Source: Owenweeksia sp.
Lineage (GTDB): Bacteria > Bacteroidota > Bacteroidia > Flavobacteriales > Schleiferiaceae
Assembly (NCBI GenBank): GCA_002695025.1
Contig: NZNV01000019.1
Location: 62,001-126,000, forward strand
DNA: 64,000 nt
Reading direction: 5' to 3'
The position numbers were made by a program, and so were the translations under genes. The first letter of the stretch is position 1. Each line of letters starts with the position of its first letter. Under the pieces are notes generated by a model. The model had not been told where the DNA came from, did not search any database, and worked only from the letters and a program-made list of their open reading frames with translations. Below, in pieces: positions 1 through 64,000 of the stretch.

Positions 1-543
1 CTCATTGTTTCCTTGGTGGTGTACATTATTGTGTTGCAGTTTTTCCGCAATCCCAAGCGCTTTACAAAGGCGGATGAACAGGTAGTTATTGCCCCTGCAG
101 ACGGGCGAATAGTAGCCATTGAGGAAATTGAAGAGCAGGAATATTTCAAGGATAAAAGACTCCAGATCAGCATCTTTATGTCACCTGTAAACGTCCATGT
201 TAACCGCTATCCTGTTTCAGGAGAAGTGAAGTACGCCAAGTACCACCCAGGAGCTTACCTGGTGGCCTGGCATCCTAAGTCCAGCACATTGAATGAACGC
301 ACCACGGTGGTGGTTGAAACAAAATCAGGTATACCGGTTATGTATAAACAAATAGCCGGCCTGCTGGCCCGTAAGATCGTGATGTATGCCCGTGCCGGAG
401 CCCAGGCTGTCCAGGGACAGGATTCGGGCTTCATAAAATTCGGTTCGCGTGTAGATGTAGTTTTACCTCTTGATGCTAATGTGTTAGTAAAAGTTGGGGA
501 TAAAGCCCGTGGGGGAGAACAGGTTTTAGCAGAACTGAAGTAA
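1..543 (+). CDS. psd: phosphatidylserine decarboxylase, 5' end outside window
   Basis: Pyruvoyl enzyme that decarboxylates phosphatidylserine to phosphatidylethanolamine at the inner membrane. The frame is already open at base 1, so the N-terminus lies upstream. By comparison with the short PSD family of about 215-220 residues, roughly 40 residues are missing. The visible part starts in a hydrophobic segment and runs into FFRNPKR, then APADG, the NVHVNRYPVSG block typical of the family, and near the end FIKFGSRVD. The Gly-Ser pair at 442-447 is the expected self-cleavage site where Ser becomes the pyruvoyl group. The gene is followed after 34 bases by an acyl-CoA-binding protein gene on the same strand, so both may serve membrane lipid metabolism. 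Confidence 0.9.
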   Translation, partial: LIVSLVVYIIVLQFFRNPKRFTKADEQVVIAPADGRIVAIEEIEEQEYFKDKRLQISIFMSPVNVHVNRYPVSGEVKYAKYHPGAYLVAWHPKSSTLNERTTVVVETKSGIPVMYKQIAGLLARKIVMYARAGAQAVQGQDSGFIKFGSRVDVVLPLDANVLVKVGDKARGGEQVLAELK

Positions 544-577
544 ATTTGAATTAAAGCAAGCCTATTTGCCAATTGTC

Positions 578-895
578 ATGGGTGAGAATATAGACAAAAG
601 GGAAAAAGAATTCTGGCGGTATGTGGATATCGCCAATAAAATGCCTCCACAAACGGCTGATAATATGCTCATCGCCTATGCCTATTTTAAGCAGGCCACC
701 GAAGGGGATAATGACTCAGATCGTCCGCAGCAATCTTCCAACGTAATCCAGACCTTTAAACATGATGCCTGGAAAAGACTGGAGGGTATGCCTCAGGAAG
801 AAGCACGCGAAAAGTATATTGCTACTATTCAGGAATTACTGAAAATCAGTGAACAGGAAGACAGGCTGCCTGATGAACTCAAAGGTTCTGAATAA
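578..895 (+). CDS. acyl-CoA-binding protein family
   Basis: A 105-residue protein of the ACBP fold, a small four-helix carrier of long-chain acyl-CoA esters in the cytosol. The family signature is visible: YAYFKQATEGD, a DRP turn, then HDAWKRLEGM and a C-terminal helix ending in IQELLKI. Length is close to the usual 85-100 residues. I chose the ATG at 578; an in-frame TTG at 566 would only add four residues. It follows psd at short distance, which suggests an acyl-lipid role. Its 3' end overlaps the convergent cmk gene by 17 bases. ACBPs are standard in eukaryotes and patchy in bacteria, with Bacteroidota among the groups that have them. Confidence 0.82.
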   Translation: MGENIDKREKEFWRYVDIANKMPPQTADNMLIAYAYFKQATEGDNDSDRPQQSSNVIQTFKHDAWKRLEGMPQEEAREKYIATIQELLKISEQEDRLPDELKGSE

Positions 896-1571
896 TTTCC
901 TCGGCCCACCCCAACGCCAGTTTTAATTGCTCTTCAGCTGACATTTCGGAATTATCCAATATCCTGGCATCGTCAGCCCGGGTTAAGGGGCTATCTTCAC
1001 GAGTACTATCCTGCAAATCGCGCTGGCGAAGGTTGGCTTCCACTTCCTGCCGGGTAACTTCCATGCCTTTATGGCGTAATTCATCCAGCCTGCGTTGCAC
1101 CCGTACCTGGTCCCGGGCGGTCATAAATATCTTGAGCTCCGCATCCGGAAAAACCACGGTACCAATATCCCGGCCATCCATTACCACACCTCCCCGGGCT
1201 CCCATTTTTTTTTGTTCGGCCACCAGCTTATGACGCACCTCAGAAACGGCAGCCACTTCACTCACCTTATTGGATACCTCCATCCCTCTTATTTGCTTTT
1301 CTACGTTTTTACCGTTGAGAAACATATCAGAACCTTTACCGGATGAGCTTTTATCGAAATGAAGTTCAATGTCCGGAAGTTTCTCCACTAAGCTCTGTAC
1401 ATCAAGGGCCGGATGGAACAGATCATTTTGCAGAGCATAAAGAGTAACGGCCCGATACATAGCACCGGTATCCACGTAATTGTAACGTAATTGATACGCC
1501 ATCTGCCGGGCCATAGTGCTTTTGCCGGTTGAGGAATACCCATCAATAGCAATCGTGATTTTAGAGGTCAT
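879..1571 (-). CDS. cmk: cytidylate kinase
   Basis: Phosphorylates CMP and dCMP with ATP in pyrimidine nucleotide metabolism. The 230-residue protein has the P-loop GYSSTGKST at residues 11-19, the DTGAMYRA block after it, the GRDIGTVVFPDA motif and the late RxxxDxxR-type segment RQRDLQDSTRED. Length fits the bacterial Cmk family. The ATG overlaps the porQ stop by four bases (ATGA), so the two are translationally coupled; cmk next to porQ is a common arrangement in Bacteroidota. The 3' end overlaps the convergent ACBP gene. Confidence 0.96.
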   Translation of the reverse strand: MTSKITIAIDGYSSTGKSTMARQMAYQLRYNYVDTGAMYRAVTLYALQNDLFHPALDVQSLVEKLPDIELHFDKSSSGKGSDMFLNGKNVEKQIRGMEVSNKVSEVAAVSEVRHKLVAEQKKMGARGGVVMDGRDIGTVVFPDAELKIFMTARDQVRVQRRLDELRHKGMEVTRQEVEANLRQRDLQDSTREDSPLTRADDARILDNSEMSAEEQLKLALGWAEEIIQNL

Positions 1572-2605
1572 CTGGTGTTTTTTTTGCGCCTGAAATCACC
1601 AAAATCCGTGATCAGGGAAAAATGATTGGCACTACCGGCTACATGGTAAAGGTTACGACTATAATTAATGCGGAATTTGGAAATCTTTATACCCAAACCA
1701 AAGGAAAAACCAGCAGATGTTCTGCGGGTATCCAGGTTCAGTTCCTGTCTTTTACGGAAGTTATAACCAAACTGAACGTTAAAGCTGCGGGTGGGTGAAA
1801 ATTCCAGACCCAGCACCATATGTCTTAATACATTGTTCCACACCGAAGGGTAATTATCTTCTACCTCACCGGTAAATTGGTTTACGGTTACGTTGGTAGG
1901 ATCGTCATAGCGCAAATCCCATTTTTCCAACTGCTCAAAAGTAATTTGCCAGCGCAGGGGTAAATGTTCAAAACGGTTGGAAAACCCAAGTTGCAACTCA
2001 AATGGTAAAGGTTCCCTTTCGTCCGAATAAGGCTTGAACTGATACCCCATATTCTTGGCAACCAAGGCAATAACCAGCCTTTTGGACGGGATCTGGTAAG
2101 TAGCACTCAAATCGGCTGACATGCCATAGGAGTTGTAGGTATCGTAAATGGAGTTGATGAATCTTAAATTACCACCAAAACTCCAGTTGCTATCCAACTG
2201 ATACCCATATCCTGCCGTAAATGCATAATCCTGGGCCGTGAATAATCCTTGTTTTACACCTATAAGGTTGGTACGGTCAAAGTCACCGTAATCCACGTAA
2301 CGTGCCCCCAGATAAAAAGTACCTATTCCCTCAAAGTGGTACGCATAGTTCACATCACCAATGAGAATATCACTCATGTGATCGATAAGGCTGGTGGTAA
2401 ACTGGCCTGACATATTCTCATTGAGTAAAGAAGGATTGTACAGGGCAAAGTTAAGATCAGGCTCTGGGTTGGCTATAGCATTACTCCCCTGCCCTGCCAC
2501 CCTGGCCGAAGGCACAAGGTTCAAAAACTGGTAGGTAGCACTACCGCCAATTTGCGCATGGGCACCAAAAAAAGGAATAAAGAGAAGGACTAGCAGTTTC
2601 TTCAT
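1568..2605 (-). CDS. porQ: type IX secretion system protein PorQ
   Basis: A 345-residue outer-membrane barrel protein required for type IX secretion. It has a signal peptide (MKKLLVLLFIPFFGAHAQ) followed by the characteristic start of PorQ with YQFLNLVPSARVAGQG, a motif also shared with PorV/FadL-like proteins. The rest alternates aromatic and polar residues as in a beta barrel and ends with a basic tail. Known PorQ works with PorU, PorV and PorZ in attaching T9SS cargo to the cell surface. It is followed by cmk with a four-base overlap and preceded by lon 72 bases away on the same strand, a synteny seen in other Bacteroidota. Confidence 0.88.
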   Translation of the reverse strand: MKKLLVLLFIPFFGAHAQIGGSATYQFLNLVPSARVAGQGSNAIANPEPDLNFALYNPSLLNENMSGQFTTSLIDHMSDILIGDVNYAYHFEGIGTFYLGARYVDYGDFDRTNLIGVKQGLFTAQDYAFTAGYGYQLDSNWSFGGNLRFINSIYDTYNSYGMSADLSATYQIPSKRLVIALVAKNMGYQFKPYSDEREPLPFELQLGFSNRFEHLPLRWQITFEQLEKWDLRYDDPTNVTVNQFTGEVEDNYPSVWNNVLRHMVLGLEFSPTRSFNVQFGYNFRKRQELNLDTRRTSAGFSFGLGIKISKFRINYSRNLYHVAGSANHFSLITDFGDFRRKKNTR

Positions 2606-2677
2606 AGAGTTGCGAAAATATCATATACAACGGATATAATCGCGATTAATTACCAAGCTACCTTCAAATGGCATGAA

Positions 2678-5143
2678 TCAGGCCTTTGCTATTATCTTGA
2701 TCGGCTTTTTTACTTGTTCTTCAGTCAGCGCCAACCGGATCACCTCCATCATAGTTTCCACGTAGTGGAACTGTAAGCCATGGAGATAATCTTCGCGTAT
2801 TTCCTCAATATCCTTCCGGTTATCCTTGCACAGGATAATTTCCTTGATGCCAGCTCGTTTTGCGGCCAGGATTTTTTCTTTGATACCTCCTACCGGCAAC
2901 ACTTTTCCCCGTAGGGTGATCTCCCCGGTCATGGCAATATTCTTTTTCACTTTACGCTGGGTAAAGAGTGAGGCCAATGAAGTTAAAATAGTAATACCAG
3001 CTGAAGGTCCATCCTTAGGCGTGGCACCTTCAGGGAAGTGAATATGCACATCCCACTGCTCAAATACTTGCTGGCTTATATCAAAATCTTCAGAGTGGGC
3101 CCTTAAGTACGCCATGGCAATTACAGCTGATTCCTTCATTACATCTCCCAGGTTACCGGTTACGGTGAGTTTTCCTTTACCGGAACTCAGTGAAGATTCA
3201 ATAAACAGGATATCACCACCCACGGGGGTCCAGGCCAAACCCGTAACCACACCGGCTATATCATTTCCCTGATATTTATCCTTATTGAACCTTTTGGGAC
3301 CAAGAATGCTCTCCACATCCGCGGCCTTGGGCTTTACCTTATACTCAACCTCCATGGCCACACTTTTTGCTGCGTAGCGCGCCAGCTTAGCAATGACCTT
3401 ATCCAGTCCGCGAACTCCGGACTCACGCGTGTAGTTATCTACTACAAATTCCATGGTGCGCTTATCCAGGCTAAGGTCACCTTTCTTAAGCCCATGCTCT
3501 TTTAATTGCTTAGGCAACAAGTGTCTGCGGGCTATCTCTACCTTTTCTTCTATGGTATAACCATTGATCTCAATGATCTCCATCCGGTCTCTGAGAGCTG
3601 GATGGATGGTATTCAGATTATTGGCAGTAGCAATGAACATGACCTTACTTAAGTCATAGCCCATCTCCAGGTAATTATCGTAAAATTCACTGTTCTGCTC
3701 CGGGTCTAAAACTTCCAGCATGGCTGAGGAAGGATCCCCATGGCCATCACTTACCAGCTTATCAATTTCATCCAGTACAAAAACAGGATTGGAGGTTCCG
3801 GCCTTTTTAATATTCTGCACCACGCGGCCGGGCATTGCTCCAATATAAGTTTTACGGTGTCCGCGTATCTCAGCTTCATCACGCAAACCACCCAGTGACA
3901 TCCGGATGTACTTGCGTCCCAAGGCCTCGGCAATGGATTTTCCCAGGCTGGTCTTACCCACACCGGGAGGGCCATACAGACAAAGTATAGGCGATTTCAT
4001 ATCACCTTTCAGCTTTAATACGGCCAAGTGCTCTATGATGCGCTCCTTTACCTTGTCAAGACCATAATGATCACGGTCCAGTATCTTCTCCGCCTTTTTA
4101 AGGTCAAAAGAATCTTTGGAGTGTTGTTGCCAGGGCAGGTCGAGCATAAACTCCAGGTAATTGCGCTGAATACTGAATTCAGGAACCTGGGGATTTACAC
4201 GTTGTAGTTTTTTCAGCTCCTTGTCAAAGGTTTCCTTAACCTGTTTGGACCATTTTTTCTTTTCCCCTTTTTTACGCATTTCCTCAATCTCCGATTCCGA
4301 AGAGGAACCACCCAGTTCCTCCTGGATCTGCTTCATCTGTTGCTGCAGGAAATATTCACGCTGCTGCTGTTCGAACTCCGATTTAACCTTGCTCTGAATC
4401 TCATTTTTCATTTCCAGCATCTGCAATTCGGTATTCAAATGCTTCAAAATCTTCTTCGCGCGGTCATCCATATCATTCATCTCCAGCAACTCCTGCTTTT
4501 GAGGAACATCCAGGTTCATATTGGAGGATATGAAATTCAATAGGAAGTTGTCACTCTCAATATTATTCAGGGCAAATGCCGCCTCACTGGGAATATTGGG
4601 TGATTCTTTAATGATCTTAAGGGCCAAGTCCTTTATCGTATCGATCAATACTTTGGATTCAGCCGACTTTTTATCCCTGCTGCGGTCACGCATAATACGG
4701 ACCCTGGCCTTCATATAAGGCTCTTCTTCCGTAATCTCTTCTATCGTAAACCTTTTTTTACCTTGTATGATGACCGTAGTGTTTCCATCCGGCATTTTGA
4801 ACATCCGCACGATGCGCGCCACCGTTCCAGTCTTGTATACATCCTTACCCCCAGGATCTTCATTTTCAGCATCCAACTGGCTTACTACGCCAATAATCTT
4901 ATTTTCCTTATTGGCCTGCCGCAAAAGCTGAATGGATTTATCCCTGCCAGCGGTTATGGGTATTACCACTCCCGGAAAAAGCACCGTATTACGTAGCGGT
5001 AATAGAGCAAGATTTTCAGGAGTTTCCTCCTGGTCCATCAACTCCTCATCCTCATTGGTCATTAAGGGGATAAACTCGGCATCTTCATAAACCACATTAT
5101 CCAATGACAGGCTGTCTATATTGATAAAGTCTTTGATCTTCAT
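2678..5143 (-). CDS. lon: endopeptidase La (Lon protease)
   Basis: ATP-dependent cytosolic serine protease for damaged and regulatory proteins. Domains in order: N-terminal substrate-binding LAN domain beginning LALLPLRNTVLFPGVV, a long coiled-coil region with FEQQQREYFLQQQM, the AAA+ module with Walker A GPPGVGKT near residue 391 and Walker B VFVLDEID, then the protease domain with the catalytic Ser in DGPSAG near residue 714 and the catalytic Lys in GGIKEKILAAKRAG. Length of 821 residues is normal. The start at 5143 (MKIKDFINID) was chosen over ATGs 66 and 27 bases upstream because the extra residues do not resemble the family. Short TGAC repeats lie upstream, listed separately. Confidence 0.96.
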   Translation of the reverse strand: MKIKDFINIDSLSLDNVVYEDAEFIPLMTNEDEELMDQEETPENLALLPLRNTVLFPGVVIPITAGRDKSIQLLRQANKENKIIGVVSQLDAENEDPGGKDVYKTGTVARIVRMFKMPDGNTTVIIQGKKRFTIEEITEEEPYMKARVRIMRDRSRDKKSAESKVLIDTIKDLALKIIKESPNIPSEAAFALNNIESDNFLLNFISSNMNLDVPQKQELLEMNDMDDRAKKILKHLNTELQMLEMKNEIQSKVKSEFEQQQREYFLQQQMKQIQEELGGSSSESEIEEMRKKGEKKKWSKQVKETFDKELKKLQRVNPQVPEFSIQRNYLEFMLDLPWQQHSKDSFDLKKAEKILDRDHYGLDKVKERIIEHLAVLKLKGDMKSPILCLYGPPGVGKTSLGKSIAEALGRKYIRMSLGGLRDEAEIRGHRKTYIGAMPGRVVQNIKKAGTSNPVFVLDEIDKLVSDGHGDPSSAMLEVLDPEQNSEFYDNYLEMGYDLSKVMFIATANNLNTIHPALRDRMEIIEINGYTIEEKVEIARRHLLPKQLKEHGLKKGDLSLDKRTMEFVVDNYTRESGVRGLDKVIAKLARYAAKSVAMEVEYKVKPKAADVESILGPKRFNKDKYQGNDIAGVVTGLAWTPVGGDILFIESSLSSGKGKLTVTGNLGDVMKESAVIAMAYLRAHSEDFDISQQVFEQWDVHIHFPEGATPKDGPSAGITILTSLASLFTQRKVKKNIAMTGEITLRGKVLPVGGIKEKILAAKRAGIKEIILCKDNRKDIEEIREDYLHGLQFHYVETMMEVIRLALTEEQVKKPIKIIAKA

Positions 5144-5159
5144 GTATGATTTTTTGAGC

Positions 5160-5190
5160 CATAATGACATATTAACGTCACTGTCAGGCC
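5160..5190 (-). promoter_or_regulatory. TGAC repeat cluster upstream of lon
   Basis: Within 50 bases upstream of the chosen lon start the plus strand reads TGACATATTAACGTCA, four-base inverted arms TGAC/GTCA around eight bases. A further GTCA lies a few bases beyond, giving TGAC-N2-TGAC on the gene strand. This could be a regulator half-site array for a heat- or stress-inducible promoter, but the arms are very short and chance occurrence is quite possible. No CIRCE element or E. coli-type heat-shock promoter is evident here. Confidence 0.2.
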
Positions 5191-5235
5191 AGGCGTCTAT
5201 AAAAGTCAATAGCTATGCCAAAAGACGGGTTAAAC

Positions 5236-6405
5236 CTACTTCTGGCGATACCCTGAAGTTTCGTCAAAAACGTGCCTTAGGATATTACTCTCCACCTTAT
5301 CCAACTCAATACCCCTACGCTCCATAACCAGAGAAGCGGTGGTCATGGCTTTATCAAAGTTATAGGTAGTAAAGCCCGATGCTCCTCCCCAACTGAAGGA
5401 GGGAACAAAATTTCTGGGAAAACCTGAACCGAAGATATTGGCACTGACCCCTACTACCGTTCCGGTATTGAACATGGTATTAATTCCACATTTGGAATGG
5501 TCCCCCATTATAAGACCACAGAACTGCAGGCCAGTTTTTTCAAATCCCTGGTGCGGATAGCTCCATAGCTTTACTTCATCATAATTGTTCTTAAGGTTGG
5601 AGTTATTGGAGTCTGCACCGATATTACACCACTCACCCAGAACAGAATTGCCAAGAAAACCATCATGACCTTTATTGGAGTAACCGGTAATTACTGAATT
5701 ATTTACCTCTCCTCCTACTTTTGAATGGGGCCCCACGGTGGTAGCCCCGTATATTTTAGTGGCTAGCTTGAGCTGCGAATGCTCACAAAGAGCCAGCCCC
5801 CCCCTTATTACCGAACCTTCCATAACCGAGGAGTCCTTGCCCAGGTATATCGGTCCGGAAAGGGTATTGAACACTGCACATTCGGCTTCCACCCCATCTT
5901 CCACAAAAATTCGGTCGCCTAATACCGTATTGGTAGAACTCAGTGACGCACTTGTGCGCCCTTTAGTGATCAGGTTAAAATCGGCCTCCAGTTCTTCGGC
6001 ATTGGATGAAAATATTTTCCACGGCCTGCTGATATGACTAAAAGGTCCTGTAAACTCAACCTTCCTAAGCTCTTCACTAAAGCCTACTGACGAAGCATCT
6101 CCTTTATGAGCAATCGGTACATCACCGAATTGCAGACATTCTCCTTCTCCCAGACGATCAATTGCATGTACCATTTCCTCCGTTGGGCAAACACTTCCGT
6201 TCACGAATACCACGGAACCTTGCAGATTATGCGTGTATTTATCCGAAAGATAGGGCACAGTTTGGTAAGTCAATTCACCCTTCAGGTAATGTTGCCACTT
6301 TTCCCGGATAGTCAATATTCCCACCCGTATTTCGGCTACAGGGCGAGTAAAGGTCAGGGGTAACAGATGTGGACGCTCAGTAAGGTCTGTCAGTATAAAG
6401 TTCAT
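5236..6405 (-). CDS. GlmU-like putative sugar nucleotidyltransferase with left-handed beta-helix
   Basis: A 389-residue protein of the Bacteroidota 'GlmU family'. The N-terminus MNFILTDLTERPHLLPLTFT matches the degenerate nucleotidyltransferase-like domain of that family, and from about residue 190 the sequence turns into hexapeptide-repeat material (IYLGKDSSVMEGSVIRGG, TTVGPHSKVGGEVNNSVI, VLGEWCNIGADSNNSN), the left-handed beta-helix of acyltransferases. True GlmU has the GxGTRM nucleotide loop at its N-terminus; that is absent here, so the nucleotidyltransferase activity and exact substrate are uncertain. The start at 6405 is preferred to an ATG 18 bases upstream. It is next to rpmE2, a common pairing in this phylum, but a terminator separates them. 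Confidence 0.75.
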   Translation of the reverse strand: MNFILTDLTERPHLLPLTFTRPVAEIRVGILTIREKWQHYLKGELTYQTVPYLSDKYTHNLQGSVVFVNGSVCPTEEMVHAIDRLGEGECLQFGDVPIAHKGDASSVGFSEELRKVEFTGPFSHISRPWKIFSSNAEELEADFNLITKGRTSASLSSTNTVLGDRIFVEDGVEAECAVFNTLSGPIYLGKDSSVMEGSVIRGGLALCEHSQLKLATKIYGATTVGPHSKVGGEVNNSVITGYSNKGHDGFLGNSVLGEWCNIGADSNNSNLKNNYDEVKLWSYPHQGFEKTGLQFCGLIMGDHSKCGINTMFNTGTVVGVSANIFGSGFPRNFVPSFSWGGASGFTTYNFDKAMTTASLVMERRGIELDKVESNILRHVFDETSGYRQK

Positions 6406-6463
6406 GCGGAAAAGTGTTTGCAACGAAAATAAAGGGATTATTTAAAATTTGAAGTAGGGGCAT

Positions 6464-6493
6464 AAAAAAACCCTCGTTATAACGAGGGTTTTT
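6464..6493. terminator. bidirectional rho-independent terminator
   Basis: Thirteen-base near-perfect inverted repeat with core CCCTCGTTATAACGAGGG, flanked by an A run on the left and a T run on the right, so it can act on either strand. It lies 26 bases beyond the rpmE2 stop and ends its minus-strand transcript before the GlmU-like gene. Confidence 0.9.
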
Positions 6494-6519
6494 ACAAGAT
6501 CTTTGAATCATTCAAGAGC

Positions 6520-6771
6520 TTATTTCTTGAACTTAGCGTAACGGTTACGGAATTTATCCACACGTCCTGCTGTATCCACAAGTTTCATCTTACCGGTATA
6601 ATAGGGGTGAGAAGTAGCGGAGATCTCCATTTTAATCAGTGGATACTCAACTCCATCAACCTCCGCAGTTTCACGGCTTTCCGCACATGAACGGGTAAGG
6701 ATGGTCTCACCGTTGCTCATGTCGCGAAAAGCAACCGTACGGTAATTATCTGGGTGAATGTCTTTTTTCAT
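6520..6771 (-). CDS. rpmE2: 50S ribosomal protein L31, type B
   Basis: An 83-residue large-subunit ribosomal protein. MKKDIHPDNYRTVAFRDMSNG and SHPYYTGKMKLVDTAGRVDKF are diagnostic of L31. It lacks the zinc-binding CxxC pair of type A L31, which together with the inserted central loop makes it the type B (zinc-independent) form normal for Bacteroidota. The ATG at 6771 is chosen because an upstream in-frame ATG at 6852 lies within the predicted promoter. A strong terminator follows. Confidence 0.96.
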   Translation of the reverse strand: MKKDIHPDNYRTVAFRDMSNGETILTRSCAESRETAEVDGVEYPLIKMEISATSHPYYTGKMKLVDTAGRVDKFRNRYAKFKK

Positions 6772-6821
6772 AATGCTGTATTCTTTAGCGCTAGGATTTT
6801 GCCCAACTTTTAAAAGGGCTG

Positions 6822-6852
6822 CAAAGATATAATAATCCTGTACTTTTGCCAA
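6822..6852 (-). promoter_or_regulatory. Bacteroidota-type promoter of rpmE2
   Basis: On the minus strand a -7 box TATCTTTG (plus-strand 6822-6829) is preceded by a -33 TTG (6850-6852) with 20 bases between them, matching the TTG / TAnnTTTG pattern of the phylum's main sigma factor. It predicts a leader of roughly 45 bases before the ATG at 6771. Confidence 0.6.
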
Positions 6853-6916
6853 GTGTTTTAAACAGAATAAAAACCGCCTTTACAATTTTCCAAGTTAAAC
6901 ATCCGTTACTTGCTGT

Positions 6917-8407
6917 ATGAAGAACCTAATTTTTACAGGAATTATCCTTTCGCTGATAGCCGCAGCAGCCTGCCGCAAAGATAACGTTATTAAAACTGAA
7001 GGCGTTAATCTGAAGTTTTCAACGGATACCGTTTTCCTGGATACCGTTTTTAATACGGTTGGTTCCAGCACCTATACGCTGAAGGTTTACAATCCCGAAT
7101 CCGAAAAAGTAGTAGTAGATAATATCCGTCTTGAAAACCAGTCCAGCTGCTACCGTTTGAACATTAATGGAAAAGCTGGTAATAACCTTAGCAACATTGA
7201 GATCCTTCCCCAAGATAGTATCTACATTTTTATTGAAATAACTGCGGGCTCCTGCTCTACCCCGGAAATGGTGTATGAAGACCGTATCCTTTTTGAAAAT
7301 AAAGGCACCCAACAGGATGTTAGACTGGTTTCTCTTGTTTGGGATGCAAAATTCCACTATCCCAATAAGTTCCTGATTTCCGGCACAGGACCTAACTCTG
7401 TTTTTATCCCCTACTCTATTATAGACTGTAATACGACCTGGAGACGCGGTGAACGCCACGTTATTTATGGTTACGCTGTAGTGGATGAAGGCTGTGAGCT
7501 TATTATTGAACCCGATGTGGAAGTCTATTTCCACAATAACAGTGGTTTATGGGTATTTAACGGAGGGCGGTTAAAAGTTGCGGAAGGCGCCAGCACCGGC
7601 ATTGGTGATTCCGTATTATTTACCAGTGACCGGCTGGAACCTTCCTACGAAAACATTCCAGGCCAGTGGGGTGGTGTATTAGGAGGTATTTTCATTGACG
7701 ACAGCGCCCGGTGTATCATCAACAATGCGGTGATAAAAAATTCGGAAAATGCCATACGGCTGGATAGTGCACAGTTTCCCGATCAGCTTACTATTACCAA
7801 TAGCTATATCCTGAATTCTTCACGTACCGGAATTTTTGGCGGTTTTGGAAGTGTAAAGGCTGAGAACCTGGTGGTGGCTAATTCAGGGTATTACAGCCTC
7901 TTCTGCTACGGGGGTAATTACGAGTTCCTGCACTGCACCTTTGCCAATTACTGGACCCAATCAACCCGTACGGTACCGGCAGTCTATCTCACCAACTACT
8001 TTGATTTCAGGGAAGAGGACGGCAGTAATCTAAGGGTAGTACGGCCTCTGCAAAAGGCGTATTTCGGGAATTGCATTGTTTACGGAAATAACCCGCAGGA
8101 ACTGGGTATTGAAAAAGACGATGCCGGTATACTGAACTATCAGTTCAATCATGCTCTCCTCAAGCTGGACCGTGATGAGGAGGATCGTGGGTTTGATGTT
8201 ACGGGGCCAAGCTTTACATCACCGGTAGTTAACCGGGATCCGGGCTTTGTTGACGTGGATCAAAACCAATATGACCTTACGGAAACTTCACAGGCTATTG
8301 ACCAGGGTAACGGCCAGGATGCACTTCAAGTAAACCTGGATTTGAAAGGTAGAGTCCGAAACATTGACGGAGACCCGGACCTTGGGGCTTTTGAATACCA
8401 GAAATAA
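6917..8407 (+). CDS. lipoprotein with right-handed beta-helix and choice-of-anchor Q-type end
   Basis: A 496-residue predicted lipoprotein. The signal peptide ends in AAAC with the lipidated Cys at residue 19, followed by RKDN. The middle has irregular repeats such as NNAVIKNSENAIRL and ITNSYILNSSRTGIFGG, typical of right-handed parallel beta-helices, and it closes with the segment LDLKGRVRNIDGDPDLGAFEY that is recurrent at the end of 'choice-of-anchor Q' proteins. Such proteins are envelope- or surface-associated; no catalytic residues can be named and polysaccharide binding is only a guess. It stands alone between rpmE2 and a convergent barrel gene six bases away. Confidence 0.72.
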   Translation: MKNLIFTGIILSLIAAAACRKDNVIKTEGVNLKFSTDTVFLDTVFNTVGSSTYTLKVYNPESEKVVVDNIRLENQSSCYRLNINGKAGNNLSNIEILPQDSIYIFIEITAGSCSTPEMVYEDRILFENKGTQQDVRLVSLVWDAKFHYPNKFLISGTGPNSVFIPYSIIDCNTTWRRGERHVIYGYAVVDEGCELIIEPDVEVYFHNNSGLWVFNGGRLKVAEGASTGIGDSVLFTSDRLEPSYENIPGQWGGVLGGIFIDDSARCIINNAVIKNSENAIRLDSAQFPDQLTITNSYILNSSRTGIFGGFGSVKAENLVVANSGYYSLFCYGGNYEFLHCTFANYWTQSTRTVPAVYLTNYFDFREEDGSNLRVVRPLQKAYFGNCIVYGNNPQELGIEKDDAGILNYQFNHALLKLDRDEEDRGFDVTGPSFTSPVVNRDPGFVDVDQNQYDLTETSQAIDQGNGQDALQVNLDLKGRVRNIDGDPDLGAFEYQK

Positions 8408-8413
8408 TATCCT

Positions 8414-9076
8414 TTAAAATACCAGCAAGCTATAACTAACACGAATGCTACCCAGGGCGTCATTATTAGTTAACTGTCTCTTGTATTCAAAGCCATCCAG
8501 ATGATCTGTTCCGGTGGAGTGGAACACTGCTTCCAAACGAAGAACACCTTTAAAACTGGTCCTGAATTTAAACCCAAAACCTCCGTAAAAGGCAAAGCCT
8601 GAGTATGAATTGGGGTAAAGATCAATATTTTCCGGTACCAGGTTGCTTATGGTCAGGGTTGGATTATAAGCCAAAAAACCTCCTCCTGCTTTAATGTACA
8701 AGCCAAACTTCCTGTCGTAATGATATTTACCAAAGCGTATAAAGTTAGCCTCTGCAAAAAGGTTAGCCTGGGTAACACTGGTTGATACACTGAGGCCACG
8801 AGTAGGATAGTCATGGTTTTCATCATTGGCATAAAACCAACCGTAATGTGCCTCTGCACCCATCGCAAACCAGTCGTTAAAGTGGCGCATGGCATAAATC
8901 CCGAAATCCGGACGCACCTCATCAAGCATGGCCGCTACGCTATTGCTGGTTGCAATATCACCTCCGTAATTCAGAGTTCCTACGGACAAACCATATTCTG
9001 AATAAGCCAGTTTCTGGGCCTGTGTGCATATAGCTCCCAAAGAAAAAATAGCAGCAAGAAACAATTTTCGACTCAT
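8414..9076 (-). CDS. outer-membrane beta-barrel protein, DUF6089-like
   Basis: A 220-residue secreted protein. The signal peptide MSRKLFLAAIFSLGAICTQA is followed by SEYGLSVGTLNYGGDIA, which resembles the start of the DUF6089 barrel family, and by amphipathic strands with many Tyr, Phe and Gly, ending in a strand with terminal aromatic residue (YSLLVF). The start at 9076 puts the signal peptide at the N-terminus; an upstream in-frame start would add 25 residues inside yaaA's end. It lies 16 bases after the yaaA stop on the same strand, so they may be cotranscribed. No specific ligand or partner is visible. Confidence 0.7.
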   Translation of the reverse strand: MSRKLFLAAIFSLGAICTQAQKLAYSEYGLSVGTLNYGGDIATSNSVAAMLDEVRPDFGIYAMRHFNDWFAMGAEAHYGWFYANDENHDYPTRGLSVSTSVTQANLFAEANFIRFGKYHYDRKFGLYIKAGGGFLAYNPTLTISNLVPENIDLYPNSYSGFAFYGGFGFKFRTSFKGVLRLEAVFHSTGTDHLDGFEYKRQLTNNDALGSIRVSYSLLVF

Positions 9077-9092
9077 TCGGACTCGTTTAAAA

Positions 9093-9860
9093 TTAGTTGG
9101 TCTTATCGCGTAAAAATACATAATGATGATCGGTACTTTCAGCTTCGGCAAAATAATAACCTTCCTCGTTAAATGCCTTCAGCTCTTCTAACTTATTTAG
9201 TTTGTTACGAATAACAAAATTTGCCATAAGGCCTCTGGCTTTCTTGGCAAAGAAACTCACCACCTTATAATCATCATTAGAGAAATCTTTGAAAGTGACT
9301 TCCAGAACTGGGTTCGGGATCTTTGCAGTTTCTATGGCCTTGAAATATTCATTACTCGCCAGGTTAACAACGTGTATATCCTTTTCTATATTTTCCCGGA
9401 AATAGCTCTTTAGCTTATCCGCCCAAAAAAGATAGAGGTTTTCCCTTCTGCCCACTTTCAATGAAGTTCCCATTTCCAGGCGGTAAGGTTTTATGAGGTC
9501 AGTAGGCCGAAGAAGCCCGTAAAGGCCCGAGAGTATCCTTAGGTGCTCATCAGCAAATTCAACATCCTGCACTTCCCATGAGTCCGCATTAAGCCCCTGG
9601 TAAACATCTCCCTTAAAAGCCAGCACGGCTTGTCTCTCACCTCCGGTTCTGTCGGCTGTCCATTCCTGGTTACGATGGTAGTTGAGTTCTGCCAACTGCT
9701 GACTAATACCTTGTAGCTCCCTTAATGCCCTGCGGCTTTTTTTGCGAAGGCTTTTATTCACCTTCACGGCATCGGGCAAAAAGTACGGGTCCTGAGAAGG
9801 ACCTATCGCCATATTGGATTCAAAATCAAGGGTTTTAGCGGGTGATATCAGTATAAGCAT
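9093..9860 (-). CDS. yaaA: peroxide stress protein YaaA (DUF328/UPF0246)
   Basis: A 255-residue cytosolic protein. The N-terminus MLILISPAKTLDFES is the hallmark of the family, and AVLAFKGDVYQGL, LRILSGLYGLLRP and LYLFWADKL are further conserved blocks. In E. coli YaaA lowers free intracellular iron under peroxide stress and its structure suggests DNA binding; the biochemical activity is not settled. The ATG at 9860 was chosen over one 39 bases upstream because that one would sit before the terminator of the preceding gene. The terminator ends about ten bases before this ATG, so its promoter must overlap the hairpin or transcription must read through. Confidence 0.92.
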   Translation of the reverse strand: MLILISPAKTLDFESNMAIGPSQDPYFLPDAVKVNKSLRKKSRRALRELQGISQQLAELNYHRNQEWTADRTGGERQAVLAFKGDVYQGLNADSWEVQDVEFADEHLRILSGLYGLLRPTDLIKPYRLEMGTSLKVGRRENLYLFWADKLKSYFRENIEKDIHVVNLASNEYFKAIETAKIPNPVLEVTFKDFSNDDYKVVSFFAKKARGLMANFVIRNKLNKLEELKAFNEEGYYFAEAESTDHHYVFLRDKTN

Positions 9861-9870
9861 AATCCATAAA

Positions 9871-9898
9871 AAAAGGCGATCCCGGGGAATCGCCTTCA
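9871..9898 (-). terminator. rho-independent terminator of the MORN-type gene
   Basis: Eight-base stem AAGGCGAT / ATCGCCTT (9873-9880 and 9889-9896) with an eight-base loop. On the minus strand it is followed directly by a T run. It comes 25 bases after the stop of the gene at 9924-10295 and sits directly in front of the yaaA start. Confidence 0.8.
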
Positions 9899-9923
9899 AA
9901 AATACTTAATCGGTTAAACTGAT

Positions 9924-10295
9924 CTAATTTTCAGCTAACATATTCTTTTGCTCAAGTTTCCACTTTTGCACGTTCACTAGCTTGTTGCTTTCATAAGCGA
10001 TCTCATACATCACCATCCCATTGTTATCCCACCTGAACCACTTACCTTCTTTCATTCCATTATTGTAATACGCTTTGGTATTTACGGAACCGTCCTCATT
10101 GTATTGGACCCAGTTACCATCAAGGTTACCATTGGCCGCATAGGTACCGGTTTCCTTTACCGCGCCATTATCATAGAAATGGGTAACTCTTACCTTATTT
10201 CCTTCTTTTTCGTAAACAGGTTTTTGCTGAGCTATTGAAACTGCGGCAGTCACTACTATCAGGCAACCTGCTAACATCCATCTGAAATTCTTCAT
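9924..10295 (-). CDS. secreted MORN_2/YwqK-type repeat protein
   Basis: A 123-residue exported protein with a signal peptide (MKNFRWMLAGCLIVVTAA...AQQ) and a short set of repeats of the form FYDNGAVKETGTY, VQYNEDGSVNTKAYY and FRWDNNGMVMYEIAY. This is the xxYxxGxxxxxGxY pattern of MORN_2 proteins, which are often annotated as 'YwqK-family antitoxin' although most have no known toxin. The mature part ends with KWKLEQKNML. The role is unknown; exported members in this phylum are presumed envelope proteins. The ATG at 10295 places the signal peptide at the start. Confidence 0.65.
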   Translation of the reverse strand: MKNFRWMLAGCLIVVTAAVSIAQQKPVYEKEGNKVRVTHFYDNGAVKETGTYAANGNLDGNWVQYNEDGSVNTKAYYNNGMKEGKWFRWDNNGMVMYEIAYESNKLVNVQKWKLEQKNMLAEN

Positions 10296-10320
10296 GACTA
10301 CAATTTTTAAATTCACTTAA

Positions 10321-10328
10321 CAAATATA
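10321..10328 (-). promoter_or_regulatory. -7 box of the MORN-type gene promoter
   Basis: The minus strand reads TATATTTG, a perfect TAnnTTTG, 25 bases upstream of the chosen ATG. No clear -33 TTG is seen at the usual spacing, the region being very AT-rich. Confidence 0.5.
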
Positions 10329-10362
10329 CAAATTATTTTACCTACATGTAACTTTAAATTAA

Positions 10363-10387
10363 CATTAATTTAACATTGAAATTAATG
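10363..10387. promoter_or_regulatory. AT-rich perfect inverted repeat upstream of the MORN-type gene
   Basis: CATTAATTT and AAATTAATG form nine-base perfect arms around a seven-base loop (10372-10378). It lies about 35 bases upstream of the -7 box at 10321-10328, a typical activator or repressor position, and has no T run, so an operator is more likely than a terminator. Confidence 0.4.
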
Positions 10388-10477
10388 AACCATGAAATAA
10401 TTCACAAATTATTGAATATCAGTATTTTATACTGGAGATGAAAAATTTTTACCACAGATATTTCAGAGGTGGAAATA

Positions 10478-10505
10478 AAAAAGGGAGGTTAAAACCTCCC
10501 TTTTT
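10478..10505 (-). terminator. rho-independent terminator of pruA
   Basis: Stem AAAAAGGGAGGTT / AACCTCCCTTTTT with a two-base nominal loop. It begins two bases beyond the pruA stop and has T runs on both strands. Confidence 0.88.
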
Positions 10506-10506
10506 A

Positions 10507-12141
10507 TCATTTATCTTCCTCCATAAAAGGATAACGGTAGTCCGTTGGAGGAACGAATGTTTCCTTAATAGTGCGGGGGCTGATCCAACGTAGGAGGTTC
10601 AGTTTGGAACCGGCCTTATCATTGGTACCGGAAGCCCGTCCTCCGCCAAATGGTTGTTGACCCACCACGGCACCGGTAGGCTTATCATTGATATAGAAAT
10701 TACCCGCTGCATGACGCAGTTTATCGGCTCCTTTTTGGGCCAGGTAACGGTCACCGGAAAACAGTGAACCGGTAAGAGCATATTCAGAGGTGGTATTTAC
10801 CAGTTCCAGGGTTTCTTCAAAGGCATCCGCCTTATACACATATACGGTAAGCACAGGGCCGAAGAGTTCCGTGGTAATAGTAGTGTATTTAGGATCTGTG
10901 GTTACAATTACCGTTGGCTCTACAAAATATCCCTTGGATTTATCATAGTTACCTCCCACAATGATCTCGGCACTACTGTCTGCTTTAGCCTGGTCAATAT
11001 ACCTGGCAAGCTTATCAAATGAACCCTCATGAATAACCGCATTTACAAAATTGGTAAAGTCACGGGGTGATCCCATTTTAAAGCTCTTGATATCCTCCAG
11101 CATATACTTCTTCACATCCTCCCAAAGATTATCAGGAATATAGGCGCGGGAGGCTGCACTACATTTTTGTCCCTGGTATTCAAATGCTCCACGGCTTAAT
11201 GCAGTAGCTACCTGGCGGGCATTAGCTGTTTTATGCGCTACTACAAAGTCCTTACCTCCGGTTTCCCCTACAATACGCGGGTAGGTTTTATAGGTATGGA
11301 TATTATTGCCAATGGTTTTCCAGATATTGCGGAATACCTCGGTGGAACCGGTATAATGGAGTCCCGCAAAATCCGGATGGCTGAAAACAATATCCGAAGT
11401 TTCCTGCGGATCCGTAAAGATCATATTGATAACCCCTGCTGGCACACCTGCTTCTTCAAAAACCTCCATCAAAACATGGGCTGAGTATATCTGGCTCAAG
11501 GAAGGTTTCCAAACTACAGTATTACCCATCAGCGCCATGGACGCAGGTAGATTACCTGCGATAGCTGTAAAGTTAAAGGGGGTTATTGCGAAAGTAAACC
11601 CTTCCAGGGGACGATAATCCAGTCGATTCCAGACGCCATCGGAGGATTCAGGCTGTTCCATGTATATCTCGGTCATGTACTGTACATTAAACCTCAGGAA
11701 ATCGATCATTTCACAGGCAGAGTCTATTTCTGCCTGGAAGGCATTCTTACTTTGCGATATCATGGTTGCAGCATTGATACGGGCACGGTATGGCCCTGCA
11801 ATAAGATCAGCCGCCTTGAGGAAAATAGAAGCACGATGCTCCCAGCTCATGCCTTCCCATTGCTCTTTGGCATCCAATGCTGCCTTTATAGCATCCTTTA
11901 CGTGTTGGGCCTCTCCGTAATGATAGGATCCAACATTGTGTTGATGATCATGCGGGGGCATTACGCGCTGAAGGTTGCCAGTGGTTATTTTTTCACCTCC
12001 TATAACCATGGGTATCTCTATTTGAGAACCCCACATTTCGTCATAGGCCTTCTGGAGATTTTCACGTTCTGGCGTTCCGGAAGCGTAGCTCAATACAGGC
12101 TCATTTACCGGAAAGGGAACGTTATAAAATCCTTTTATCAT
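10507..12141 (-). CDS. pruA: L-glutamate gamma-semialdehyde dehydrogenase (1-pyrroline-5-carboxylate dehydrogenase)
   Basis: NAD-dependent aldehyde dehydrogenase that oxidises glutamate semialdehyde to glutamate in proline breakdown. The 544-residue protein begins MIKGFYNVPFPVNEPV like other P5C dehydrogenases of this phylum and has the catalytic Cys in YQGQKCSAASR, the ALDH Glu in VGETGGKDFVV, the NAD-site block TPFNFTAIAGNLP, and late GQQPFGGGRASGTNDKAG. It is the monofunctional form without a proline dehydrogenase domain. The ATG at 12141 fits the family; an in-frame ATG 27 bases upstream coincides with the -7 promoter region. It is flanked by terminators on both sides and so is transcribed alone. 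Confidence 0.95.
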   Translation of the reverse strand: MIKGFYNVPFPVNEPVLSYASGTPERENLQKAYDEMWGSQIEIPMVIGGEKITTGNLQRVMPPHDHQHNVGSYHYGEAQHVKDAIKAALDAKEQWEGMSWEHRASIFLKAADLIAGPYRARINAATMISQSKNAFQAEIDSACEMIDFLRFNVQYMTEIYMEQPESSDGVWNRLDYRPLEGFTFAITPFNFTAIAGNLPASMALMGNTVVWKPSLSQIYSAHVLMEVFEEAGVPAGVINMIFTDPQETSDIVFSHPDFAGLHYTGSTEVFRNIWKTIGNNIHTYKTYPRIVGETGGKDFVVAHKTANARQVATALSRGAFEYQGQKCSAASRAYIPDNLWEDVKKYMLEDIKSFKMGSPRDFTNFVNAVIHEGSFDKLARYIDQAKADSSAEIIVGGNYDKSKGYFVEPTVIVTTDPKYTTITTELFGPVLTVYVYKADAFEETLELVNTTSEYALTGSLFSGDRYLAQKGADKLRHAAGNFYINDKPTGAVVGQQPFGGGRASGTNDKAGSKLNLLRWISPRTIKETFVPPTDYRYPFMEEDK

Positions 12142-12167
12142 GTTTGTACTTTTTAAGAATGAGGCCA

Positions 12168-12175
12168 CAAAATTA
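12168..12175 (-). promoter_or_regulatory. -7 box of pruA promoter
   Basis: The minus strand reads TAATTTTG, a perfect TAnnTTTG, 26 bases upstream of the pruA ATG and 27 bases after the upstream terminator. No good -33 TTG is visible. Confidence 0.5.
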
Positions 12176-12202
12176 TAATAATAGACCGGACTGCCCTAAA
12201 AG

Positions 12203-12233
12203 AAAAGCCCCCGCTTTAAAAGCGGGGGCTTTG
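12203..12233 (-). terminator. rho-independent terminator of the 180-residue barrel gene
   Basis: Very strong GC-rich palindrome AAAGCCCCCGCTTT / AAAGCGGGGGCTTT with the real loop formed by the central TTTAAAA. On the minus strand it is followed by TTTTCTTTTA. It ends the transcript of the gene at 12254-12796. Confidence 0.88.
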
Positions 12234-12253
12234 GTAAATAACATTAATGCAAC

Positions 12254-12796
12254 TTAGAATTTCATGGTGAGACCAATATTGACAGCAGATATACCGTAGC
12301 CCAGCTCCAGGAAAGCACCAAAGTTATCGGTAAAGTGGTAACGACCTCCTGCATAAACGCCATAAGCCAATCCTCCAATAGACGGTTCGGTAATGTAAGG
12401 CTTCAACGCATCATCACCATCAAAAGTGGCACTGGCCACATTGTAACCCAAAAGTATACCCAGGTAGGTATCCACACCATCTACCAATTCCTTGTGATAA
12501 GCACCGCGTGCCCCAATGATCAGGTAGCTATACGTCCAGGTATAGTTAGCTCCGTATCCGGCAAATTCTTCTTCAGCCGATGCATAGCCCGCAAACGCAC
12601 CCACACTCACATTGTCATTGAGCCCATACTCATAGGATAAGCTGATCGGTAACGCTCCGTCACCATTCAGTCCGAAGGTTACAAAGCCAACTCCCAGGTT
12701 AATGTCACTCTGGCCAGCTTCGTATTGAGCTTTAGCCGAAAAACTGATAAATGCACATGCCACTAGTAAAAAAAGAACCTTACTTGCTTTTTTCAT
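12254..12796 (-). CDS. small outer-membrane beta-barrel protein
   Basis: A 180-residue secreted protein with a signal peptide MKKASKVLFLLVACAFISFS ending AKAQ. The mature part is built of short strands rich in Gly and aromatic residues (ISLSYEYGLNDNVSVGAFAGY, YLGILLGYNVAS, GVYAGGRYHFTDNFGAFLELGYG) and ends MKF with a terminal Phe, the outer-membrane insertion signature. It resembles the eight-stranded OmpA/OmpX-type porin-family proteins of the phylum; no ligand can be inferred. It is monocistronic, with a terminator after it and 421 noncoding bases before it. Confidence 0.7.
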   Translation of the reverse strand: MKKASKVLFLLVACAFISFSAKAQYEAGQSDINLGVGFVTFGLNGDGALPISLSYEYGLNDNVSVGAFAGYASAEEEFAGYGANYTWTYSYLIIGARGAYHKELVDGVDTYLGILLGYNVASATFDGDDALKPYITEPSIGGLAYGVYAGGRYHFTDNFGAFLELGYGISAVNIGLTMKF

Positions 12797-13217
12797 GGTC
12801 TAAGGTTTTAATGAATGAAGTTCGCCTACTCTATATGCTTTTCGGCTTCCGCAAAATCTCAGACCAAAGAAATAAGGAGGGGGCTTCCGGGTAAATACCA
12901 AATGAGACGGATATTTAATCCTTAGCAATACGTAGCGGGAGTATGCTAACAGAATGTTTCGAAGTGCCAGTCTGCAACAGGTAAAAGAAGCCAGGCTTTC
13001 CAAACCGTCCTCTTAAATCCGTCATCTATTTAAACTTAATCTCAAGGTATATACAGTAACACCAAGGCTAATATTCAGTGTTGATCACACCTAATCAATG
13101 TGTTTTCGGCTTCCACCTCAGAAATAAGGTTAACTGGAAAGAAAAATATAATGTGAGACATTTCTAACCCTTAAAAACCATGTCTCCTGATCTTCAGAAA
13201 ATCAATAGTAAAACGGG
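12797..13217. other. 421-base noncoding gap with a diverged duplicated element
   Basis: This gap lies between the barrel gene start and the metallophosphatase stop, both on the minus strand. It has no convincing gene: the one open frame (12800-13003, minus) has no family features and an improbable composition. Two related elements occur at 12839-12877 and 13103-13129, each running from TTTTCGGCTTCC to AGAAATAAGG, the second copy lacking part of the middle. No perfect TAnnTTTG box is present on the minus strand, so the barrel gene may depend on an activator. Confidence 0.5.
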
Positions 13218-13856
13218 TTAATCCTTCTCAGAACGTAGCTGGCGGATCACCTTTGGATTATCCCCATTACTTTCTATGGATAGCGCTGAAAGATACTTTT
13301 TGGTCCACGCCCCGGTATCTATAAACCAGGCATTTTCCTTGGGATTAAAGAGCGGTTTGCCTCCACGCACCATAGTGTGGCCAACCACCTGAACTTTATC
13401 CAGACACTTAAGAGGACCGCGGTTAAGTAAAACCCCTTTGCTGTTTTTAATGTCGAAAGGATCTTCGGTACTTTTAGCAATCCCGGCATGGGTTACCAAT
13501 ATTCCTTCAGCCTCCCATTTTAATCCTTTAACCCGCAACCACTCGCATGCTTTCTTAATATTGAAGCCTTCTTCCTCAATATTATTTACAAGTTTTTTCA
13601 TGGATTCCTCGTTCTTTTTGAAGAAGAAATAATCCAGTAGCATCTGCTCGTGATTACCTCTTAGAAGAACGGTTTGCCCCTGATATTCTTTTTCAAGTTC
13701 CTGCCAGTACCGGATGCATTTCCCGGAATGGGGTCCTTTATTGATAAGGTCACCTAACTGTATAAGGATCTCCTCCCCCGGGTGCCAGTGTTTCTCCACC
13801 AGCTCCTTAAGGGTGTAATAGCAACCGTGAACATCTCCGATAACGAGTAGCTTCAT
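13218..13856 (-). CDS. calcineurin-type metallophosphoesterase (PrpE/ApaH-like)
   Basis: A 212-residue cytosolic phosphatase. The metal-binding blocks are all present: GDVHG at residues 7-11, GDLINKGP (the family GDxVDRGP), LRGNHEQM, then VTHAGIA and VVGHTMVRGG. This places it with serine/threonine protein phosphatase or diadenosine-tetraphosphatase-like enzymes; the substrate cannot be told from sequence. It starts 27 bases after the dnaN stop on the same strand, so it is probably cotranscribed with dnaN. Confidence 0.88.
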   Translation of the reverse strand: MKLLVIGDVHGCYYTLKELVEKHWHPGEEILIQLGDLINKGPHSGKCIRYWQELEKEYQGQTVLLRGNHEQMLLDYFFFKKNEESMKKLVNNIEEEGFNIKKACEWLRVKGLKWEAEGILVTHAGIAKSTEDPFDIKNSKGVLLNRGPLKCLDKVQVVGHTMVRGGKPLFNPKENAWFIDTGAWTKKYLSALSIESNGDNPKVIRQLRSEKD

Positions 13857-13883
13857 ATCCGGAGTTTCTCAGGCAATAGGATT

Positions 13884-15005
13884 TTAGTTGTTTAGCATTA
13901 CGGGCATCACCAACATCAGGATATCCTCCCCATCCTCAAGCCCGTCATTGGGCAGGATAATGCCCGCGCGGTTGGGGGCAGACATTTCCAGGCTTACACT
14001 GTCTGACTCCAGGTTGCTGAGCATTTCATTGAGGAAACGGCTGTTGAAACCGATCTCCATATCCTCACCCTGGTAATTGCAGCTCAACCTTTCGTGAGCC
14101 TTATTGGAAAAATCGAGGTCCTCAGCGGAAATATTCAACTCGGAACCGGCCATTTTGAGGCGCACCTGGTGGGTGGTTTTATTGGAGAAAATAGCTACCC
14201 GCTTAACGGAACTCAGGAATACCCCGCGCTCAATTTCCATGCGATTGGGATTATCCTTAGGAATAACTGCTTCATAGTTGGGGTACTTACCATCAATAAG
14301 GCGACAGGTAAGGATAATATTCTCAAACTCGAAACGGGCGTTGGTATCATTGTAATGAATGGTAACCTCCTCTCCTACTGAAGCCAGGGTGGATTTAAGG
14401 ATCGTAAGAGGTTTACGGGGCATGATGAACTCAGCCGTATTGTCACTTTTAAGATCATTCCTGCGGTAGCGTACCAGCTTGTGAGCATCTGTAGCTACAA
14501 AGGTGAGATTATCTGAACTGAACTGAAAAAAAACACCTGACATTACAGGCCGTAACTCATCGTTACCGGCTGCAAATAATGTTTTATTAACTGCTGTGGC
14601 CAGGATTTCTGCCGGAATTACCGTAGTGCTGATATCCTCCATTTCCGGCAGCTTGGGAAATTCATCACCTTCCACAAAGGCCAGTGAATACTTACCGTAA
14701 TCCGAACTCATCTCCACGGTATTATTACTCCCGTTAATCACAAAGGTTACCGGCTGTTCCGGAAGGGCTTTCAATCCATCCAGGAGCAAGCGGGCGGGAA
14801 TGGCTGCCAACCCGTTATCCTCACTATCCACCTCCAGGGAAGCACTGATAGTGGTTTCAAGATCTGAGGCAGATATGGTAAGATTGTTACCGTCCAGATC
14901 AAAAAGGAAGTTATCCAGAATAGCGAGCGTATTATTATTATTCAATACCCCACCTACAATTTGTAATTGTTTAAGGAGCGCTCCACTGGAAACTATAAAT
15001 TTCAT
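13884..15005 (-). CDS. dnaN: DNA polymerase III subunit beta (sliding clamp)
   Basis: The 373-residue beta clamp, a dimeric ring that tethers the replicase. It starts MKFIVSSGALLKQLQIVGGVL and contains three repeats of the clamp fold, with FSSDNLTFVATDAHKLVRYRR in the middle domain and the closing MLVMPVML in place of the usual C-terminal MP(M/V)RL. Length is normal. It follows the gldF-gldG-DUF4340 genes on the same strand, an arrangement shared with other Bacteroidota, but has its own -7 box at 15043-15050. There is no dnaA or recF nearby, as is usual in this phylum. Confidence 0.97.
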   Translation of the reverse strand: MKFIVSSGALLKQLQIVGGVLNNNNTLAILDNFLFDLDGNNLTISASDLETTISASLEVDSEDNGLAAIPARLLLDGLKALPEQPVTFVINGSNNTVEMSSDYGKYSLAFVEGDEFPKLPEMEDISTTVIPAEILATAVNKTLFAAGNDELRPVMSGVFFQFSSDNLTFVATDAHKLVRYRRNDLKSDNTAEFIMPRKPLTILKSTLASVGEEVTIHYNDTNARFEFENIILTCRLIDGKYPNYEAVIPKDNPNRMEIERGVFLSSVKRVAIFSNKTTHQVRLKMAGSELNISAEDLDFSNKAHERLSCNYQGEDMEIGFNSRFLNEMLSNLESDSVSLEMSAPNRAGIILPNDGLEDGEDILMLVMPVMLNN

Positions 15006-15042
15006 AATGCGTTCGGTTTGATAAAACTATAAAGTGTACGGA

Positions 15043-15050
15043 CAAATATA
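15043..15050 (-). promoter_or_regulatory. -7 box of dnaN promoter
   Basis: The minus strand reads TATATTTG, a perfect TAnnTTTG, 37 bases upstream of the dnaN ATG in the 99-base gap after the DUF4340 gene. A -33 TTG is not obvious. Confidence 0.5.
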
Positions 15051-15104
15051 AAGGGAAAAGCCCGGCTTAAAAGGTTCTTTTTTTCAGTAATTTTTAACAA
15101 ATAG

Positions 15105-16121
15105 CTACTTTAAAAAGTAGTCCTTTGGTTTCAGGATGGGGTTAAGCCCAAAGTATTGGAGCAAAACCATCTTATCATCATTGATAAATCCGTGTAAGCG
15201 ATCAGGATCAAATTGTTGCGGCTCCAGCTCAGGATTCAAACTTTCTTCGGGGCCCTTAATACGGTAACCACTCAGCGTGGTTACTTTTCCGTCAATATCC
15301 GTTAATTTCAGTCTGAAGACCGGGTTGCTGGCCAGCAAAGAGTCCTTACGACTATATATGGGATCCGAAGGAATAATCAGACCTTCATAGGTAAGGTTAC
15401 GGAAGGAGTTGAGGAATAAGTTGGTTTTTACCCGGTCGCGGTTACGCATTACCTCTCCGGACTGCAAGCTCTTTATATATACACTATCCGGTGAAAATAC
15501 ATTCAATTCAAACGATTGGGAAGACGAGTCCGGATACGTCATTTCTATGCTACGGATAATGCCGGGCCTGGCACTTACAATGGTCCTGCTACGCCACAAA
15601 TGCTCTTGGGTAAAAAACCGGGTAGACAAAAAGCCGTTAAAGCCAGGAATGTGAACAGCAAAGGGCTGATCACTGCCTTTAATGAGCATATAGGTAGCCA
15701 TTTCGTCATGTGCTTCCGTACCTACATAAAAAGTTTTGGCAAGCTTGCCATTCTTGTATATCTGTACTTCTTTACCGCGCACTGCCATCCGCTTTATTAC
15801 CGTGGGTTGCATACGTTCCGGGATAAAGTTCCGCATCTCCATACGGTACAGGGTTTCCAAAAGTATCTCTATCGCATCTTCCCGGGCTCTGCCGCTCCCA
15901 TTCACTGTCCAATGGTGATCATCACGCTTCAGGATAATCTCGCTGGGGGTTTTATCCTTGATTATGATCTTATCTACATCACCGGTATCCTTAATAGCAA
16001 AGGCATACCGTTCATTGCCTTCCAATCCCAAAGTACCTTCCCTGTTATTGCGGGTAAGCAGCCAGCCAGCCACTACCAGCAGCACTATAAATACCAGGAG
16101 ATATATTAGATTTTTCTTCAT
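15105..16121 (-). CDS. DUF4340 domain protein of the gldFG cluster
   Basis: A 338-residue protein with one N-terminal membrane anchor (residues 4-22, LIYLLVFIVLLVVAGWLL) and a large extracytoplasmic part. NERYAFAIKDTGDVDKIIIKD and WTVNGSGRAREDAIEILLETL match the DUF4340 pattern, a domain often found beside or fused to GldG-like ABC components. It starts two bases after the gldG stop, so it is coupled to gldFG and probably belongs to the same ABC-type assembly at the inner membrane. Its biochemical role is unknown. An in-frame ATG 93 bases upstream overlaps gldG and is not used. Confidence 0.8.
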   Translation of the reverse strand: MKKNLIYLLVFIVLLVVAGWLLTRNNREGTLGLEGNERYAFAIKDTGDVDKIIIKDKTPSEIILKRDDHHWTVNGSGRAREDAIEILLETLYRMEMRNFIPERMQPTVIKRMAVRGKEVQIYKNGKLAKTFYVGTEAHDEMATYMLIKGSDQPFAVHIPGFNGFLSTRFFTQEHLWRSRTIVSARPGIIRSIEMTYPDSSSQSFELNVFSPDSVYIKSLQSGEVMRNRDRVKTNLFLNSFRNLTYEGLIIPSDPIYSRKDSLLASNPVFRLKLTDIDGKVTTLSGYRIKGPEESLNPELEPQQFDPDRLHGFINDDKMVLLQYFGLNPILKPKDYFLK

Positions 16122-16123
16122 GT

Positions 16124-17839
16124 TTATGCGTATTTCCGTTTTCTGATAAAGGTGAGTACCAGCCCGAACAATATAATGATCACCACGGGCACTATAGTAT
16201 TGATCAGTTGCCAATAGAGCTTGTCACCTTTCGCTTTTTGAGGATTGAGCAATCTCAATTTGAGTTCCCTGGACCGGATGCTGATCAACCCGCTATCATC
16301 CAGCATATAATCCAATACGTTCAGCAGAAAATCTTTATTGCCGTATTGCTGACCGGTAAATTGATCGAAACCCAGCGGCAATGGTGTTCCCTTGGGAATA
16401 TTTGGGTTCACGATATTCAATTGGTTGCGGATAATATCACCATCTCCTATCACCACCATCTGTGTTTTGTCCCCCTTCTCTTTAAGCTTTAGTTGCTCGG
16501 GGCCACTGTCTTTGGGAAGTATCCTGTTCTTGAAGGCTGATTCAAATCGTCCTTCCAGCAATACACCCATCGGTATAAACTGACGGGTAAAGCGGGTTTC
16601 ATCCTGTTCTTCGTACAAACGCTGCAGGCTTACCATGTGTGGCGTGGACACCACATTGGAATAAGGAGAGCTTTTCAGAAGTACCGTTTTCTTTACACCG
16701 GGAGCAATTATCGTATCTATGGAAGAGGCAAAATCCAGCTTAATGGCATTCAGATCCTTAGTAATGGGGTGTTTTACCTGTGGCATTACCATGGGAAAAT
16801 AGATCCAGTTGTGAACCGAGCGCCTATCCGAAACCCCGGCCGAGATCATATCCACTACCAGGTTTGTATTAACCCGTACTCCATACCGGAACAGCATATC
16901 GGATATACGAAGACGGTCATAGATGGGGTACGAAAGAAATTGCGACTTTTCACTCAGGCTGTCCATTTCTGCGTGAACCGCATCCAGTAACCACACTACT
17001 TTGCCCCCGTTCATAATGTACTGATCCAGGAGATACTTATCCAGGTCGGTAAAGGGTTCGCGTGGCTTGGCTATAATCAGGGCATCAAAGCGGTTCAGCT
17101 TGCGCTGTTGATCCTGTATGCTGATATTTTCTCCCAGGCTATCGCTCCGGAATTTGTGGATATCAAAACGGTCCAGGGAATAATTAACACCTATGGAACG
17201 TGCAAAGTCCGCTATAAAACGTGGCTCCAGCTCACCATGCCCGTAAAGGAAAGCTACCGATGGTTTGGAACTTGAGATAAGAGCCCTGATACCATTAGCT
17301 AGCTGAAATTCCAGGTTTTGGATAGAGTTATTCACCTGCCTTTCAGGGCTGGAAGCAAACTGGTCCAGCAAGAGCAGAACCGGCACTTCTTTATCGCCAT
17401 ACGTTAAGATAGCACCTGGATAAACCTCCCTTTCTTTATTCCCACCCTGTTCACGGATCTGCAGATTGTAGGGCTTAAGGCCTTTATACTGTAACTGCTG
17501 TTTTAATTCGCGGTTGTTCTGGATATCCTCGGAACCATCCGGGTTAATAAACTGGTATTCAATGTTGCCATTGTAGGCCCGGAACTCATCCAACATCTGA
17601 CGCGTTTCACGCTGAAGACGCTGAAAACCAGCCGGAAAATCGCCTTCCAGGTACACCTTAACGTAGAGCACATCATCAAAGCTTTCCAGCAGATTGATGG
17701 TGGCATCGGAGAGGCTGTAACGCTTCTCCGAGGTAAGGTCCACACGAAAGAATTCGAGTGAGCCGATCACATTCAACAGAATGATGATGCCCACTATGAT
17801 CACAAACTGAAATATATCTCTTCCCTTCCTGCTTTTCAT
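16124..17839 (-). CDS. gldG: gliding motility-associated ABC transporter substrate-binding protein GldG
   Basis: A 571-residue protein with an N-terminal membrane segment, VDLTSEKRYSLSDATINLLES (the GldG/ABC-2-type signature), a long periplasmic domain and a C-terminal membrane helix before RKRKYA. In Flavobacterium johnsoniae GldA, GldF and GldG were proposed to form an ABC transporter needed for gliding; species lacking them can still glide or secrete, so the exact role is open. The start at 17839 overlaps the last base of gldF and leaves room for an AGGA-like ribosome site; an ATG six bases upstream is the alternative. GldA is not in this window. Confidence 0.93.
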   Translation of the reverse strand: MKSRKGRDIFQFVIIVGIIILLNVIGSLEFFRVDLTSEKRYSLSDATINLLESFDDVLYVKVYLEGDFPAGFQRLQRETRQMLDEFRAYNGNIEYQFINPDGSEDIQNNRELKQQLQYKGLKPYNLQIREQGGNKEREVYPGAILTYGDKEVPVLLLLDQFASSPERQVNNSIQNLEFQLANGIRALISSSKPSVAFLYGHGELEPRFIADFARSIGVNYSLDRFDIHKFRSDSLGENISIQDQQRKLNRFDALIIAKPREPFTDLDKYLLDQYIMNGGKVVWLLDAVHAEMDSLSEKSQFLSYPIYDRLRISDMLFRYGVRVNTNLVVDMISAGVSDRRSVHNWIYFPMVMPQVKHPITKDLNAIKLDFASSIDTIIAPGVKKTVLLKSSPYSNVVSTPHMVSLQRLYEEQDETRFTRQFIPMGVLLEGRFESAFKNRILPKDSGPEQLKLKEKGDKTQMVVIGDGDIIRNQLNIVNPNIPKGTPLPLGFDQFTGQQYGNKDFLLNVLDYMLDDSGLISIRSRELKLRLLNPQKAKGDKLYWQLINTIVPVVIIILFGLVLTFIRKRKYA

Positions 17840-18570
17840 CACCATTTCCTGCTTTGGATGACCAGGCGTGTAGCCAGGGCAAAAATTACTATCAAACCGA
17901 GAAAATACAGTACATCGCGACTATCGATAACACCACGGCTCATGGAGGTATAGTGTTCACTGATCCCCAGGCTGATGATCAATAGCTCCATGCTATGGAA
18001 TGATCCTAAAGCCGCTATCTGGTCAAAGCCGAAATAGAAGAAAAAGCACAGGAACATAGCTATGAGGAAGGCAATGATCTGGTTATCGGTAAGTGAGGAA
18101 GAGAATACACCAATGGCCACGTAGCTAGACCCCAGGAACAGCAGACCGATGTACGACCCGAAGGTACCCCCGCTATCTATATTACCCACCGGATTTCCCA
18201 ACTGGTATACGCTGAAATAGTATATGAGGGTAGGTAATAACGAAAAAAGCACCAGTATAAAACCAGCTGAGAACTTAGACCATACAATACTCATGTCGGT
18301 AAGTGGCTTGGTAAGCAACAGTTCCATGGTACCGGCCCTTTTCTCATCGGCAAACATGCGCATGGTAATAGCGGGTATTAAAAACATAAAAACCCAGGGA
18401 GATATCAGGAACAAACTATCGATACTGGAATACCCTCCTTCAATAAGGTTGAAATTACCTGGGATCAGCCACAGAAAAACACTGTTGATGACCAAGTAAA
18501 CTACAATGACCAGGTAACCCGTTACCGAGTTTAAAAAGCTCCTGATCTCTTTAAGCATTAATGCCCTCAT
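17839..18570 (-). CDS. gldF: gliding motility-associated ABC transporter permease GldF
   Basis: A 243-residue ABC-2 type permease with about six membrane helices. LKEIRSFLNSVTGYLVIVVY at the start and MRMFADEKRAGTMELLLTKP in the first cytoplasmic loop are the family marks. It is followed by gldG with overlapping stop and start, and preceded by a monooxygenase-fold gene six bases away. The partner ATPase GldA is encoded elsewhere, as in other Bacteroidota. Confidence 0.93.
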   Translation of the reverse strand: MRALMLKEIRSFLNSVTGYLVIVVYLVINSVFLWLIPGNFNLIEGGYSSIDSLFLISPWVFMFLIPAITMRMFADEKRAGTMELLLTKPLTDMSIVWSKFSAGFILVLFSLLPTLIYYFSVYQLGNPVGNIDSGGTFGSYIGLLFLGSSYVAIGVFSSSLTDNQIIAFLIAMFLCFFFYFGFDQIAALGSFHSMELLIISLGISEHYTSMSRGVIDSRDVLYFLGLIVIFALATRLVIQSRKW

Positions 18571-18576
18571 ACTCTT

Positions 18577-18870
18577 TTAAAGCGTTACTCTGTTTTCGAG
18601 GCTCCACGCCTCGGGTTTAGCTGCAAAAAAGGTTTTGGTAAGTTGCCAAACTCCGCGAAAGAGTTCGGACTGGCGGTAATTCTCAAGGTCCGTTTCCTGC
18701 TCCCACCAACTGTAGGTGAAGTAAACGTTACCCTTGCCTTTTTCTTGTAAAAGCTCCAGGCGATTACAGCCGGGAAAGCTGCGAATAGCGGCTTTATTCT
18801 TTTCAAAATTAGCTAGAAAGGCTTCCACACTTTCTGGCTGAAAAGTCATTTTAACAATACGTATGATCAT
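18577..18870 (-). CDS. antibiotic biosynthesis monooxygenase-fold small protein
   Basis: A 97-residue dimeric alpha/beta-barrel protein. IIRIVKMTFQPESVEAFLANF, then PGCNRLELLQEKGKGNVYFTY and WWEQETDLENYRQSELF follow the ABM pattern seen in YgiN-like and heme-degrading proteins. Residues that would mark a heme oxygenase (IsdG type) are not evident, so the substrate is unknown. Its ATG overlaps the SAM hydroxide adenosyltransferase stop by four bases, and gldF starts six bases later, so it belongs to this operon. The family is often found beside gldF in the phylum. Confidence 0.82.
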   Translation of the reverse strand: MIIRIVKMTFQPESVEAFLANFEKNKAAIRSFPGCNRLELLQEKGKGNVYFTYSWWEQETDLENYRQSELFRGVWQLTKTFFAAKPEAWSLENRVTL

Positions 18871-19661
18871 TTAAACGTAACCGTAATTGTATCCTGAACA
18901 TCAACCCCCAGGAGGGTATTTGCCCCGTTAAAAAATTTTCCACGCGCCTCACTTACGGCAATTTCCAGGAGGTTCTGCGAATTGAACAAGGCTATAACAT
19001 TGCCTTTGGAGGAAGGGTAGTAACTCTCCTGTATCTTCCGCAATATGTACCGCCTGGGCAGTATAATTTCAAAAGGCCGCTCCTTACCCACCTCGTGGAA
19101 GGTTTTCCGCGAAATGTTGGTAATCAGGTTGCCAAAGTTATCTACATAAAGTACGCTACCCAAAATTAATGACCCTTCATTGGGAATTCGTGGCCTCATA
19201 AGCACACTTTCCTTGTAATCCTTTACCTCCCGACCCAGCAAACCCAGGGAACCACCGCGTGCCAGATGGCCGGCTGCCCTGGCCAGCACATCCCTTGCGG
19301 GGAAAAGGCTGGTATCCCGGTTAAGATTGATCTCTACCACCATCCCAATTTTGATCTCGGGATTGATCATGCTCAGCAGCCCGTTATCAGCCGTAAGGAA
19401 AAAATGCCTGTCGATCTCCGCAGCCAGCAAACGCTTGTTCTCGGTAATCTCCTGCACGGCCACCAGGTGAACGGTGCCTTCGGGAAATGACTCGTAACAA
19501 TTCCTCAGAATAAAGGATGCTTCATAGAAATTACCAGGCTGTATGGAATGGGATATATCCACCAGGTTCACATCCTGCAATTCACTAATTATCACACCTT
19601 TTACCGCAGCCAGGTAATGATCAGTAAGACCATAATCAGATGTGAGTGTAATAACGGGCAA
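18867..19661 (-). CDS. S-adenosyl-L-methionine hydroxide adenosyltransferase (DUF62 family)
   Basis: A 264-residue enzyme of the SAM fluorinase/chlorinase/hydroxide adenosyltransferase family, which hydrolyses SAM to adenosine and methionine in members lacking halogenase residues. MPVITLTSDYGLTDHYLAAVKG with Asp in TSDYG, ISHSIQPGNFYEASFIL and VDNFGNLITNI are the conserved blocks. The start codon must be TTG: upstream in frame there is a TAA only five codons away and no ATG. The neighbouring phoH gene, transcribed away from it, also uses TTG. It heads the operon with the monooxygenase-fold gene and gldF. Confidence 0.88.
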   Translation of the reverse strand: MPVITLTSDYGLTDHYLAAVKGVIISELQDVNLVDISHSIQPGNFYEASFILRNCYESFPEGTVHLVAVQEITENKRLLAAEIDRHFFLTADNGLLSMINPEIKIGMVVEINLNRDTSLFPARDVLARAAGHLARGGSLGLLGREVKDYKESVLMRPRIPNEGSLILGSVLYVDNFGNLITNISRKTFHEVGKERPFEIILPRRYILRKIQESYYPSSKGNVIALFNSQNLLEIAVSEARGKFFNGANTLLGVDVQDTITVTFK

Positions 19662-19785
19662 TTTCTCTGAATTTTAGGTGTCCAAAAGCAACTTAAAGTA
19701 GGTTCAAATTCGTTACTTTGCCGTCAAAAGTAATCATTATTTAAGGCCGCTAACAGAGTACCAATCAATAGTTATTTACTAAAGT

Positions 19786-20784
19786 TTGATCGAAAAAAAC
19801 ATCCAGATTGAAAATGCCGACCCTCGTGATGTGTACGGCAGCAACAATACCTACTTAAACATTATACAATCATACTTTCCGGAATTAAAGATCACCGCCC
19901 GGGGGCACACTCTGAAGGTAAACGGGGAACCCACGCAGATAACCGCTTTTGAAGAAAAAATAGAAGAGATACTGAACCATCTTCATCGCTTTAATTCACT
20001 CACCAGCAACCAGTTGGAAAGGATCATGAAAGACGAAATGGACAGGGGACCTCAATCCGAAAAGGATTCCGACATCATTATGTTCGGAACCCACGGACAG
20101 GCCATAAAAGCACGTACGCAGAACCAGCGAAAAATGGTACAGGCCATTGATGAGAGCGATATGGTTTTCGCCATTGGTCCGGCCGGAACCGGAAAAACCT
20201 ATACGGCTGTAGCCCTGGCAGTAAGAGCCCTTAAGAACAAAGAAGTACGCTCTATCATCCTCACACGTCCGGCTGTAGAAGCAGGGGAAAACCTGGGATT
20301 TTTACCCGGTGACCTCAAGGAAAAACTGGACCCTTATCTGCAGCCCTTGTACGATGCCCTGCGGGATATGATACCACCGGAAAAACTGAACTTTTACCTG
20401 GAAAGCGGAACTATCCAGATAGCCCCCCTCGCTTTTATGCGTGGACGCACCCTAGACCGTGCCTTTGTGATACTGGACGAAGCGCAGAACACCACGCACA
20501 GCCAGATGAAGATGTTCCTCACCCGGATGGGTTCCGATGCCAAGTTCATTATTACCGGTGATGCCAGCCAGATTGACCTGCCCCGAAAACAAAGATCAGG
20601 CCTGGTGGAGGCCATGCGTATACTGGACAAGATCAAGGGTATTTCCTTTGTACGCCTGAACCAGCAGGATGTGATACGCCACCGCCTGGTAAAGAATATT
20701 ATCAACGCCTACGAAGTAGAAGAAAACAAATCCGAACCCTCCAAAACAAAGAGCAAAGCTGATGAAAGCACTGCAGGAAACTAA
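19786..20784 (+). CDS. phoH: PhoH family ATPase
   Basis: A 332-residue cytosolic P-loop protein, PhoH/PhoL type. Walker A GPAGTGKT lies at residues 131-138, followed by [19 protein letters not shown], Walker [10 protein letters not shown] and [11 protein letters not shown]. PhoH proteins are linked to RNA metabolism (a PhoH-like domain occurs with YbeY and with PIN-domain RNases), but the activity of the stand-alone form is not firmly known. Translation has to start at TTG 19786: a TAA lies two codons upstream and the next in-frame ATG is about 80 residues in. A weak promoter-like TTACTTTG is 70 bases upstream. The 3' end overlaps purC by 23 bases. Confidence 0.93.
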
Positions 20785-21715
20785 TTTTAAGCTCAATGGA
20801 CAAACCGGTTTCTACCGTGGCAAGGTCCGCGATGTGTATACCATTAACCATGACCTACTGGTAATGGTAGCCAGTGACCGCATATCTGCCTTTGACGTGG
20901 TATTACCCAAAGGAATCCCATTTAAAGGACAAGTACTGAACCAGATAGCAGTTAAATTCCTGGACCTTACCCGCGATATTGTTCCCAACTGGAAAGTAGA
21001 ATCCCCGGACCCGATGGTGAGTATCGGTACCAAAGCCACACCTTTTAAGGTAGAAATGGTAATCCGTGGATACCTGGCCGGGCATGCGTGGCGCACCTAC
21101 CGCTCAGGTGAAAGAATGCTTTGCGGGGTGGCTTTGCCCGAAGGACTGAAAGAGAATGATAAACTGCCCGAACCTATCATAACCCCCACCACCAAGGCAG
21201 ACCAGGGTACTCATGATGAAGATATCAGCCGGGAGTCCATCCTGGAACAAGGCATTGTAAGCGAAAAAGATTACCTGCAACTGGAAAAATATACGCACGC
21301 CTTATTTGCACGCGGGCAGGAATTTGCCAATAAGCAAGGGCTTATCCTAGTGGATACCAAATATGAGTTCGGGAAAAATAAAAAGGGTGAGATCATACTT
21401 ATTGATGAGATACACACCCCGGACAGCAGCCGTTATTTTTATCTGGATGGTTACGAGGAACGTCAACAAAATGGTGAAGAACAAAAGCAGCTTTCCAAGG
21501 AATTTGTGCGCCAATGGCTGATCGAAAATGGTTTTCAAGGTAAAGACGGTCAACAGGTTCCTGAAATGACAGAAGCTTTTGTGAACAGTGTAAGCGATCG
21601 CTACGTTGAACTCTTCGAAAAAATTACCGGTGAAACTTTTCAAAAGGCTTCTACCCATAACTTGCAGGAGCGTATCCGGCAGAATATTGAAAACGCTTTA
21701 AACCATTTAGTATGA
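20762..21715 (+). CDS. purC: phosphoribosylaminoimidazolesuccinocarboxamide synthase
   Basis: SAICAR synthetase of purine biosynthesis: joins aspartate to CAIR with ATP. The 317-residue protein has [13 protein letters not shown], the [14 protein letters not shown] signature, [31 protein letters not shown] and [13 protein letters not shown]. This is the longer type found in Bacteroidota. It overlaps phoH by 23 bases and the downstream barrel gene by four, forming a phoH-purC-barrel operon. Confidence 0.97.
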
Positions 21716-22326
21716 AAAAGATTGTTTTAGGAACTTTTTTACTGCTGGCAGCCTTTCAACTGGATGCCCAGATATTGGAATTCGGTCTGCGCGGTGGCGC
21801 TAACCTACAGGGAGTTAACGTAAAGGAGTTTGACGGAGACCAAACCGTTGAAGATGTAAAGAGTGGAGACCGTAAAGTAGGCTTCCACGCAGGAGCTTAC
21901 GGACGTATTAAACTCACCACCTTCTTTATTCAGCCCGAATTGTTATATACCAACGTCAGTGGTGAAGTGGAAACCCAAAACGCTGACGGTTCTTCTAAAA
22001 CCCTGGACCTGAACTTCAGCCGCCTGGACGTTCCGATTATCCTGGGTGTAGCCCTGGGGCCGGTACGCTTAGGTGTAGGCCCTGTAGCCACCTTCGCTAT
22101 CAGCAAACCTGGAGACGCCTTTGACCGTAGTTTTAACGAAGCCAGTTTCGGCTTCCAGGCTGGTGTTGGTGTGGACCTGGGAAAATTAAGTGTGGATGTG
22201 CGTTATGAAGGCCCCTTCAGCTCTACGGCTGAATCCGTTACCATTGGAGGCACTACTTATACTACAGACACCCGGATCAACCAGATCATGCTGGGTGTTG
22301 GCCTTGCACTGTTTGAAAGCAATTAA
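21712..22326 (+). CDS. porin-family outer-membrane beta-barrel protein (PorT-like fold)
   Basis: A 204-residue secreted barrel. The signal peptide [20 protein letters not shown] is followed by [13 protein letters not shown], the start typical of the OMP_b-brl_2 / PorT-like family, and alternating strands to the end. [16 protein letters not shown] and [21 protein letters not shown] are further typical segments. It overlaps purC by four bases (ATGA), which couples it to a purine gene; the pairing looks like operon convenience rather than shared function. A hairpin terminator follows. Confidence 0.75.
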
Positions 22327-22352
22327 GATTGAAAAAATTGAATGGATCTACG

Positions 22353-22381
22353 AAAAGCCCTGGCGTTGTCAGGGCTTTTTT
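22353..22381 (+). terminator. rho-independent terminator of the phoH-purC-barrel operon
   Basis: Ten-base perfect stem AAAAGCCCTG / CAGGGCTTTT with a seven-base loop and a T run. The stop codon of the convergent exonuclease gene (22369-22371) lies at the loop/stem edge, so the two transcripts overlap here. Confidence 0.9.
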
Positions 22382-23622
22382 ATTTCCGTGAACTCACCAC
22401 TGAGAATTCCCAATTTAAGCAATTCCGTGTATTCTTCCCGGGCCTGCACGGGCACCAGGGATTTTTGTAGTTTATCTTTATGACTGATCTGATCGTTGAG
22501 GGAGTAGAAAAAATACCCCACCAGTTTTCCTCCTTCTACCACCAGTGCGGTCTTTTCTTTACCTGACCTGCCCCGCGCACTGTAAATAGCCTCTTCGGGA
22601 AAATCCACAAGACTCTCGAGACGTCCAGCCTTTTCATCCTTACCTCCACTTTTACGGAACATCCGTATGGCACGCAGGGCTATGCGGAAGTTCTCTGCCT
22701 TGAGCAAGGGGCGATTACGCTCACCCTCCCCCAGGGGTTTAACCGTCATTTGGGGTTTGGAAGAACGCTTATCCATATACACTCCGAAGTCTAAGCTAAG
22801 TGGCAGATCATTATTGAAGACCGGTTTAACACGCTCCATCTCCTCCTCCTTCTTCACCTTGGCAATAAGCCAGTTGCCGGTAGCCTCCGTGGTAACGGAA
22901 TGCACCTCATCCCTCAGCTTTTCAGCTTCGCTGCTGTCCGTCATAAAGAGGCTGTTCAGCGAGTTTTTGATATTATCCGAGGTCCCGATATACAGTATTT
23001 TTCCCTGGGGATTATGAAGGTAGTAAAGCCCTTTATTGAACTTTACGGAGCGCTTAAGATCATTGATCTTATCCTTCAGTGCATCGTTTTCCTGGATGCT
23101 TTGCCCCAGTATGCTGATATCCTTCTCCTTGTCTTTTTCCTGGAGTATCTGTAAAAGTTCCAGGGTAGCCCTGGCATCACCTTCGGCCCGGTGTTTCTGA
23201 GTACGGTAAATGCCTAGTTCATCGCAAATACGATCCAACCCATAGGCCGGCAAACCCGGGATAAGCTTTTCAGCCAGTTCAATAGTATCCAGGGTTTTCA
23301 TCTCAAAAGGATAACCGAGCCGGGCAAACTCCTGGCGTAGCATGCGATAGTCAAAATCTACATTATGCCCCACCAGAACGGAGTCTCTGGTAAGCTCTAC
23401 AATGCGCTTTGCAATCTCCTGGAAACGCGGTGCACGCAGCAGCATTTTCGGTGTAATACCGGTAATTTTAGACACGTACTGCTGAACTTCACGGTGGGGA
23501 TGCACCAGACTTATAAGCTGATCCACGATCTCCGAACCGTCATAACGAAAAAGGGCAATCTCCATAATGGCTTCCTTACCAAAAGGGCCACCGGTTGATT
23601 CTATATCCAATACACAATACAC
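22369..23622 (-). CDS. DnaQ-type 3'-5' exonuclease fused to a degenerate GIY-YIG domain
   Basis: A 417-residue protein. Residues 1-170 are a DEDDh exonuclease: VLDIESTGG (first Asp and Glu), GHNVDFDYRMLRQEF, and HRAEGDARATLEL (His and last Asp). A GIY-YIG domain follows near residues 200-280 with GLYYLHNPQGKILYIGTSDN, as in Cho/UvrC, but the catalytic Arg expected after YIG is missing (NIKNSLNSLF). The C-terminal third is unassigned. Start: I chose GTG at 23622, giving MYCVLDIEST as in relatives; an ATG at 23679 would add 19 unlikely residues. A repair role is inference. Confidence 0.8.
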   Translation of the reverse strand: MYCVLDIESTGGPFGKEAIMEIALFRYDGSEIVDQLISLVHPHREVQQYVSKITGITPKMLLRAPRFQEIAKRIVELTRDSVLVGHNVDFDYRMLRQEFARLGYPFEMKTLDTIELAEKLIPGLPAYGLDRICDELGIYRTQKHRAEGDARATLELLQILQEKDKEKDISILGQSIQENDALKDKINDLKRSVKFNKGLYYLHNPQGKILYIGTSDNIKNSLNSLFMTDSSEAEKLRDEVHSVTTEATGNWLIAKVKKEEEMERVKPVFNNDLPLSLDFGVYMDKRSSKPQMTVKPLGEGERNRPLLKAENFRIALRAIRMFRKSGGKDEKAGRLESLVDFPEEAIYSARGRSGKEKTALVVEGGKLVGYFFYSLNDQISHKDKLQKSLVPVQAREEYTELLKLGILSGEFTEIKKP

Positions 23623-23732
23623 AGCCGCGAAGATACATACAAGCTCAGTAGTGCAAAGCTTAACTGAAACCCTTTGCAAGTTTTTTGTTTAGATGAAGTC
23701 CGGTATATGTATTTTGCCAGGCTATAGAATAT

Positions 23733-26210
23733 ATGAAACACCGTTTCCTGATCTTCATCCTTCTCCTGCAGGGCCTTTGGGCCGGTAAGTTATATGCCCA
23801 GGTATTTAACCTGGAAGGAAATGTGGTGGATACCAAAGGAAACGGGATAAGCGGTGCTTACCTGATATTTGAGGAAACCGGGGAACTTATGCTTTCCGGG
23901 GACAGCGGCCGCTTTAACCTCAAACTGGAAAACCCGGTTCACCACCTGTTGATCAAGAAACCGGGTTACGCTTCCCGGAAACTTTATTTTCCATATCATT
24001 ATGACGAGCCTATCCAGGTAAGCCTGGAACGGGTAGACACTACTATTCCCTTTGATGCTGAACGCATAGTACGGCTGGCTGCGGCTCACCGGGAATACAA
24101 TGAGAACAATTTTGTGTGCTATGAAGCACTGGCCTACAAAAAGAATGTGGCACGCTTCCGGAATATTCCCTTTGAGATATGGAAGATCTCCGGCACCATA
24201 ATCCCCTCCCATCTGGACTCCGGGATTGTTTTTGTAAGCGAAAAAACAGCCGACTTCAGCTACCAGGATGCCAACCATTTTGACGAAAAAGTGCATTCCT
24301 ACCAAACTGCCGGGCGCTTTTCCATACCCGGATGGCACTACCTGCCGGACTTGGATATTTCCTTATACCACCCTAAGATATTCCTGAAAAACATCAGTAC
24401 GGTAGCCTACAACTCTCCCCTTTCACCCCGCAGTGATCAACATTATCGTTTTTTTCCGGCCGGGCAGTATTACGAAGGTCCCTATACGGTTTACCGCATC
24501 CGGGTAGAGCCCAACAAAAAATACTCCCCCAATTTTTCTGGTTTTGTAGAGATCTACGGTGACAGCTCCTACTCCCTGGCTTCATCCTCCCTTAAACTTA
24601 TGAATCACAATATGCTGGAAGTGGTGGACAGTGTGGATTTTGAGCAGGTTTATTATTACACCGACAGTGGTTATCACCAGGCTATTCAGAAGCAACAATA
24701 CTATATGTACCTGCTTGGTTTTGATGGCAGTTATACCACTTATACCTTTTTTAAGAACCACCATTACTTTAATCCTGATAGCACCGATAACCATTATGAT
24801 GCACAGGTGGTAAGCCTGGCCGATTCCAATATCATCCGTGGAGAAGCCTGGAAAAAACTAAGGCCTTTTAAGCTCTCCCTTTCCGAGCTTCGTGTACTGC
24901 GCGAAGAATCTCATCCGAACCGCTGGATATTCCAGGAACAAACTGAAGTGGATCCCTTGTTTGAGGAGAGGCCGTTTGCATGGTATGATCTGTTTGCTGC
25001 CGGTTATGATTTTGACAGTTCTGCTTTCACCACCAAAGTATCACCCATTTGGTATGGTCTGGGCTACAATACCGTAGAAGGACCTTATATCCGTTACAAC
25101 CTGGAACACACTCGTTATTACCCCAACTCCGAGTTGTACCTGCGTCCCAATATACGTTACGGGTTTTCCAGTAAGAAACTGTATTATGATTTGAAAGTCA
25201 GTTATCTTTTTGATCTGCACCGGCCTAAAAAGATCGGGGTACAGGCGGGGCATGCTATCAGCCAGTTCAATAGTGATCAGCCGATACTACCTATAATCAA
25301 TAGTTTGTACTCGTTGATCCTGAGCCGTAATTATATGAAGCTATACGGACAGGACTTTGTGAAAATTACCTATGATTTTGAACCGTGGAACGGTCTGGAA
25401 GCTGGTATAAAAGCAGAATACGCCTACCGGTTCCCGCTTTACAATAGCACGGACTTCAGAATTATTGGCAACCCGTATGCCTTTACGCCCAACAACCCCG
25501 ACTTTCCCCCGGTGATCACCCACGATGGCTTTAAAGAACACCGGGCTATAAGCCTGCAATTGTCACTGGTGTACCAGTTTAACCAACTGTATAAAATGAT
25601 TAATGGGCGCAAGGTGAACCTTTCCTCCACCGATCCCAAGATCTATTTGAACTATTACAAAGGGGTACCCACGGAGTTTTCACAAACCAATTTCGACCAT
25701 ATAAACGCGGGAATTTCACTACAGCGGCACTTTGGCCACGTAGGCTTATCCAAAATGGATATCAACGGAGGGCACTTTTTAAACAGCGCTTACGTTCCCT
25801 TTGTGGATTTCCGTCATTTTAACGGAGTACAGACTTTCTTCCTGCAACCGGCCCCAAGGCGCACCAATAGCATCCGCCAGTTCAGTACGCTGCCTTATTA
25901 TGACTTTTCAACCAACGACTTTTATTTTGAGCTGCATTTTGAACATGATTTTTCGGGCTTACTGTTAGGTGAAGCGCCATTTTTAGCGCCCTTAAAACTG
26001 CATGCATTTATCGGGGTAAACTACCTCAACACCCCCGGAAGCGATCACTTTACCGAGTTGTTTATAGGGGTGGACAACATTCTTAACGTTATTCGTCTTG
26101 AGTTTGCAGGAGGATTCGATAACTTCCTGAATTTCAAACCCTCCATCCGTATAGGCGTAGATTTTGACTACCGCTATTACCTGGATCACCGAAAAAAAAT
26201 GCCGCAGTAG
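23733..26210 (+). CDS. DUF5686 outer-membrane protein with carboxypeptidase-regulatory-like N-terminus
   Basis: An 825-residue envelope protein. A signal peptide (...GKLYAQ) precedes a CarboxypepD_reg-like beta-sandwich (residues about 24-105: VFNLEGNVVDTKGNGISGAY, FEETGELMLSGDSGRFNL), then the DUF5686 region beginning ERIVRLAAAHREYNENN and a C-terminal half rich in aromatic strands (TVEGPYIRYNLEH, YGFSSKKLYYDLKVSYLF) ending with FDYRYYLDH, which reads as a large barrel. Such proteins share the N-terminal plug-like domain of TonB receptors but have no TonB box that I can see. The function is unknown. It starts 110 bases from the divergent exonuclease gene. Confidence 0.78.
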   Translation: MKHRFLIFILLLQGLWAGKLYAQVFNLEGNVVDTKGNGISGAYLIFEETGELMLSGDSGRFNLKLENPVHHLLIKKPGYASRKLYFPYHYDEPIQVSLERVDTTIPFDAERIVRLAAAHREYNENNFVCYEALAYKKNVARFRNIPFEIWKISGTIIPSHLDSGIVFVSEKTADFSYQDANHFDEKVHSYQTAGRFSIPGWHYLPDLDISLYHPKIFLKNISTVAYNSPLSPRSDQHYRFFPAGQYYEGPYTVYRIRVEPNKKYSPNFSGFVEIYGDSSYSLASSSLKLMNHNMLEVVDSVDFEQVYYYTDSGYHQAIQKQQYYMYLLGFDGSYTTYTFFKNHHYFNPDSTDNHYDAQVVSLADSNIIRGEAWKKLRPFKLSLSELRVLREESHPNRWIFQEQTEVDPLFEERPFAWYDLFAAGYDFDSSAFTTKVSPIWYGLGYNTVEGPYIRYNLEHTRYYPNSELYLRPNIRYGFSSKKLYYDLKVSYLFDLHRPKKIGVQAGHAISQFNSDQPILPIINSLYSLILSRNYMKLYGQDFVKITYDFEPWNGLEAGIKAEYAYRFPLYNSTDFRIIGNPYAFTPNNPDFPPVITHDGFKEHRAISLQLSLVYQFNQLYKMINGRKVNLSSTDPKIYLNYYKGVPTEFSQTNFDHINAGISLQRHFGHVGLSKMDINGGHFLNSAYVPFVDFRHFNGVQTFFLQPAPRRTNSIRQFSTLPYYDFSTNDFYFELHFEHDFSGLLLGEAPFLAPLKLHAFIGVNYLNTPGSDHFTELFIGVDNILNVIRLEFAGGFDNFLNFKPSIRIGVDFDYRYYLDHRKKMPQ

Positions 26211-26261
26211 ACCCAACCGCAAAGTATCCGTGAGCGTGTAGTATTTCAAATTCCTAACCTT

Positions 26262-26756
26262 ATGAAAACGTTGCTATACCTCTCCATTCCTATCCTGATG
26301 TCAGGATGCGGCAAGTACACCGAAGAATATGAACCCTACTCGGAATATCAACCCGTTTTGATGCATCGGAGTGAACTGGAAAAATCCATTTCCTTCATAG
26401 ATCCACAACCCCTGGTGAACTCCGGGAAGATCTATATTAAGGATCATTTGCTGTTCATCAATGAGTTGTTCCGAGGCGTTCATGTTTACGACAATTCCGA
26501 TCCTGCCAATCCGATTGCCCTGGGCTTTATCACACTCCCCGGAAACGTGGATATTTCGGTTGACGGTGATATTGTGTACGCAGACAATGCGGTAGACCTG
26601 GTGGCCTTTACTTTTGATGGCAACGGCATACAGGTCTTAGACCGTAACCGTGATGTATTCCCGGAACTTTCGCCCCCAGACTTATCCGGATACATACCTT
26701 TTGAATTCACCAAAGAAGAGCGTCCGGAAAATACCGTGATCGTGCGCTGGGAATAG
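26262..26756 (+). CDS. LVIVD-repeat lipoprotein
   Basis: A 164-residue predicted lipoprotein: MSGC lipobox with the Cys at residue 16, then GKYTEEYEPYSEY. The mature part has SGKIYIKDHLLFINELFRGV and HVYDNSDPANPIALGFI, the beta-propeller-like LVIVD pattern 'xVxDxSdPanPxxxg'. It is short for a full propeller and may be a partial blade set. It is followed 44 bases later by a second, larger LVIVD lipoprotein gene, so the two appear to be one transcription unit. Confidence 0.68.
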   Translation: MKTLLYLSIPILMSGCGKYTEEYEPYSEYQPVLMHRSELEKSISFIDPQPLVNSGKIYIKDHLLFINELFRGVHVYDNSDPANPIALGFITLPGNVDISVDGDIVYADNAVDLVAFTFDGNGIQVLDRNRDVFPELSPPDLSGYIPFEFTKEERPENTVIVRWE

Positions 26757-26800
26757 GCACTGCTGTTTAAAATATTGTTGCACTAATACCTGAATTATCT

Positions 26801-27544
26801 ATGAAAAGATACCTGTATCTTATCGTGGGCTGGATGGCCCTGCTCTCCTCCTGCGAAAAAGAAGGAGCTTCCGGCTCTGACACCGCAAGTAATGGCCCCG
26901 GAAAAGGCGGCAGCCTGGCGCGTTTTGCCATTGTAAAAGACCATCTCTACTCGGTGGACGGAAGCCAACTGAAAGTTTTTGATATTTCCAATCGTTCCAA
27001 CCCCATTTACCTCAGCAATCACCAGCTCAACGTACAGGTAGAAACCATCTTTCCGCGTGACAGCGCCACCATTTTTATTGGAACTACCCAGGGTATGTAC
27101 ATTTATGATGTATCCAATGCCCCTAGCATCAAACTGCTAAGCCGTTACGAGCATATTGTGAGTTGTGACCCGGTAGTGGCCAATGAAAATTACGCCTATG
27201 TAACTCTTCACTCTGATGTGAACAGCAACCGCTGCTTCCGGAATGTAAACCAACTGGATATCATTGACATCCGCCAATTAAAAGACCCTTCCCTGGTCAC
27301 CTCTTTCCCCATGATAAAACCGTTGGGACTGGGATTGTATGGCGATACGCTACTGGTTTGTGACAATGGAGTAAAAGTGCTGGACGTATCAGACCCCAAT
27401 AAGATCAAGCTGCTGAACGCTATTGAAGACATCCCTGCCCGGGATATTATTCCCAATGGAGATGTAATGATCATTGCCACCACTGACGGCCTGAAACAGT
27501 ACCGTTACCGCAATAAGACCCTAACCTTTTTAAGTGAACTCTGA
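26801..27544 (+). CDS. LVIVD-repeat lipoprotein, larger paralogue
   Basis: A 247-residue lipoprotein with lipobox LSSC (Cys 18) followed by EKEG. Repeated blades are clear: LKVFDISNRSNPIYLSNHQL, MYIYDVSNAPSIKLLSRY, LDIIDIRQLKDPSLVTSF and VKVLDVSDPNKIKLLNAI. These form a small beta-propeller, probably on the periplasmic or surface side of the outer membrane. The stop codon shares a base with the ATG of the next gene (TGATG). The role is unknown; propellers of this type usually mediate binding. Confidence 0.75.
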   Translation: MKRYLYLIVGWMALLSSCEKEGASGSDTASNGPGKGGSLARFAIVKDHLYSVDGSQLKVFDISNRSNPIYLSNHQLNVQVETIFPRDSATIFIGTTQGMYIYDVSNAPSIKLLSRYEHIVSCDPVVANENYAYVTLHSDVNSNRCFRNVNQLDIIDIRQLKDPSLVTSFPMIKPLGLGLYGDTLLVCDNGVKVLDVSDPNKIKLLNAIEDIPARDIIPNGDVMIIATTDGLKQYRYRNKTLTFLSEL

Positions 27545-28182
27545 TGAAAAGCCTGTATCTGCTTCTTTTTACTTTGCTGCTGGCCGTAAATAGCCATGCT
27601 CAGACAGAATCCTATCACCCGGCCCGTTTCCAGGCGGGGTTCTATGCCGGTGACTTTATCCTTACCGGTGACCTGATCTTTGACGCGAGCTATCGCTTTC
27701 ACGAACGCCACGTTTTTGGAATCAGCAGCGGCTATATGCAGGACCGGGACGGCCTCTATGCAACTGAAGGAAATGAGGCTTTATGGCGGGGTACGGACAG
27801 TCGTATCTACCACAAGATGTACCTCGGTTGTACTGTTAACCAGAATTATTTCTATGTTCGTCATGGGCTTAGGTTCCGCGAAGGCACCTTCAATTATCCC
27901 ATTGAGGATTTCTTCCCTTTTGAAGAAAACGGAAATACTTTTTTACGAAAGGAGACCCGTTCTTTCACGGAAAACACCCTGCAATTTGGCTATGAAATGG
28001 TATTGGGTTTTGAAGTAAACTACCGTTACGTATTTATGGAATACTACATAGGGGCCGCTGCTTCAAAAGCTTACCACAACAGCCCGGTGGAATACCGGGA
28101 AGAGGAAATGATCCTGAACGATCCCCGCTTTTCCGGCTTTCGACCCCTGGCCGGTATCCGCGTTGGGATTTACCTTTACTGA
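27544..28182 (+). CDS. unassigned secreted protein, barrel-like
   Basis: A 212-residue protein with a signal peptide (MKSLYLLLFTLLLAVNSHAQ). I do not recognise a family. The mature part alternates aromatic and polar residues (FQAGFYAGDFILTGDLIFDASY, FEVNYRYVFMEYYIGAAAS) and ends GIRVGIYLY with a terminal Tyr, which suggests an outer-membrane barrel of 8-10 strands. It is translationally coupled to the LVIVD lipoprotein, so the three genes may make a barrel with two bound propeller lipoproteins. The 3' end overlaps convergent yggS by seven bases. Confidence 0.62.
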   Translation: MKSLYLLLFTLLLAVNSHAQTESYHPARFQAGFYAGDFILTGDLIFDASYRFHERHVFGISSGYMQDRDGLYATEGNEALWRGTDSRIYHKMYLGCTVNQNYFYVRHGLRFREGTFNYPIEDFFPFEENGNTFLRKETRSFTENTLQFGYEMVLGFEVNYRYVFMEYYIGAAASKAYHNSPVEYREEEMILNDPRFSGFRPLAGIRVGIYLY

Positions 28183-28841
28183 CGTTTACCAAAAATGGCT
28201 GATCCTATACGTACCATATTGGAACCTTCGTCCACTGCCCATTGGTAATCACCGCTCATTCCCATAGAAAGAATATTGAAGTCCTTCAGTGAAAGCTCGG
28301 TGCGCACCTTATCATAAAACTGGCGAAGTCCTTTAAACTCGTTCCGGATCCGTGCCTGATCATCGGTAAGCGTGGCCATTCCCATTAGTCCCCGCACCCG
28401 TAAGTTGGGATATTTTTCGGTGGGTTTATCTTCCAGGAAAGCCCAGGCTTCGTTATAATCAAAACCGAACTTGGATTCCTCCTCGGCAATATGCACCTGT
28501 AAAAGACAATCAATCACACGGTCATGTTTAGCGGCTTCCTTATCCAGTTCCTTAAACCGCTTGGGTTTGTCCATCCCGTGCACCATGTTTACAAAGGAAG
28601 CCATGTACTTGATCTTATTATTCTGCACATGGCCTATCATGTGCCAACGGATATCCTTGGGAAGTTCTTCATGCTTATCCACCATTTCCTGGATACGGTT
28701 CTCCCCAAAATCCCGGTGGCCCGCTTCATAAGCTTCCCGGATATCTTCCACCGGTTTGGTCTTGGAAACTGCGACCAGGGTTACATGGTCCGAAAGCTGT
28801 TTTTTAAAGAGTTGAATATTTTCAGCGATGAGCGCATCCAT
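28176..28841 (-). CDS. yggS: YggS-family pyridoxal 5'-phosphate homeostasis protein
   Basis: A 221-residue PLP-binding TIM-barrel protein of the YggS/PROSC family, which buffers PLP and affects amino-acid metabolism but has no known catalysis. The PLP Lys is in LVAVSKTKPVEDIREAYEAG, followed by FGENRIQEMVDKHEEL, WHMIGHVQNNKIKY (family HxIGxLQxNK) and LSMGMSGDYQWAVDEGSNMVRIG. Length is standard. It is transcribed away from pheT, and a TACCTTTG promoter box lies 22 bases before its ATG. Confidence 0.93.
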   Translation of the reverse strand: MDALIAENIQLFKKQLSDHVTLVAVSKTKPVEDIREAYEAGHRDFGENRIQEMVDKHEELPKDIRWHMIGHVQNNKIKYMASFVNMVHGMDKPKRFKELDKEAAKHDRVIDCLLQVHIAEEESKFGFDYNEAWAFLEDKPTEKYPNLRVRGLMGMATLTDDQARIRNEFKGLRQFYDKVRTELSLKDFNILSMGMSGDYQWAVDEGSNMVRIGSAIFGKRQ

Positions 28842-28848
28842 AGTTTGA

Positions 28849-28876
28849 GGTTTTAGCCTTTAACAAAGGTAAAACC
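28849..28876 (-). promoter_or_regulatory. yggS promoter box within a 12-base inverted repeat
   Basis: The minus strand carries a perfect -7 box TACCTTTG (plus 28864-28871), which places the transcription start within about 15 bases of the yggS ATG. The box sits inside an inverted repeat with arms GGTTTTA-CCTTT and AAAGG-TAAAACC (one bulged G at 28856, three-base loop). Because the box and one arm coincide, the symmetry may be an operator rather than an RNA hairpin. Confidence 0.5.
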
Positions 28877-28937
28877 CCTTAGTTTATAAGCATTCTTCTG
28901 AGCGCTTTAAAAATTCGCATTTCAGGGATCACCTGCT

Positions 28938-28945
28938 TACCTTTG
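28938..28945 (+). promoter_or_regulatory. -7 box of pheT promoter
   Basis: TACCTTTG, a perfect TAnnTTTG, 27 bases upstream of the chosen pheT ATG. The same octamer is used by divergent yggS. A good -33 TTG is not seen. Confidence 0.55.
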
Positions 28946-28972
28946 CCCCCTTGCAAAAAATCTGAACGATCC

Positions 28973-31393
28973 ATGAAGATCTCCTATAACTGGCTTAAAG
29001 AATACATACAAACCGATCTGAGCCCCGAGGCTATGGCCGAAATACTTACCGACACCGGACTGGAAGTAGAGGGCATTGAAGCTTTTGAAACCGTAAAAGG
29101 CGGATTGAAAGGTGTGGTTATAGGCGAAGTGCTTAGCTGTGAGCCTCACCCAAATGCGGACCGTTTGAAAAAAACCACGGTAAACGTTGGCGGCAAGGAA
29201 CCCCTGCAGATTGTTTGCGGAGCACCTAATGTGGCGGTTGGTCAAAAAGTACCGGTAGCCACCGTTGGAACGGTTTTGTACGATGGAAAGGAGAGCTTTG
29301 AGATCCGCAAGAGCAAGATACGCGGAGAAGTAAGCGAGGGAATGATCTGCGCGGAGGACGAACTCAACCTGGGAAAATCCCATGAAGGTATTATGGTACT
29401 GGAGCCTACCGCCATCCCTGGTACACCTGCTTCCGAATATTTCAATATCGGGACGGATTACATCCTTGAGATAGGCCTTACGCCTAACCGTACCGATGCC
29501 ATGAGCCATTATGGTGTAGCGCGTGACCTGAGGGCGGCACTCATCCGTCACGGGTACAAAGGAGTGGAGTTAAAACTCCCATCGGTAGGAGCTTTTACCG
29601 TTGACAATACTGACTTACCCATTGACGTGATCATAGAAGATACCGATGCCTGTCCACGCTATGCAGGTGTATCTCTCACCAACGTTAAGGTAGGACCTTC
29701 CCCGGAGTGGCTTCAAAACCGACTCCGTTCCATTGGTGTGGGACCCATCAACACTATTGTGGATATCACCAATTACGTTCTGCATGAAACCGGGCATCCT
29801 TTGCACGCCTTTGATGCTGATCATATTTCCGGCCATAAAGTAGTGGTAAAAACCTTGAAGGAAGGCACCCCTTTTGTAACGCTTGATGAAAAAGAACGTA
29901 CCCTGCATGTGGGCGACCTGATGATCTGTAATGAGAAGGAAGGCATGTGTATGGCTGGTATTTTCGGAGGCTTAAAATCGGGAGTTTCTGCATCCACTAC
30001 CCGGGTTTTCCTGGAGTCAGCCTATTTTAACCCGGTTTCCATCCGTAAAACGGCCAAGCGTCACGGCCTTAGCACAGATGCTTCTTTCCGTTACGAACGT
30101 GGTGTTGACCCTGAAATGGAGTTATACGCCCTTAAACGTGCCGCCCTTTTAATGCGTGAATTAGCCGGAGCCAGTGTATCTATGGAGATACGTGATGAAA
30201 ACCCGAATCCGGTAAAAGGTTTTGAAGTACAGCTGAACCTGGACAATATGACCCGCCTGATCGGCCAGGAGATTGAACCGGATATGGTACATACTATACT
30301 CAACGCCCTGGATATCCGTATCAAGGCGGAATCCGGTAAAAACCTTGTTTTGGAAGTGCCGGCTTACCGCGCAGACGTGCAGCGCGAAGCCGATGTGGTA
30401 GAAGAAGTTCTGCGTATTTACGGTTTCAATGCCATCCAGATTGACGATAAAATGAATATCTCAGTAGCACAAACCGATACCCGTGATGAGGCACGCTACC
30501 GTGAAAAGATAAGCGAGAACCTGAGCAGCCGTGGCTTTGCAGAGATCATGAACAACTCGCTGACCAAAGGCTCCTACTTTGAAAAGTGGGGCTTTGATCC
30601 GGCTCAATCGGTTACCATGCTCAACCCATTGAGCCAGGACCTGAATGCCATGCGTCAGAACCTGGTGTTTGGCGGCCTGGAATCCGTTGCACGTAACAGC
30701 AACCGCCAACGCCCTGATCTGCGCCTTTATGAGTTTGGGAAGACCTACCAAAAAACCGCAGAAAGCTACAATGAAAAAAGTCGCCTCGGAATATGGGTGA
30801 GTGGCACAGAAACGCCCGAAAACTGGCGAAGCCAGGAGAGTACTTCCGATTTTTATACGCTTAAATCACAGGTGAGCCATATCGTGAGCGTACTTGGCCT
30901 GGAGTGTGAAGAACAGGAAACCAACAGCGAATTGTTTGAATACGCCTTAGGGTTTACCCTCAATAAGAGAGAAGTAGTTACCCTGGGTAAGCTGAAAACT
31001 GAGATTACTAAACAGCTGGACATCCGCCAGGAAGTGTTTTACGCTGATTTTGACTGGAGCTACCTGGCCCAGAAGGCACGTAAGCAAAAGATCCTATTTG
31101 CTGAATTACCCAAATACCCGGAAGTACGCAGGGATTTAGCCCTTTTACTGAACAAGGATGTAGCCTATACCGACCTTAAAAACACCGCAGAAAAAGCGGA
31201 ACGAAAACTATTGCGTTCGGTAAACCTGTTTGATGTGTACGAAGGCAAGAACCTTCCGGCTGGTAAAAAGTCGTATGCGTTGAGTTTTATTTTGCGAGAT
31301 GATGAAAAAACCCTGAACGACAAGCAGGTGGATAAGGTGATGAACAACATCCTGGAGCGTTTCAAACAAGAATTCGCTGCAGAGTTACGCTAG
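28973..31393 (+). CDS. pheT: phenylalanine--tRNA ligase subunit beta
   Basis: Charges tRNA-Phe together with PheS, which is not in this window. The 806-residue protein starts MKISYNWLKEYIQTDLSPE; the tRNA-binding OB domain follows (VVIGEVLSCEPHPNADRLK, IVCGAPNVAVGQKVPVA), then the B3/B4 editing region (DFxxH-type GHPLHAFDADHISG), B5 (RKTAKRHGLSTDASFRYERGVD upstream of it), the class II-like core, and the C-terminal FDX-ACB domain (YPEVRRDLALLLN, LFDVYEGKNLPAGKKSYAL). The ATG at 28973 is preferred to 28943, which lies inside the -7 promoter box. The stop codon lies in an 11-base tandem duplication. Confidence 0.97.
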   Translation: MKISYNWLKEYIQTDLSPEAMAEILTDTGLEVEGIEAFETVKGGLKGVVIGEVLSCEPHPNADRLKKTTVNVGGKEPLQIVCGAPNVAVGQKVPVATVGTVLYDGKESFEIRKSKIRGEVSEGMICAEDELNLGKSHEGIMVLEPTAIPGTPASEYFNIGTDYILEIGLTPNRTDAMSHYGVARDLRAALIRHGYKGVELKLPSVGAFTVDNTDLPIDVIIEDTDACPRYAGVSLTNVKVGPSPEWLQNRLRSIGVGPINTIVDITNYVLHETGHPLHAFDADHISGHKVVVKTLKEGTPFVTLDEKERTLHVGDLMICNEKEGMCMAGIFGGLKSGVSASTTRVFLESAYFNPVSIRKTAKRHGLSTDASFRYERGVDPEMELYALKRAALLMRELAGASVSMEIRDENPNPVKGFEVQLNLDNMTRLIGQEIEPDMVHTILNALDIRIKAESGKNLVLEVPAYRADVQREADVVEEVLRIYGFNAIQIDDKMNISVAQTDTRDEARYREKISENLSSRGFAEIMNNSLTKGSYFEKWGFDPAQSVTMLNPLSQDLNAMRQNLVFGGLESVARNSNRQRPDLRLYEFGKTYQKTAESYNEKSRLGIWVSGTETPENWRSQESTSDFYTLKSQVSHIVSVLGLECEEQETNSELFEYALGFTLNKREVVTLGKLKTEITKQLDIRQEVFYADFDWSYLAQKARKQKILFAELPKYPEVRRDLALLLNKDVAYTDLKNTAEKAERKLLRSVNLFDVYEGKNLPAGKKSYALSFILRDDEKTLNDKQVDKVMNNILERFKQEFAAELR

Positions 31394-31402
31394 AGTTACG
31401 CT
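31381..31402 (+). repeat. 11-base perfect tandem duplication over the pheT stop
   Basis: AGAGTTACGCT occurs twice in direct succession (31381-31391 and 31392-31402). The junction of the two units creates the TAG stop of pheT at 31391-31393. With a single unit the frame would run on to a TGA about four codons further. Confidence 0.85.
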
Positions 31403-31485
31403 ATGGCCCGGCCTGATGCGAGTTCATCCTCACCTAAATCCGGTATTATTCTTCAGTATCCGGCTGGCAGCAGTATTTTAGGTGT

Positions 31486-32388
31486 ATGCTAAAGATTGCC
31501 TACGCCCCGGTTTACCATCACCCCTTACCTCCGGGGCACCGTTTTCCTATGGCCAAGTATTCTCTCTTGCCGGAGCAACTCATGTATGAGGGCACCTGTA
31601 CTAAGGAGAATTTTTTCGCTCCCGGCAAACTCACCGAGAAGCAGATCCTACGCACGCACGATGAACAGTATTGGAGTAAACTGAAGGCCTGCGGGCTCAG
31701 CCGGGCGGAGGAGCGAAAAACCGGCTTCCCCCTGTCTCCGGAACTGGTGGAAAGAGAGATCACTATTTGCCAGGGCACCCTTGACAATTGCCGGTATGCC
31801 AAACAATATGGCGTATCCATGAACATTGCGGGCGGAACTCACCATGCTTATACCGATCATGGTGAAGGCTTTTGCCTGCTGAACGACATTGCGCTGGCTT
31901 CGCATTGGTTACTGGATAAAGGTGAAGCTTCCCAAATACTGGTGGTAGATCTGGATGTACACCAGGGCAATGGTACCGCAAAGATCATGGAACATGAACC
32001 ACGCGTTTTCACCTTTTCCATGCATGGAGCGCACAATTATCCGCTCCACAAGGAAAAGTCAGACCTGGACATTGAGCTACCGGATGGAACCGGGGATGAG
32101 TACTATCTGCAGCAATTGCAAAATACCCTTCCCCGCCTGTTGGATGAAGTGGAGCCGGATTTTATCTTTTTCCAGAGCGGAGTGGATGTATTGAAAACCG
32201 ACAAGCTGGGCCGGCTTGGCCTCAGCCAGGAAGCTTGTAAGGAACGTGACCGAACGGTGTTTACCCTTTGTAAAAAGAACAACATTCCCGTAGCGGTGAA
32301 TATGGGCGGAGGGTATTCCGAACGCCTGGCTGACATTGTAGACGCCCACGCCAATACTTTCCGCCTGGCGCAGGAAATATGGTTTTAG
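31486..32388 (+). CDS. histone deacetylase family protein (acetyl-amine amidohydrolase)
   Basis: A 300-residue zinc hydrolase of the arginase/deacetylase fold. Start LKIAYAPVYHHPLPPGHRFPM matches the HDAC family beginning; NIAGGTHHAYTDHGEGFCLLND has the catalytic His pair, VVDLDVHQGNGTA the zinc Asp and His, FFQSGVDVL the next zinc Asp, and NMGGGYSE the last loop. Bacterial members deacetylate acetylated amines or lysines; the substrate here cannot be told. It stands between pheT and a convergent gene of unknown function, about 90 bases after pheT. Confidence 0.9.
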   Translation: MLKIAYAPVYHHPLPPGHRFPMAKYSLLPEQLMYEGTCTKENFFAPGKLTEKQILRTHDEQYWSKLKACGLSRAEERKTGFPLSPELVEREITICQGTLDNCRYAKQYGVSMNIAGGTHHAYTDHGEGFCLLNDIALASHWLLDKGEASQILVVDLDVHQGNGTAKIMEHEPRVFTFSMHGAHNYPLHKEKSDLDIELPDGTGDEYYLQQLQNTLPRLLDEVEPDFIFFQSGVDVLKTDKLGRLGLSQEACKERDRTVFTLCKKNNIPVAVNMGGGYSERLADIVDAHANTFRLAQEIWF

Positions 32389-32496
32389 AAAAAGACAGCG
32401 ATCTGTACTTCAGCTACGGTAACCTATTCCGCACAGTCCGGAATCCGGGCGCTTATGAATAGCTGGTAAGCCTGGACCTAGCCAGGAAGTTTATCC

Positions 32497-34707
32497 CTAA
32501 CGTGGTTTAGTGTAGAAATTAAGAATGGGGATATCCACTACCACAAAAACAGAATAGCGCACATAATGGTCGCTTACCGTACTCACTGTAGTCGCTGTAA
32601 CATCGTGAAGTTTTGGACCAATCTGAGCGCCTCCTCCAATGGAAAGTGGCATTTTATTTAAACCTACCACAAAAAAAGCTCCCGGGGAGACAATATCCTT
32701 CAACTCTATATCCGGTACACTCTCGGTTTCAGGATCATCAAAGCGAAAAGAAGCCAGCGCTCCCACATCTACAATAGATAGAAAAAGAGACAGGGAGGTG
32801 CCATTTTCCGGTTTACTTCTTACACTTGTACTTATGACTAATCCCACGGGGGCAGACAAACCAAAGGTAGGTTTGAATTTTGCCTCCCCGTTGATCTTCA
32901 TATTTTCATAACCGTAATGCAAACCTACGTAGCCATTTAGGGCTACATTAAAAGCGGTGTTCCGCTTGATGCGTGAACTTCCTGCCGGCAAGGCAGCTGC
33001 CTCAATGGCCTCCTGTACCTGTGCACTGTTTTCTGCCCTGGCCACTGTAGCCGCAAAATTTCCATACGTCCTTAAAAAATCTGAAATGCGCGACTGGTAC
33101 TCCGCATACTTCTTTTCATAGTCTTCTATATCCAGCGCTTCAAACTGTTTTTTCAGTGTATTGCGGTCGGAAGAATATCTTCCTACGATGGCTAATATGG
33201 AGTCCTGGAGTGGTTTGGAGATAGCGGCTTTCACTTCATAATTGCTGAGTAATTGTTTTAGGCCAGCTACATTTTCACCGTCCTTTATAGCTTTCTCAAA
33301 GGCATCTTCAAATTCTTCGCGCTGTGCAAGCACCGCCTGGGAAACCGCTTCACTGTGATCTTCTGCAGGTTTCACCACGTATTCCTGGTAAAGGCTTACC
33401 AATTCCGAAACAGCCGATGCATATCTCTTTTCATTGATGTCCACGTACATATCGCCAAGGGAATGGGTGAGCTTCAGAAAGCGGTCAAAGCCCAGCGGGA
33501 CTTTTTCACCTGACACAAGCTGGTAGGTTTTCTTCACGGTTTCCAGGAAGTTAAGGGAGGCCTGCATCAACTCATAAAAGTCCGTATAGTTAGCTTTCTG
33601 CCCTTGCTGCTGAAGATTAAGGATATAACTGAGTTTAACATCTATCTCCTTGCCTTCCTGAACCACCGGGCTAATCAAGGCTATAGCGGTATCACGGAAT
33701 TTTGAAAAATCCTGATTTCCTTTTTCCAGGAAGTCGAGCACCGGCCGGTTCCCAATCCGGAGTTGTTGATTATGTTCAATTTCAAACAACTCCAGTTGCT
33801 GATACAGGAGCCCCAGGTATAGCTTTAAGGTAACCTCATCTTTGAGTTCTGCAAAATCCTGGGATCTTACCCAATACGAACCGTTGGCGGGAGTATCATT
33901 TCGGAGCGACTGGGAAATGGTATTCAGAAGAGCAAGTGACGGATAGATATTGCTATTGATAGAATCCAGATGTGCCGGACTGGCTTCATAGCTTATGTAG
34001 CTATTCAGTGCATCTCCAATATGCTTATCATCGTTAAGCTGCATGACCAGGTATAAACCGTCCGACAAAATGATCCTCAATACCGGGTTCTGAGCAAACA
34101 CCTGATCCATACTCGGGTCTTGGATCAGCTGCCTGAGGTGCGGCAAAAGTGACGTAAGGTCTTGTTGAAACGCGGTACGTAGGGACTCCAGGTAAGCAGA
34201 GAATCGATAAATGTCATCCCCTATGGCTTCCAGCCTTTGGAAGGTAGAAGGGAATAGTATCTGCAATTGCCGTTGTGCTTCCAGTTGTTCTTTGAATTTT
34301 TCGAAGAAAGCTACCGACAATTCCTGCTTGGTCCGCTCTACGAGAAAACGGGCCAGACCGTCAGCGATGTGGGTTACATTAAAACCGGATAGGCCTCCCA
34401 ATGAAAAATCGCTGGGCACATTTGGCTGATCACTTGGTGCTATACTTTGACTTGCCGAATGTGATAATGCTATAAATGGATTATTCTCAAAATCCTTGGC
34501 AATCCCTTGATACGTTGAGTAGACAGAGTGATTTTTCAGTATATCCATTAAGGTGGCCGAGTCTTGCTGAAGAAACTGCACCTGACCTTCTGATAATCGG
34601 TGATCCAGGGTTCGCAAAGTCAATGCGTCTTTAAAAGCCAATTGGGGAAATACCGGCCCTGAAAATAGGCATACAGTAAAAATGAGCAGTAGTCTACAGG
34701 TTTTCAT
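32497..34707 (-). CDS. unrecognised exported protein: long helical region plus C-terminal barrel-like domain
   Basis: A 736-residue protein I cannot assign. It has a signal peptide (MKTCRLLLIFTVCLFSGPVF) without a lipobox. Residues about 25-575 are helix-rich with long charged and Leu-rich stretches (FEKFKEQLEAQRQLQIL, KLYLGLLYQQLELFEIEHNQQ, KKQFEALDIEDYEKKYAEYQ). From about 585 the character changes to Gly/aromatic strands (FNVALNGYVGLHYGYEN, FGLSAPVGLVISTSV, LSIGGGAQIGPKLHD, VRYSVFVVVDIPILNFY), which reads as a small outer-membrane barrel. The start overlaps the upstream subtilase gene by 14 bases, so the two are expressed together. A helical periplasmic part anchored by a barrel is the simplest model; function unknown. 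Confidence 0.6.
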   Translation of the reverse strand: MKTCRLLLIFTVCLFSGPVFPQLAFKDALTLRTLDHRLSEGQVQFLQQDSATLMDILKNHSVYSTYQGIAKDFENNPFIALSHSASQSIAPSDQPNVPSDFSLGGLSGFNVTHIADGLARFLVERTKQELSVAFFEKFKEQLEAQRQLQILFPSTFQRLEAIGDDIYRFSAYLESLRTAFQQDLTSLLPHLRQLIQDPSMDQVFAQNPVLRIILSDGLYLVMQLNDDKHIGDALNSYISYEASPAHLDSINSNIYPSLALLNTISQSLRNDTPANGSYWVRSQDFAELKDEVTLKLYLGLLYQQLELFEIEHNQQLRIGNRPVLDFLEKGNQDFSKFRDTAIALISPVVQEGKEIDVKLSYILNLQQQGQKANYTDFYELMQASLNFLETVKKTYQLVSGEKVPLGFDRFLKLTHSLGDMYVDINEKRYASAVSELVSLYQEYVVKPAEDHSEAVSQAVLAQREEFEDAFEKAIKDGENVAGLKQLLSNYEVKAAISKPLQDSILAIVGRYSSDRNTLKKQFEALDIEDYEKKYAEYQSRISDFLRTYGNFAATVARAENSAQVQEAIEAAALPAGSSRIKRNTAFNVALNGYVGLHYGYENMKINGEAKFKPTFGLSAPVGLVISTSVRSKPENGTSLSLFLSIVDVGALASFRFDDPETESVPDIELKDIVSPGAFFVVGLNKMPLSIGGGAQIGPKLHDVTATTVSTVSDHYVRYSVFVVVDIPILNFYTKPR

Positions 34708-35752
34708 AAGCTTTGATAGGGTTGATTATTAAATGACGGTCAGAGGTTACAGCGGGTGTTGCCGTATTTTGAAGTAAGGTTTTAAAGAAAAGCAAAGAGT
34801 AGTCAATATTCTTTTTTCTGCAGGCCTGGATAAGCAGAGCAAGCGAAGAAGCCACAAATGGTGTGGCCTGGCTTGTGCCAGACATCCTTTTGTAGGATGA
34901 CTCTTTGAAGGTAGAATAGATGTTCTCCCCGGGTGCCAAAAGGTCTATCCTGGAGGCTACTGAAGAATTGGCCTGAACAGCTTTAGTACGAGTAGACGCT
35001 CCAATGGCCAGTACATGATCAAAACCGGCCGGAAAGAGAATCCGATTACGGTCCGTCTCAAAATTACCCGCTGCACAAACTACTATAATGGATTTCTGAA
35101 CGGCAGCTTGAATACTTTCAAATAAGCGATCATCATGTTTTTCAAAACCTTTACTAATGGATAGTATATCTACATTTTTGGAAACGGCCCAATCTACTGC
35201 GTTAGCCAGTAATTTCGGATCATCACCCCATTCATTACTCGTTACTTTAGCCAAAAAAAGTTCGGACTGTGGTGCCATACCAAAAACCTCATTCTCATTA
35301 TGCTTTCCATTGATAATCCCGGCTAAGTGTGTTCCGTGGCCTTCGTGATCATCCACTCCAGCTTGTTGGCTTTGGGAGAAATCCGCTGTATTTTCTGAAC
35401 TTATATGCAGGTCCGGGTGATCGAGCTGTACACCCGAATCCAAAACGGCAATTTTCACTCCTTCTCCTTTAAGTTCAAGGTCCCACAGTTTATTGATCCC
35501 ATATTCCGTAATCCACCATGGTAACGATGCACTTGGCAAGCTCAATGATTCACTTGCCTCAAAATCACCGCTCCACAAGTAGTCTCCATTACCATCTTTG
35601 AACCATACATCATTACCTCCAATGGATTCACCATTTACGTCTTCCAATATGCTGACCTCAAAACCTGCGAAGATCCTCCCCTTCTTATAATTTGCAGCAC
35701 GCTCGGGGCGGCTGTACAGAAAAATATCAACGGGGGTCTTAAGCGTTCGCAT
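34694..35752 (-). CDS. subtilisin-like (S8) serine protease with N-terminal SH3-like domain, no signal peptide
   Basis: A 352-residue protease. Residues 17-65 (KKGRIFAGFEVSILEDVNGE...VWFKDGNGDYLWSG) look like a bacterial SH3-type domain. The S8 domain follows with the triad Asp105 (AVLDSGVQLDHPDL), His139 (EGHGTHLAGI) and Ser294 (SGTSQATPFVASS), and the oxyanion Asn in CAAGN. There is no signal peptide, no I9 propeptide and no type IX sorting tail, so a cytosolic location is likely unless it uses an unknown route. It overlaps the exported helical/barrel gene by 14 bases. A trypsin-fold protease gene lies 230 bases upstream on the same strand. Substrate unknown. Confidence 0.85.
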   Translation of the reverse strand: MRTLKTPVDIFLYSRPERAANYKKGRIFAGFEVSILEDVNGESIGGNDVWFKDGNGDYLWSGDFEASESLSLPSASLPWWITEYGINKLWDLELKGEGVKIAVLDSGVQLDHPDLHISSENTADFSQSQQAGVDDHEGHGTHLAGIINGKHNENEVFGMAPQSELFLAKVTSNEWGDDPKLLANAVDWAVSKNVDILSISKGFEKHDDRLFESIQAAVQKSIIVVCAAGNFETDRNRILFPAGFDHVLAIGASTRTKAVQANSSVASRIDLLAPGENIYSTFKESSYKRMSGTSQATPFVASSLALLIQACRKKNIDYSLLFFKTLLQNTATPAVTSDRHLIINPIKAYENL

Positions 35753-35858
35753 TTGTCAGATACATTTTAGGTGGACAATACGATTTTGCAGGTATGGTAT
35801 AAGCGAATTTCATGAAGGTTTGGTTTATTGCTAATTTATGAAATCAGAGCACGGGGCA

Positions 35859-35880
35859 GAATCACGGAATCTGGTGATTC
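35859..35880. other. seven-base stem-loop between the two protease genes
   Basis: GAATCAC and GTGATTC arms around an eight-base loop in the 230-base noncoding gap between the trypsin-fold and subtilase genes. There is no adjoining T run on the minus strand, so it may be an operator or leader hairpin for the subtilase operon rather than a terminator. The rest of the gap shows no gene. Confidence 0.4.
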
Positions 35881-35982
35881 ACGCTAACGTTTTTAGGCTA
35901 TATCGTTATCCCTTTAACGACCCCCCTTCCCCGAAACTTAAAAGTTCCAGTATTCCTGGTTGCCGCCAGCAGTCCACACAAA

Positions 35983-36579
35983 TTATGGTGCTTTGGGGTT
36001 GAGCCCGAAAGCAGCCACTACTTTGGCAATATTTACTCCCCAGGCTACACTCCCCTCGTTGTTACCCCAATAGTGTAATGCGTGTACCGTAAATGGAGGG
36101 ATCCAATCCAGCCATACTGTACCACTATCCCCGGGCAGGGAAACATTAGGCACACCCCTTAGGGTAACCGGGCCTTTTTTATACCCTTGCACCACCGCTT
36201 GCGTCCATAGTGAACTGGATCCCTTTTTGTACACGGGTAAGCCCTTGCTGAGCTTAGAGGAATCCAGTTTACCTATGGCGTAATTTTCAACTTTATACAC
36301 CTGCACATCCAGCCCGGAATTTTCGTCTATATGTACCAGGGAAGCATCAATAGCTTCGCTGGTATCTCCTACCGTACCCAGGTAAGAAAACTGACCCGGG
36401 GCAGTTTCTACTTCCACCCGGTCACCGAACTGACCTTTAACGGGATCGGTATTAAAACCGTACAACACATGATGATTGGTGAGCCCCACCTTTTGCTGGC
36501 CCCGAAGCACTACGATGCCTAATGTACCGGATGAACCGGTACGGGCATTACGGATACGCATACCACCACTTACTTTCAT
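35983..36579 (-). CDS. trypsin-fold serine protease without signal peptide
   Basis: A 198-residue chymotrypsin-type protease. The triad can be placed as His37 (LTNHHVLYG), Asp78 (AIDASLVHI) and Ser152 (LPGDSGTVW). The protein starts MKVSGGMRIRNARTGSSGTLG with no signal peptide or zymogen peptide and ends soon after the third strand set (WGVNIAKVVAAFGLNPKAP), so it is a minimal catalytic domain. It resembles the NAL1-like or stand-alone intracellular trypsin fold of bacteria rather than secreted trypsins. It begins nine bases after the LpxR-like gene stop, probably in one transcript. Substrate unknown. Confidence 0.8.
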   Translation of the reverse strand: MKVSGGMRIRNARTGSSGTLGIVVLRGQQKVGLTNHHVLYGFNTDPVKGQFGDRVEVETAPGQFSYLGTVGDTSEAIDASLVHIDENSGLDVQVYKVENYAIGKLDSSKLSKGLPVYKKGSSSLWTQAVVQGYKKGPVTLRGVPNVSLPGDSGTVWLDWIPPFTVHALHYWGNNEGSVAWGVNIAKVVAAFGLNPKAP

Positions 36580-36588
36580 ACTACCTTT

Positions 36589-37821
36589 TTAAAGTATCCA
36601 TCCAAAAGCAAGGGTTCCCCAACCGTGCGGCATGCCTCCTGACCTCTTGAACTCCCGCGTACGGGCTCCCAGACCGCCCCTTAAATAAGTAGTACGAAAA
36701 ATGATGTGAAGATTGGCATTCCAGAGAATAGTAAGGCGCTCAATATCCGATCCGCTTAAGGTATAAGGGTCGTCAGACCATGGCAGTCCCTGCAGGAGCG
36801 CGTTGTACCCCCATACATTGAGGTGTGCCTTGGCATCAAAGAAAACCTGGAAATCTCCCTTCTTACATTTTCCAATCTCATAAGAATCATAATTCACTCC
36901 ACCCACCTCATCTTTTTTTGCATTGTCCCGTTCAGCGCGACCTATATCCAGGGAAAACATACTGGGGATGGATTGTCCATCGGTATCAGGTGCTCTCCCA
37001 ATGACCAGGCCCAAGGTTCCCCGCGCACGGGTATAGGTACCCAGGGAAACCCCTCCACCCCAATACGGTGTAACCCAACGTTTAACAGGAGTTCCGCTTT
37101 CATTAAAAGCCCTGAGCAAAGGGCGGTAGGCAGTAGCCTCATAGGATGCGGATAACCCGAAGCCATTGCTCACCTGCTGATCCCAACCTTGAGGGTTAGG
37201 CCGGGCATCAGGGTCATTGATGCGTTGACCACTGTGAATGGCCGTTTGCACAAATTCCGCAATATGCAAACCCAGAATATCAAAGGTCAATGAAGTTTCC
37301 AGCATCCAGGGGCTGTTGGCACTACCGTACACCCGGCCGGTCCTTATAAAAAGCGTTGAAGCATAGGGCCGATCTGTAGTATCGGGCACTGCCAGGTCAA
37401 GGGCTTCCGGGGTAAAAGCACTTACCCCAAAACCAAAATTGGAACGGAATTTATCCAATTGTCCTTCTCGCTCGTCAGACAGAAAACGTTTGCCTCCCGT
37501 AAAAAGGGCTTGATCCACACCGGCCAGCAACCACGGAAAACCCAGTATCCTGGAATTGGTACCCGGTCCGAACCACTGAAGCTGGGCTCCCATGGTATAA
37601 TTGGCGTCACGGTTAGGTCCCGCTACGTTCAAAAAATCCTGGTCGGATGAAAATATAAAACCGGTGATCCCGCGCTCGGTATACGAAGAACCGTATCGTG
37701 AGATATTTTTATTGGAATTATTGTCAGCATTCCCATTGTTGGTAGTGGTAGGCTGGGCATACATATCCATCGTACCCAGCATTACGAGGCCGATGAGCTT
37801 CAGTTTAGTTTTCAATTTCAT
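36589..37821 (-). CDS. LpxR-like (DUF2219) outer-membrane barrel
   Basis: A 410-residue secreted barrel. The signal peptide (MKLKTKLKLIGLVMLGTMDMYAQ) is followed by an Asn-rich linker and then the LpxR pattern: FIFSSDQDFLNVAG, YTMGAQLQWFGPGTN, TTDRPYASTLFIRTG, VQTAIHSGQRI, PQGWDQQVSNGFGLSASYE. LpxR removes the 3'-acyloxyacyl chain of lipid A. The usual Asn-Asp active-site pair is not clearly conserved here (Ser-Asp-Gln-Asp instead), while the His of TAIHSG is present, so activity is uncertain. The start at 37821 gives the signal peptide; an upstream ATG adds nine residues. It lies between a multihaem cytochrome and the trypsin-fold gene. Confidence 0.7.
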   Translation of the reverse strand: MKLKTKLKLIGLVMLGTMDMYAQPTTTNNGNADNNSNKNISRYGSSYTERGITGFIFSSDQDFLNVAGPNRDANYTMGAQLQWFGPGTNSRILGFPWLLAGVDQALFTGGKRFLSDEREGQLDKFRSNFGFGVSAFTPEALDLAVPDTTDRPYASTLFIRTGRVYGSANSPWMLETSLTFDILGLHIAEFVQTAIHSGQRINDPDARPNPQGWDQQVSNGFGLSASYEATAYRPLLRAFNESGTPVKRWVTPYWGGGVSLGTYTRARGTLGLVIGRAPDTDGQSIPSMFSLDIGRAERDNAKKDEVGGVNYDSYEIGKCKKGDFQVFFDAKAHLNVWGYNALLQGLPWSDDPYTLSGSDIERLTILWNANLHIIFRTTYLRGGLGARTREFKRSGGMPHGWGTLAFGWIL

Positions 37822-37852
37822 GTTCTTTTGGTTGATTTGTATGAGCACTATT

Positions 37853-40531
37853 TTAAGGAATACTGGTTTCAGCCTGCCCGGTAACCAGTTTCCAGCCTTC
37901 TACCGGGGTGTTTTTGGTATTAAGGTGGCTGGCCAGGTAATACAGCCGCTGACCATCTTTTCCCTTAGCCGTATTAAATCGTTGATTAAGATAATACGGA
38001 GGAATGGATTGGTAATACAGGGTAGCTACAACTTTCCCTCCCTTGGCCTTTGCTGCGGGAATGTCGGTTTGGTACACTATGGCGTCCTGGCCTTTCCCGC
38101 TCATGTATAGTTCATCTCCCGTGGCCTTTCCGTGCGGATGTGTAGCTTCCACCATGTCCGGGTCCAGACCTTTGGGACCTTTAGGGGTCCATCCCTGTGG
38201 CAATAAACGGTTATCCTTCACCACCTTGGCAATAGCTACAAAACTGGTGGTAAACTGGCCTTCCCAGTTTTTGGTAAGTTCCTGGTAGATCTGCACCTGG
38301 TCCTGGCGGGTAATGATTTGGTAATGGGGTTCATACTGCTGGACACCTTGTTCATTGGGTGTAAGGAATTCCGAAGGAAGAGGCTGGCCTTTGGCATCCA
38401 CAACCACGCCTACACTATTGGTACGGCCTGAGGCCCACACTGTATCTCCATGCCTGTCTATCACCGCAAACTGCAGGAAAGCCCTTCTGAAGCCCACACC
38501 GGAAGGAAAACGATGCCCCACGAGGTTGGTGAGCTTAACCTGTGCCCGCAACTTACCTTTCTCATAATCCACCTTTTCGATCTCCACCTGTACACTGTGT
38601 TCCTTAGCCAGGCGATTGGACACCACTATGGCATTGCTCAAGCCGTAAAGCCCGGTCATGTAATCCTTTTTACGCACGCCCAACACATCGTCAAACTGGT
38701 TGAACATTTCCAGAGCGTACAAATTGATCCCCAGCAAGGTATGCCTGCGATAATCCTGGCGCGTTTCCAGGGTAATATCCCCAAGTGCCGCCAGGTGATC
38801 GGCCTCCGGATAATCCTGGTCCTGGATATTGGCGATCTTAAAAGCCAGCTCATTTTTAGCCTTAAAGGGATATTGAGAAGGCATGTGACAATCCTGACAG
38901 GTTTGCACATTACTGCCTTTAGGCTCATACTCGTTCTGAAAAGAGCTGTTCAACCATTCCAGGTAAGTGGCCTGTTCGTAATGGGTACCATGCTGGTTGC
39001 CTTCCGCATCAAAAACCGGAAGGTTAATGGTATGGCAGCTGCCGCACAGGCGGGATGATTTGGTGTACTTACTGTACACAGGCTTAATACCTAAGCCATT
39101 ATCCATAGCATGAATGGGAGGATTTTCAAAAGGCCCGTGTACTTCTCCGGGTGCTGACACTGCAAATTTCCCGGTTTCAATCTCTTTGAGGGATTTACCA
39201 TCATCAATGATCTGGTGGCAGCTCATACAAGAGATCCCATCACGGGCCAGGGCACCGTATTTATTATACGGTTTGGTCATATCATAACCATCCTTACCGG
39301 AGTGGTATACAATTTCTTCTTTAAAGAGTGAATCCGGAGAATTATAGTCGATATGGAACTGACGTTGCCCCATCACCCCATGACAGCTAAAACACAGGTT
39401 CTGAATAGTATTGGGTAGGTTTTTCTGGTTGTGAATGGCTTTTTCACTTTCCAGTTGTGCAAAGAAAATCGGATCACGACCGGCAAGCCCCATCATGGAC
39501 CAGCGCCATTCTCCATAAGGTGAAACATTCACCACTGAGTCTCCCTGTGCAGTGATCATATTGGGTAGGAAGGCACCACTCTGCCCATCATGGCAGGAAA
39601 TACACTGATCTGAAGTGAGGAACTGACCCGGGCCTTTCGGGCCGGAGATCACATGATCATAGGTTTCCGGGGGAAAACGGCTTACATCCTTTGCCGCTAC
39701 CGGCTTCATCTGGTGATAGGTCTGGAGAAAAGCTTCATTGATATACTCCTTCTGATCCTTCGCCTCATAACCTCCAACGGTCAATGCTTTAGCCAGTTTT
39801 TCATGGGCATCCTCATAACCGTTAAATTCATTGGTTTGCCAAGAGTTATCCACGTAATAGGAAATGGGCGTTCCGGGTTCCCCTTCAATATTGGACAGGC
39901 TACTGAAGGTAAATTCCTTTTCAGCAGAGGCATGGCAGCGGATACAATAATTACCAAAGCCGGAATTGGGGTAATCAAAAGGGTATTTATTAAGGGGATC
40001 AACCGGCTGACCCGGTGCATAATAACTCCAGAACCAACCATCCTTGGAGCCATTCTTATCCTTCACCATTACCGTCCATCCATCAAAGAGCTTTGCATCC
40101 TTATCATGAATGAGCTCACTCAACTCCTTCATAGTACTATGGGTATAGCGCTGCGCAGGAGCTGAATACATTACTTTTACAATCATGGCTCCGTCCGGGA
40201 TTTCCCCTTCCCGACCGTTCTTCAGCCACCTGATCACTTCCGGGGAGTAATAGATCACCACTGCGGGGTGAACACCGTACATCTGGCCGTTTACAAAAGG
40301 ACCGGTATTCCGTACACCTTTATCCCTCTTCCAGCCTAGTTTTTCGTACTCCAGCTTATCCAGGAAACTGTACAAAAGATCTTCGTATTGATCCAGGGGT
40401 AAAGTACTGGGTAGCGGAAGCGGGGATGGTCTCCCGGCATCGTTCCGCACATGATCATCAATTTTATAAAGTGAAAATCCTAATAGGAAAAGTGCGGTCA
40501 ATACCGCAAGGATCTTGATCGGGCGCATCAT
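37853..40531 (-). CDS. six-haem c-type cytochrome with N-terminal P460-like domain
   Basis: An 892-residue exported or membrane-anchored cytochrome; the N-terminal hydrophobic segment (KILAVLTALFLLGFSLY) is a signal or anchor. CxxCH haem motifs lie at about residues 196 (CIRCH), 310 (CISCH), 380 (CFSCH), 435 (CMSCH), 496 (CGSCH) and 545 (CQDCH). Residues 40-200 look like a cytochrome P460-type domain (GPFVNGQMYGVHPAVVIYYS, KDGWFWSYYAPGQ) ending in the first haem. The C-terminal third (LTNLVGHRFPSGVGFRRAFL) is a beta-sandwich as in other multihaem cytochromes. It could oxidise or reduce small nitrogen or sulphur compounds, but the substrate is not inferable. The LpxR-like gene follows 31 bases later. 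Confidence 0.85.
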   Translation of the reverse strand: MMRPIKILAVLTALFLLGFSLYKIDDHVRNDAGRPSPLPLPSTLPLDQYEDLLYSFLDKLEYEKLGWKRDKGVRNTGPFVNGQMYGVHPAVVIYYSPEVIRWLKNGREGEIPDGAMIVKVMYSAPAQRYTHSTMKELSELIHDKDAKLFDGWTVMVKDKNGSKDGWFWSYYAPGQPVDPLNKYPFDYPNSGFGNYCIRCHASAEKEFTFSSLSNIEGEPGTPISYYVDNSWQTNEFNGYEDAHEKLAKALTVGGYEAKDQKEYINEAFLQTYHQMKPVAAKDVSRFPPETYDHVISGPKGPGQFLTSDQCISCHDGQSGAFLPNMITAQGDSVVNVSPYGEWRWSMMGLAGRDPIFFAQLESEKAIHNQKNLPNTIQNLCFSCHGVMGQRQFHIDYNSPDSLFKEEIVYHSGKDGYDMTKPYNKYGALARDGISCMSCHQIIDDGKSLKEIETGKFAVSAPGEVHGPFENPPIHAMDNGLGIKPVYSKYTKSSRLCGSCHTINLPVFDAEGNQHGTHYEQATYLEWLNSSFQNEYEPKGSNVQTCQDCHMPSQYPFKAKNELAFKIANIQDQDYPEADHLAALGDITLETRQDYRRHTLLGINLYALEMFNQFDDVLGVRKKDYMTGLYGLSNAIVVSNRLAKEHSVQVEIEKVDYEKGKLRAQVKLTNLVGHRFPSGVGFRRAFLQFAVIDRHGDTVWASGRTNSVGVVVDAKGQPLPSEFLTPNEQGVQQYEPHYQIITRQDQVQIYQELTKNWEGQFTTSFVAIAKVVKDNRLLPQGWTPKGPKGLDPDMVEATHPHGKATGDELYMSGKGQDAIVYQTDIPAAKAKGGKVVATLYYQSIPPYYLNQRFNTAKGKDGQRLYYLASHLNTKNTPVEGWKLVTGQAETSIP

Positions 40532-40661
40532 GGTAAAGTTTGGTTTAATTGGTGATACCAATTTAAAACAATTCCTTTACAAGGCGGAGAAAATCAACTA
40601 AATAGACAGGATTATTGCTTGAGTGAAAGGCTTTACCCAACGGTGGTACGGACCAGCGTTA

Positions 40662-42401
40662 TTATTTGGACGGTGATAAGGTTTCTTCCGGAAGGTCACT
40701 GATGCGTATGTACATAAAGCCATCCAAAGAGTCATTGAAAAGCGGATCTACATTGAAACAGACAATACGGGCATTCTGCTTGATGTATTTTTTGATCAGC
40801 ACCGGAAAACGCATATCTCCCGGTTCCAGGTCTTCGATGAGGCGGTCGAATTTATTGAGATCGTCATCACTGCTCTCAAACACCACATCCTTATGTTCAT
40901 CCTTGAGTTTAGGCTTGAAGGGTTTACGCGGACGTATATGCTCCGCCATTTCCGGATCACCGTGATGGGTAGTGAGATATTCCACCATAAGGGATTTACT
41001 GAAACGCGAAAACTTATTGCTGATGCTGGCGCAGCCCGTTATAAATTCCAATTCCGGATGACGTTTCAGCACCAGGATAATACCCCGCCATAAAAGAAAA
41101 AGCGGCAAAGGCTTCAGCTGCTGCTCACGAGTAATAAAGGCCCGCCCCATTTCCAGTGACTTTGCGAATACATCGTGCATATAATCGTCTACCCTGAAAA
41201 GGGTGGTTACGTAAAAGCCCTTTACCCCGTACCTTGTATAAATATCACTACCTATTCCAAGGCGATAAGAACCCGCCAGCTTGCGGCTTTCCTTATCCCA
41301 GAGTATAAGGTGCTCGTAATGATAGTCATAGGTATCCAGGTCCAGAGGAAGGTTAGTTCCCTCACCAATAGCGCGGAAGGTTAGTTCGCGAAGGCGACCT
41401 ATTTCTGTGAGAAGATTGGAGATGCGCCTGGACGGGGCAATAAAAAGCTCATAATTCTTTTGTTCAAAAAGAAAGGCATTGGTAGAGCGCAGAGCTTCCA
41501 ACTCAGCCTCCAGGATCTCCGTAGCCACCGGGGCAATGATATCCTTAGGTTCATCCGGTCGCTTTAAGGAAAAAAGCTTTTTTTCGGGCGACAAGGCCTG
41601 CCTCAGTAAATACGTTCGCTGCCGGAGAAAAGCACCGTAATGCTCCGGTGTTTTATAACCATTTTGCTCCTTTACCGGAATGGCCCGGCCAATACGTATG
41701 CGAATGGACTTATTCTTCTGATGTAGCAGTTCCGATGGAAGTTTAGCCGTACGCAGGTTGGGATGCAAGGCGGAAAGGAGGTAAAAGAAGGCACTGTTGC
41801 GCGCCTTGAAATAAACCGGTATTACCGGTACTTCCATCTTCCGGATCATCTTGATGGCACTTTCCTCCCAGGGTTTGTCAGAGATCTTCCCTTCTTCAAA
41901 TTTATAGGTGCTTACCTCCCCGGCCGGAAATATCCCTAATGGGTGTCCTGCTTTTACATGCTCCATGCTGTCCTTGATCCCGGTAAAACTGGAGCGTATA
42001 TCTTTATTGTCAAAGGGATTTACCGGCATGATAAATTCCTTGAGGGGCTCTACCTTTTGCAACAGGAAGTTGGCCATCACCTTATAGTCGGGGCGCACCT
42101 GGCTGATAAGCTTAATGAGGATGATACCGTCAATGCCTCCAAGCGGGTGATTGGAAATGGTTATAAAGGGGCCTTCTTTGGGAATGCGCCTGAGCTCTTC
42201 TTCGTAATAATCAAAAGTTACCTTGAATTCCTTGAGAATAGCATCGATGAATTCCACTCCGTGCAGCTCTTCAAACTTGCTGTACACTTCGTTGATATCC
42301 GAAATACGGAGGATATCCATGATGGGTTTGGCCAGGCCTGAAAGGCCAATTTTGTCCAGTTGAACTACTTTGGCAATATCACTTTTGTTAACCAGGCTCA
42401 C
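40662..42401 (-). CDS. fused lysophospholipid acyltransferase / GNAT N-acyltransferase, OlsF-like
   Basis: A 579-residue two-domain enzyme. Residues 80-260 are a PlsC-type O-acyltransferase with SNHPLGGIDG, FPAGEVSTYKFEEG and VIPVYFKARNS. Residues 310-510 are a hemolysin/OlsB-type N-acyltransferase with LLTEIGRLRELTFRAIGEG, YDYHYEHLILWDKES and AGSYRLGIGSDIYTRYG. In OlsF the C-terminal domain acylates the amino group of ornithine (or a related amino acid) and the N-terminal domain adds the second acyl chain, giving an ornithine or glycine lipid. Translation starts at GTG 42401; a TAG lies nine codons upstream with no ATG between. The lysC gene ends 42 bases upstream. Confidence 0.85.
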   Translation of the reverse strand: MSLVNKSDIAKVVQLDKIGLSGLAKPIMDILRISDINEVYSKFEELHGVEFIDAILKEFKVTFDYYEEELRRIPKEGPFITISNHPLGGIDGIILIKLISQVRPDYKVMANFLLQKVEPLKEFIMPVNPFDNKDIRSSFTGIKDSMEHVKAGHPLGIFPAGEVSTYKFEEGKISDKPWEESAIKMIRKMEVPVIPVYFKARNSAFFYLLSALHPNLRTAKLPSELLHQKNKSIRIRIGRAIPVKEQNGYKTPEHYGAFLRQRTYLLRQALSPEKKLFSLKRPDEPKDIIAPVATEILEAELEALRSTNAFLFEQKNYELFIAPSRRISNLLTEIGRLRELTFRAIGEGTNLPLDLDTYDYHYEHLILWDKESRKLAGSYRLGIGSDIYTRYGVKGFYVTTLFRVDDYMHDVFAKSLEMGRAFITREQQLKPLPLFLLWRGIILVLKRHPELEFITGCASISNKFSRFSKSLMVEYLTTHHGDPEMAEHIRPRKPFKPKLKDEHKDVVFESSDDDLNKFDRLIEDLEPGDMRFPVLIKKYIKQNARIVCFNVDPLFNDSLDGFMYIRISDLPEETLSPSK

Positions 42402-42443
42402 TACTCTGCGGCATTTTCCGTAAAGCTAACCATTTTAAATGGC

Positions 42444-43694
42444 TTAAACCGTTATTACCTGGTAGGTATTGCGGCTAATTTGTTCCAACATTATTTTCCC
42501 GGTACGTTGAACGCGGGTACGGGCCTCATCATCATAATGCCTTACGCTGTAAAGCTTTACATCCTCATTATAGGACACATCAAAATCCTTTTGCAATTCA
42601 TCCAGGATCACCGGAGTGGTAATAGGATCATGGTTAATACAAAAGGAAGAACTTACCGCTGTGTTCTGCGACAGGTTAACACGGATGCCATACTGGTGAA
42701 ACACCTTGTAGATCTTGCTCAGGTGTTCTTCCACAATAAAAGCCAGGTCACGGGTGGAAACGGTAATGAGCACCTGGTTATCTTTTTTGATGAAACAAGG
42801 CAATACCGGGTCCAGATCTGAACCTTCGCGGATAAGCGTACCCACCGCATCCGGGTTTACAAATGACTTCACCCGAAGGGGTATATTCTTTTTTTGTAAA
42901 GGTTGTATGGTTTTGGGATGGATTACGGAAGCTCCGTAATAAGCCAGCTCAATGGCCTCACGGTAACTGATCTGGTTCAGGAGGGCGGTTCCGTCAAACA
43001 CTTTCGGGTCACCATTCAGCACTCCAGGTACATCCTTCCAGATCACCACCTCTTCCGCACCCAGCACATAGCCGAGGACCGAAGCCGTGTAATCGGAACC
43101 TTCACGCCCCAGGGTGGTGGGGTTCAGGTCATCATCAGACCCGATAAAACCCTGAACCACATAGCGGTTATCCGGTAATATGGTATCTTTCACCAAACGC
43201 TCCGTAAAGTTCCAGTCTACCCGCGCAAAACGGTAGTTCTGATCGGTGCGGATCAACCTGCGGGCATCCAGCCACTTATTCTGATACCCGGAGCTGTTGA
43301 GGTAGCTGGAAATTATCTTGGTAGAGATCAGTTCCCCATAACTTACGATCTGATCATAGGCCTTATTAAAGTTTTCATCCGGTTTACCCTGGCAAATGAT
43401 ATCCAGCTGGCTGAAGAGGATCTCCACATCATTATGAACACGGTGTTCATCCGCAGCAAAGAGTTCCCGTATGATGTTGAGGTGGTCCTCTTTGATTTCC
43501 TGTAATAGCTCCAGGGCTCCCTCCTTTCCGTTAAAAAAGAGCTGCACCACCTTTTCCAGCGCATTGGTGGTTTTCCCCATAGCCGAAACTACAATTAGTA
43601 TTTCCTCACCAGGGAAGTGATTCAAAACGTTAGCTACATTACGTACACTGTCTGCATCCTTAACGGAAGCACCACCAAATTTAAATACCTTCAT
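42444..43694 (-). CDS. lysC: aspartate kinase
   Basis: First step of the aspartate pathway to lysine, threonine and methionine. The 416-residue protein starts MKVFKFGGASVKDADSVRNV, with IVVSAMGKTTNALE, SYGELISTKIISSYL, GREGSDYTASVLGYVLGAEE and WKDVPGVLNGDP as kinase blocks, and a C-terminal ACT region (QVLITVSTRDLAFIVEEHL). It is the monofunctional form. An upstream ATG at 43766 would add 24 non-conserved residues and is not used. The divergent gene upstream has a strong promoter close by. lysA lies 4 kb further on. Confidence 0.94.
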   Translation of the reverse strand: MKVFKFGGASVKDADSVRNVANVLNHFPGEEILIVVSAMGKTTNALEKVVQLFFNGKEGALELLQEIKEDHLNIIRELFAADEHRVHNDVEILFSQLDIICQGKPDENFNKAYDQIVSYGELISTKIISSYLNSSGYQNKWLDARRLIRTDQNYRFARVDWNFTERLVKDTILPDNRYVVQGFIGSDDDLNPTTLGREGSDYTASVLGYVLGAEEVVIWKDVPGVLNGDPKVFDGTALLNQISYREAIELAYYGASVIHPKTIQPLQKKNIPLRVKSFVNPDAVGTLIREGSDLDPVLPCFIKKDNQVLITVSTRDLAFIVEEHLSKIYKVFHQYGIRVNLSQNTAVSSSFCINHDPITTPVILDELQKDFDVSYNEDVKLYSVRHYDDEARTRVQRTGKIMLEQISRNTYQVITV

Positions 43695-43772
43695 TGTGTA
43701 TAAACTTACAGTTTGCGAATGTACTAAGCATCGCTTAATATAATACTCCCGTTTGGCTTTACCCATTTGGCA

Positions 43773-43802
43773 TTTGCTTGTAAAGACTTATGGATATATT
43801 TG
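43773..43802 (+). promoter_or_regulatory. Bacteroidota-type promoter of the 326-residue secreted protein gene
   Basis: -33 TTTG (43773-43776) and -7 TATATTTG (43795-43802) with 18 bases between them, a textbook fit. It predicts transcription from about 43809, so the ATG at 43790 inside the promoter cannot be used and translation starts at 43823. Confidence 0.65.
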
Positions 43803-43822
43803 TGAAAACCTCAATTACGATT

Positions 43823-44803
43823 ATGCTTAAACATTACTTTTTTGCCATGGCGCTGATTGTTTCCAGCTTTTGGGAAGTTCATGCTCAGATCAATATAGGC
43901 TCATTTGAAAGTCCTAATATCCGAGATGGTGCCGGAATGATACGAAAAGGTGATGTACGTAGGATGGAACGCAATAAAACCATTTTCTTTTATGGTGAAA
44001 AGGACGAGGCCCGGCTGGAGGATCTTAAAAAGGCTCTCAAAGGAGCATGGGACCTCAATAGCCTGGAGTTTGATCACATCCGTAATTTCAAGAAGTACGA
44101 ACGTGAACGCAATACCGCCTTTATAACCCTGGAGGTAAGTCCGGTGGTTAAGGTCAATACCAATATCGGTAAGGAAAGAGAGGTGGATTGCAAGGTTTAC
44201 CTTTTATTGTGGGTACCCAAAAGCCGTGACCGGGTTCCTTATGCCCGCATTGAACTATACCCAGAGCACGAGTTCGTAAAAAAACTGATCAAGGTGCCTG
44301 GAGACGAGGATAAAAAAGACCTCATCTACAAGGAAGGAAAGTTCTACAATGACAGCCCGGGACTCCTCAGCCTGTATTTCAGGCACGTTTCCAAAGGTTT
44401 GTCCATTGACGATAATATTACCGCACCTTCGCTGTATGACGACTGGGCCCGGGAGGATTCAGCAGGGCTTGGATTACTGCGAAATGAGATATTATACGTT
44501 CCGGACTATGTACTTATCGAAGAGGACCTGAGGGATGATACCACCCAGGTACGTGCCGCCATTGATCTTTTTGAGGATTATCCTCATCGCTACGAAATAC
44601 TGAAACGTGAGCAGTTAAGCAACCTTATCCTGGAGGACGTTTCCCATTTGAATTATGTGTTTGTATACGTCCAATCCGGGGAAGAAAAACACTTCTCCAT
44701 TTTCAATACCAAAGGAGAGATCCTTTTCCATGAATTTGAAGGGAACAGCTTTAACCTCCAGGAAAATGACATCCGGGAAATGGCCCGCTCGGTAGGCGAT
44801 TAA
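43823..44803 (+). CDS. unrecognised secreted protein
   Basis: A 326-residue protein with a signal peptide (MLKHYFFAMALIVSSFWEVHAQ). I do not recognise a family. The mature part begins INIGSFESPNIRDGAGMIRKGD and has mixed alpha/beta composition with several acidic, Lys-rich stretches (VPGDEDKKDLIYKEGKF, LYDDWAREDSAGLG). There is no barrel-like alternation, no lipobox and no Cys-rich pattern, so it is probably a soluble periplasmic or secreted protein. The start at 43823 is supported by the promoter just upstream. The 3' end overlaps a convergent small membrane-protein gene by four bases. Confidence 0.6.
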   Translation: MLKHYFFAMALIVSSFWEVHAQINIGSFESPNIRDGAGMIRKGDVRRMERNKTIFFYGEKDEARLEDLKKALKGAWDLNSLEFDHIRNFKKYERERNTAFITLEVSPVVKVNTNIGKEREVDCKVYLLLWVPKSRDRVPYARIELYPEHEFVKKLIKVPGDEDKKDLIYKEGKFYNDSPGLLSLYFRHVSKGLSIDDNITAPSLYDDWAREDSAGLGLLRNEILYVPDYVLIEEDLRDDTTQVRAAIDLFEDYPHRYEILKREQLSNLILEDVSHLNYVFVYVQSGEEKHFSIFNTKGEILFHEFEGNSFNLQENDIREMARSVGD

Positions 44804-45096
44804 AAACCCGCGAATTCCATGAGATAAGGCCAGCATAGCCACGCTCCCATACACAATAACAGCAATAATGCTGCAAATGCCAAGGAGGATCTTATAAATA
44901 CAGTGCGGTTATACCGTTGAAGACGCTCTTTAATGGCCCTTAATTGCTCGGGAGTAGCTTTCCTTTCCGGTTTACAGGCTATGTTTTTACGACTTCTGAG
45001 TTGAAATACACTCTTCTTATCGTAGAGCGTATTTCGCTGTCTCGCATTGTTTTTCAGTGAGGTGATCATGGCCTGTACAGATCCGGCAAAACTCAT
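44800..45096 (-). CDS. small single-span membrane protein, conserved in the phylum
   Basis: A 98-residue protein: a basic N-terminal cytoplasmic part (MSFAGSVQAMITSLKNNARQR, KNIACKPERKATPEQLRAIK) and one membrane helix near the C-terminus (FIRSSLAFAALLLLLCMGAWLCW). The opening MSF.GSV.AMI.SLK.N is a pattern I recall from small uncharacterised Bacteroidota proteins, so this is probably a real gene rather than chance. Function unknown. It is 17 bases downstream of the next secreted-protein gene on the same strand. Confidence 0.65.
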   Translation of the reverse strand: MSFAGSVQAMITSLKNNARQRNTLYDKKSVFQLRSRKNIACKPERKATPEQLRAIKERLQRYNRTVFIRSSLAFAALLLLLCMGAWLCWPYLMEFAGF

Positions 45097-45113
45097 AACG
45101 TTTTAGATTTAGG

Positions 45114-45563
45114 TTAAGGACGATAAATATCTGATCTGCAAAACACCTTACCCGAATGCATGGGATAAAAAAGATTGAACCTTCTATCCCGGACGATCCG
45201 TAAAGTAAACTTGCGATACGTTTGGTAAGCCAAATAGCCTGTGTTTCCGCTACAAACTACAGTAACTGACGGCTCTTGCCTGAAAGGCACCTGATCCACT
45301 ATTTTAATCCTGTACTCATAGCAAGGATATTCCAGTTTGCTTAATGAGTCTGCTTTGCGATGCATGGTAGAAATAAGCTTATCCTGTGCTTCTTTTGCTC
45401 TTGATATCTTAGAGGTCAAGGTTTCACAGTCAGAGCTATCCGCTTCAAAATTACTGGAAAAGCTAATCTCCTCCACCACGGTCTGTGCGGATAAAAAAGA
45501 ACAGCTTAGCAAGCAAAGTACTGAAGATAGGATGATTCGAAACAAGGGTCTATCTGGTTGCAT
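45114..45563 (-). CDS. unrecognised small secreted protein
   Basis: A 149-residue protein with an N-terminal hydrophobic signal (FRIILSSVLCLLSCSFLSAQ) and a mature part with four Cys and no family I can name (DSSDCETLTSKISRAKEAQDK, YPCYEYRIKIVDQVP, VTVVCSGNTGYLAYQTY). The start at 45563 is chosen as the Met nearest the signal; in-frame ATGs at 45593 and 45647 would add charged residues before it. It is divergent from the esterase lipoprotein gene 88 bases away and cotranscribed with the small membrane protein. Confidence 0.55.
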   Translation of the reverse strand: MQPDRPLFRIILSSVLCLLSCSFLSAQTVVEEISFSSNFEADSSDCETLTSKISRAKEAQDKLISTMHRKADSLSKLEYPCYEYRIKIVDQVPFRQEPSVTVVCSGNTGYLAYQTYRKFTLRIVRDRRFNLFYPMHSGKVFCRSDIYRP

Positions 45564-45651
45564 ATTCAAGTATACAGACCGGATTCTCACCATGAGGTTG
45601 CCTATCAATTCATAGCTTATCAATACCTTAGTGTTTTTAATACACAACCCT

Positions 45652-47121
45652 ATGCGAGTTTCCTATTTATCCTCCCTTTTTATTACTCTTATTTCACTGA
45701 CCTTGGCCTGTTCCAAAAAGGATGAGCCAACCAATACCCATACAACTTCAGAGCCTGAACCGTTAGAGGCTACCCATACTATCATGGAATTAATCAATGA
45801 CTTCAGCGATGGGGAGATCAAAGAAAAAGTAGTGGTAAAGGGTTCGGTTATTTCCAGTGATAAAGGAGGTAACATCCAGAATCATCTTTTTATAAGGGAC
45901 TACAGTGGAGCGCTAAGGATAGCCATGACTGGGGACAAACTCTATCAAACGTACCCACAGGAAACAGAGTTGTTAGTGGTATGTACCGGTTTAAAGGTTG
46001 ACAGAACATCCCGTACACTAACGATGGCTGATGGCAATCCTTTGACCTCAATTGACAGCTCTGAGGTAATTATTAAAACCGGTGAGAATAATAGATTGCC
46101 GGATGACGCCTTGGACCCTAACCAGCTTAGTGATGATGATTTAAACTCCAACTTTGTGGCCTCAGGCTTCTATTTTGATGAAAGTCTTATCGGAGAACCT
46201 TTCATTGATGCCCATCAAACCACGATACGCAGTATGAAACATCAGAATGGAAAAGAGATCAAGGTGATAATGGAACCAGGCTCTTCTTTTGACGATGAAA
46301 ACATCCCGGAAAAATTTGGCCCGGTCAAAGGATTATTAGTTAAGATGAATGGTGATTTTGTACTACGCCCGCGTGGCCTGGATGATATGATCTTTACCGC
46401 CAACCGCATTCCTCCCTTTGAAAAACGGACTTTTACCTATAATGGTAATACCCTGCCCTATCAGGTTTTATTTCCGCGTAATTATGACCCTACCAGCTCC
46501 TATCCCCTGGTGATATTCCTGCACGGAGCCGGAGAGCGGGGAAGTAATAATACCAGCCAGATGGCCTATGGATCCAACACTTTTGGCAGTTACGATGCGC
46601 GAACCAATTATCCCGCTATTGTGATCTTCCCACAATGCCCTTCCAATACAATGTGGTCGCGCAGGGCCAAGTACGATCAGAATGGCCAGTTGTTGTTTGA
46701 ATTTCCGGTGGAGCAAAATCCCAATACCGCTATGGAGATGGTCATCGAGCTGGTTCGTGATTATGTGGCCCATGAGGCGGTGGATGACAAGCGTATTTAC
46801 GTTTCCGGGCTCTCCATGGGAGGCATTGGAACTTTCGAATTCTGCTATTATGCGCCTGATCTTCCTGCCGCTGCCGTTTCCATTGCCGGGGGGCATGATT
46901 CCGCCTTTGTAGATAGTTATGCGGCTGGCATTGACTTTCGCCTCTATCATGGGGACAATGATGGTGTAGTGCCCCCGCGCTACTCCCGCGAAATGCATAC
47001 CGCCCTGCAGCAAGGTGGTTTTTCATCCGAATACTTTGAAGCGCCCGGTCGTGGTCACGAATGGAATTACGTTCTGAACGATCCGGATTACATCCAGTGG
47101 ATGTTCAACCAGAGCCGGTAG
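45652..47121 (+). CDS. lipoprotein with DUF5689-like domain and PHB-depolymerase-type esterase
   Basis: A 489-residue predicted surface or periplasmic lipoprotein (lipobox TLAC, Cys 20, then SKKDEP). Residues 40-250 resemble DUF5689, an OB-like domain (INDFSDGEIKEKVVVKGSVIS, NIQNHLFIRDYSGALRIAM). Residues 255-489 are an alpha/beta hydrolase of the PHB-depolymerase/feruloyl-esterase group: LPYQVLFPRNYDPTSSYPLV, the oxyanion LHGAGERG, nucleophile Ser388 in GLSMGG, the acid in YHGDNDG and His469 in GRGHEWNY. Expected to cleave an ester of a polymer or glycan; substrate not known. The start at 45652 is preferred to 45631. Confidence 0.78.
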   Translation: MRVSYLSSLFITLISLTLACSKKDEPTNTHTTSEPEPLEATHTIMELINDFSDGEIKEKVVVKGSVISSDKGGNIQNHLFIRDYSGALRIAMTGDKLYQTYPQETELLVVCTGLKVDRTSRTLTMADGNPLTSIDSSEVIIKTGENNRLPDDALDPNQLSDDDLNSNFVASGFYFDESLIGEPFIDAHQTTIRSMKHQNGKEIKVIMEPGSSFDDENIPEKFGPVKGLLVKMNGDFVLRPRGLDDMIFTANRIPPFEKRTFTYNGNTLPYQVLFPRNYDPTSSYPLVIFLHGAGERGSNNTSQMAYGSNTFGSYDARTNYPAIVIFPQCPSNTMWSRRAKYDQNGQLLFEFPVEQNPNTAMEMVIELVRDYVAHEAVDDKRIYVSGLSMGGIGTFEFCYYAPDLPAAAVSIAGGHDSAFVDSYAAGIDFRLYHGDNDGVVPPRYSREMHTALQQGGFSSEYFEAPGRGHEWNYVLNDPDYIQWMFNQSR

Positions 47122-47125
47122 ATTG

Positions 47126-47156
47126 AAAGTTCAAGGCTGAAGGTTTAAAGTTGAAC
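47126..47156. repeat. AAAGTTCAA/GTTGAAC-type imperfect inverted repeat
   Basis: Convergent gap between the esterase and GNAT genes. AAAGTTCAA is followed at 47147 by AAAGTTGAAC, with GTTCAA and TTGAAC arms 16 bases apart. Short degenerate AAAGTT-rich intergenic runs are seen in other Bacteroidota genomes. No T run, so a terminator is doubtful. Confidence 0.4.
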
Positions 47157-47186
47157 GTTGCTGGTGAGGTTTGGGATTTTAGAGCT

Positions 47187-47639
47187 TTAACTGATCACCA
47201 GCTTACAGTTCCACCACTCCTTTTCAATATGGGCGCCCAGGCTTTTATAAAAGCGTACTGCCCCTTCGTTCCAGTCCAGCACCTGCCAGTCCAATCGGCC
47301 GGCACCAGCCTTTTTGGCTTCTTCCACGGTGGCCAGCAATAAGGCTTTGCCAACTCCCATACCACGGGCATCAGGCTGTACATACAGATCTTCCAAATAA
47401 TAACAACGGCCGTTCCAGGTGGAGTATCTCGGGTAATAAAGTGATATGCCCACTACCCTATCATTTATCTCGGCCACCAAAAAATCAAAGGACTGGTGCT
47501 CCTTCCAGTCCCGCAGCAATATCTTTTCATCGGTGCAGACCTGCTCCGGTGCTCTTTCAAATTCAGCCAGCTCCTTAATAAGGGTCATCAGAGCGGGAAT
47601 ATCCCGCTCTTCGCCCTTACGTATTTCGTAGCGTATCAT
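47187..47639 (-). CDS. GNAT-family N-acetyltransferase (diamine/thialysine acetyltransferase type)
   Basis: A 150-residue acetyltransferase: RKGEERDIPALMTLIKELAEF at the start, YYLEDLYVQPDARGMGVGKALL as the acetyl-CoA P-loop (GMGVGKA) and DWQVLDWNEGAVRFYKSLGA as motif B. The pattern EDLYVxPxxRGxGxGxxL plus xxWxVLDWNxxAxxFYxxxGA is that of spermidine/spermine and thialysine N-acetyltransferases, so a diamine substrate is probable. Its ATG overlaps the lysA stop by four bases, so it is coupled to the lysine branch, perhaps to acetylate a lysine-derived amine (inference). Confidence 0.85.
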   Translation of the reverse strand: MIRYEIRKGEERDIPALMTLIKELAEFERAPEQVCTDEKILLRDWKEHQSFDFLVAEINDRVVGISLYYPRYSTWNGRCYYLEDLYVQPDARGMGVGKALLLATVEEAKKAGAGRLDWQVLDWNEGAVRFYKSLGAHIEKEWWNCKLVIS

Positions 47640-48868
47640 AATTCTATTTCTACCTGGTTGCGTAAAATATCGTCCAGCGTTTGCCTTTGGGTGATCAGGT
47701 GGGCCTTGCCCTTATGTACCAAAACCTCTGCCGGCTTATAACGGCTGTTGTAATTATTGGCCATCGTAAAGCAATAAGCTCCGGCATTATGAAAACAGAG
47801 GATATCCCCTTCATTGATCTCATTGATCTGGCGGTCGCTGGCAAAGGTGTCTGTCTCACAGATGTAACCCACTACGGTATAGACACGCTTGCGCCCGTTG
47901 GTATTTGAAATATTCTCAATATGATGATAGGCATCGTAGAACATGGGGCGGATCAGGTGATTCATGCCGGTATCCACACCAGCAAAAACGGTGGCCGTGG
48001 TTTGCTTGATCACATTTACCTTGCAGAAGAAATAGCCTGCTTCACTCACCAGGAACTTACCGGGCTCAAATTCTATTTCCAGTTCGCGGCCGTACTCCTT
48101 GCAAAAAGTGTTGAACATTTTGGTCATTTTCTGGCCCAGCTCCTCGATATCGGTGGAAATATCGTTGGGTTTATAAGCTACCTTAAAACCACTTCCAAAA
48201 TCAATGTACTGCAGGTCCGGAAAGTCCCGGGCTACTTCCAGTAAAAGATCCGCTCCTTTCAGGAAAACATCCACATCCAGGATATCACTACCCGTGTGCA
48301 TGTGCAACCCTTCCACTTTTATGTTAAGGCTTTTGACCAGGCGCTCCAGGTGGCGGGTCTGGTGGATGCTGATACCGAATTTGGAATCAATATGACCCAC
48401 GGATATCTTGACATTACCGCCCGCCATAATATGGGGGTTCATGCGTATACACACCGGATAATCACCTCCATACAAGCCGCCAAACTGCTCTAATATGCTC
48501 AGGTTATCGATGTTGATGCGCACGCCTAATTCCACCGCTTTTTTGATCTCATCAATAGAAACCCCATTGGGGGTATAAATGATGTCAGCAGGATCAAAAC
48601 CAGCTTTCAGGCCCAGCTCTACTTCTTGGATGGAAACGGTATCCAGCCCGCTGCCCAACTGCTTAAAAAAGCGCAGCACATTCACATTGCTCAGAGCCTT
48701 ACAGGCGTAATTGATCTTATGTTTACTGCCCTTAAAAGCCTTTTTGAGCCGTTTATACTGGCTCTCCATTTTGGCGGTATCATAAACATAAAGAGGGGTG
48801 TCGTATTCACGGCATAATTGCAACGCATCTACCCCGGCAATTTGAAAGGTTTGCGATCCCTGTGACAT
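47636..48868 (-). CDS. lysA: diaminopimelate decarboxylase
   Basis: Last step of lysine biosynthesis: meso-diaminopimelate to lysine and CO2, PLP-dependent. The 410-residue alanine-racemase-fold protein has the PLP Lys in INYACKALSN, VEGLHMHTGSDI, DFGSGFKVAY, FEPGKFLVSEAGY and the Cys block VVGYICETDTFASDR. Length is normal. The GNAT gene is coupled downstream. Confidence 0.94.
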   Translation of the reverse strand: MSQGSQTFQIAGVDALQLCREYDTPLYVYDTAKMESQYKRLKKAFKGSKHKINYACKALSNVNVLRFFKQLGSGLDTVSIQEVELGLKAGFDPADIIYTPNGVSIDEIKKAVELGVRINIDNLSILEQFGGLYGGDYPVCIRMNPHIMAGGNVKISVGHIDSKFGISIHQTRHLERLVKSLNIKVEGLHMHTGSDILDVDVFLKGADLLLEVARDFPDLQYIDFGSGFKVAYKPNDISTDIEELGQKMTKMFNTFCKEYGRELEIEFEPGKFLVSEAGYFFCKVNVIKQTTATVFAGVDTGMNHLIRPMFYDAYHHIENISNTNGRKRVYTVVGYICETDTFASDRQINEINEGDILCFHNAGAYCFTMANNYNSRYKPAEVLVHKGKAHLITQRQTLDDILRNQVEIEL

Positions 48869-48996
48869 TTTAAAAGTTTAAGAATTGAACTACAAAAAAG
48901 AAGGCTAAAATACATAGTCTTAATAGTTTATAGGACGCGCTACCTCTTAAAAATTTAATTTCTTCAGTTTCACCGGAATTAACCCCTCCTTAACCC

Positions 48997-49024
48997 TTGT
49001 GGCATAGCTATTTTGTTAATTTTG
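48997..49024 (+). promoter_or_regulatory. Bacteroidota-type promoter of serC
   Basis: -33 TTG (48997-48999) and -7 TAATTTTG (49017-49024) with 17 bases between them, 34 bases upstream of the serC ATG. The fit to TTG-N17-TAnnTTTG is the best in the window together with that at 43773. Confidence 0.65.
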
Positions 49025-49058
49025 TGCCCCTACAGGTAGACCTTTACAAATCATTTTT

Positions 49059-50132
49059 ATGAAAAAACATAATTTTTCAGCCGGGCCTTGTATACTTCCA
49101 CCAGAGGTTTTACGCCAGGCTTCACAGGCTGTTCTGGATTTTGACGGACTGGAACTTTCACTGATCGAGATCAGTCACCGCAGTAAAAATTTTGTGGCCG
49201 TAATGGAAAAGGCCCAGGAACTGGTGCGTGAGCTCCTGAAGGTTCCGGAAGGCTATTCCATACTTTTCCTGCAAGGCGGAGCCAGCCTGGAATTTGTGAT
49301 GGTTCCCTACAACCTGATGAAAAACGAAAACGGCCGTGCGGCCTACCTGGATACAGGCACCTGGGCCAGCAATGCTATTAAAGAAGCCCAGCGCATAGGC
49401 CAGGTGGACATTGTAGGCAGCTCTAAAGACAAGAATTACAACTACATCCCCAAAGGATTTTCCATACCTGGAGAGGCAGACTATTTCCATTGCACCTCCA
49501 ACAACACCATCTTCGGAACACAGATCAAGGAATTTCCTGAAACGCCCGGACTGATGGTGTGTGATATGTCATCTGACATTTTCAGCAAACCCTTGGATGT
49601 TTCCAAATTTGACCTTATTTATGCGGGTGCCCAGAAAAATATGGGACCTGCCGGTGCTACCCTGGTTATTGTGAAGGATGAGATACTGGGCAAGACAGGA
49701 CGTAATATTCCGGCCTACCTGGATTATACCACCCACATCAGCAAGGAGTCCATGTTCAATACGCCACCGGTATTTTCAGTATATGTGTCCATGCTTACCC
49801 TGCAATGGCTAAAGGATAACGGAGGTGTGGAGTGGATCACCGAAGTGAATAAACAGAAAGCTGAAGTGATGTACAATGAGATAGACCGTAACAGCCTGTT
49901 TACCGGCACGGCAGAAAAAGAAGACCGTTCCAGCATGAACGCCTGCTTCCTTCCCGTGAACGGAGTAAAAACCGAGGCTTTTGACGCTATGTGGAAAGAG
50001 GCTGGCATCAGCGGCATTAATGGTCACCGCAGTGTAGGCGGTTACCGCGCCAGCATGTACAACGCACTCCCCCTGGAAAGCGTAAAAACACTGGTGGATG
50101 TAATGAAGGAATTTGAACGTACCAACGGATAA
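49059..50132 (+). CDS. serC: phosphoserine aminotransferase
   Basis: PLP enzyme for 3-phosphohydroxypyruvate plus glutamate to 3-phosphoserine. The 357-residue protein starts MKKHNFSAGPCILPPEVL, has LFLQGGASLEFVMVPYNL, CDMSSDIFSKPLDV, the PLP Lys in YAGAQKNMGPAGATLVI and ends with GINGHRSVGGYRASMYNA. Normal length. serA follows 40 bases later; a clear promoter precedes. Confidence 0.96.
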   Translation: MKKHNFSAGPCILPPEVLRQASQAVLDFDGLELSLIEISHRSKNFVAVMEKAQELVRELLKVPEGYSILFLQGGASLEFVMVPYNLMKNENGRAAYLDTGTWASNAIKEAQRIGQVDIVGSSKDKNYNYIPKGFSIPGEADYFHCTSNNTIFGTQIKEFPETPGLMVCDMSSDIFSKPLDVSKFDLIYAGAQKNMGPAGATLVIVKDEILGKTGRNIPAYLDYTTHISKESMFNTPPVFSVYVSMLTLQWLKDNGGVEWITEVNKQKAEVMYNEIDRNSLFTGTAEKEDRSSMNACFLPVNGVKTEAFDAMWKEAGISGINGHRSVGGYRASMYNALPLESVKTLVDVMKEFERTNG

Positions 50133-50172
50133 AAAAATCTCCCCGCAAGGGACTAACAATTCAATAAATACT

Positions 50173-51126
50173 ATGAAAATACTGGCTAACGATGGCATTT
50201 CAGAATCCGGTAAGAAGAAACTGGAAGACAACGGTTTTGAAGTGGATACCACCAAAGTGGCACAGGAACAACTCTCTAACTACATCAAGGAAAATAATGT
50301 GAACGCCATACTGGTACGCAGCGCTACTAAAGTGCGCCAGGACCTTATCGATTCACTGAACGGTCAGCTGAAACTGATTGGCCGCGGTGGCGTGGGTATG
50401 GATAACATTGATGTAGAATATGCCCAATCCAAAGGCATTCACGTAATCAACACTCCGGCTGCAAGTTCCCGTTCAGTAGCTGAACTCGTTTTTGCCCACC
50501 TTTTTGGCATGGTGCGTTATCTTTTTGACAGCAACCAGAAAATGCCACTGGAAGGTGATTCCAAATTCAAGGAACTTAAGAAGAGCTACGAAGCCGGTAT
50601 TGAACTTAAAGGCAAAACCCTTGGCATCATTGGTTTTGGCCGCATTGGCCAGGAAGTGGCCCGTATGGCGTACGGCCTGGGTATGAAGATAGTAGCTGCA
50701 GATCACTCACCCTCTACCGTTGAACTTAGCATCCCTTTTGCGGACGGGCAAAGTATTTCCACCAAAGTGGAAACCACCAACATTGCCGCGGTGCTGAAGG
50801 AAGCGGATTTCCTTACTATCCATATTTCCGGTGCCGGACAAACCCTGATCGGAAAGAAGGAGATCGAAAGCATGAAGGATGGCGCAGCCATTGTCAATAC
50901 CGCCCGTGGTGGTGTAGTTAACGAAAAAGACCTTTTGGAAGCTTTGGATAGTGGCAAACTGCGCTACGCAGCCCTGGATGTGTTTGAGAACGAACCCACC
51001 CCGGCCATTAATGTACTGATGAGCCCATATACTTCTCTGAGCCCGCATATTGGTGCAGCTACTATGGAGGCTCAGGACCGTATTGGTGAGGAACTGGCTG
51101 ACCAGATCATTGAATTGCTTAAATAG
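50173..51126 (+). CDS. serA: D-3-phosphoglycerate dehydrogenase-type 2-hydroxyacid dehydrogenase
   Basis: First step of serine synthesis from 3-phosphoglycerate. The 317-residue protein has the NAD loop LGIIGFGRIGQEVARMAYG, VNTARGGVVNEKDLLEAL and the catalytic His in LSPHIGAAT. It is the short form, without the ACT or ASB regulatory domain of longer SerA, so serine feedback through ACT is not expected. The pairing with serC supports the SerA call over other dehydrogenases of the superfamily. The ATG at 50173 is used; ATG 50113 lies inside serC. Confidence 0.9.
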   Translation: MKILANDGISESGKKKLEDNGFEVDTTKVAQEQLSNYIKENNVNAILVRSATKVRQDLIDSLNGQLKLIGRGGVGMDNIDVEYAQSKGIHVINTPAASSRSVAELVFAHLFGMVRYLFDSNQKMPLEGDSKFKELKKSYEAGIELKGKTLGIIGFGRIGQEVARMAYGLGMKIVAADHSPSTVELSIPFADGQSISTKVETTNIAAVLKEADFLTIHISGAGQTLIGKKEIESMKDGAAIVNTARGGVVNEKDLLEALDSGKLRYAALDVFENEPTPAINVLMSPYTSLSPHIGAATMEAQDRIGEELADQIIELLK

Positions 51127-51149
51127 CATCTTTATTTACACAGACCTTG

Positions 51150-51178
51150 AAGCCCGCTGATCACAGTGGGCTTTTTTA
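51150..51178 (+). terminator. rho-independent terminator of serC-serA
   Basis: AAGCCCGCTG and CAGTGGGCTT arms (one G-T wobble), four-base loop and TTTTTT. It starts 23 bases beyond the serA stop. Confidence 0.85.
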
Positions 51179-51238
51179 TTTAAACGAAAATGTACTGGGA
51201 AAGCGTTGATTAGCATGACTTAATCATAATGCACCGCT

Positions 51239-52096
51239 ATGAGACGTGTACTCCCTTTCTTGCTATTGCTCCTTTCTACCCTGTCTTGCAATGAGGATCC
51301 ATCCTTCTTTACAAATACCTCTGAAGCTTCAACATCCTCTTTCACAGAAGGCCTGGCCGATGCAGATGTCCCGATCACACAAAGAGAGTTAACCCCACCC
51401 GTTAATCCAAGCTCTCAGGATGTTGTTTCCTCAACTGCTGAAACCTCCCTTAAAAAAATCATTAAGAACGGTTCCCTTGTCATTGATGTGGATAGCCTTT
51501 ACAGGGCCAAAGCCACCCTGGATAAGATCATAAAGCAATTTGAGGGTTATTATGACCGTGAAAGCTTCCAGGATGAGGACTATTCCCTTCGTTATAACCT
51601 GGCCATACGGGTTCCGGTTAATAGTTTTGATCCATTGGTATCAGCCCTGGAAAATGGTTTTAACCGGATAACCGATAAGGAAGTATCCGCAGTAGATGTT
51701 ACTTCACAGTATAAGGATATTGAAAGCAGGCTGAGCAGTAAAAAAACGGCCCTGGAACAATACAGGAACATCCTGAAAAAAGCACAGACCATTAAAGAAG
51801 TCCTGGAAGTACAGGATTACATCCGCAAGTTGGAAGAAGAGATTGAGAGTACCACGGTGCGTTTGAAACAACTACAGGATCAAACCTCATACAGCACTCT
51901 GAATGTAACTCTCATCCAGAAGATACCGGTGGAATATACCCAGGAGGAAAAATCGTTTTGGACCGATGCTTCCCATGCCTTTACTTCCGGCTGGAACGGA
52001 TTGGAAGCTTTCCTTATTTTACTCATCCGGGTATGGCCCTTCCTAATTATTACCGCAGTGTTGATATGGGGAATACGCAGATTGAGAGGATCCTAA
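51239..52096 (+). CDS. DUF4349 lipoprotein
   Basis: A 285-residue lipoprotein (lipobox TLSC, Cys 17, then NEDP, an acidic run like the phylum's lipoprotein-export signals). Residues 75-230 match DUF4349: KKIIKNGSLVIDVDSLYRAK, FEGYYDRESFQDEDY, RVPVNSFDPLVSAL, a coiled-coil SSKKTALEQYRNILKKAQTI and LEEEIESTTVRLKQLQDQTS. A membrane helix is near the C-terminus (EAFLILLIRVWPFLIITAVL). DUF4349 proteins are envelope proteins of unknown role, often near signalling genes. It heads the run of envelope-stress-like genes leading to the first LytS/LytTR pair. Confidence 0.85.
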   Translation: MRRVLPFLLLLLSTLSCNEDPSFFTNTSEASTSSFTEGLADADVPITQRELTPPVNPSSQDVVSSTAETSLKKIIKNGSLVIDVDSLYRAKATLDKIIKQFEGYYDRESFQDEDYSLRYNLAIRVPVNSFDPLVSALENGFNRITDKEVSAVDVTSQYKDIESRLSSKKTALEQYRNILKKAQTIKEVLEVQDYIRKLEEEIESTTVRLKQLQDQTSYSTLNVTLIQKIPVEYTQEEKSFWTDASHAFTSGWNGLEAFLILLIRVWPFLIITAVLIWGIRRLRGS

Positions 52097-52102
52097 TACA
52101 CT

Positions 52103-52119
52103 GGTGAATTCCATTCACC
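52103..52119. promoter_or_regulatory. GGTGAAT-N3-ATTCACC inverted repeat
   Basis: Seven-base perfect arms around TCC, with a further ATTCACC copy at 52134-52140. It lies six bases after the DUF4349 stop and upstream of the LiaF-like gene, so it may be an operator or a short hairpin; there is no T run. Confidence 0.45.
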
Positions 52120-52228
52120 GCCCCTCATCCACCATTCACCTACTTTACCTCCCGGCTTGGGCGTTAAAGCCTTTTACATCGGTACCATGTCCGCTACTTT
52201 TGGCTTATCAATCGTAAAAACGGATACC

Positions 52229-52993
52229 ATGAGTTCAGAAGATTTTAATACTCAACCCAAACATCGCGGCCGTAAGGGTGCCACGGCCGGAATCCTCATA
52301 ATCCTTTTGGGTGTATTCTGGCTACTCCGCAAGATGGGCGTCTATATACCAGGCTGGATATTTGACTGGGAGATGATCCTCATCTACATAGGTTTGGCCA
52401 TCGGTATCAACTCCGGGTTCAGGAACAATGCTTCCTGGATACTCATTGCCATCGGTGGTTTCTTTCTACTGGACGATCTTTACTTCATTCCTTTCCAGGT
52501 GCGCGAATACTTCTGGCCGATCATGGTAATTGTACTGGGCCTCGTGATCCTTCTCAAGCCTAAAAAAAAAGGTCATTGCCATGGTCATGAACGGCACCAT
52601 TGGAAAGAACGATACAGTAATTATGAGGTGTACGAGGAAAATTTAAAAGACAGCCCCCACCGCCTGGACAGCGTAGCGATATTCAACGGTTCCAAGAAAG
52701 ATATTGTCTCCAAACAATTTAAAGGCGGTGAAACGGTAACCGTATTCGGGGGCACTGAGCTCAACCTGTTGCGTGCCGATTTTGAAGGCACCATTGAGCT
52801 GGAAAATGTGGTGGTGTTCGGAGGACTGAAGATTATTGTTCCACCCAATTGGGAGGTACGCACCAATGTAGTAAGCATACTGGCTGGTGTGGAAGATAAA
52901 AGAACCTCCGCAGTTCAGGTAGTACCGGATGATAAGGTGCTGCTGATTACCGGGGTGGTGGTTTTTGGAGGAATTGACATTGTAAGCTACTGA
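52229..52993 (+). CDS. LiaF-like membrane protein with His-rich linker
   Basis: A 254-residue protein. Three or four N-terminal membrane helices (GILIILLGVFWLLRKM, MILIYIGLAIGINSGF, WPIMVIVLGLVILL) match DUF5668/LiaF-type transmembrane domains. A His-rich segment HCHGHERHH sits at residues 116-124, and the C-terminal beta-rich domain repeats FGG motifs (TVFGGTELNLL, VVFGGLKIIVP, VVFGGIDIVSY), as in the LiaF/toast-rack fold. LiaF is an inhibitor of LytS-type or LiaS kinases in Firmicutes, so a similar link to the kinase two genes downstream is plausible. The His cluster could bind a metal. The start at 52229 avoids 24 non-conserved residues from 52157. Confidence 0.75.
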   Translation: MSSEDFNTQPKHRGRKGATAGILIILLGVFWLLRKMGVYIPGWIFDWEMILIYIGLAIGINSGFRNNASWILIAIGGFFLLDDLYFIPFQVREYFWPIMVIVLGLVILLKPKKKGHCHGHERHHWKERYSNYEVYEENLKDSPHRLDSVAIFNGSKKDIVSKQFKGGETVTVFGGTELNLLRADFEGTIELENVVVFGGLKIIVPPNWEVRTNVVSILAGVEDKRTSAVQVVPDDKVLLITGVVVFGGIDIVSY

Positions 52994-52995
52994 TT

Positions 52996-53310
52996 ATGAT
53001 ACTTTACAAGGCCAGGGTCCTCTTCCGGATCCTTAAAGAGAATAACCAGGCAGATTTTGATGAACAACTGATGCTGATAGAAGCTTCCTCTGCGGAAGAA
53101 GCCCGCCAGCGCCTGGAGGATTATGGTGCAGAAGAAAGTGAGACCTTCACCAATATTCGCGGACAACTCATCCACTGGATCTTTGAAAAAATAACCGATT
53201 TACGTCCCTTACGATTCCAAAACGGACTCATCCAAATGGATAGCCGCACCATTGAATCAGAGGAAAGTGAAGAAGCTCTTTTACGAGCTCACCGGATAAA
53301 CCTAAATTAG
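52996..53310 (+). CDS. DUF4288 small protein
   Basis: A 104-residue cytosolic protein with the DUF4288 pattern: MILYKARVLFRILKENNQ, LIEASSAEEARQRLEDYGAEE, FTNIRGQLIHWIFEKITDL. No catalytic residues are known for the family. It starts two bases after the LiaF-like stop and is followed 22 bases later by the histidine kinase, so it is part of the signalling operon. Confidence 0.72.
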   Translation: MILYKARVLFRILKENNQADFDEQLMLIEASSAEEARQRLEDYGAEESETFTNIRGQLIHWIFEKITDLRPLRFQNGLIQMDSRTIESEESEEALLRAHRINLN

Positions 53311-53332
53311 TGGATAGCAAACCTCCTGTGGC

Positions 53333-54370
53333 TTGATACTGAACCCACTTTTATATCGCCAAAACCTTATGTATGTGAGCCTGGGGCTCATTGTTTTAGC
53401 GGGTGTACAGGTTTGGGCCCTTACTCATTTTCTGCACCTGCGCTTTGCCTGGGCCCTTACGGATGCCAGTGTCCACTGGCTGGTACTGGCAACCCTTGCT
53501 TACTTTATTGCCAATACTCTTTCCTATTACCATCCTTCGTACGGAAAAGGCATTCTAAGCATACTAGCGCCCGCCATGCTTACTTTAATAGGTTTGCCAG
53601 TTGCCGATCATCTATGCAGCTGGACCATCAACAACCCGGAGTATAGTGCTTTCATACAGAATTGGGCGGTTTACCGCTATACCGTTTTCTTCCTGATATT
53701 GGTGGGAGTAACCTTAATGAGCCTGCTGTGGTACCGCCTGGGTGAAAAGGAAGATGCCCAGCGCAGAAAGGAGGAAACGGAACGCATTGCCCGCGAAGCA
53801 GAGCTTTTTAAACTACGCCAGCAGTTGCAACCTCATTTTTTGTTCAACAGCCTCAACTCCATCAATGCCCTCATTGGCAGCCGGCCCCAGGAAGCCCGCA
53901 ATATGGTACAACAGCTTTCGGATTTCCTTAGAGGAACCATCAGAAGAGAAGATCAAAGGCTGGTACCCTTGCAGGATGAATTACTCTATCTTAAGTTATA
54001 CCTGGATATTGAGCAGGTTCGCTTTGGGCACCGTTTGCAAATACGGATGCACCTGGATGACACCGCCACCTCCTGGCAGATACCTCCTCTAATCCTGCAG
54101 CCCCTTTTGGAGAACGCCATTAAATTCGGGGTTTATGGAACTACCGAGAATATAGAGATCGTACTTACTTCCAGGATTCAGGACAATCATTTGGAGTTGG
54201 TTATTGCAAACCCCTACGATCAGGATATGGAGCCCCCGGCCGGTACGGGCTTTGGGCTCAAATCCATTGAACGGAGACTGTTTCTTTTATACGGACGCAA
54301 GGATCTCCTGGAATTCCATAAAGATGAAAAACGGTTTACAGCCAAGGTTAAAATCCCTAAAACACTATGA
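53333..54370 (+). CDS. LytS/YehU-type sensor histidine kinase, system 1
   Basis: A 345-residue inner-membrane kinase. Four predicted membrane helices in residues 10-135, then the His_kinase (PF06580) domain with the phospho-acceptor His in QQLQPHFLFNSLNSINALIG, PLQDELLYLKLYLDIEQVRFG, and the ATP-binding PLILQPLLENAIKFGVYG and GTGFGLKSIERRL. No extracytoplasmic sensor domain beyond the membrane part. Translation probably starts at TTG 53333; the next ATG, at 53369, is inside the first helix. It overlaps its response regulator by four bases. Confidence 0.88.
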   Translation: MILNPLLYRQNLMYVSLGLIVLAGVQVWALTHFLHLRFAWALTDASVHWLVLATLAYFIANTLSYYHPSYGKGILSILAPAMLTLIGLPVADHLCSWTINNPEYSAFIQNWAVYRYTVFFLILVGVTLMSLLWYRLGEKEDAQRRKEETERIAREAELFKLRQQLQPHFLFNSLNSINALIGSRPQEARNMVQQLSDFLRGTIRREDQRLVPLQDELLYLKLYLDIEQVRFGHRLQIRMHLDDTATSWQIPPLILQPLLENAIKFGVYGTTENIEIVLTSRIQDNHLELVIANPYDQDMEPPAGTGFGLKSIERRLFLLYGRKDLLEFHKDEKRFTAKVKIPKTL

Positions 54371-55098
54371 TCAAAACCATACTGATAGATGATGAACCGC
54401 TGGCCTGTGACCTGGTAGCTGAGTACCTGCAGGACTTTCCGCAATTACAGGTAGTGAGCCGTTGCCACGATGGTTTCCAGGGCATGAAAGCCATTCAGGA
54501 ACATCAACCGGATCTTATTTTTTTGGACGTACAGATGCCGAAGATCAGTGGCTTTGAGTTATTGGAACTGCTGGAGGATCCTCCGGCTATAATCTTTACC
54601 ACCGCCTTTGATGAATATGCTTTAAAGGCCTTTGAGGCCAATGCGGTGGATTACCTGCTTAAGCCCTTTTCAAAAGAACGTTTTGAAAAAGCCATCAACA
54701 AATTTCTGGAACACCAGCCTGCAGAACATAAAAACATACAGCAACTGGCTGCTCAGAATCCCGGTAGCCAACCCAATCGCATCGTTTTGAAAGACAGTGG
54801 CCAGGTACGAATTATCCCGGTAAAAGATATTATCCGCCTGGAAGCCGATGGCGATTATGTGAAGATCTATAGCCGGGAAGGGAATTTTATGAAAAAGAAA
54901 ACCCTGCAACATTTTGAAGATACGTTAAGCAAAGAAGTATTTGCCCGCATCCACCGCACTCACCTTCTTAACATTTCTTACCTCGAAAGAATTGATCCTT
55001 ACCATAAGAATAGCCATATTGCGCGCCTCAAAGACGGAACCTATATCCCGGTAAGCAGGACTGGGTATCAAAGACTTAAAGAAACGCTCAATATTTAA
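54367..55098 (+). CDS. LytTR-family response regulator, system 1
   Basis: A 243-residue transcription regulator. Receiver domain: KTILIDDEPLACDLVAEYL with acidic pair, phospho-acceptor Asp in IFLDVQMPKISGFEL, T/S in IFTTAFDEYALKAF and Lys in LLKPFSKERFEKA. The C-terminal LytTR DNA-binding domain (about 140-243) begins RIVLKDSGQVRIIPVKDII and has FARIHRTHLLNISYLERID. It is coupled to its kinase. LytTR domains bind direct repeats of about nine bases at 21-base spacing. Confidence 0.9.
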   Translation: MIKTILIDDEPLACDLVAEYLQDFPQLQVVSRCHDGFQGMKAIQEHQPDLIFLDVQMPKISGFELLELLEDPPAIIFTTAFDEYALKAFEANAVDYLLKPFSKERFEKAINKFLEHQPAEHKNIQQLAAQNPGSQPNRIVLKDSGQVRIIPVKDIIRLEADGDYVKIYSREGNFMKKKTLQHFEDTLSKEVFARIHRTHLLNISYLERIDPYHKNSHIARLKDGTYIPVSRTGYQRLKETLNI

Positions 55099-55107
55099 TT
55101 CAATCTC

Positions 55108-56364
55108 ATGGATCACAAAAAAATGCACCCCGAAAGTTTAATGATGTCTTACGGCTATAAGCCGGAACTTTCCGAGGGTTCCATCAAATGCCCGATTTTT
55201 CAAACATCAACCTTTGTTTTTAAAACCGCTGAAGAGGGAAAAGCATTTTTTGAAGTGGCTTATGGATTGCGGGAAAAGGATGAACATGAAGAGCTTGGAC
55301 TCATTTACAGCCGCCTGAACAACCCGGACCTTGAAATACTCGAAAATCGGCTATGCCTGTGGGATGGCGCGGATGATTGTGCGGTATTTGAAAGCGGAAT
55401 GTCTGCCATCTCTACGGTACTGATGGAATTCCTGCAACCCGGTGACCTGTTGTTGTACAGCAACCCGGTATACGGTGGCACGGACCACTTTATTAAACAA
55501 GTACTGACCAAATTCGGCATTCATGTAGTAGGTTTTAAAACCGGCCAAAGCCAGGAGGAGATCGAACAGATCATCCAGGATAGCGGGCACGGTGACCGCC
55601 TGGCCATGATCTACGTAGAAACCCCCGCAAACCCAACCAATGATCTCATAGACCTGCGCTCCTGCAGCAACCTGGCAAGAAAATACAGCCATGATGATCA
55701 TAAGGTGCTGCTTACCGTGGATAACACCTATATGGGGCCCCTGTGGCAACACCCGCTGAAACATGGCGCTGACCTGGTCATCTACTCCGCCACCAAGTAC
55801 ATTGGCGGCCACAGTGATGTAATTGCCGGTGCCTGTTTAGGTAGTGCCGGGTTAATGCAAAGAGTAAAAGCCCTGCGCACCTTTTTGGGGAATATGGCCG
55901 GCCCGTGGACGGGTTGGTTATTGATGCGAAGCCTGGAAACCCTGAAAGTGCGCATGGAAAAACAGGCGACCAATGCCGCTAAGATCGCTGAATTCCTGGA
56001 GGGTCACCCCGCTATTGAACGTATTTACTACCTCGGCTCTTTACCGGCAGATGATGAGCGCAACCAGGAAATATTCCAGCGGCAGTGTACTTCTGCCGGG
56101 GCCATGCTTTCTTTTGATGTAAAAGGAGGCGAAAAAGAAGCTTTCCGCTTCCTGAACAATCTCAAACTCATCCGCCTGGCGGTGAGCCTGGGCAGCACGG
56201 AATCACTGGCCCAGCACCCTGCTTCCATGACCCACGCAGGAGTAGACCCTGAACTCCGGCAGGAGCTGGGTATTACCGACAAACTGGTTCGTTTGTCAGT
56301 AGGCGTGGAACATAGTGACGATCTTATAGACGATTTAAAACGAGCACTTACGGCAATAAGCTAG
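55108..56364 (+). CDS. cystathionine gamma-synthase family PLP enzyme
   Basis: A 418-residue trans-sulphuration enzyme. The PLP Lys is in YSATKYIGGHSDVIAG; other blocks are YSRLNNPDLEILENRLCLW, FESGMSAISTVL, SNPVYGGTDHF, VETPANPTNDL and SLGSTESLAQHPASMTHAG. The family covers cystathionine gamma-synthase, beta/gamma-lyase and methionine gamma-lyase; the sequence alone does not decide, though the ending SMTHAGVDPE.RQELGITDKLVRLSVG is shared by all. It begins nine bases after the response regulator and ends two bases from the convergent second regulator. Confidence 0.88.
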   Translation: MDHKKMHPESLMMSYGYKPELSEGSIKCPIFQTSTFVFKTAEEGKAFFEVAYGLREKDEHEELGLIYSRLNNPDLEILENRLCLWDGADDCAVFESGMSAISTVLMEFLQPGDLLLYSNPVYGGTDHFIKQVLTKFGIHVVGFKTGQSQEEIEQIIQDSGHGDRLAMIYVETPANPTNDLIDLRSCSNLARKYSHDDHKVLLTVDNTYMGPLWQHPLKHGADLVIYSATKYIGGHSDVIAGACLGSAGLMQRVKALRTFLGNMAGPWTGWLLMRSLETLKVRMEKQATNAAKIAEFLEGHPAIERIYYLGSLPADDERNQEIFQRQCTSAGAMLSFDVKGGEKEAFRFLNNLKLIRLAVSLGSTESLAQHPASMTHAGVDPELRQELGITDKLVRLSVGVEHSDDLIDDLKRALTAIS

Positions 56365-56366
56365 GC

Positions 56367-57110
56367 TTACTCCCCGGCCACCCAGCCTTTAAACCGGGGT
56401 GACTTATCCACGCTTACGATGGCATCCTCCGGAGTAGCAGGTTCCATTACCAGTTTCAGCCGGCCCTTGGAATAAGGTATCATTTCACGGATGCTATTGA
56501 TATGGATCACATACTGCCGGTTGATCTGGAAAAATTTCCGTGGATCCAGTTGTTCCGAAATAGCAGTAAGGGTTTGATCATAGAGATATTGGTTACCGGA
56601 TACATCGGTGATAAAGGAGTGCTTTCCCTGGGCAAAGAAAAACGCCACTTCATCTTCCTGTAAACTACGGATACGTTCACCCGTACTGACCAGGAAACGG
56701 TCTTTGTAACGGGGCCTCAACTCCGTTTCCAGTTGTTTCCAGTCCGCCTGAGGTGCGAGGGGGCGGCTTTCCAGTTTCTGCAGGGCGCGGTCCAGGTCAC
56801 TTTCCACCAGGGGTTTCAGTAAATAATCAATGCTATTCACCTTAAAGGCCCGCAGGGCATACTGGTCATAAGCCGTAGTAAAAATGACCGGGCATTGCAC
56901 TTCTACCTGGTCAAAGATCTGGAAGGAAATACCGTCCGAAAGATGAATATCCAGGAACAGGAAATCGGGCATTACCTTTAACAGTTCCTGCACCGCCTCA
57001 CGAACGGTCCCTACGGTATGCAGATGTTCCCAGGCGGGACGTTTGCGCTGCACATTGCGCACCAGCTTTTCAGCTGCCAAAGGCTCATCTTCTATAACCA
57101 GGTACTTCAT
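56367..57110 (-). CDS. LytTR-family response regulator, system 2
   Basis: A 247-residue regulator. Receiver: MKYLVIEDEPLAAEKLVRNV, phospho-acceptor Asp in FLFLDIHLSDGISFQIF, IFTTAYDQYALRAFKVNSID and LLKPLVESDLDRAL. LytTR domain from about 130: RYKDRFLVSTGERIRSLQED, FFQINRQYVIHINSIREMIP. It overlaps its kinase by four bases and closes the TonB-receptor operon. The probable target is the repeat pair at 60965-61001. Confidence 0.9.
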   Translation of the reverse strand: MKYLVIEDEPLAAEKLVRNVQRKRPAWEHLHTVGTVREAVQELLKVMPDFLFLDIHLSDGISFQIFDQVEVQCPVIFTTAYDQYALRAFKVNSIDYLLKPLVESDLDRALQKLESRPLAPQADWKQLETELRPRYKDRFLVSTGERIRSLQEDEVAFFFAQGKHSFITDVSGNQYLYDQTLTAISEQLDPRKFFQINRQYVIHINSIREMIPYSKGRLKLVMEPATPEDAIVSVDKSPRFKGWVAGE

Positions 57111-58162
57111 TGTTCTGATTCGATAAGGGGGATCTCCGCCCGGTAATGATCATCCAAAATACGGAAATGTGTCTTCCTGGAGGTCAACAAGCGGTAGCGT
57201 GCCTGCAGGTTTTCCAACCCAGTACCGGTAGAGGGGGCTTTTTCCCCCCGCAGCTGCAGGTTATTGCTCACCACGATATGATCACCTTCACTACTGATCT
57301 CTATGAGAAGAGGCTTGCTTTGCGAAGCCTCATTGTGTTTGATGGCGTTGCTCACCAGTTCCTGTAAACTCAGCGGAGGCACATACAGATCCAGGTGCTC
57401 TGCCGCTATCTTGCGCTTCACCTGTATGCCTTCCGCAAAACGTATCTTCTGAAGGTTGAGGTAACTTTCCAGAACGTGCAGTTCCCGTTGCAGAGGCACT
57501 ACCATCTCATCCTTTACTTCCAGCACATAGCGGTATACCCTGGCAAAATCATCAATAAAGTGCTGTGCTTTAGCAGGATCCTTTTCTACCAGTGAAGAAA
57601 GCACGTTGAGGCTATTGAACAAAAAGTGCGGATCCAGCTGACCTTTCAGAGAATCGAACTGGCTTTTCAAGCTTTGGGTCTTGAGCTTTTCCTCATTCAC
57701 CAGTGCTTCCTTCCAGGCCCTGAAAAGATAAACCCCTTCCACAATAGCCATCACGATCAGCGTTACCGTATTCCCGAAGAAGATATTCTCAAAATAAAAA
57801 TAAGGGGTAAGTTCCTTTTCTTCAAAAAGCGAGGTTTTACTAAAGGCCGTGATAATGAGAAACTGCATAATGGTGGTATAGGTGAATATCACCAGTATCT
57901 CCGGAAGTAATCGCTTTAAACCATACTTGTTCCATGGCATTTTACGGCTAAACCCCATAAAGATAAAACTACAACCGTAATACAGGCTCCCGGTTACAAG
58001 AAAGGAGTAGATGAAAGAAACCGAGCAATAATTCAGGCTCATCTCATCAGGCCCTGCCGGGGAGCCTACGTAATAGCGCATGAGGGAAAGCAGCGTTGGT
58101 ACCGTAGCGATACCAACCACTAACAGGAATTCTCCCACCCGGGGATTTAAGCGCTTAGCCAT
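57107..58162 (-). CDS. LytS/YehU-type sensor histidine kinase, system 2
   Basis: A 351-residue kinase with four membrane helices in residues 10-150 and a His_kinase domain: acceptor His in KGQLDPHFLFNSLNVLSSLV, PLQRELHVLESYLNLQKIRF and the ATPase PLSLQELVSNAIKHNEAS and GTGLENLQARYRLL. It overlaps the DUF3291-like gene by 16 bases and the regulator by four. Confidence 0.88.
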   Translation of the reverse strand: MAKRLNPRVGEFLLVVGIATVPTLLSLMRYYVGSPAGPDEMSLNYCSVSFIYSFLVTGSLYYGCSFIFMGFSRKMPWNKYGLKRLLPEILVIFTYTTIMQFLIITAFSKTSLFEEKELTPYFYFENIFFGNTVTLIVMAIVEGVYLFRAWKEALVNEEKLKTQSLKSQFDSLKGQLDPHFLFNSLNVLSSLVEKDPAKAQHFIDDFARVYRYVLEVKDEMVVPLQRELHVLESYLNLQKIRFAEGIQVKRKIAAEHLDLYVPPLSLQELVSNAIKHNEASQSKPLLIEISSEGDHIVVSNNLQLRGEKAPSTGTGLENLQARYRLLTSRKTHFRILDDHYRAEIPLIESEQ

Positions 58163-58503
58163 GCGGAAAGATCGCCTTTTTTCATCTTATCCTCAAGATG
58201 CTGTTTCGCCTCCTGGCGTGTAGGTAACTGTGAACTCTCCCAGCCCACAGCATAACCTCTACCCATCCTGGAACTAAGCTTCATAGCTTTGAGGTGAGCC
58301 CCGGAATTGCGGAAGGCCAGCATATCCTTTTTTTCCATCCAAGTAGTGAGCGTATGATAATTACGTAAATCACTGGGCCAAACCTCCATTTTTACCAGGC
58401 CTTTGGTGCTGTTTACTTGGTTAACCGAGCGGAAGGCATGCCATTGGAATAAAGGAACCGCCCACCACTTCTCTACTCTGAAATGCGTGTAACTGCAATA
58501 CAT
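58147..58503 (-). CDS. DUF3291-like dimeric alpha/beta-barrel protein
   Basis: A 118-residue protein of the small ABM/DUF3291-type fold. FQWHAFRSVNQVNSTKG, KMEVWPSDLRNYHTLTTWM and MLAFRNSGAHLKAMKLSSRM match the 'xxxLTxWxxxxxxxxFrxxxxHxxAM' pattern of spheroidene-monooxygenase-like and DUF3291 proteins. Ligand unknown. It sits between the TonB receptor (11 bases upstream) and the histidine kinase (16-base overlap), so it may be a cytosolic handler of the compound that the receptor imports. Confidence 0.75.
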   Translation of the reverse strand: MYCSYTHFRVEKWWAVPLFQWHAFRSVNQVNSTKGLVKMEVWPSDLRNYHTLTTWMEKKDMLAFRNSGAHLKAMKLSSRMGRGYAVGWESSQLPTRQEAKQHLEDKMKKGDLSAWLSA

Positions 58504-58514
58504 CTTACTCCGTT

Positions 58515-60896
58515 TTAAAAGGTTATACGATACAATACCATGGGAAAGAGACCAAGCTGGTAGGTAGTTATAGCCTCCTGCGCTTCAGCATCGTAATCCT
58601 GGCCAAAAGGGTTCTGGTGGTTGGTCACATTCTGTACATCCAACGCCCATTCCTGGGTCACCTTTTTACCCGAAAGCTTATAGCCAATCCGTATATCCGT
58701 TCTGAAATAAGGGTCATACTGCTCGCCAAAAGCGCGACTTTCATCGTACACTTCTTCGTCTTTGGCAATGGAGGCTGGCAGATCAAGGGGCGTGTAGCGC
58801 TGTCCACCGGCATAGGTGAGTTTGGCGTCCACCGTTATCGTTTTTCGCTTTCTGCGCTCGGTCTTGCTTTTGCCCAGCACAAATTCTTTACCTCCTAAAA
58901 GATTGTAAACGTAGTTCCCGTTAAAGGCCGTATTCCGCCAAATGCCATCACTACCGCGGTATTGTGACTCATACAAAGAGAGGGTGGTTAAGAAATAAAA
59001 GCCTTTATCCAGGAATTTTTCCAGGGTGAGATCTAAACCATAATTATAACCACGGCCCCCATTTTTAACCGAATCCGGGGCCCCGAAGTTAAAGCCCCCG
59101 GCATTGAGGCTGGAGAATGAACCGGGATGCTGTTCAATAACGGCATCGTATACGTATTGATAGTAAGTTTCCGCTTTAAAGTGTATGCGGTTGGCAAACA
59201 TACGGTCATAACCAAGCACAAAATGGTGACTTTTGGTAAAATCCAGGTCTTCATTAGGTTGGATATAGCTACCGTCCGGCAGGCGTATCTGCTCGTAGAG
59301 AATAACCACGGGTGCGATCTGGCTATGCAGTCCGTAGCCAAAATTAAGACTCTGGCCTTCCCGGAGGCGGTATGTAAGCCCAAAACGTGGTTCAATGCTG
59401 TAATTGGAATTGGACTGCAGGAACATGCTGTGTACACCCAGGTTGGCTTCCCATTTCTCATTAAAGCGATGTTGCCAATTTACATAAGGCTGGTAGAGCA
59501 TATCATTTTCCTGATGGTTCCTCAGGTCGCGGAAAGCATTGAGATCAGAATCATAGGTACTGTCCAGTAAATTGTAATTCTTGAAGGTTACAAAACTACC
59601 CACCCGTACTACGTTTCGTGCATTGAACTTTTTATTCACCAGCGCACTCAACTGGATATCATTCTGCACGAATTCCTGACGGTAAACAGGTGTGATCAGT
59701 TTTCCATCTGAACTGATGGTATCCACCGAAGTAAAGTTACCAATGGTAGTAGCGGCTACGGTTACTTTGGAGTACAGGTCTTTATTATAAAAATATTGGT
59801 GCGATGCCCCCAGCACTCCGGTACGGACGCGGTTGCGCAGATCCTGATCATCACTGTAAAAGCCTCCGTCACTCTCTTCGGACTCACTGTCCAGGAAATC
59901 AATGGAACTAATGCCACCCAGCGCAAAAACATCTATCGTTCCCTTTTTACTACTCGGAAAATGCAGCTTCATGCTCAGGTCCTGGTAATAGGGAACCGCT
60001 GTTCCCGTGCCGAAATCAATACCCATGGCTGACATCACTCCTAACGTAGAATAGCGGTAGTTGATCAGGTAGGAAGACTTAGCCTCACGGTTTATAGGAC
60101 CTTCGGCCCCGGCTTCCAGGCCGTTGAAACCGATCTGCCCTAAAAACTCATGTTTGTCGTAATTTCCATTGCGCATCTGGAGGTCAAAAACCCCGGAAAC
60201 CCCGTCACCGTATTCTGATGGGAAAGCTCCCGTTAGAAAGTCGGAATTGGCCAGTACGTTATTATTGAGCATGCTTACCGGCCCACCGGTAGCTCCCAAC
60301 CCGCCAAAGTGATTGGGGTTGGGAATATCAATGCCTTCCATCCTCCAAATAAGGCCAATGGGCGAGTTACCCCGGATCACAATGTCGTTTTGCGAGTCAT
60401 TGGAGCGTTGCACCCCGGCAAAGTTGGAGGCCATACGTGAAACATCCTGCAGGGCTCCTGCAAAGCGCTGGCTTTCTTCAATGGAGAAGGTGCGGCCCGA
60501 AACGGTTACACGTTCGTTCTTTACGCGTTCTTTCTGCTGGTCAGCCGTAACTACCACTTCATCCAGTTGTTCCGTATTCTCGCGCATGCTCACGTTAATC
60601 ACCAGCTCTTTGGAGCTTAACAACTCTACATTCTGTACCGTTACCGGTTCGTAACCCATAAAACTAAAGCCCAGGGAAACGCGGCCCACCGGAACGCCCT
60701 GAATAACGTAATAGCCGTCCACATCACTTACGGCACCTTTGCTGGTGCCCTCCTCCAGCACCAGTACATTAACCCCAGGGAGGGGTGTTTCGCTTTGCTG
60801 ATCAATAACACGACCACGGATATTCTGGGTAATAGCAGTTTGTGCATATCCTAAAGCACCAAACAAAAAGCTGATAATGAATAATTTAATTTTCAT
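58515..60896 (-). CDS. TonB-dependent receptor with carboxypeptidase-regulatory-like N-domain
   Basis: A 793-residue outer-membrane receptor. Signal peptide (MKIKLFIISFLFGALGYAQ), CarboxypepD_reg-like domain (residues 24-110: IRGRVIDQQSETPLPGVNVL, GAVSDVDGYYVIQGVPVGRV), plug (about 120-230: LDEVVVTADQQKERV, ISSIDFLDSESEE later), then a 22-strand-type barrel ending in YQLGLFPMVLYRITF with a terminal Phe. It lacks the SusC-specific features and has no SusD partner. The plug begins with EQLDEVVVTA, typical of phylum members. It is the first gene of an operon with the DUF3291-like protein and the second LytS/LytTR pair. A 16-base direct repeat lies 69 bases upstream. Confidence 0.9.
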   Translation of the reverse strand: MKIKLFIISFLFGALGYAQTAITQNIRGRVIDQQSETPLPGVNVLVLEEGTSKGAVSDVDGYYVIQGVPVGRVSLGFSFMGYEPVTVQNVELLSSKELVINVSMRENTEQLDEVVVTADQQKERVKNERVTVSGRTFSIEESQRFAGALQDVSRMASNFAGVQRSNDSQNDIVIRGNSPIGLIWRMEGIDIPNPNHFGGLGATGGPVSMLNNNVLANSDFLTGAFPSEYGDGVSGVFDLQMRNGNYDKHEFLGQIGFNGLEAGAEGPINREAKSSYLINYRYSTLGVMSAMGIDFGTGTAVPYYQDLSMKLHFPSSKKGTIDVFALGGISSIDFLDSESEESDGGFYSDDQDLRNRVRTGVLGASHQYFYNKDLYSKVTVAATTIGNFTSVDTISSDGKLITPVYRQEFVQNDIQLSALVNKKFNARNVVRVGSFVTFKNYNLLDSTYDSDLNAFRDLRNHQENDMLYQPYVNWQHRFNEKWEANLGVHSMFLQSNSNYSIEPRFGLTYRLREGQSLNFGYGLHSQIAPVVILYEQIRLPDGSYIQPNEDLDFTKSHHFVLGYDRMFANRIHFKAETYYQYVYDAVIEQHPGSFSSLNAGGFNFGAPDSVKNGGRGYNYGLDLTLEKFLDKGFYFLTTLSLYESQYRGSDGIWRNTAFNGNYVYNLLGGKEFVLGKSKTERRKRKTITVDAKLTYAGGQRYTPLDLPASIAKDEEVYDESRAFGEQYDPYFRTDIRIGYKLSGKKVTQEWALDVQNVTNHQNPFGQDYDAEAQEAITTYQLGLFPMVLYRITF

Positions 60897-60932
60897 GGTT
60901 GACAGGTTTTATTCCCGATTGATTTTTACAGG

Positions 60933-60957
60933 AGCAAAGCACGGGCTAAAGTACTGC
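60933..60957 (-). promoter_or_regulatory. probable promoter of the TonB-receptor operon
   Basis: On the minus strand a weak -7 box TGCTTTGC-like sequence near 60935-60942 follows a -33 TTG in CTTTTGG close to 60960, with about 19 bases between. The nearest copy of the AGTAAA-type direct repeat abuts the -33 element, so an activator bound there would contact the polymerase. Confidence 0.35.
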
Positions 60958-60964
60958 CTCCAAA

Positions 60965-61001
60965 AGTAAATGGGAGTGAAGGAGGAGTAAACGGGAGTGA
61001 A
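60965..61001 (-). promoter_or_regulatory. 16-base direct repeat, 21-base period: candidate LytTR operator
   Basis: AGTAAATGGGAGTGAA (60965-60980) and AGTAAACGGGAGTGAA (60986-61001) differ at one base and are separated by GGAGG, so the copies are 21 bases apart, two turns of the helix. This geometry is the one bound by LytTR-domain dimers. The repeat lies 69 bases upstream of the TonB-receptor gene, whose operon encodes a LytTR regulator. Confidence 0.7.
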
Positions 61002-61124
61002 CCGGAAAAGGCACCTACCACTTTAAACCTTTCCCTTTTTCATCGATCCAAGGAACGTATTATGTCGTAGATAGACACAGAGTAGAGTACAAATGCAGGT
61101 TTAGTTTTTGTAGGTTAAAGTTGG

Positions 61125-61155
61125 AAGCCTCTCCGTTCAGGGGAGGCTTTTTTTA
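61125..61155. terminator. hairpin terminator between the TonB-receptor promoter region and the YdeI-like gene
   Basis: AAGCCTCTCC and GGGGAGGCTT arms (one wobble), five-base loop. The T run is on the plus strand, yet both neighbouring genes are on the minus strand and the hairpin follows the YdeI-like gene stop by a few bases, so on its transcript the U tract is weak. It may act in both directions. Confidence 0.65.
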
Positions 61156-61158
61156 TTA

Positions 61159-61650
61159 CTACTGGTTACCTCTGGAAAGATCACCGGTCTTGAGTCTTTC
61201 TATCAATTGCAGGGAACGGTTGATACGGGTATCCACCATTTTAGCAGTATTGATGTAATACAAAAAACTACGCTGCAGGCCTGGCTTTAATTGCTCAAAA
61301 AGCTGCCTTCCTTCCTCATCCTGGTTCAGCACCTCCTGAAATTCCTCTGGCATGGGCATACCGTATTTACTGGTGTCCTCCTGCAAGGTCAATTGAGTTT
61401 CATCTCCCAGTATTAACCCGGCCTCCTTAAGAGTTTTACCTCCCAAAAGAATGAAGGTTTCACCGTTTTTACTTCGTTGTAAAGCCCGGTGGGCCTGCCA
61501 GCCATTTGCAAAGGTGACGACCATCCGTTTCTTGTTTGAACTACCCAGGAAGTTATCGGCAATACCAGGAGGCACCTCAATAAGGGGATAGCCCCCGGAT
61601 GAGGTCTTAGGCCGGATAAGAACCTTAAGCTTTACTGGTTTTGGTTTCAT
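61159..61650 (-). CDS. YdeI/OmpD-associated family protein with DUF1905-like N-terminus
   Basis: A 163-residue cytosolic protein. Residues 1-95 follow the DUF1905 pattern (GGYPLIEVPPGIADNFLG, ETFILLGGKTLKEAGLILGD) and residues 98-163 the YdeI/OmpD-associated C-terminal helix set (MPEEFQEVLNQDEEGRQLFE, SFLYYINTAKMVDTRINRSL). Family members are called bacteriocin-protection proteins in annotation, on limited evidence. It is on the same strand 57 bases downstream of mfd. Confidence 0.75.
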   Translation of the reverse strand: MKPKPVKLKVLIRPKTSSGGYPLIEVPPGIADNFLGSSNKKRMVVTFANGWQAHRALQRSKNGETFILLGGKTLKEAGLILGDETQLTLQEDTSKYGMPMPEEFQEVLNQDEEGRQLFEQLKPGLQRSFLYYINTAKMVDTRINRSLQLIERLKTGDLSRGNQ

Positions 61651-61707
61651 AACCTTCCAATTTTACAATCCCAGAATACCCTATCGTATTTTCTTGAACA
61701 AGTTGGC

Positions 61708-64000
61708 TCAGAAGACAACTTCCTTTTTAAGAACCGGCTCCAAAAGTTTAATGGCTTCATTCACCGTTTTTACTTCACTGAAGGAGAGATACAATTTTTT
61801 ATTCCGCTCCTTCATCTGGGCCTTGGGCTGATCTTTCAGGAAATACAATACCCGCTGGAACTTATCGCTTTGGTAAAAAGGTGAATCGGGATCCGATACA
61901 AAGTAACCGATGAGCCGCTCTTGTTTCAACACGATCTTTTCAAAACCAATTTCCTTACCCATCCAGCGCAGGCGAACGGAGTTGAGCAGTTCGTACACTT
62001 CTTCCGGTGCCGGACCAAAACGGTCAATCAGTTCCTGCTCAAATTCATACAGCTGTTCCGGGTTGTCCAGGCTATCCAGCGTCTGGTACAAGCGTAAGCG
62101 CTCTTCCACCTTGTTCACGTAGGTATCCGGAATCAGGATCTCCAGGTCGGTATCCAACAGGGTTTCGTCCACAAAATCCTTCTTCTGCTGGTCTTCGGCA
62201 TACAGTTCTTTGAACTCACCGGCTTTCAGTTCTTCAATGGCTTCGGCCAATATTTTCTGGTAGGTATCAAAGCCTATATCGGCCATAAAACCACTTTGGT
62301 CCGCACCCAAGAGGTCACCGGCACCACGTATTTCCAGGTCGCGCATCGCAATCTGGAAACCACTCCCCAGGTCGCTGAACTGCTCAATGGCCGTTAACCG
62401 CTTCCGGGCTTCTTCGGTTAGTGTACTCATAGGTGGCGCAATGAGTTTACAGAAGGCCTTTTTATTGCTTCGCCCCACCCGGCCCCGCATTTGGTGCAGG
62501 TCGCTGAGTCCCACATGATGGGCATTATTGATAATGATGGTATTGGCATTGGGCACATCCAGGCCATTCTCAATAATAGAAGTGGCCACCAAAACGTCAA
62601 AGTGACCGTCAATAAAGTTGAGCATCAGCTCTTCCAGTTTCTTGCCTTCCATCTGCCCGTGACCAATGCCGATCTTGGCATCCGGCACCAGCCGTCCGAT
62701 CATACCCGCTACTTCTTTAATATTTTCCACGCGGTTATGGATGAAAAACACCTGCCCTCCCCGGCTCATCTCGTACATGATGGCATCGCGGATCATCTCT
62801 TCGCTAAAGGGTACTACCTGCGTTTCAATCGGGTGACGGTTGGGCGGTGGCGTGGTCATCACGCTCAGGTCGCGTGCCTGCATGAGGCTAAACTGCAAGG
62901 TACGTGGAATGGGGGTAGCGGTAAGCGTGAGGGTATCTACGTTTACCTTTATATTCTTGAGTTTGTCCTTAACACTCACCCCGAATTTCTGCTCTTCGTC
63001 AATGATGAGCAGACCCAGGTCTTTGAACTTTACATCCTTACCCACCAGGCGGTGTGTTCCGATGACGATGTCCAGCTTACCTTCTTCCAGTTTTTTAAGG
63101 ATCTCGGTTTGCTGTTTACGGGAGCGAAAACGGTTGATGTAATCGATGTTACAGGGCAAATCCTTAAGACGCTCACTAAAAGTCTTAAAATGCTGAAAGG
63201 CCAGTATGGTGGTAGGCACCAGTACGGCTACCTGTTTGCTGTCTGCCACGGCTTTAAAAGCCGCACGTATAGCAATCTCTGTTTTTCCGAAGCCCACATC
63301 ACCGCATATCAGTCGATCCATGGGAACCGGGTTTTCCATATCCGCTTTCACATCAGCAGTGGCAGTGATCTGGTCCGGGGTATCCTCGTACAGGAAGGAA
63401 GCCTCCAGTTCGTGTTGCAGATAGGTATCCGGTGAAAAGGAAAAACCCTGGTTGGCCTTGCGCTGGGCATATAGCTTGATCAGGTCAAAAGCTACTTCCT
63501 TAACGCGCTTCTTGGCTTTGGCTTTGGTTTTTTGCCAAGCTCCCGAACCCAGTTTATGGGTGGTGGGAACCGTACCTTCCTTACCGTTGTAACGCGCAAT
63601 CTTATGCAACGAGTGGATGCTGATGTACAGTACATCACCCCCGTTGTACACCAGTTTAATGGCTTCCTGGCTGCGGCCATTCACGTCTATTTTTTGCAAA
63701 CCGCCAAATTCACCGATACCGTGATCGATATGGGTAACGTAATCCCCTATCTGCAGGCTTGTGAGTTCCTTCAGAGTGAGTGCCTGCTTTTTCTCGTAGC
63801 CGGTCTTCAGCTTAAAACGCTGGTAGCGTTCAAAGATCTGGTGGTCGGTATACACTACTTTCTGGCCGGTGGGATCGCTGAAGCCTTCGTGCAGGGTATA
63901 CACGATCGGTTGAAAATCCACCTCATGACCAATGTCTTCAAAGATGGCATAGAAGCGCTCTACCTGTTTGGTATTGGCACATAGCAGGAAGTTTTGCCAG
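61708..64000 (-). CDS. mfd: transcription-repair coupling factor, 5' end outside window
   Basis: Mfd removes RNA polymerase stalled at DNA lesions and recruits UvrA. About 763 C-terminal residues are in the window; the reading frame stays open to base 64000, and the full family length is about 1100. Visible parts in order: the end of the UvrB-homology region (QNFLLCANTKQVERFYAIFE), the RNAP-interaction CarD-like domain (LQIGDYVTHIDHGIGEFGG), the RecG-like translocase with Walker A ICGDVGFGKTEIAIRAAFKA, DEEQKFGV (motif II), TATPIPRTLQ (motif III), FIHNRVENI, QMRGRVGRSNKKAF (motif VI), and the TRCF C-terminal domain (EERLRLYQTLDSLDNPEQL). All helicase motifs look intact. Confidence 0.96.
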   Translation of the reverse strand, partial: WQNFLLCANTKQVERFYAIFEDIGHEVDFQPIVYTLHEGFSDPTGQKVVYTDHQIFERYQRFKLKTGYEKKQALTLKELTSLQIGDYVTHIDHGIGEFGGLQKIDVNGRSQEAIKLVYNGGDVLYISIHSLHKIARYNGKEGTVPTTHKLGSGAWQKTKAKAKKRVKEVAFDLIKLYAQRKANQGFSFSPDTYLQHELEASFLYEDTPDQITATADVKADMENPVPMDRLICGDVGFGKTEIAIRAAFKAVADSKQVAVLVPTTILAFQHFKTFSERLKDLPCNIDYINRFRSRKQQTEILKKLEEGKLDIVIGTHRLVGKDVKFKDLGLLIIDEEQKFGVSVKDKLKNIKVNVDTLTLTATPIPRTLQFSLMQARDLSVMTTPPPNRHPIETQVVPFSEEMIRDAIMYEMSRGGQVFFIHNRVENIKEVAGMIGRLVPDAKIGIGHGQMEGKKLEELMLNFIDGHFDVLVATSIIENGLDVPNANTIIINNAHHVGLSDLHQMRGRVGRSNKKAFCKLIAPPMSTLTEEARKRLTAIEQFSDLGSGFQIAMRDLEIRGAGDLLGADQSGFMADIGFDTYQKILAEAIEELKAGEFKELYAEDQQKKDFVDETLLDTDLEILIPDTYVNKVEERLRLYQTLDSLDNPEQLYEFEQELIDRFGPAPEEVYELLNSVRLRWMGKEIGFEKIVLKQERLIGYFVSDPDSPFYQSDKFQRVLYFLKDQPKAQMKERNKKLYLSFSEVKTVNEAIKLLEPVLKKEVVF

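What the first reader, a model, noticed from the sequence alone, without database searches (positions are those of the whole stretch)
32497..36579. Two signal-less serine proteases of different folds beside an exported helical/barrel protein
Seen: a minimal trypsin-fold protease (H37/D78/S152) and an SH3-plus-subtilisin protease (D105/H139/S294), both without signal peptide or propeptide, on one strand, and the subtilase overlaps by 14 bases an unrecognised 736-residue exported protein with a long helical region and a barrel-like end. Known: secreted subtilases of this phylum normally carry a signal peptide, a propeptide and often a type IX sorting tail. Inference: an intracellular protease pair working with an envelope protein could be a proteolytic signalling, processing or defence module. 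I know no described system with this composition. This is the best candidate for something new in the window.
Basis: partly seen in the sequence, partly recalled or inferred. Interest (0 to 1): 0.62.

Follow-up and report, generated by a model that had tools for sequence, protein, structure and literature searches.

The report
Two-membrane module with swappable hydrolases
The two unusual proteases and the large exported protein belong to a recurrent, apparently undescribed gene set in which an inner-membrane protein and a probable outer-membrane barrel protein are kept together while the enzyme between them is swapped, which looks like an envelope-spanning switch or delivery device for destructive enzymes.

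Summary
Window 32497-36579 (- strand) holds a 198-aa trypsin-like protease and a 352-aa SH3-like/S8 subtilase, both without signal peptide, and a 736-aa exported protein. With an LpxR gene they form a four-gene accessory insert (32497-37848) that a same-genus genome lacks. The 736-aa protein has relatives in 23 of 395 class genomes (profile) and is modelled as a long helical region plus a barrel, moderately OmpX/OmpA-like. In its main clade it ends an operon: three-TM inner-membrane protein (IM), hydrolase, barrel protein. The hydrolase is exchanged (mostly S8; also papain, trypsin, GH25; without IM caspase, M48, DUF900, patatin), and one N-terminal SH3-like domain recurs on S8, trypsin, DUF900 and, weakly, GH25 enzymes. 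Hydrolases beside IM lack signal peptides (0 of 23 loci); without adjacent IM, 7 of 11 have one. IM and barrel distances correlate; S8 distances with neither. The window's IM homologue lies on another contig. I infer an envelope-spanning platform that positions and switches a swappable hydrolase, perhaps for defence or self-killing. The module is well supported; its function is inferred. No description was found in nine searches of open-access papers.

The parts
32497..34707 (-). 736-aa exported protein (probable OM-anchored barrel protein with long helical part, predicted periplasmic)
   Evidence: ORF; family of relatives; signal peptide by inspection and invariant Q22
32500..32997 (-). C-terminal barrel-like domain, residues 571-736, about eight strands
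   Evidence: AlphaFold2 with 46 sequences, pLDDT 80.1; VIA-align to OmpX Z 5.2, OmpA 5.1, NspA 5.0, below the clear-match level
33031..34638 (-). helical region, residues 24-559
   Evidence: model; no convincing PDB fold in the chains compared
34694..35752 (-). SH3-like + subtilase (S8) protease, 352 aa, no signal peptide, no propeptide
   Evidence: PF00082 1.5e-45; triad; closest solved chains by sequence are intracellular serine proteases 7y6m and 7xr8
35531..35752 (-). N-terminal SH3-like domain shared with trypsin-, DUF900- and (weakly) GH25-type enzymes of other loci
   Evidence: HMM of 13 relatives, window S8 E 3.5e-10, residues 26-69
35983..36579 (-). 198-aa trypsin-like protease, no signal peptide
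   Evidence: motifs H37/D78/S152; Trypsin_2 below cut-off; motif-aligned with tails of IM proteins L025, L071, L078
36589..37848 (-). LpxR-family outer-membrane protein gene; same accessory insert (ATG start possible at 37821)
   Evidence: PF09982 2.1e-24; absent from the same slot in same-genus G003 and G004

Best explanation
The locus is one version of a modular two-membrane system. Supported by sequence: a three-TM inner-membrane protein (IM, N-out/C-in by charge) and an exported barrel protein recur together with an exchangeable hydrolase encoded between them, often carrying a common SH3-like N-terminal domain. Inferred: the barrel domain anchors the 736-aa protein in the outer membrane; its roughly 530-residue helical part reaches through the periplasm to the periplasmic loop of IM; IM holds or gates the hydrolase at the cytoplasmic face, through the SH3-like domain or by direct fusion. 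A signal at the outer membrane (phage adsorption, envelope attack or damage) would release or activate the hydrolase, which then cleaves its targets as a self-limiting or defensive response. In versions without IM the hydrolase is often itself exported and can meet the helical part directly. In this genome LpxR and a second, trypsin-like protease lie with the S8-barrel pair, and IM is encoded elsewhere.
For: Co-occurrence: barrel-protein family in 23 of 395 class genomes, IM in 35 of 395, both in 14 where about 2 are expected, Fisher p 5.7e-11. Operon order IM-S8-barrel with gaps from -83 to 93 bases (898-902 where a GH25 gene intervenes) in 19 tabulated loci. S8 label checked on the catalytic part or by Pfam for these (L201 is just below the Pfam cut-off, 20.1 vs 21.8). 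Exchange of the enzyme beside the barrel family: S8, papain, caspase, trypsin, M48, DUF900, GH25 above Pfam cut-offs, patatin at the cut-off. One SH3-like domain on S8, trypsin, DUF900 and, weakly, GH25 enzymes. Signal peptide: 0 of 23 loci with IM adjacent versus 7 of 11 without, Fisher p 6e-5 (explicit hydropathy rule plus inspection). IM topology by charge in all 44 sequences, of 80, that could be scored. Trypsin-like tail at the predicted cytosolic end of IM in L025, L071, L078, by motif. Distances: IM-barrel r 0.28 (21 of 5000 permutations as high), IM-S8 r 0.14 (583), S8-barrel r 0.11 (657). The own-genome IM and the window barrel protein both have Fulvivirga imtechensis (L183) as nearest of 19 loci, 47% and 41%, where the trio is contiguous.
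Against: Same-genus G003 keeps the syntenic IM but has no barrel-protein match, so IM is not strictly tied to it here; 21 of the 35 IM-bearing class genomes have no barrel-family match, and 12 of 49 distinct barrel-family loci show no recognised enzyme in the operon. The barrel assignment is moderate (Z about 5; soluble lipoprotein barrels score 3.5-4.1; no Foldseek match at E <= 0.001). The IM tails called trypsin-like are not Pfam-supported (none for L025 and L078, below cut-off for L071). Peptidoglycan-acting partners (GH25, CHAP, amidase) fit an enzyme that reaches the periplasm at least as well as one that stays in the cytosol. No regulator or NTPase is seen in the insert. The PADLOC comparison of flanks shows no convincing defence-island signal. 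Distance and co-occurrence tests are not corrected for relatedness of the genomes.
Confidence: 0.42

Rival explanations
1. A dedicated export or display device: IM and the barrel protein move signal-less hydrolases, tagged by the SH3-like domain, to the periplasm or cell surface.
For: Where IM is adjacent the enzymes lack signal peptides (0 of 23 loci), elsewhere 7 of 11 have one, so all may end in the same compartment; several partners act on peptidoglycan (GH25, CHAP and NlpC/P60 with PG-binding domain, amidase); bacterial SH3 domains often bind cell wall (recalled).
Against: IM has three TMs and no ATPase domain was seen in it; trypsin-like tails lie at its predicted cytosolic end; an 8-stranded barrel has no pore wide enough for folded enzymes (general knowledge).
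Confidence: 0.25
2. Ordinary envelope maintenance: a site-specific processing or quality-control protease set for outer-membrane proteins.
For: Exported and membrane parts, LpxR beside the barrel gene in the window and in L031, no clear defence-island signal.
Against: Patchy distribution (1 of 88 genomes in its own family), accessory slot and replacement of the enzyme by esterases, muramidases and a patatin do not look like housekeeping with one substrate.
Confidence: 0.18
3. A lysis or particle-release cassette comparable to holin-endolysin-spanin (type 10 secretion): IM opens the inner membrane, the enzymes break wall and outer membrane.
For: Signal-less wall hydrolases beside IM; in L034 phage-like sheath and tube genes begin 2.6 kb after a barrel-patatin pair.
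Against: IM is mostly 300-520 aa with conserved cytosolic and periplasmic parts, unlike holins (size of holins recalled); 5 of 37 enzyme-bearing barrel loci show a recognised wall hydrolase; no relatives of the window barrel protein or of the own IM in the phage collection.
Confidence: 0.1

Closest known systems
NTP-dependent conflict systems with multiple peptidases and EAD-recruited effectors (Kaur et al. 2020, PMC7159879, System 3; I read section 32 and found passages)
   Same: Trypsin-like and S8 peptidases together; lysozyme- and papain-type effectors recruited through a shared small domain
   Different: Core there is a NucA nuclease with EAD1/STAND; here no nuclease or NTPase was found in the insert and the fixed partners are membrane proteins; 'outer membrane', 'inner membrane' and 'barrel' are not found in the main text held
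Nuclease-protease pairs of Hachiman, AVAST and canu (PMC12799240; I saw the outline with abstract and opening)
   Same: Trypsin-like or caspase proteases reused as modules in different contexts
   Different: Their partner is a proenzyme nuclease; none found here
IetAS (PADLOC IetS subtilase)
   Same: Signal-less subtilase in a small accessory operon (recalled for IetAS); weak IetS match, E 2.5e-9
   Different: No ATPase partner among the genes scanned; partner is an exported protein
Intracellular serine proteases / subtilisins (PDB 7y6m, 7xr8)
   Same: Closest solved relatives of the catalytic domain by sequence
   Different: SH3-like N-terminal domain and operon with membrane proteins
OmpA/OmpX/NspA-type 8-stranded barrels
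   Same: C-terminal domain resembles them moderately
   Different: Preceded by a helical region of over 500 residues; sequence family not matched in Pfam

Membership tests
Peptidase S8 (subtilases) | Pfam profile above cut-off and D/H/S triad | tested here: met
   156.2 bits vs 21.8; D105/H139/S294
Type VII mycosin (TIGR03921) | equivalog cut-off | tested here: not met
   166 bits vs 278.75
Secreted Bacteroidota subtilases | N-terminal signal peptide and propeptide | tested here: not met
   First possible start gives the SH3-like domain, then a mature-type subtilisin start
Secreted Bacteroidota subtilases | type IX sorting tail | not tested
   the protein ends 19 residues after the S8 domain match; no T9SS profile was listed by Pfam or NCBIfam at E 1
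Trypsin (PA clan) | Pfam profile above cut-off | tested here: not met
   Trypsin_2 16.3 bits vs 27.6; so filed only as trypsin-like
Trypsin (PA clan) | H/D/S triad in trypsin order with GDSG | tested here: met
   H37, D78, S152 in PGDSG
LpxR | Pfam profile above cut-off | tested here: met
   86.5 bits vs 26
OmpA/OmpX-type outer-membrane barrel | 8-stranded barrel fold | tested here: inconclusive
   Z 5.0-5.2 to OmpX, OmpA, NspA; no Foldseek match at E <= 0.001
OmpA/OmpX-type outer-membrane barrel | location in the outer membrane | not testable with these tools
   needs fractionation
IetAS | IetA ATPase beside the subtilase | tested here: not met
   no ATPase among the eight genes of 31486-43766 scanned with Pfam
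Kaur System 3 | NucA-type nuclease core | tested here: not met
   no nuclease among the same eight genes
Anti-phage defence system | clusters with known defence genes | tested here: inconclusive
   141 families over 118 flank proteins vs 17 over 120 controls, nearly all shown rows with one member; the number of proteins hit is not reported
Anti-phage defence system | protects cells from phage | not testable with these tools
   needs an experiment
Type 10 secretion | holin activity of the membrane component | not testable with these tools
   needs an experiment

The most novel reading that the evidence does not exclude
A bacterial 'death receptor' that spans both membranes: an outer-membrane barrel protein senses an external event and, through a helical periplasmic arm and an inner-membrane platform, switches on a cytosolic hydrolase chosen from a swappable set docked by a common SH3-like domain.
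Probability: 0.27. Interest if true: 0.88.

Novelty: categorically new. Interest (0 to 1): 0.66.

Why it matters
The systems with swappable effectors that I know of sense mainly inside the cell (recalled). A two-membrane unit that keeps its membrane parts and swaps the destructive enzyme would be a different architecture. The IM family reaches beyond Bacteroidota (Acidobacteriaceae, Sphingomonas and Nitrosomonas contigs; Rhizobium, Caballeronia and Nostoc plasmids), so the question is testable in culturable, harmless bacteria. At the least, protein families without annotation (IM, the barrel protein, the SH3-like adaptor) gain a defined genomic context.

Tried and rejected
No relatives of the 736-aa protein in plasmids, phages or viral contigs, and none by its own short patterns in genome contigs; these searches reach close relatives only, and the family was found by whole-genome search. 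Stonustoxin, Cir/Yir, DnaK, dCTPase, TipC and designed-bundle hits of the 736-aa protein are weak and lie in the helical part; I take them as noise. Foldseek on two models gave nothing at E <= 0.001; VIA rows for the helical region are unrelated long-helix proteins, and families not listed there are not excluded. A STAND NTPase in the 1215-aa neighbour of L134 was dropped: weak hit (0.012) and no G....GK[ST] motif in it or its two homologues. The exported proteins of L133/L134 do not match the 736 family by profile. BLASTP of the window trypsin against the L071 IM is not significant (E 0.47). Promoter and terminator scans of 32300-38200 are at chance level (5 vs 8.2 expected, 7 vs 6.3), so co-transcription across 35753-35982 stays open. 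Papers: nine searches (open-access PMC only, listings seen); passages of PMC12419801 and PMC8195603, passages and one section of PMC7159879, outline of PMC12799240; none describes this composition. From the first-stage text I did not adopt 'protease pair' as the core, nor 'defence' as shown.

Corrections made on recount: an earlier tally of 25 IM-bearing loci included two whose only enzyme is a tail of IM (L071, L078); they are now left out, giving 23. Two proteins labelled S8 by sequence search (L245, L246) match only through the SH3-like domain and are trypsin-like.
Full report
What is in the window. Searches confirm the three genes, their coordinates, the 14-base overlap, the catalytic residues and the absence of signal peptides on both proteases. 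The S8 protein is a sure subtilase; its N-terminal 74 residues or so are SH3-like and run straight into a mature-type subtilisin start, so there is no propeptide. The SH3 name rests on the sequence pattern and one weak Pfam hit on a relative (E 0.06). The trypsin-like assignment of the 198-aa protein is weaker (Pfam below cut-off). The 736-aa protein has a signal peptide (by inspection), and no library named it.

The unit is an accessory insert. In same-genus G003 the genes pheT and HDAC on one side and the cytochrome, the OlsF-like gene and aspartokinase on the other are in place, but LpxR, trypsin, S8 and the 736-aa gene are replaced by four small unrelated genes; in same-genus G004 HDAC lies next to aspartokinase; in family members G018, G022 and G013 one other gene lies between HDAC and the OlsF-like gene, while in the remaining four genomes compared (G025, G002, G001, G021) the flanks are arranged differently or cut by the contig end. 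So 32497-37848 is a four-gene insert in a variable slot; the cytochrome is not part of it. Of 88 family genomes only the window's own has the 736-aa protein.

The 736-aa protein is a real family. A single-sequence search found it in 15 of 395 phylum genomes, a 15-row profile in 23 of 395 class genomes, both counts including the window's own. A model from 46 sequences has mean pLDDT 80: helices to residue 582, then about eight strands (584-735). Structure comparison of residues 571-727 gives OmpX, OmpA, NspA, OpcA, Ail, PagL and OprF at Z 4.5-5.2, with soluble neisserial lipoprotein barrels at 3.5-4.1; helical proteins without relation score up to 5.8 against the helical part. I take an outer-membrane barrel as likely, not proven.

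Its neighbours. In the first 14 related loci and 20 more the gene is often preceded by a hydrolase and, before that, by a membrane protein beginning like LDVxIGLxFxYLLYSL and ending GAPFWFDLLxKL. This protein (IM) has no Pfam or PDB match above threshold. Its charge pattern gives N-out, C-in. A scan of named genomes kept the best 80 of 527 IM relatives (biased towards the query). Of these 80, 16 contain the barrel family: 15 by the operon walk, plus L243. In 15 of the 16 an S8 gene directly precedes it; in L179 (same contig as L068) it is an SH3-trypsin. By hand count, at least 37 of the 80 IM loci have a nameable hydrolase next to IM or in its operon: S8, GH25, SH3-trypsin, papain, metallophosphoesterase, DUF900, amidohydrolase, patatin, a below-cut-off alpha/beta hydrolase, and single cases of YdjC, GDSL and M19 that may be chance. 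On annotated plasmids six of eleven matching records were opened: IM ('hypothetical protein') precedes an amidase in Hymenobacter (followed by S8) and Caballeronia and follows a patatin in Rhizobium; in the other three no hydrolase directly adjoins it in the same direction (that gene table is incomplete).

Exchange through a common domain. A profile of the first 72 residues of 13 S8 proteins hits the trypsin-like enzymes of L068/L179, L245 and L246, the DUF900 enzyme of L248, GH25 enzymes of five loci, a stand-alone 79-aa gene in L072, and the window S8 (E 3.5e-10). The GH25 matches are weak (E 4e-5 to 2.4e-4) and cover part of the domain. Trypsin_2 is above cut-off for L068 only; L245 is below, L246 was not run. 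In L025, L071 and L078 IM carries a tail with trypsin-like motifs; Pfam gives no trypsin match for L025 and L078 and a below-cut-off one for L071. Beside the barrel family, M48 is above cut-off in L037 and below in L035 and L076; the L034 patatin is at the cut-off (27.6 vs 27.7).

Location rule. Counted: loci with a separate hydrolase in the operon. Dropped: duplicates L179 and L208, L071 and L078 (enzyme only as IM tail), L035 (IM a 75-aa fragment, M48 with an apparent signal peptide), L069 (caspase on the other strand) and the loci without recognised enzyme. The L036 trypsin is upstream by about 420 bases and was kept. With IM adjacent none of 23 has a signal peptide; without, 7 of 11 have one (L032, L033, L036, L037, L076, L086, L087) and 4 do not (window, L034, L070, L072); Fisher p 6e-5. 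The L033 call (score 1.98) is the weakest of the seven; the window trypsin scores 1.74, from an internal strand.

Constant and variable parts. Over 19 IM-S8-barrel loci, IM and barrel distances correlate (r 0.28, 21 of 5000 permutations as high), S8 with neither. Shared descent of the host genomes is not removed from this test. IM and barrel occur in the same class genomes far more than by chance (14 vs 2 expected), again without correction for relatedness.

The window's own IM. It is a single gene on contig C7, next to a malate-dehydrogenase-like gene (by inspection), and syntenic in G003, which lacks the barrel protein. IM is found in 6 of 88 family genomes, the barrel family in 1. Its nearest relative among the 19 loci is that of Fulvivirga imtechensis, as for the window barrel protein. 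I read this as a split module, but the G003 result means IM may also have a role of its own.

Mechanism. I favour an envelope-spanning platform that controls a cytosolic enzyme; the main rival is export of the enzyme. The data so far do not separate them: the IM tails and the charge topology favour the first, the wall-acting enzymes the second. A defence role is suggested by patchy distribution, the slot, enzyme exchange and an enzyme set like that of published conflict systems. Flanks show no clear defence island: of the 141 PADLOC families matched by 118 flank proteins the 25 shown are mostly type I restriction models, which I take to come from the L031 locus, with PDC-S02, ShosA, mad and type IIG models beside them; 120 control proteins matched 17 families, mostly type II methyltransferases; the number of proteins hit is not given in either.

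Novelty. Nine paper searches (listed under Tried and rejected) in an open-access library found no description; subscription papers and preprints are not covered.

Noticed in passing
L031:7868-8785 and window 36589-37848: LpxR genes lie by the barrel-protein gene in two unrelated genomes (in the window two genes upstream on the same strand, in L031 directly convergent). Two of 35 loci; may be chance.
   Followed up: partly
L034:8523-18230: Phage-like tail sheath (PF17482/PF04984) and tube (PF06841) genes begin 2.6 kb after a barrel-family gene and a patatin gene, resembling an extracellular contractile injection cluster.
   Followed up: partly
L068:4362-7943, L072:3229-6747, L134:9357-13001: A 1170-1215-aa protein with about ten predicted TMs (one weak sCache-like hit) recurs in these operons; possible extra sensor.
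   Followed up: partly
L133:3843-5311, L134:6575-8023, L229: IM operons with a different third partner: a 96-aa protein plus a 380-390-aa exported protein (weak OmpA/DUF6268 hits for L133); possibly another outer-membrane part.
   Followed up: partly
L204, L200, L217 (after IM): A further exported family of 400-440 aa with a 118-140-aa protein follows IM in these genomes.
   Followed up: no
L137, L141, L142, L143, L146, L152, L256: IM homologues of a more distant group are paired with amidohydrolase-like enzymes (Pfam run on L137 only).
   Followed up: partly
L074:3890-5839: The barrel-protein gene is split by an in-frame stop; degraded copy or sequencing error.
   Followed up: no
window 12823-12855 (-): DUF805b RNA (RF02914) above gathering score.
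   Followed up: no
window 32389-42443: The interval between HDAC and the OlsF-like/aspartokinase genes is a variable slot, with different genes in the five relatives that keep both flanks (G003, G004, G013, G018, G022).
   Followed up: partly
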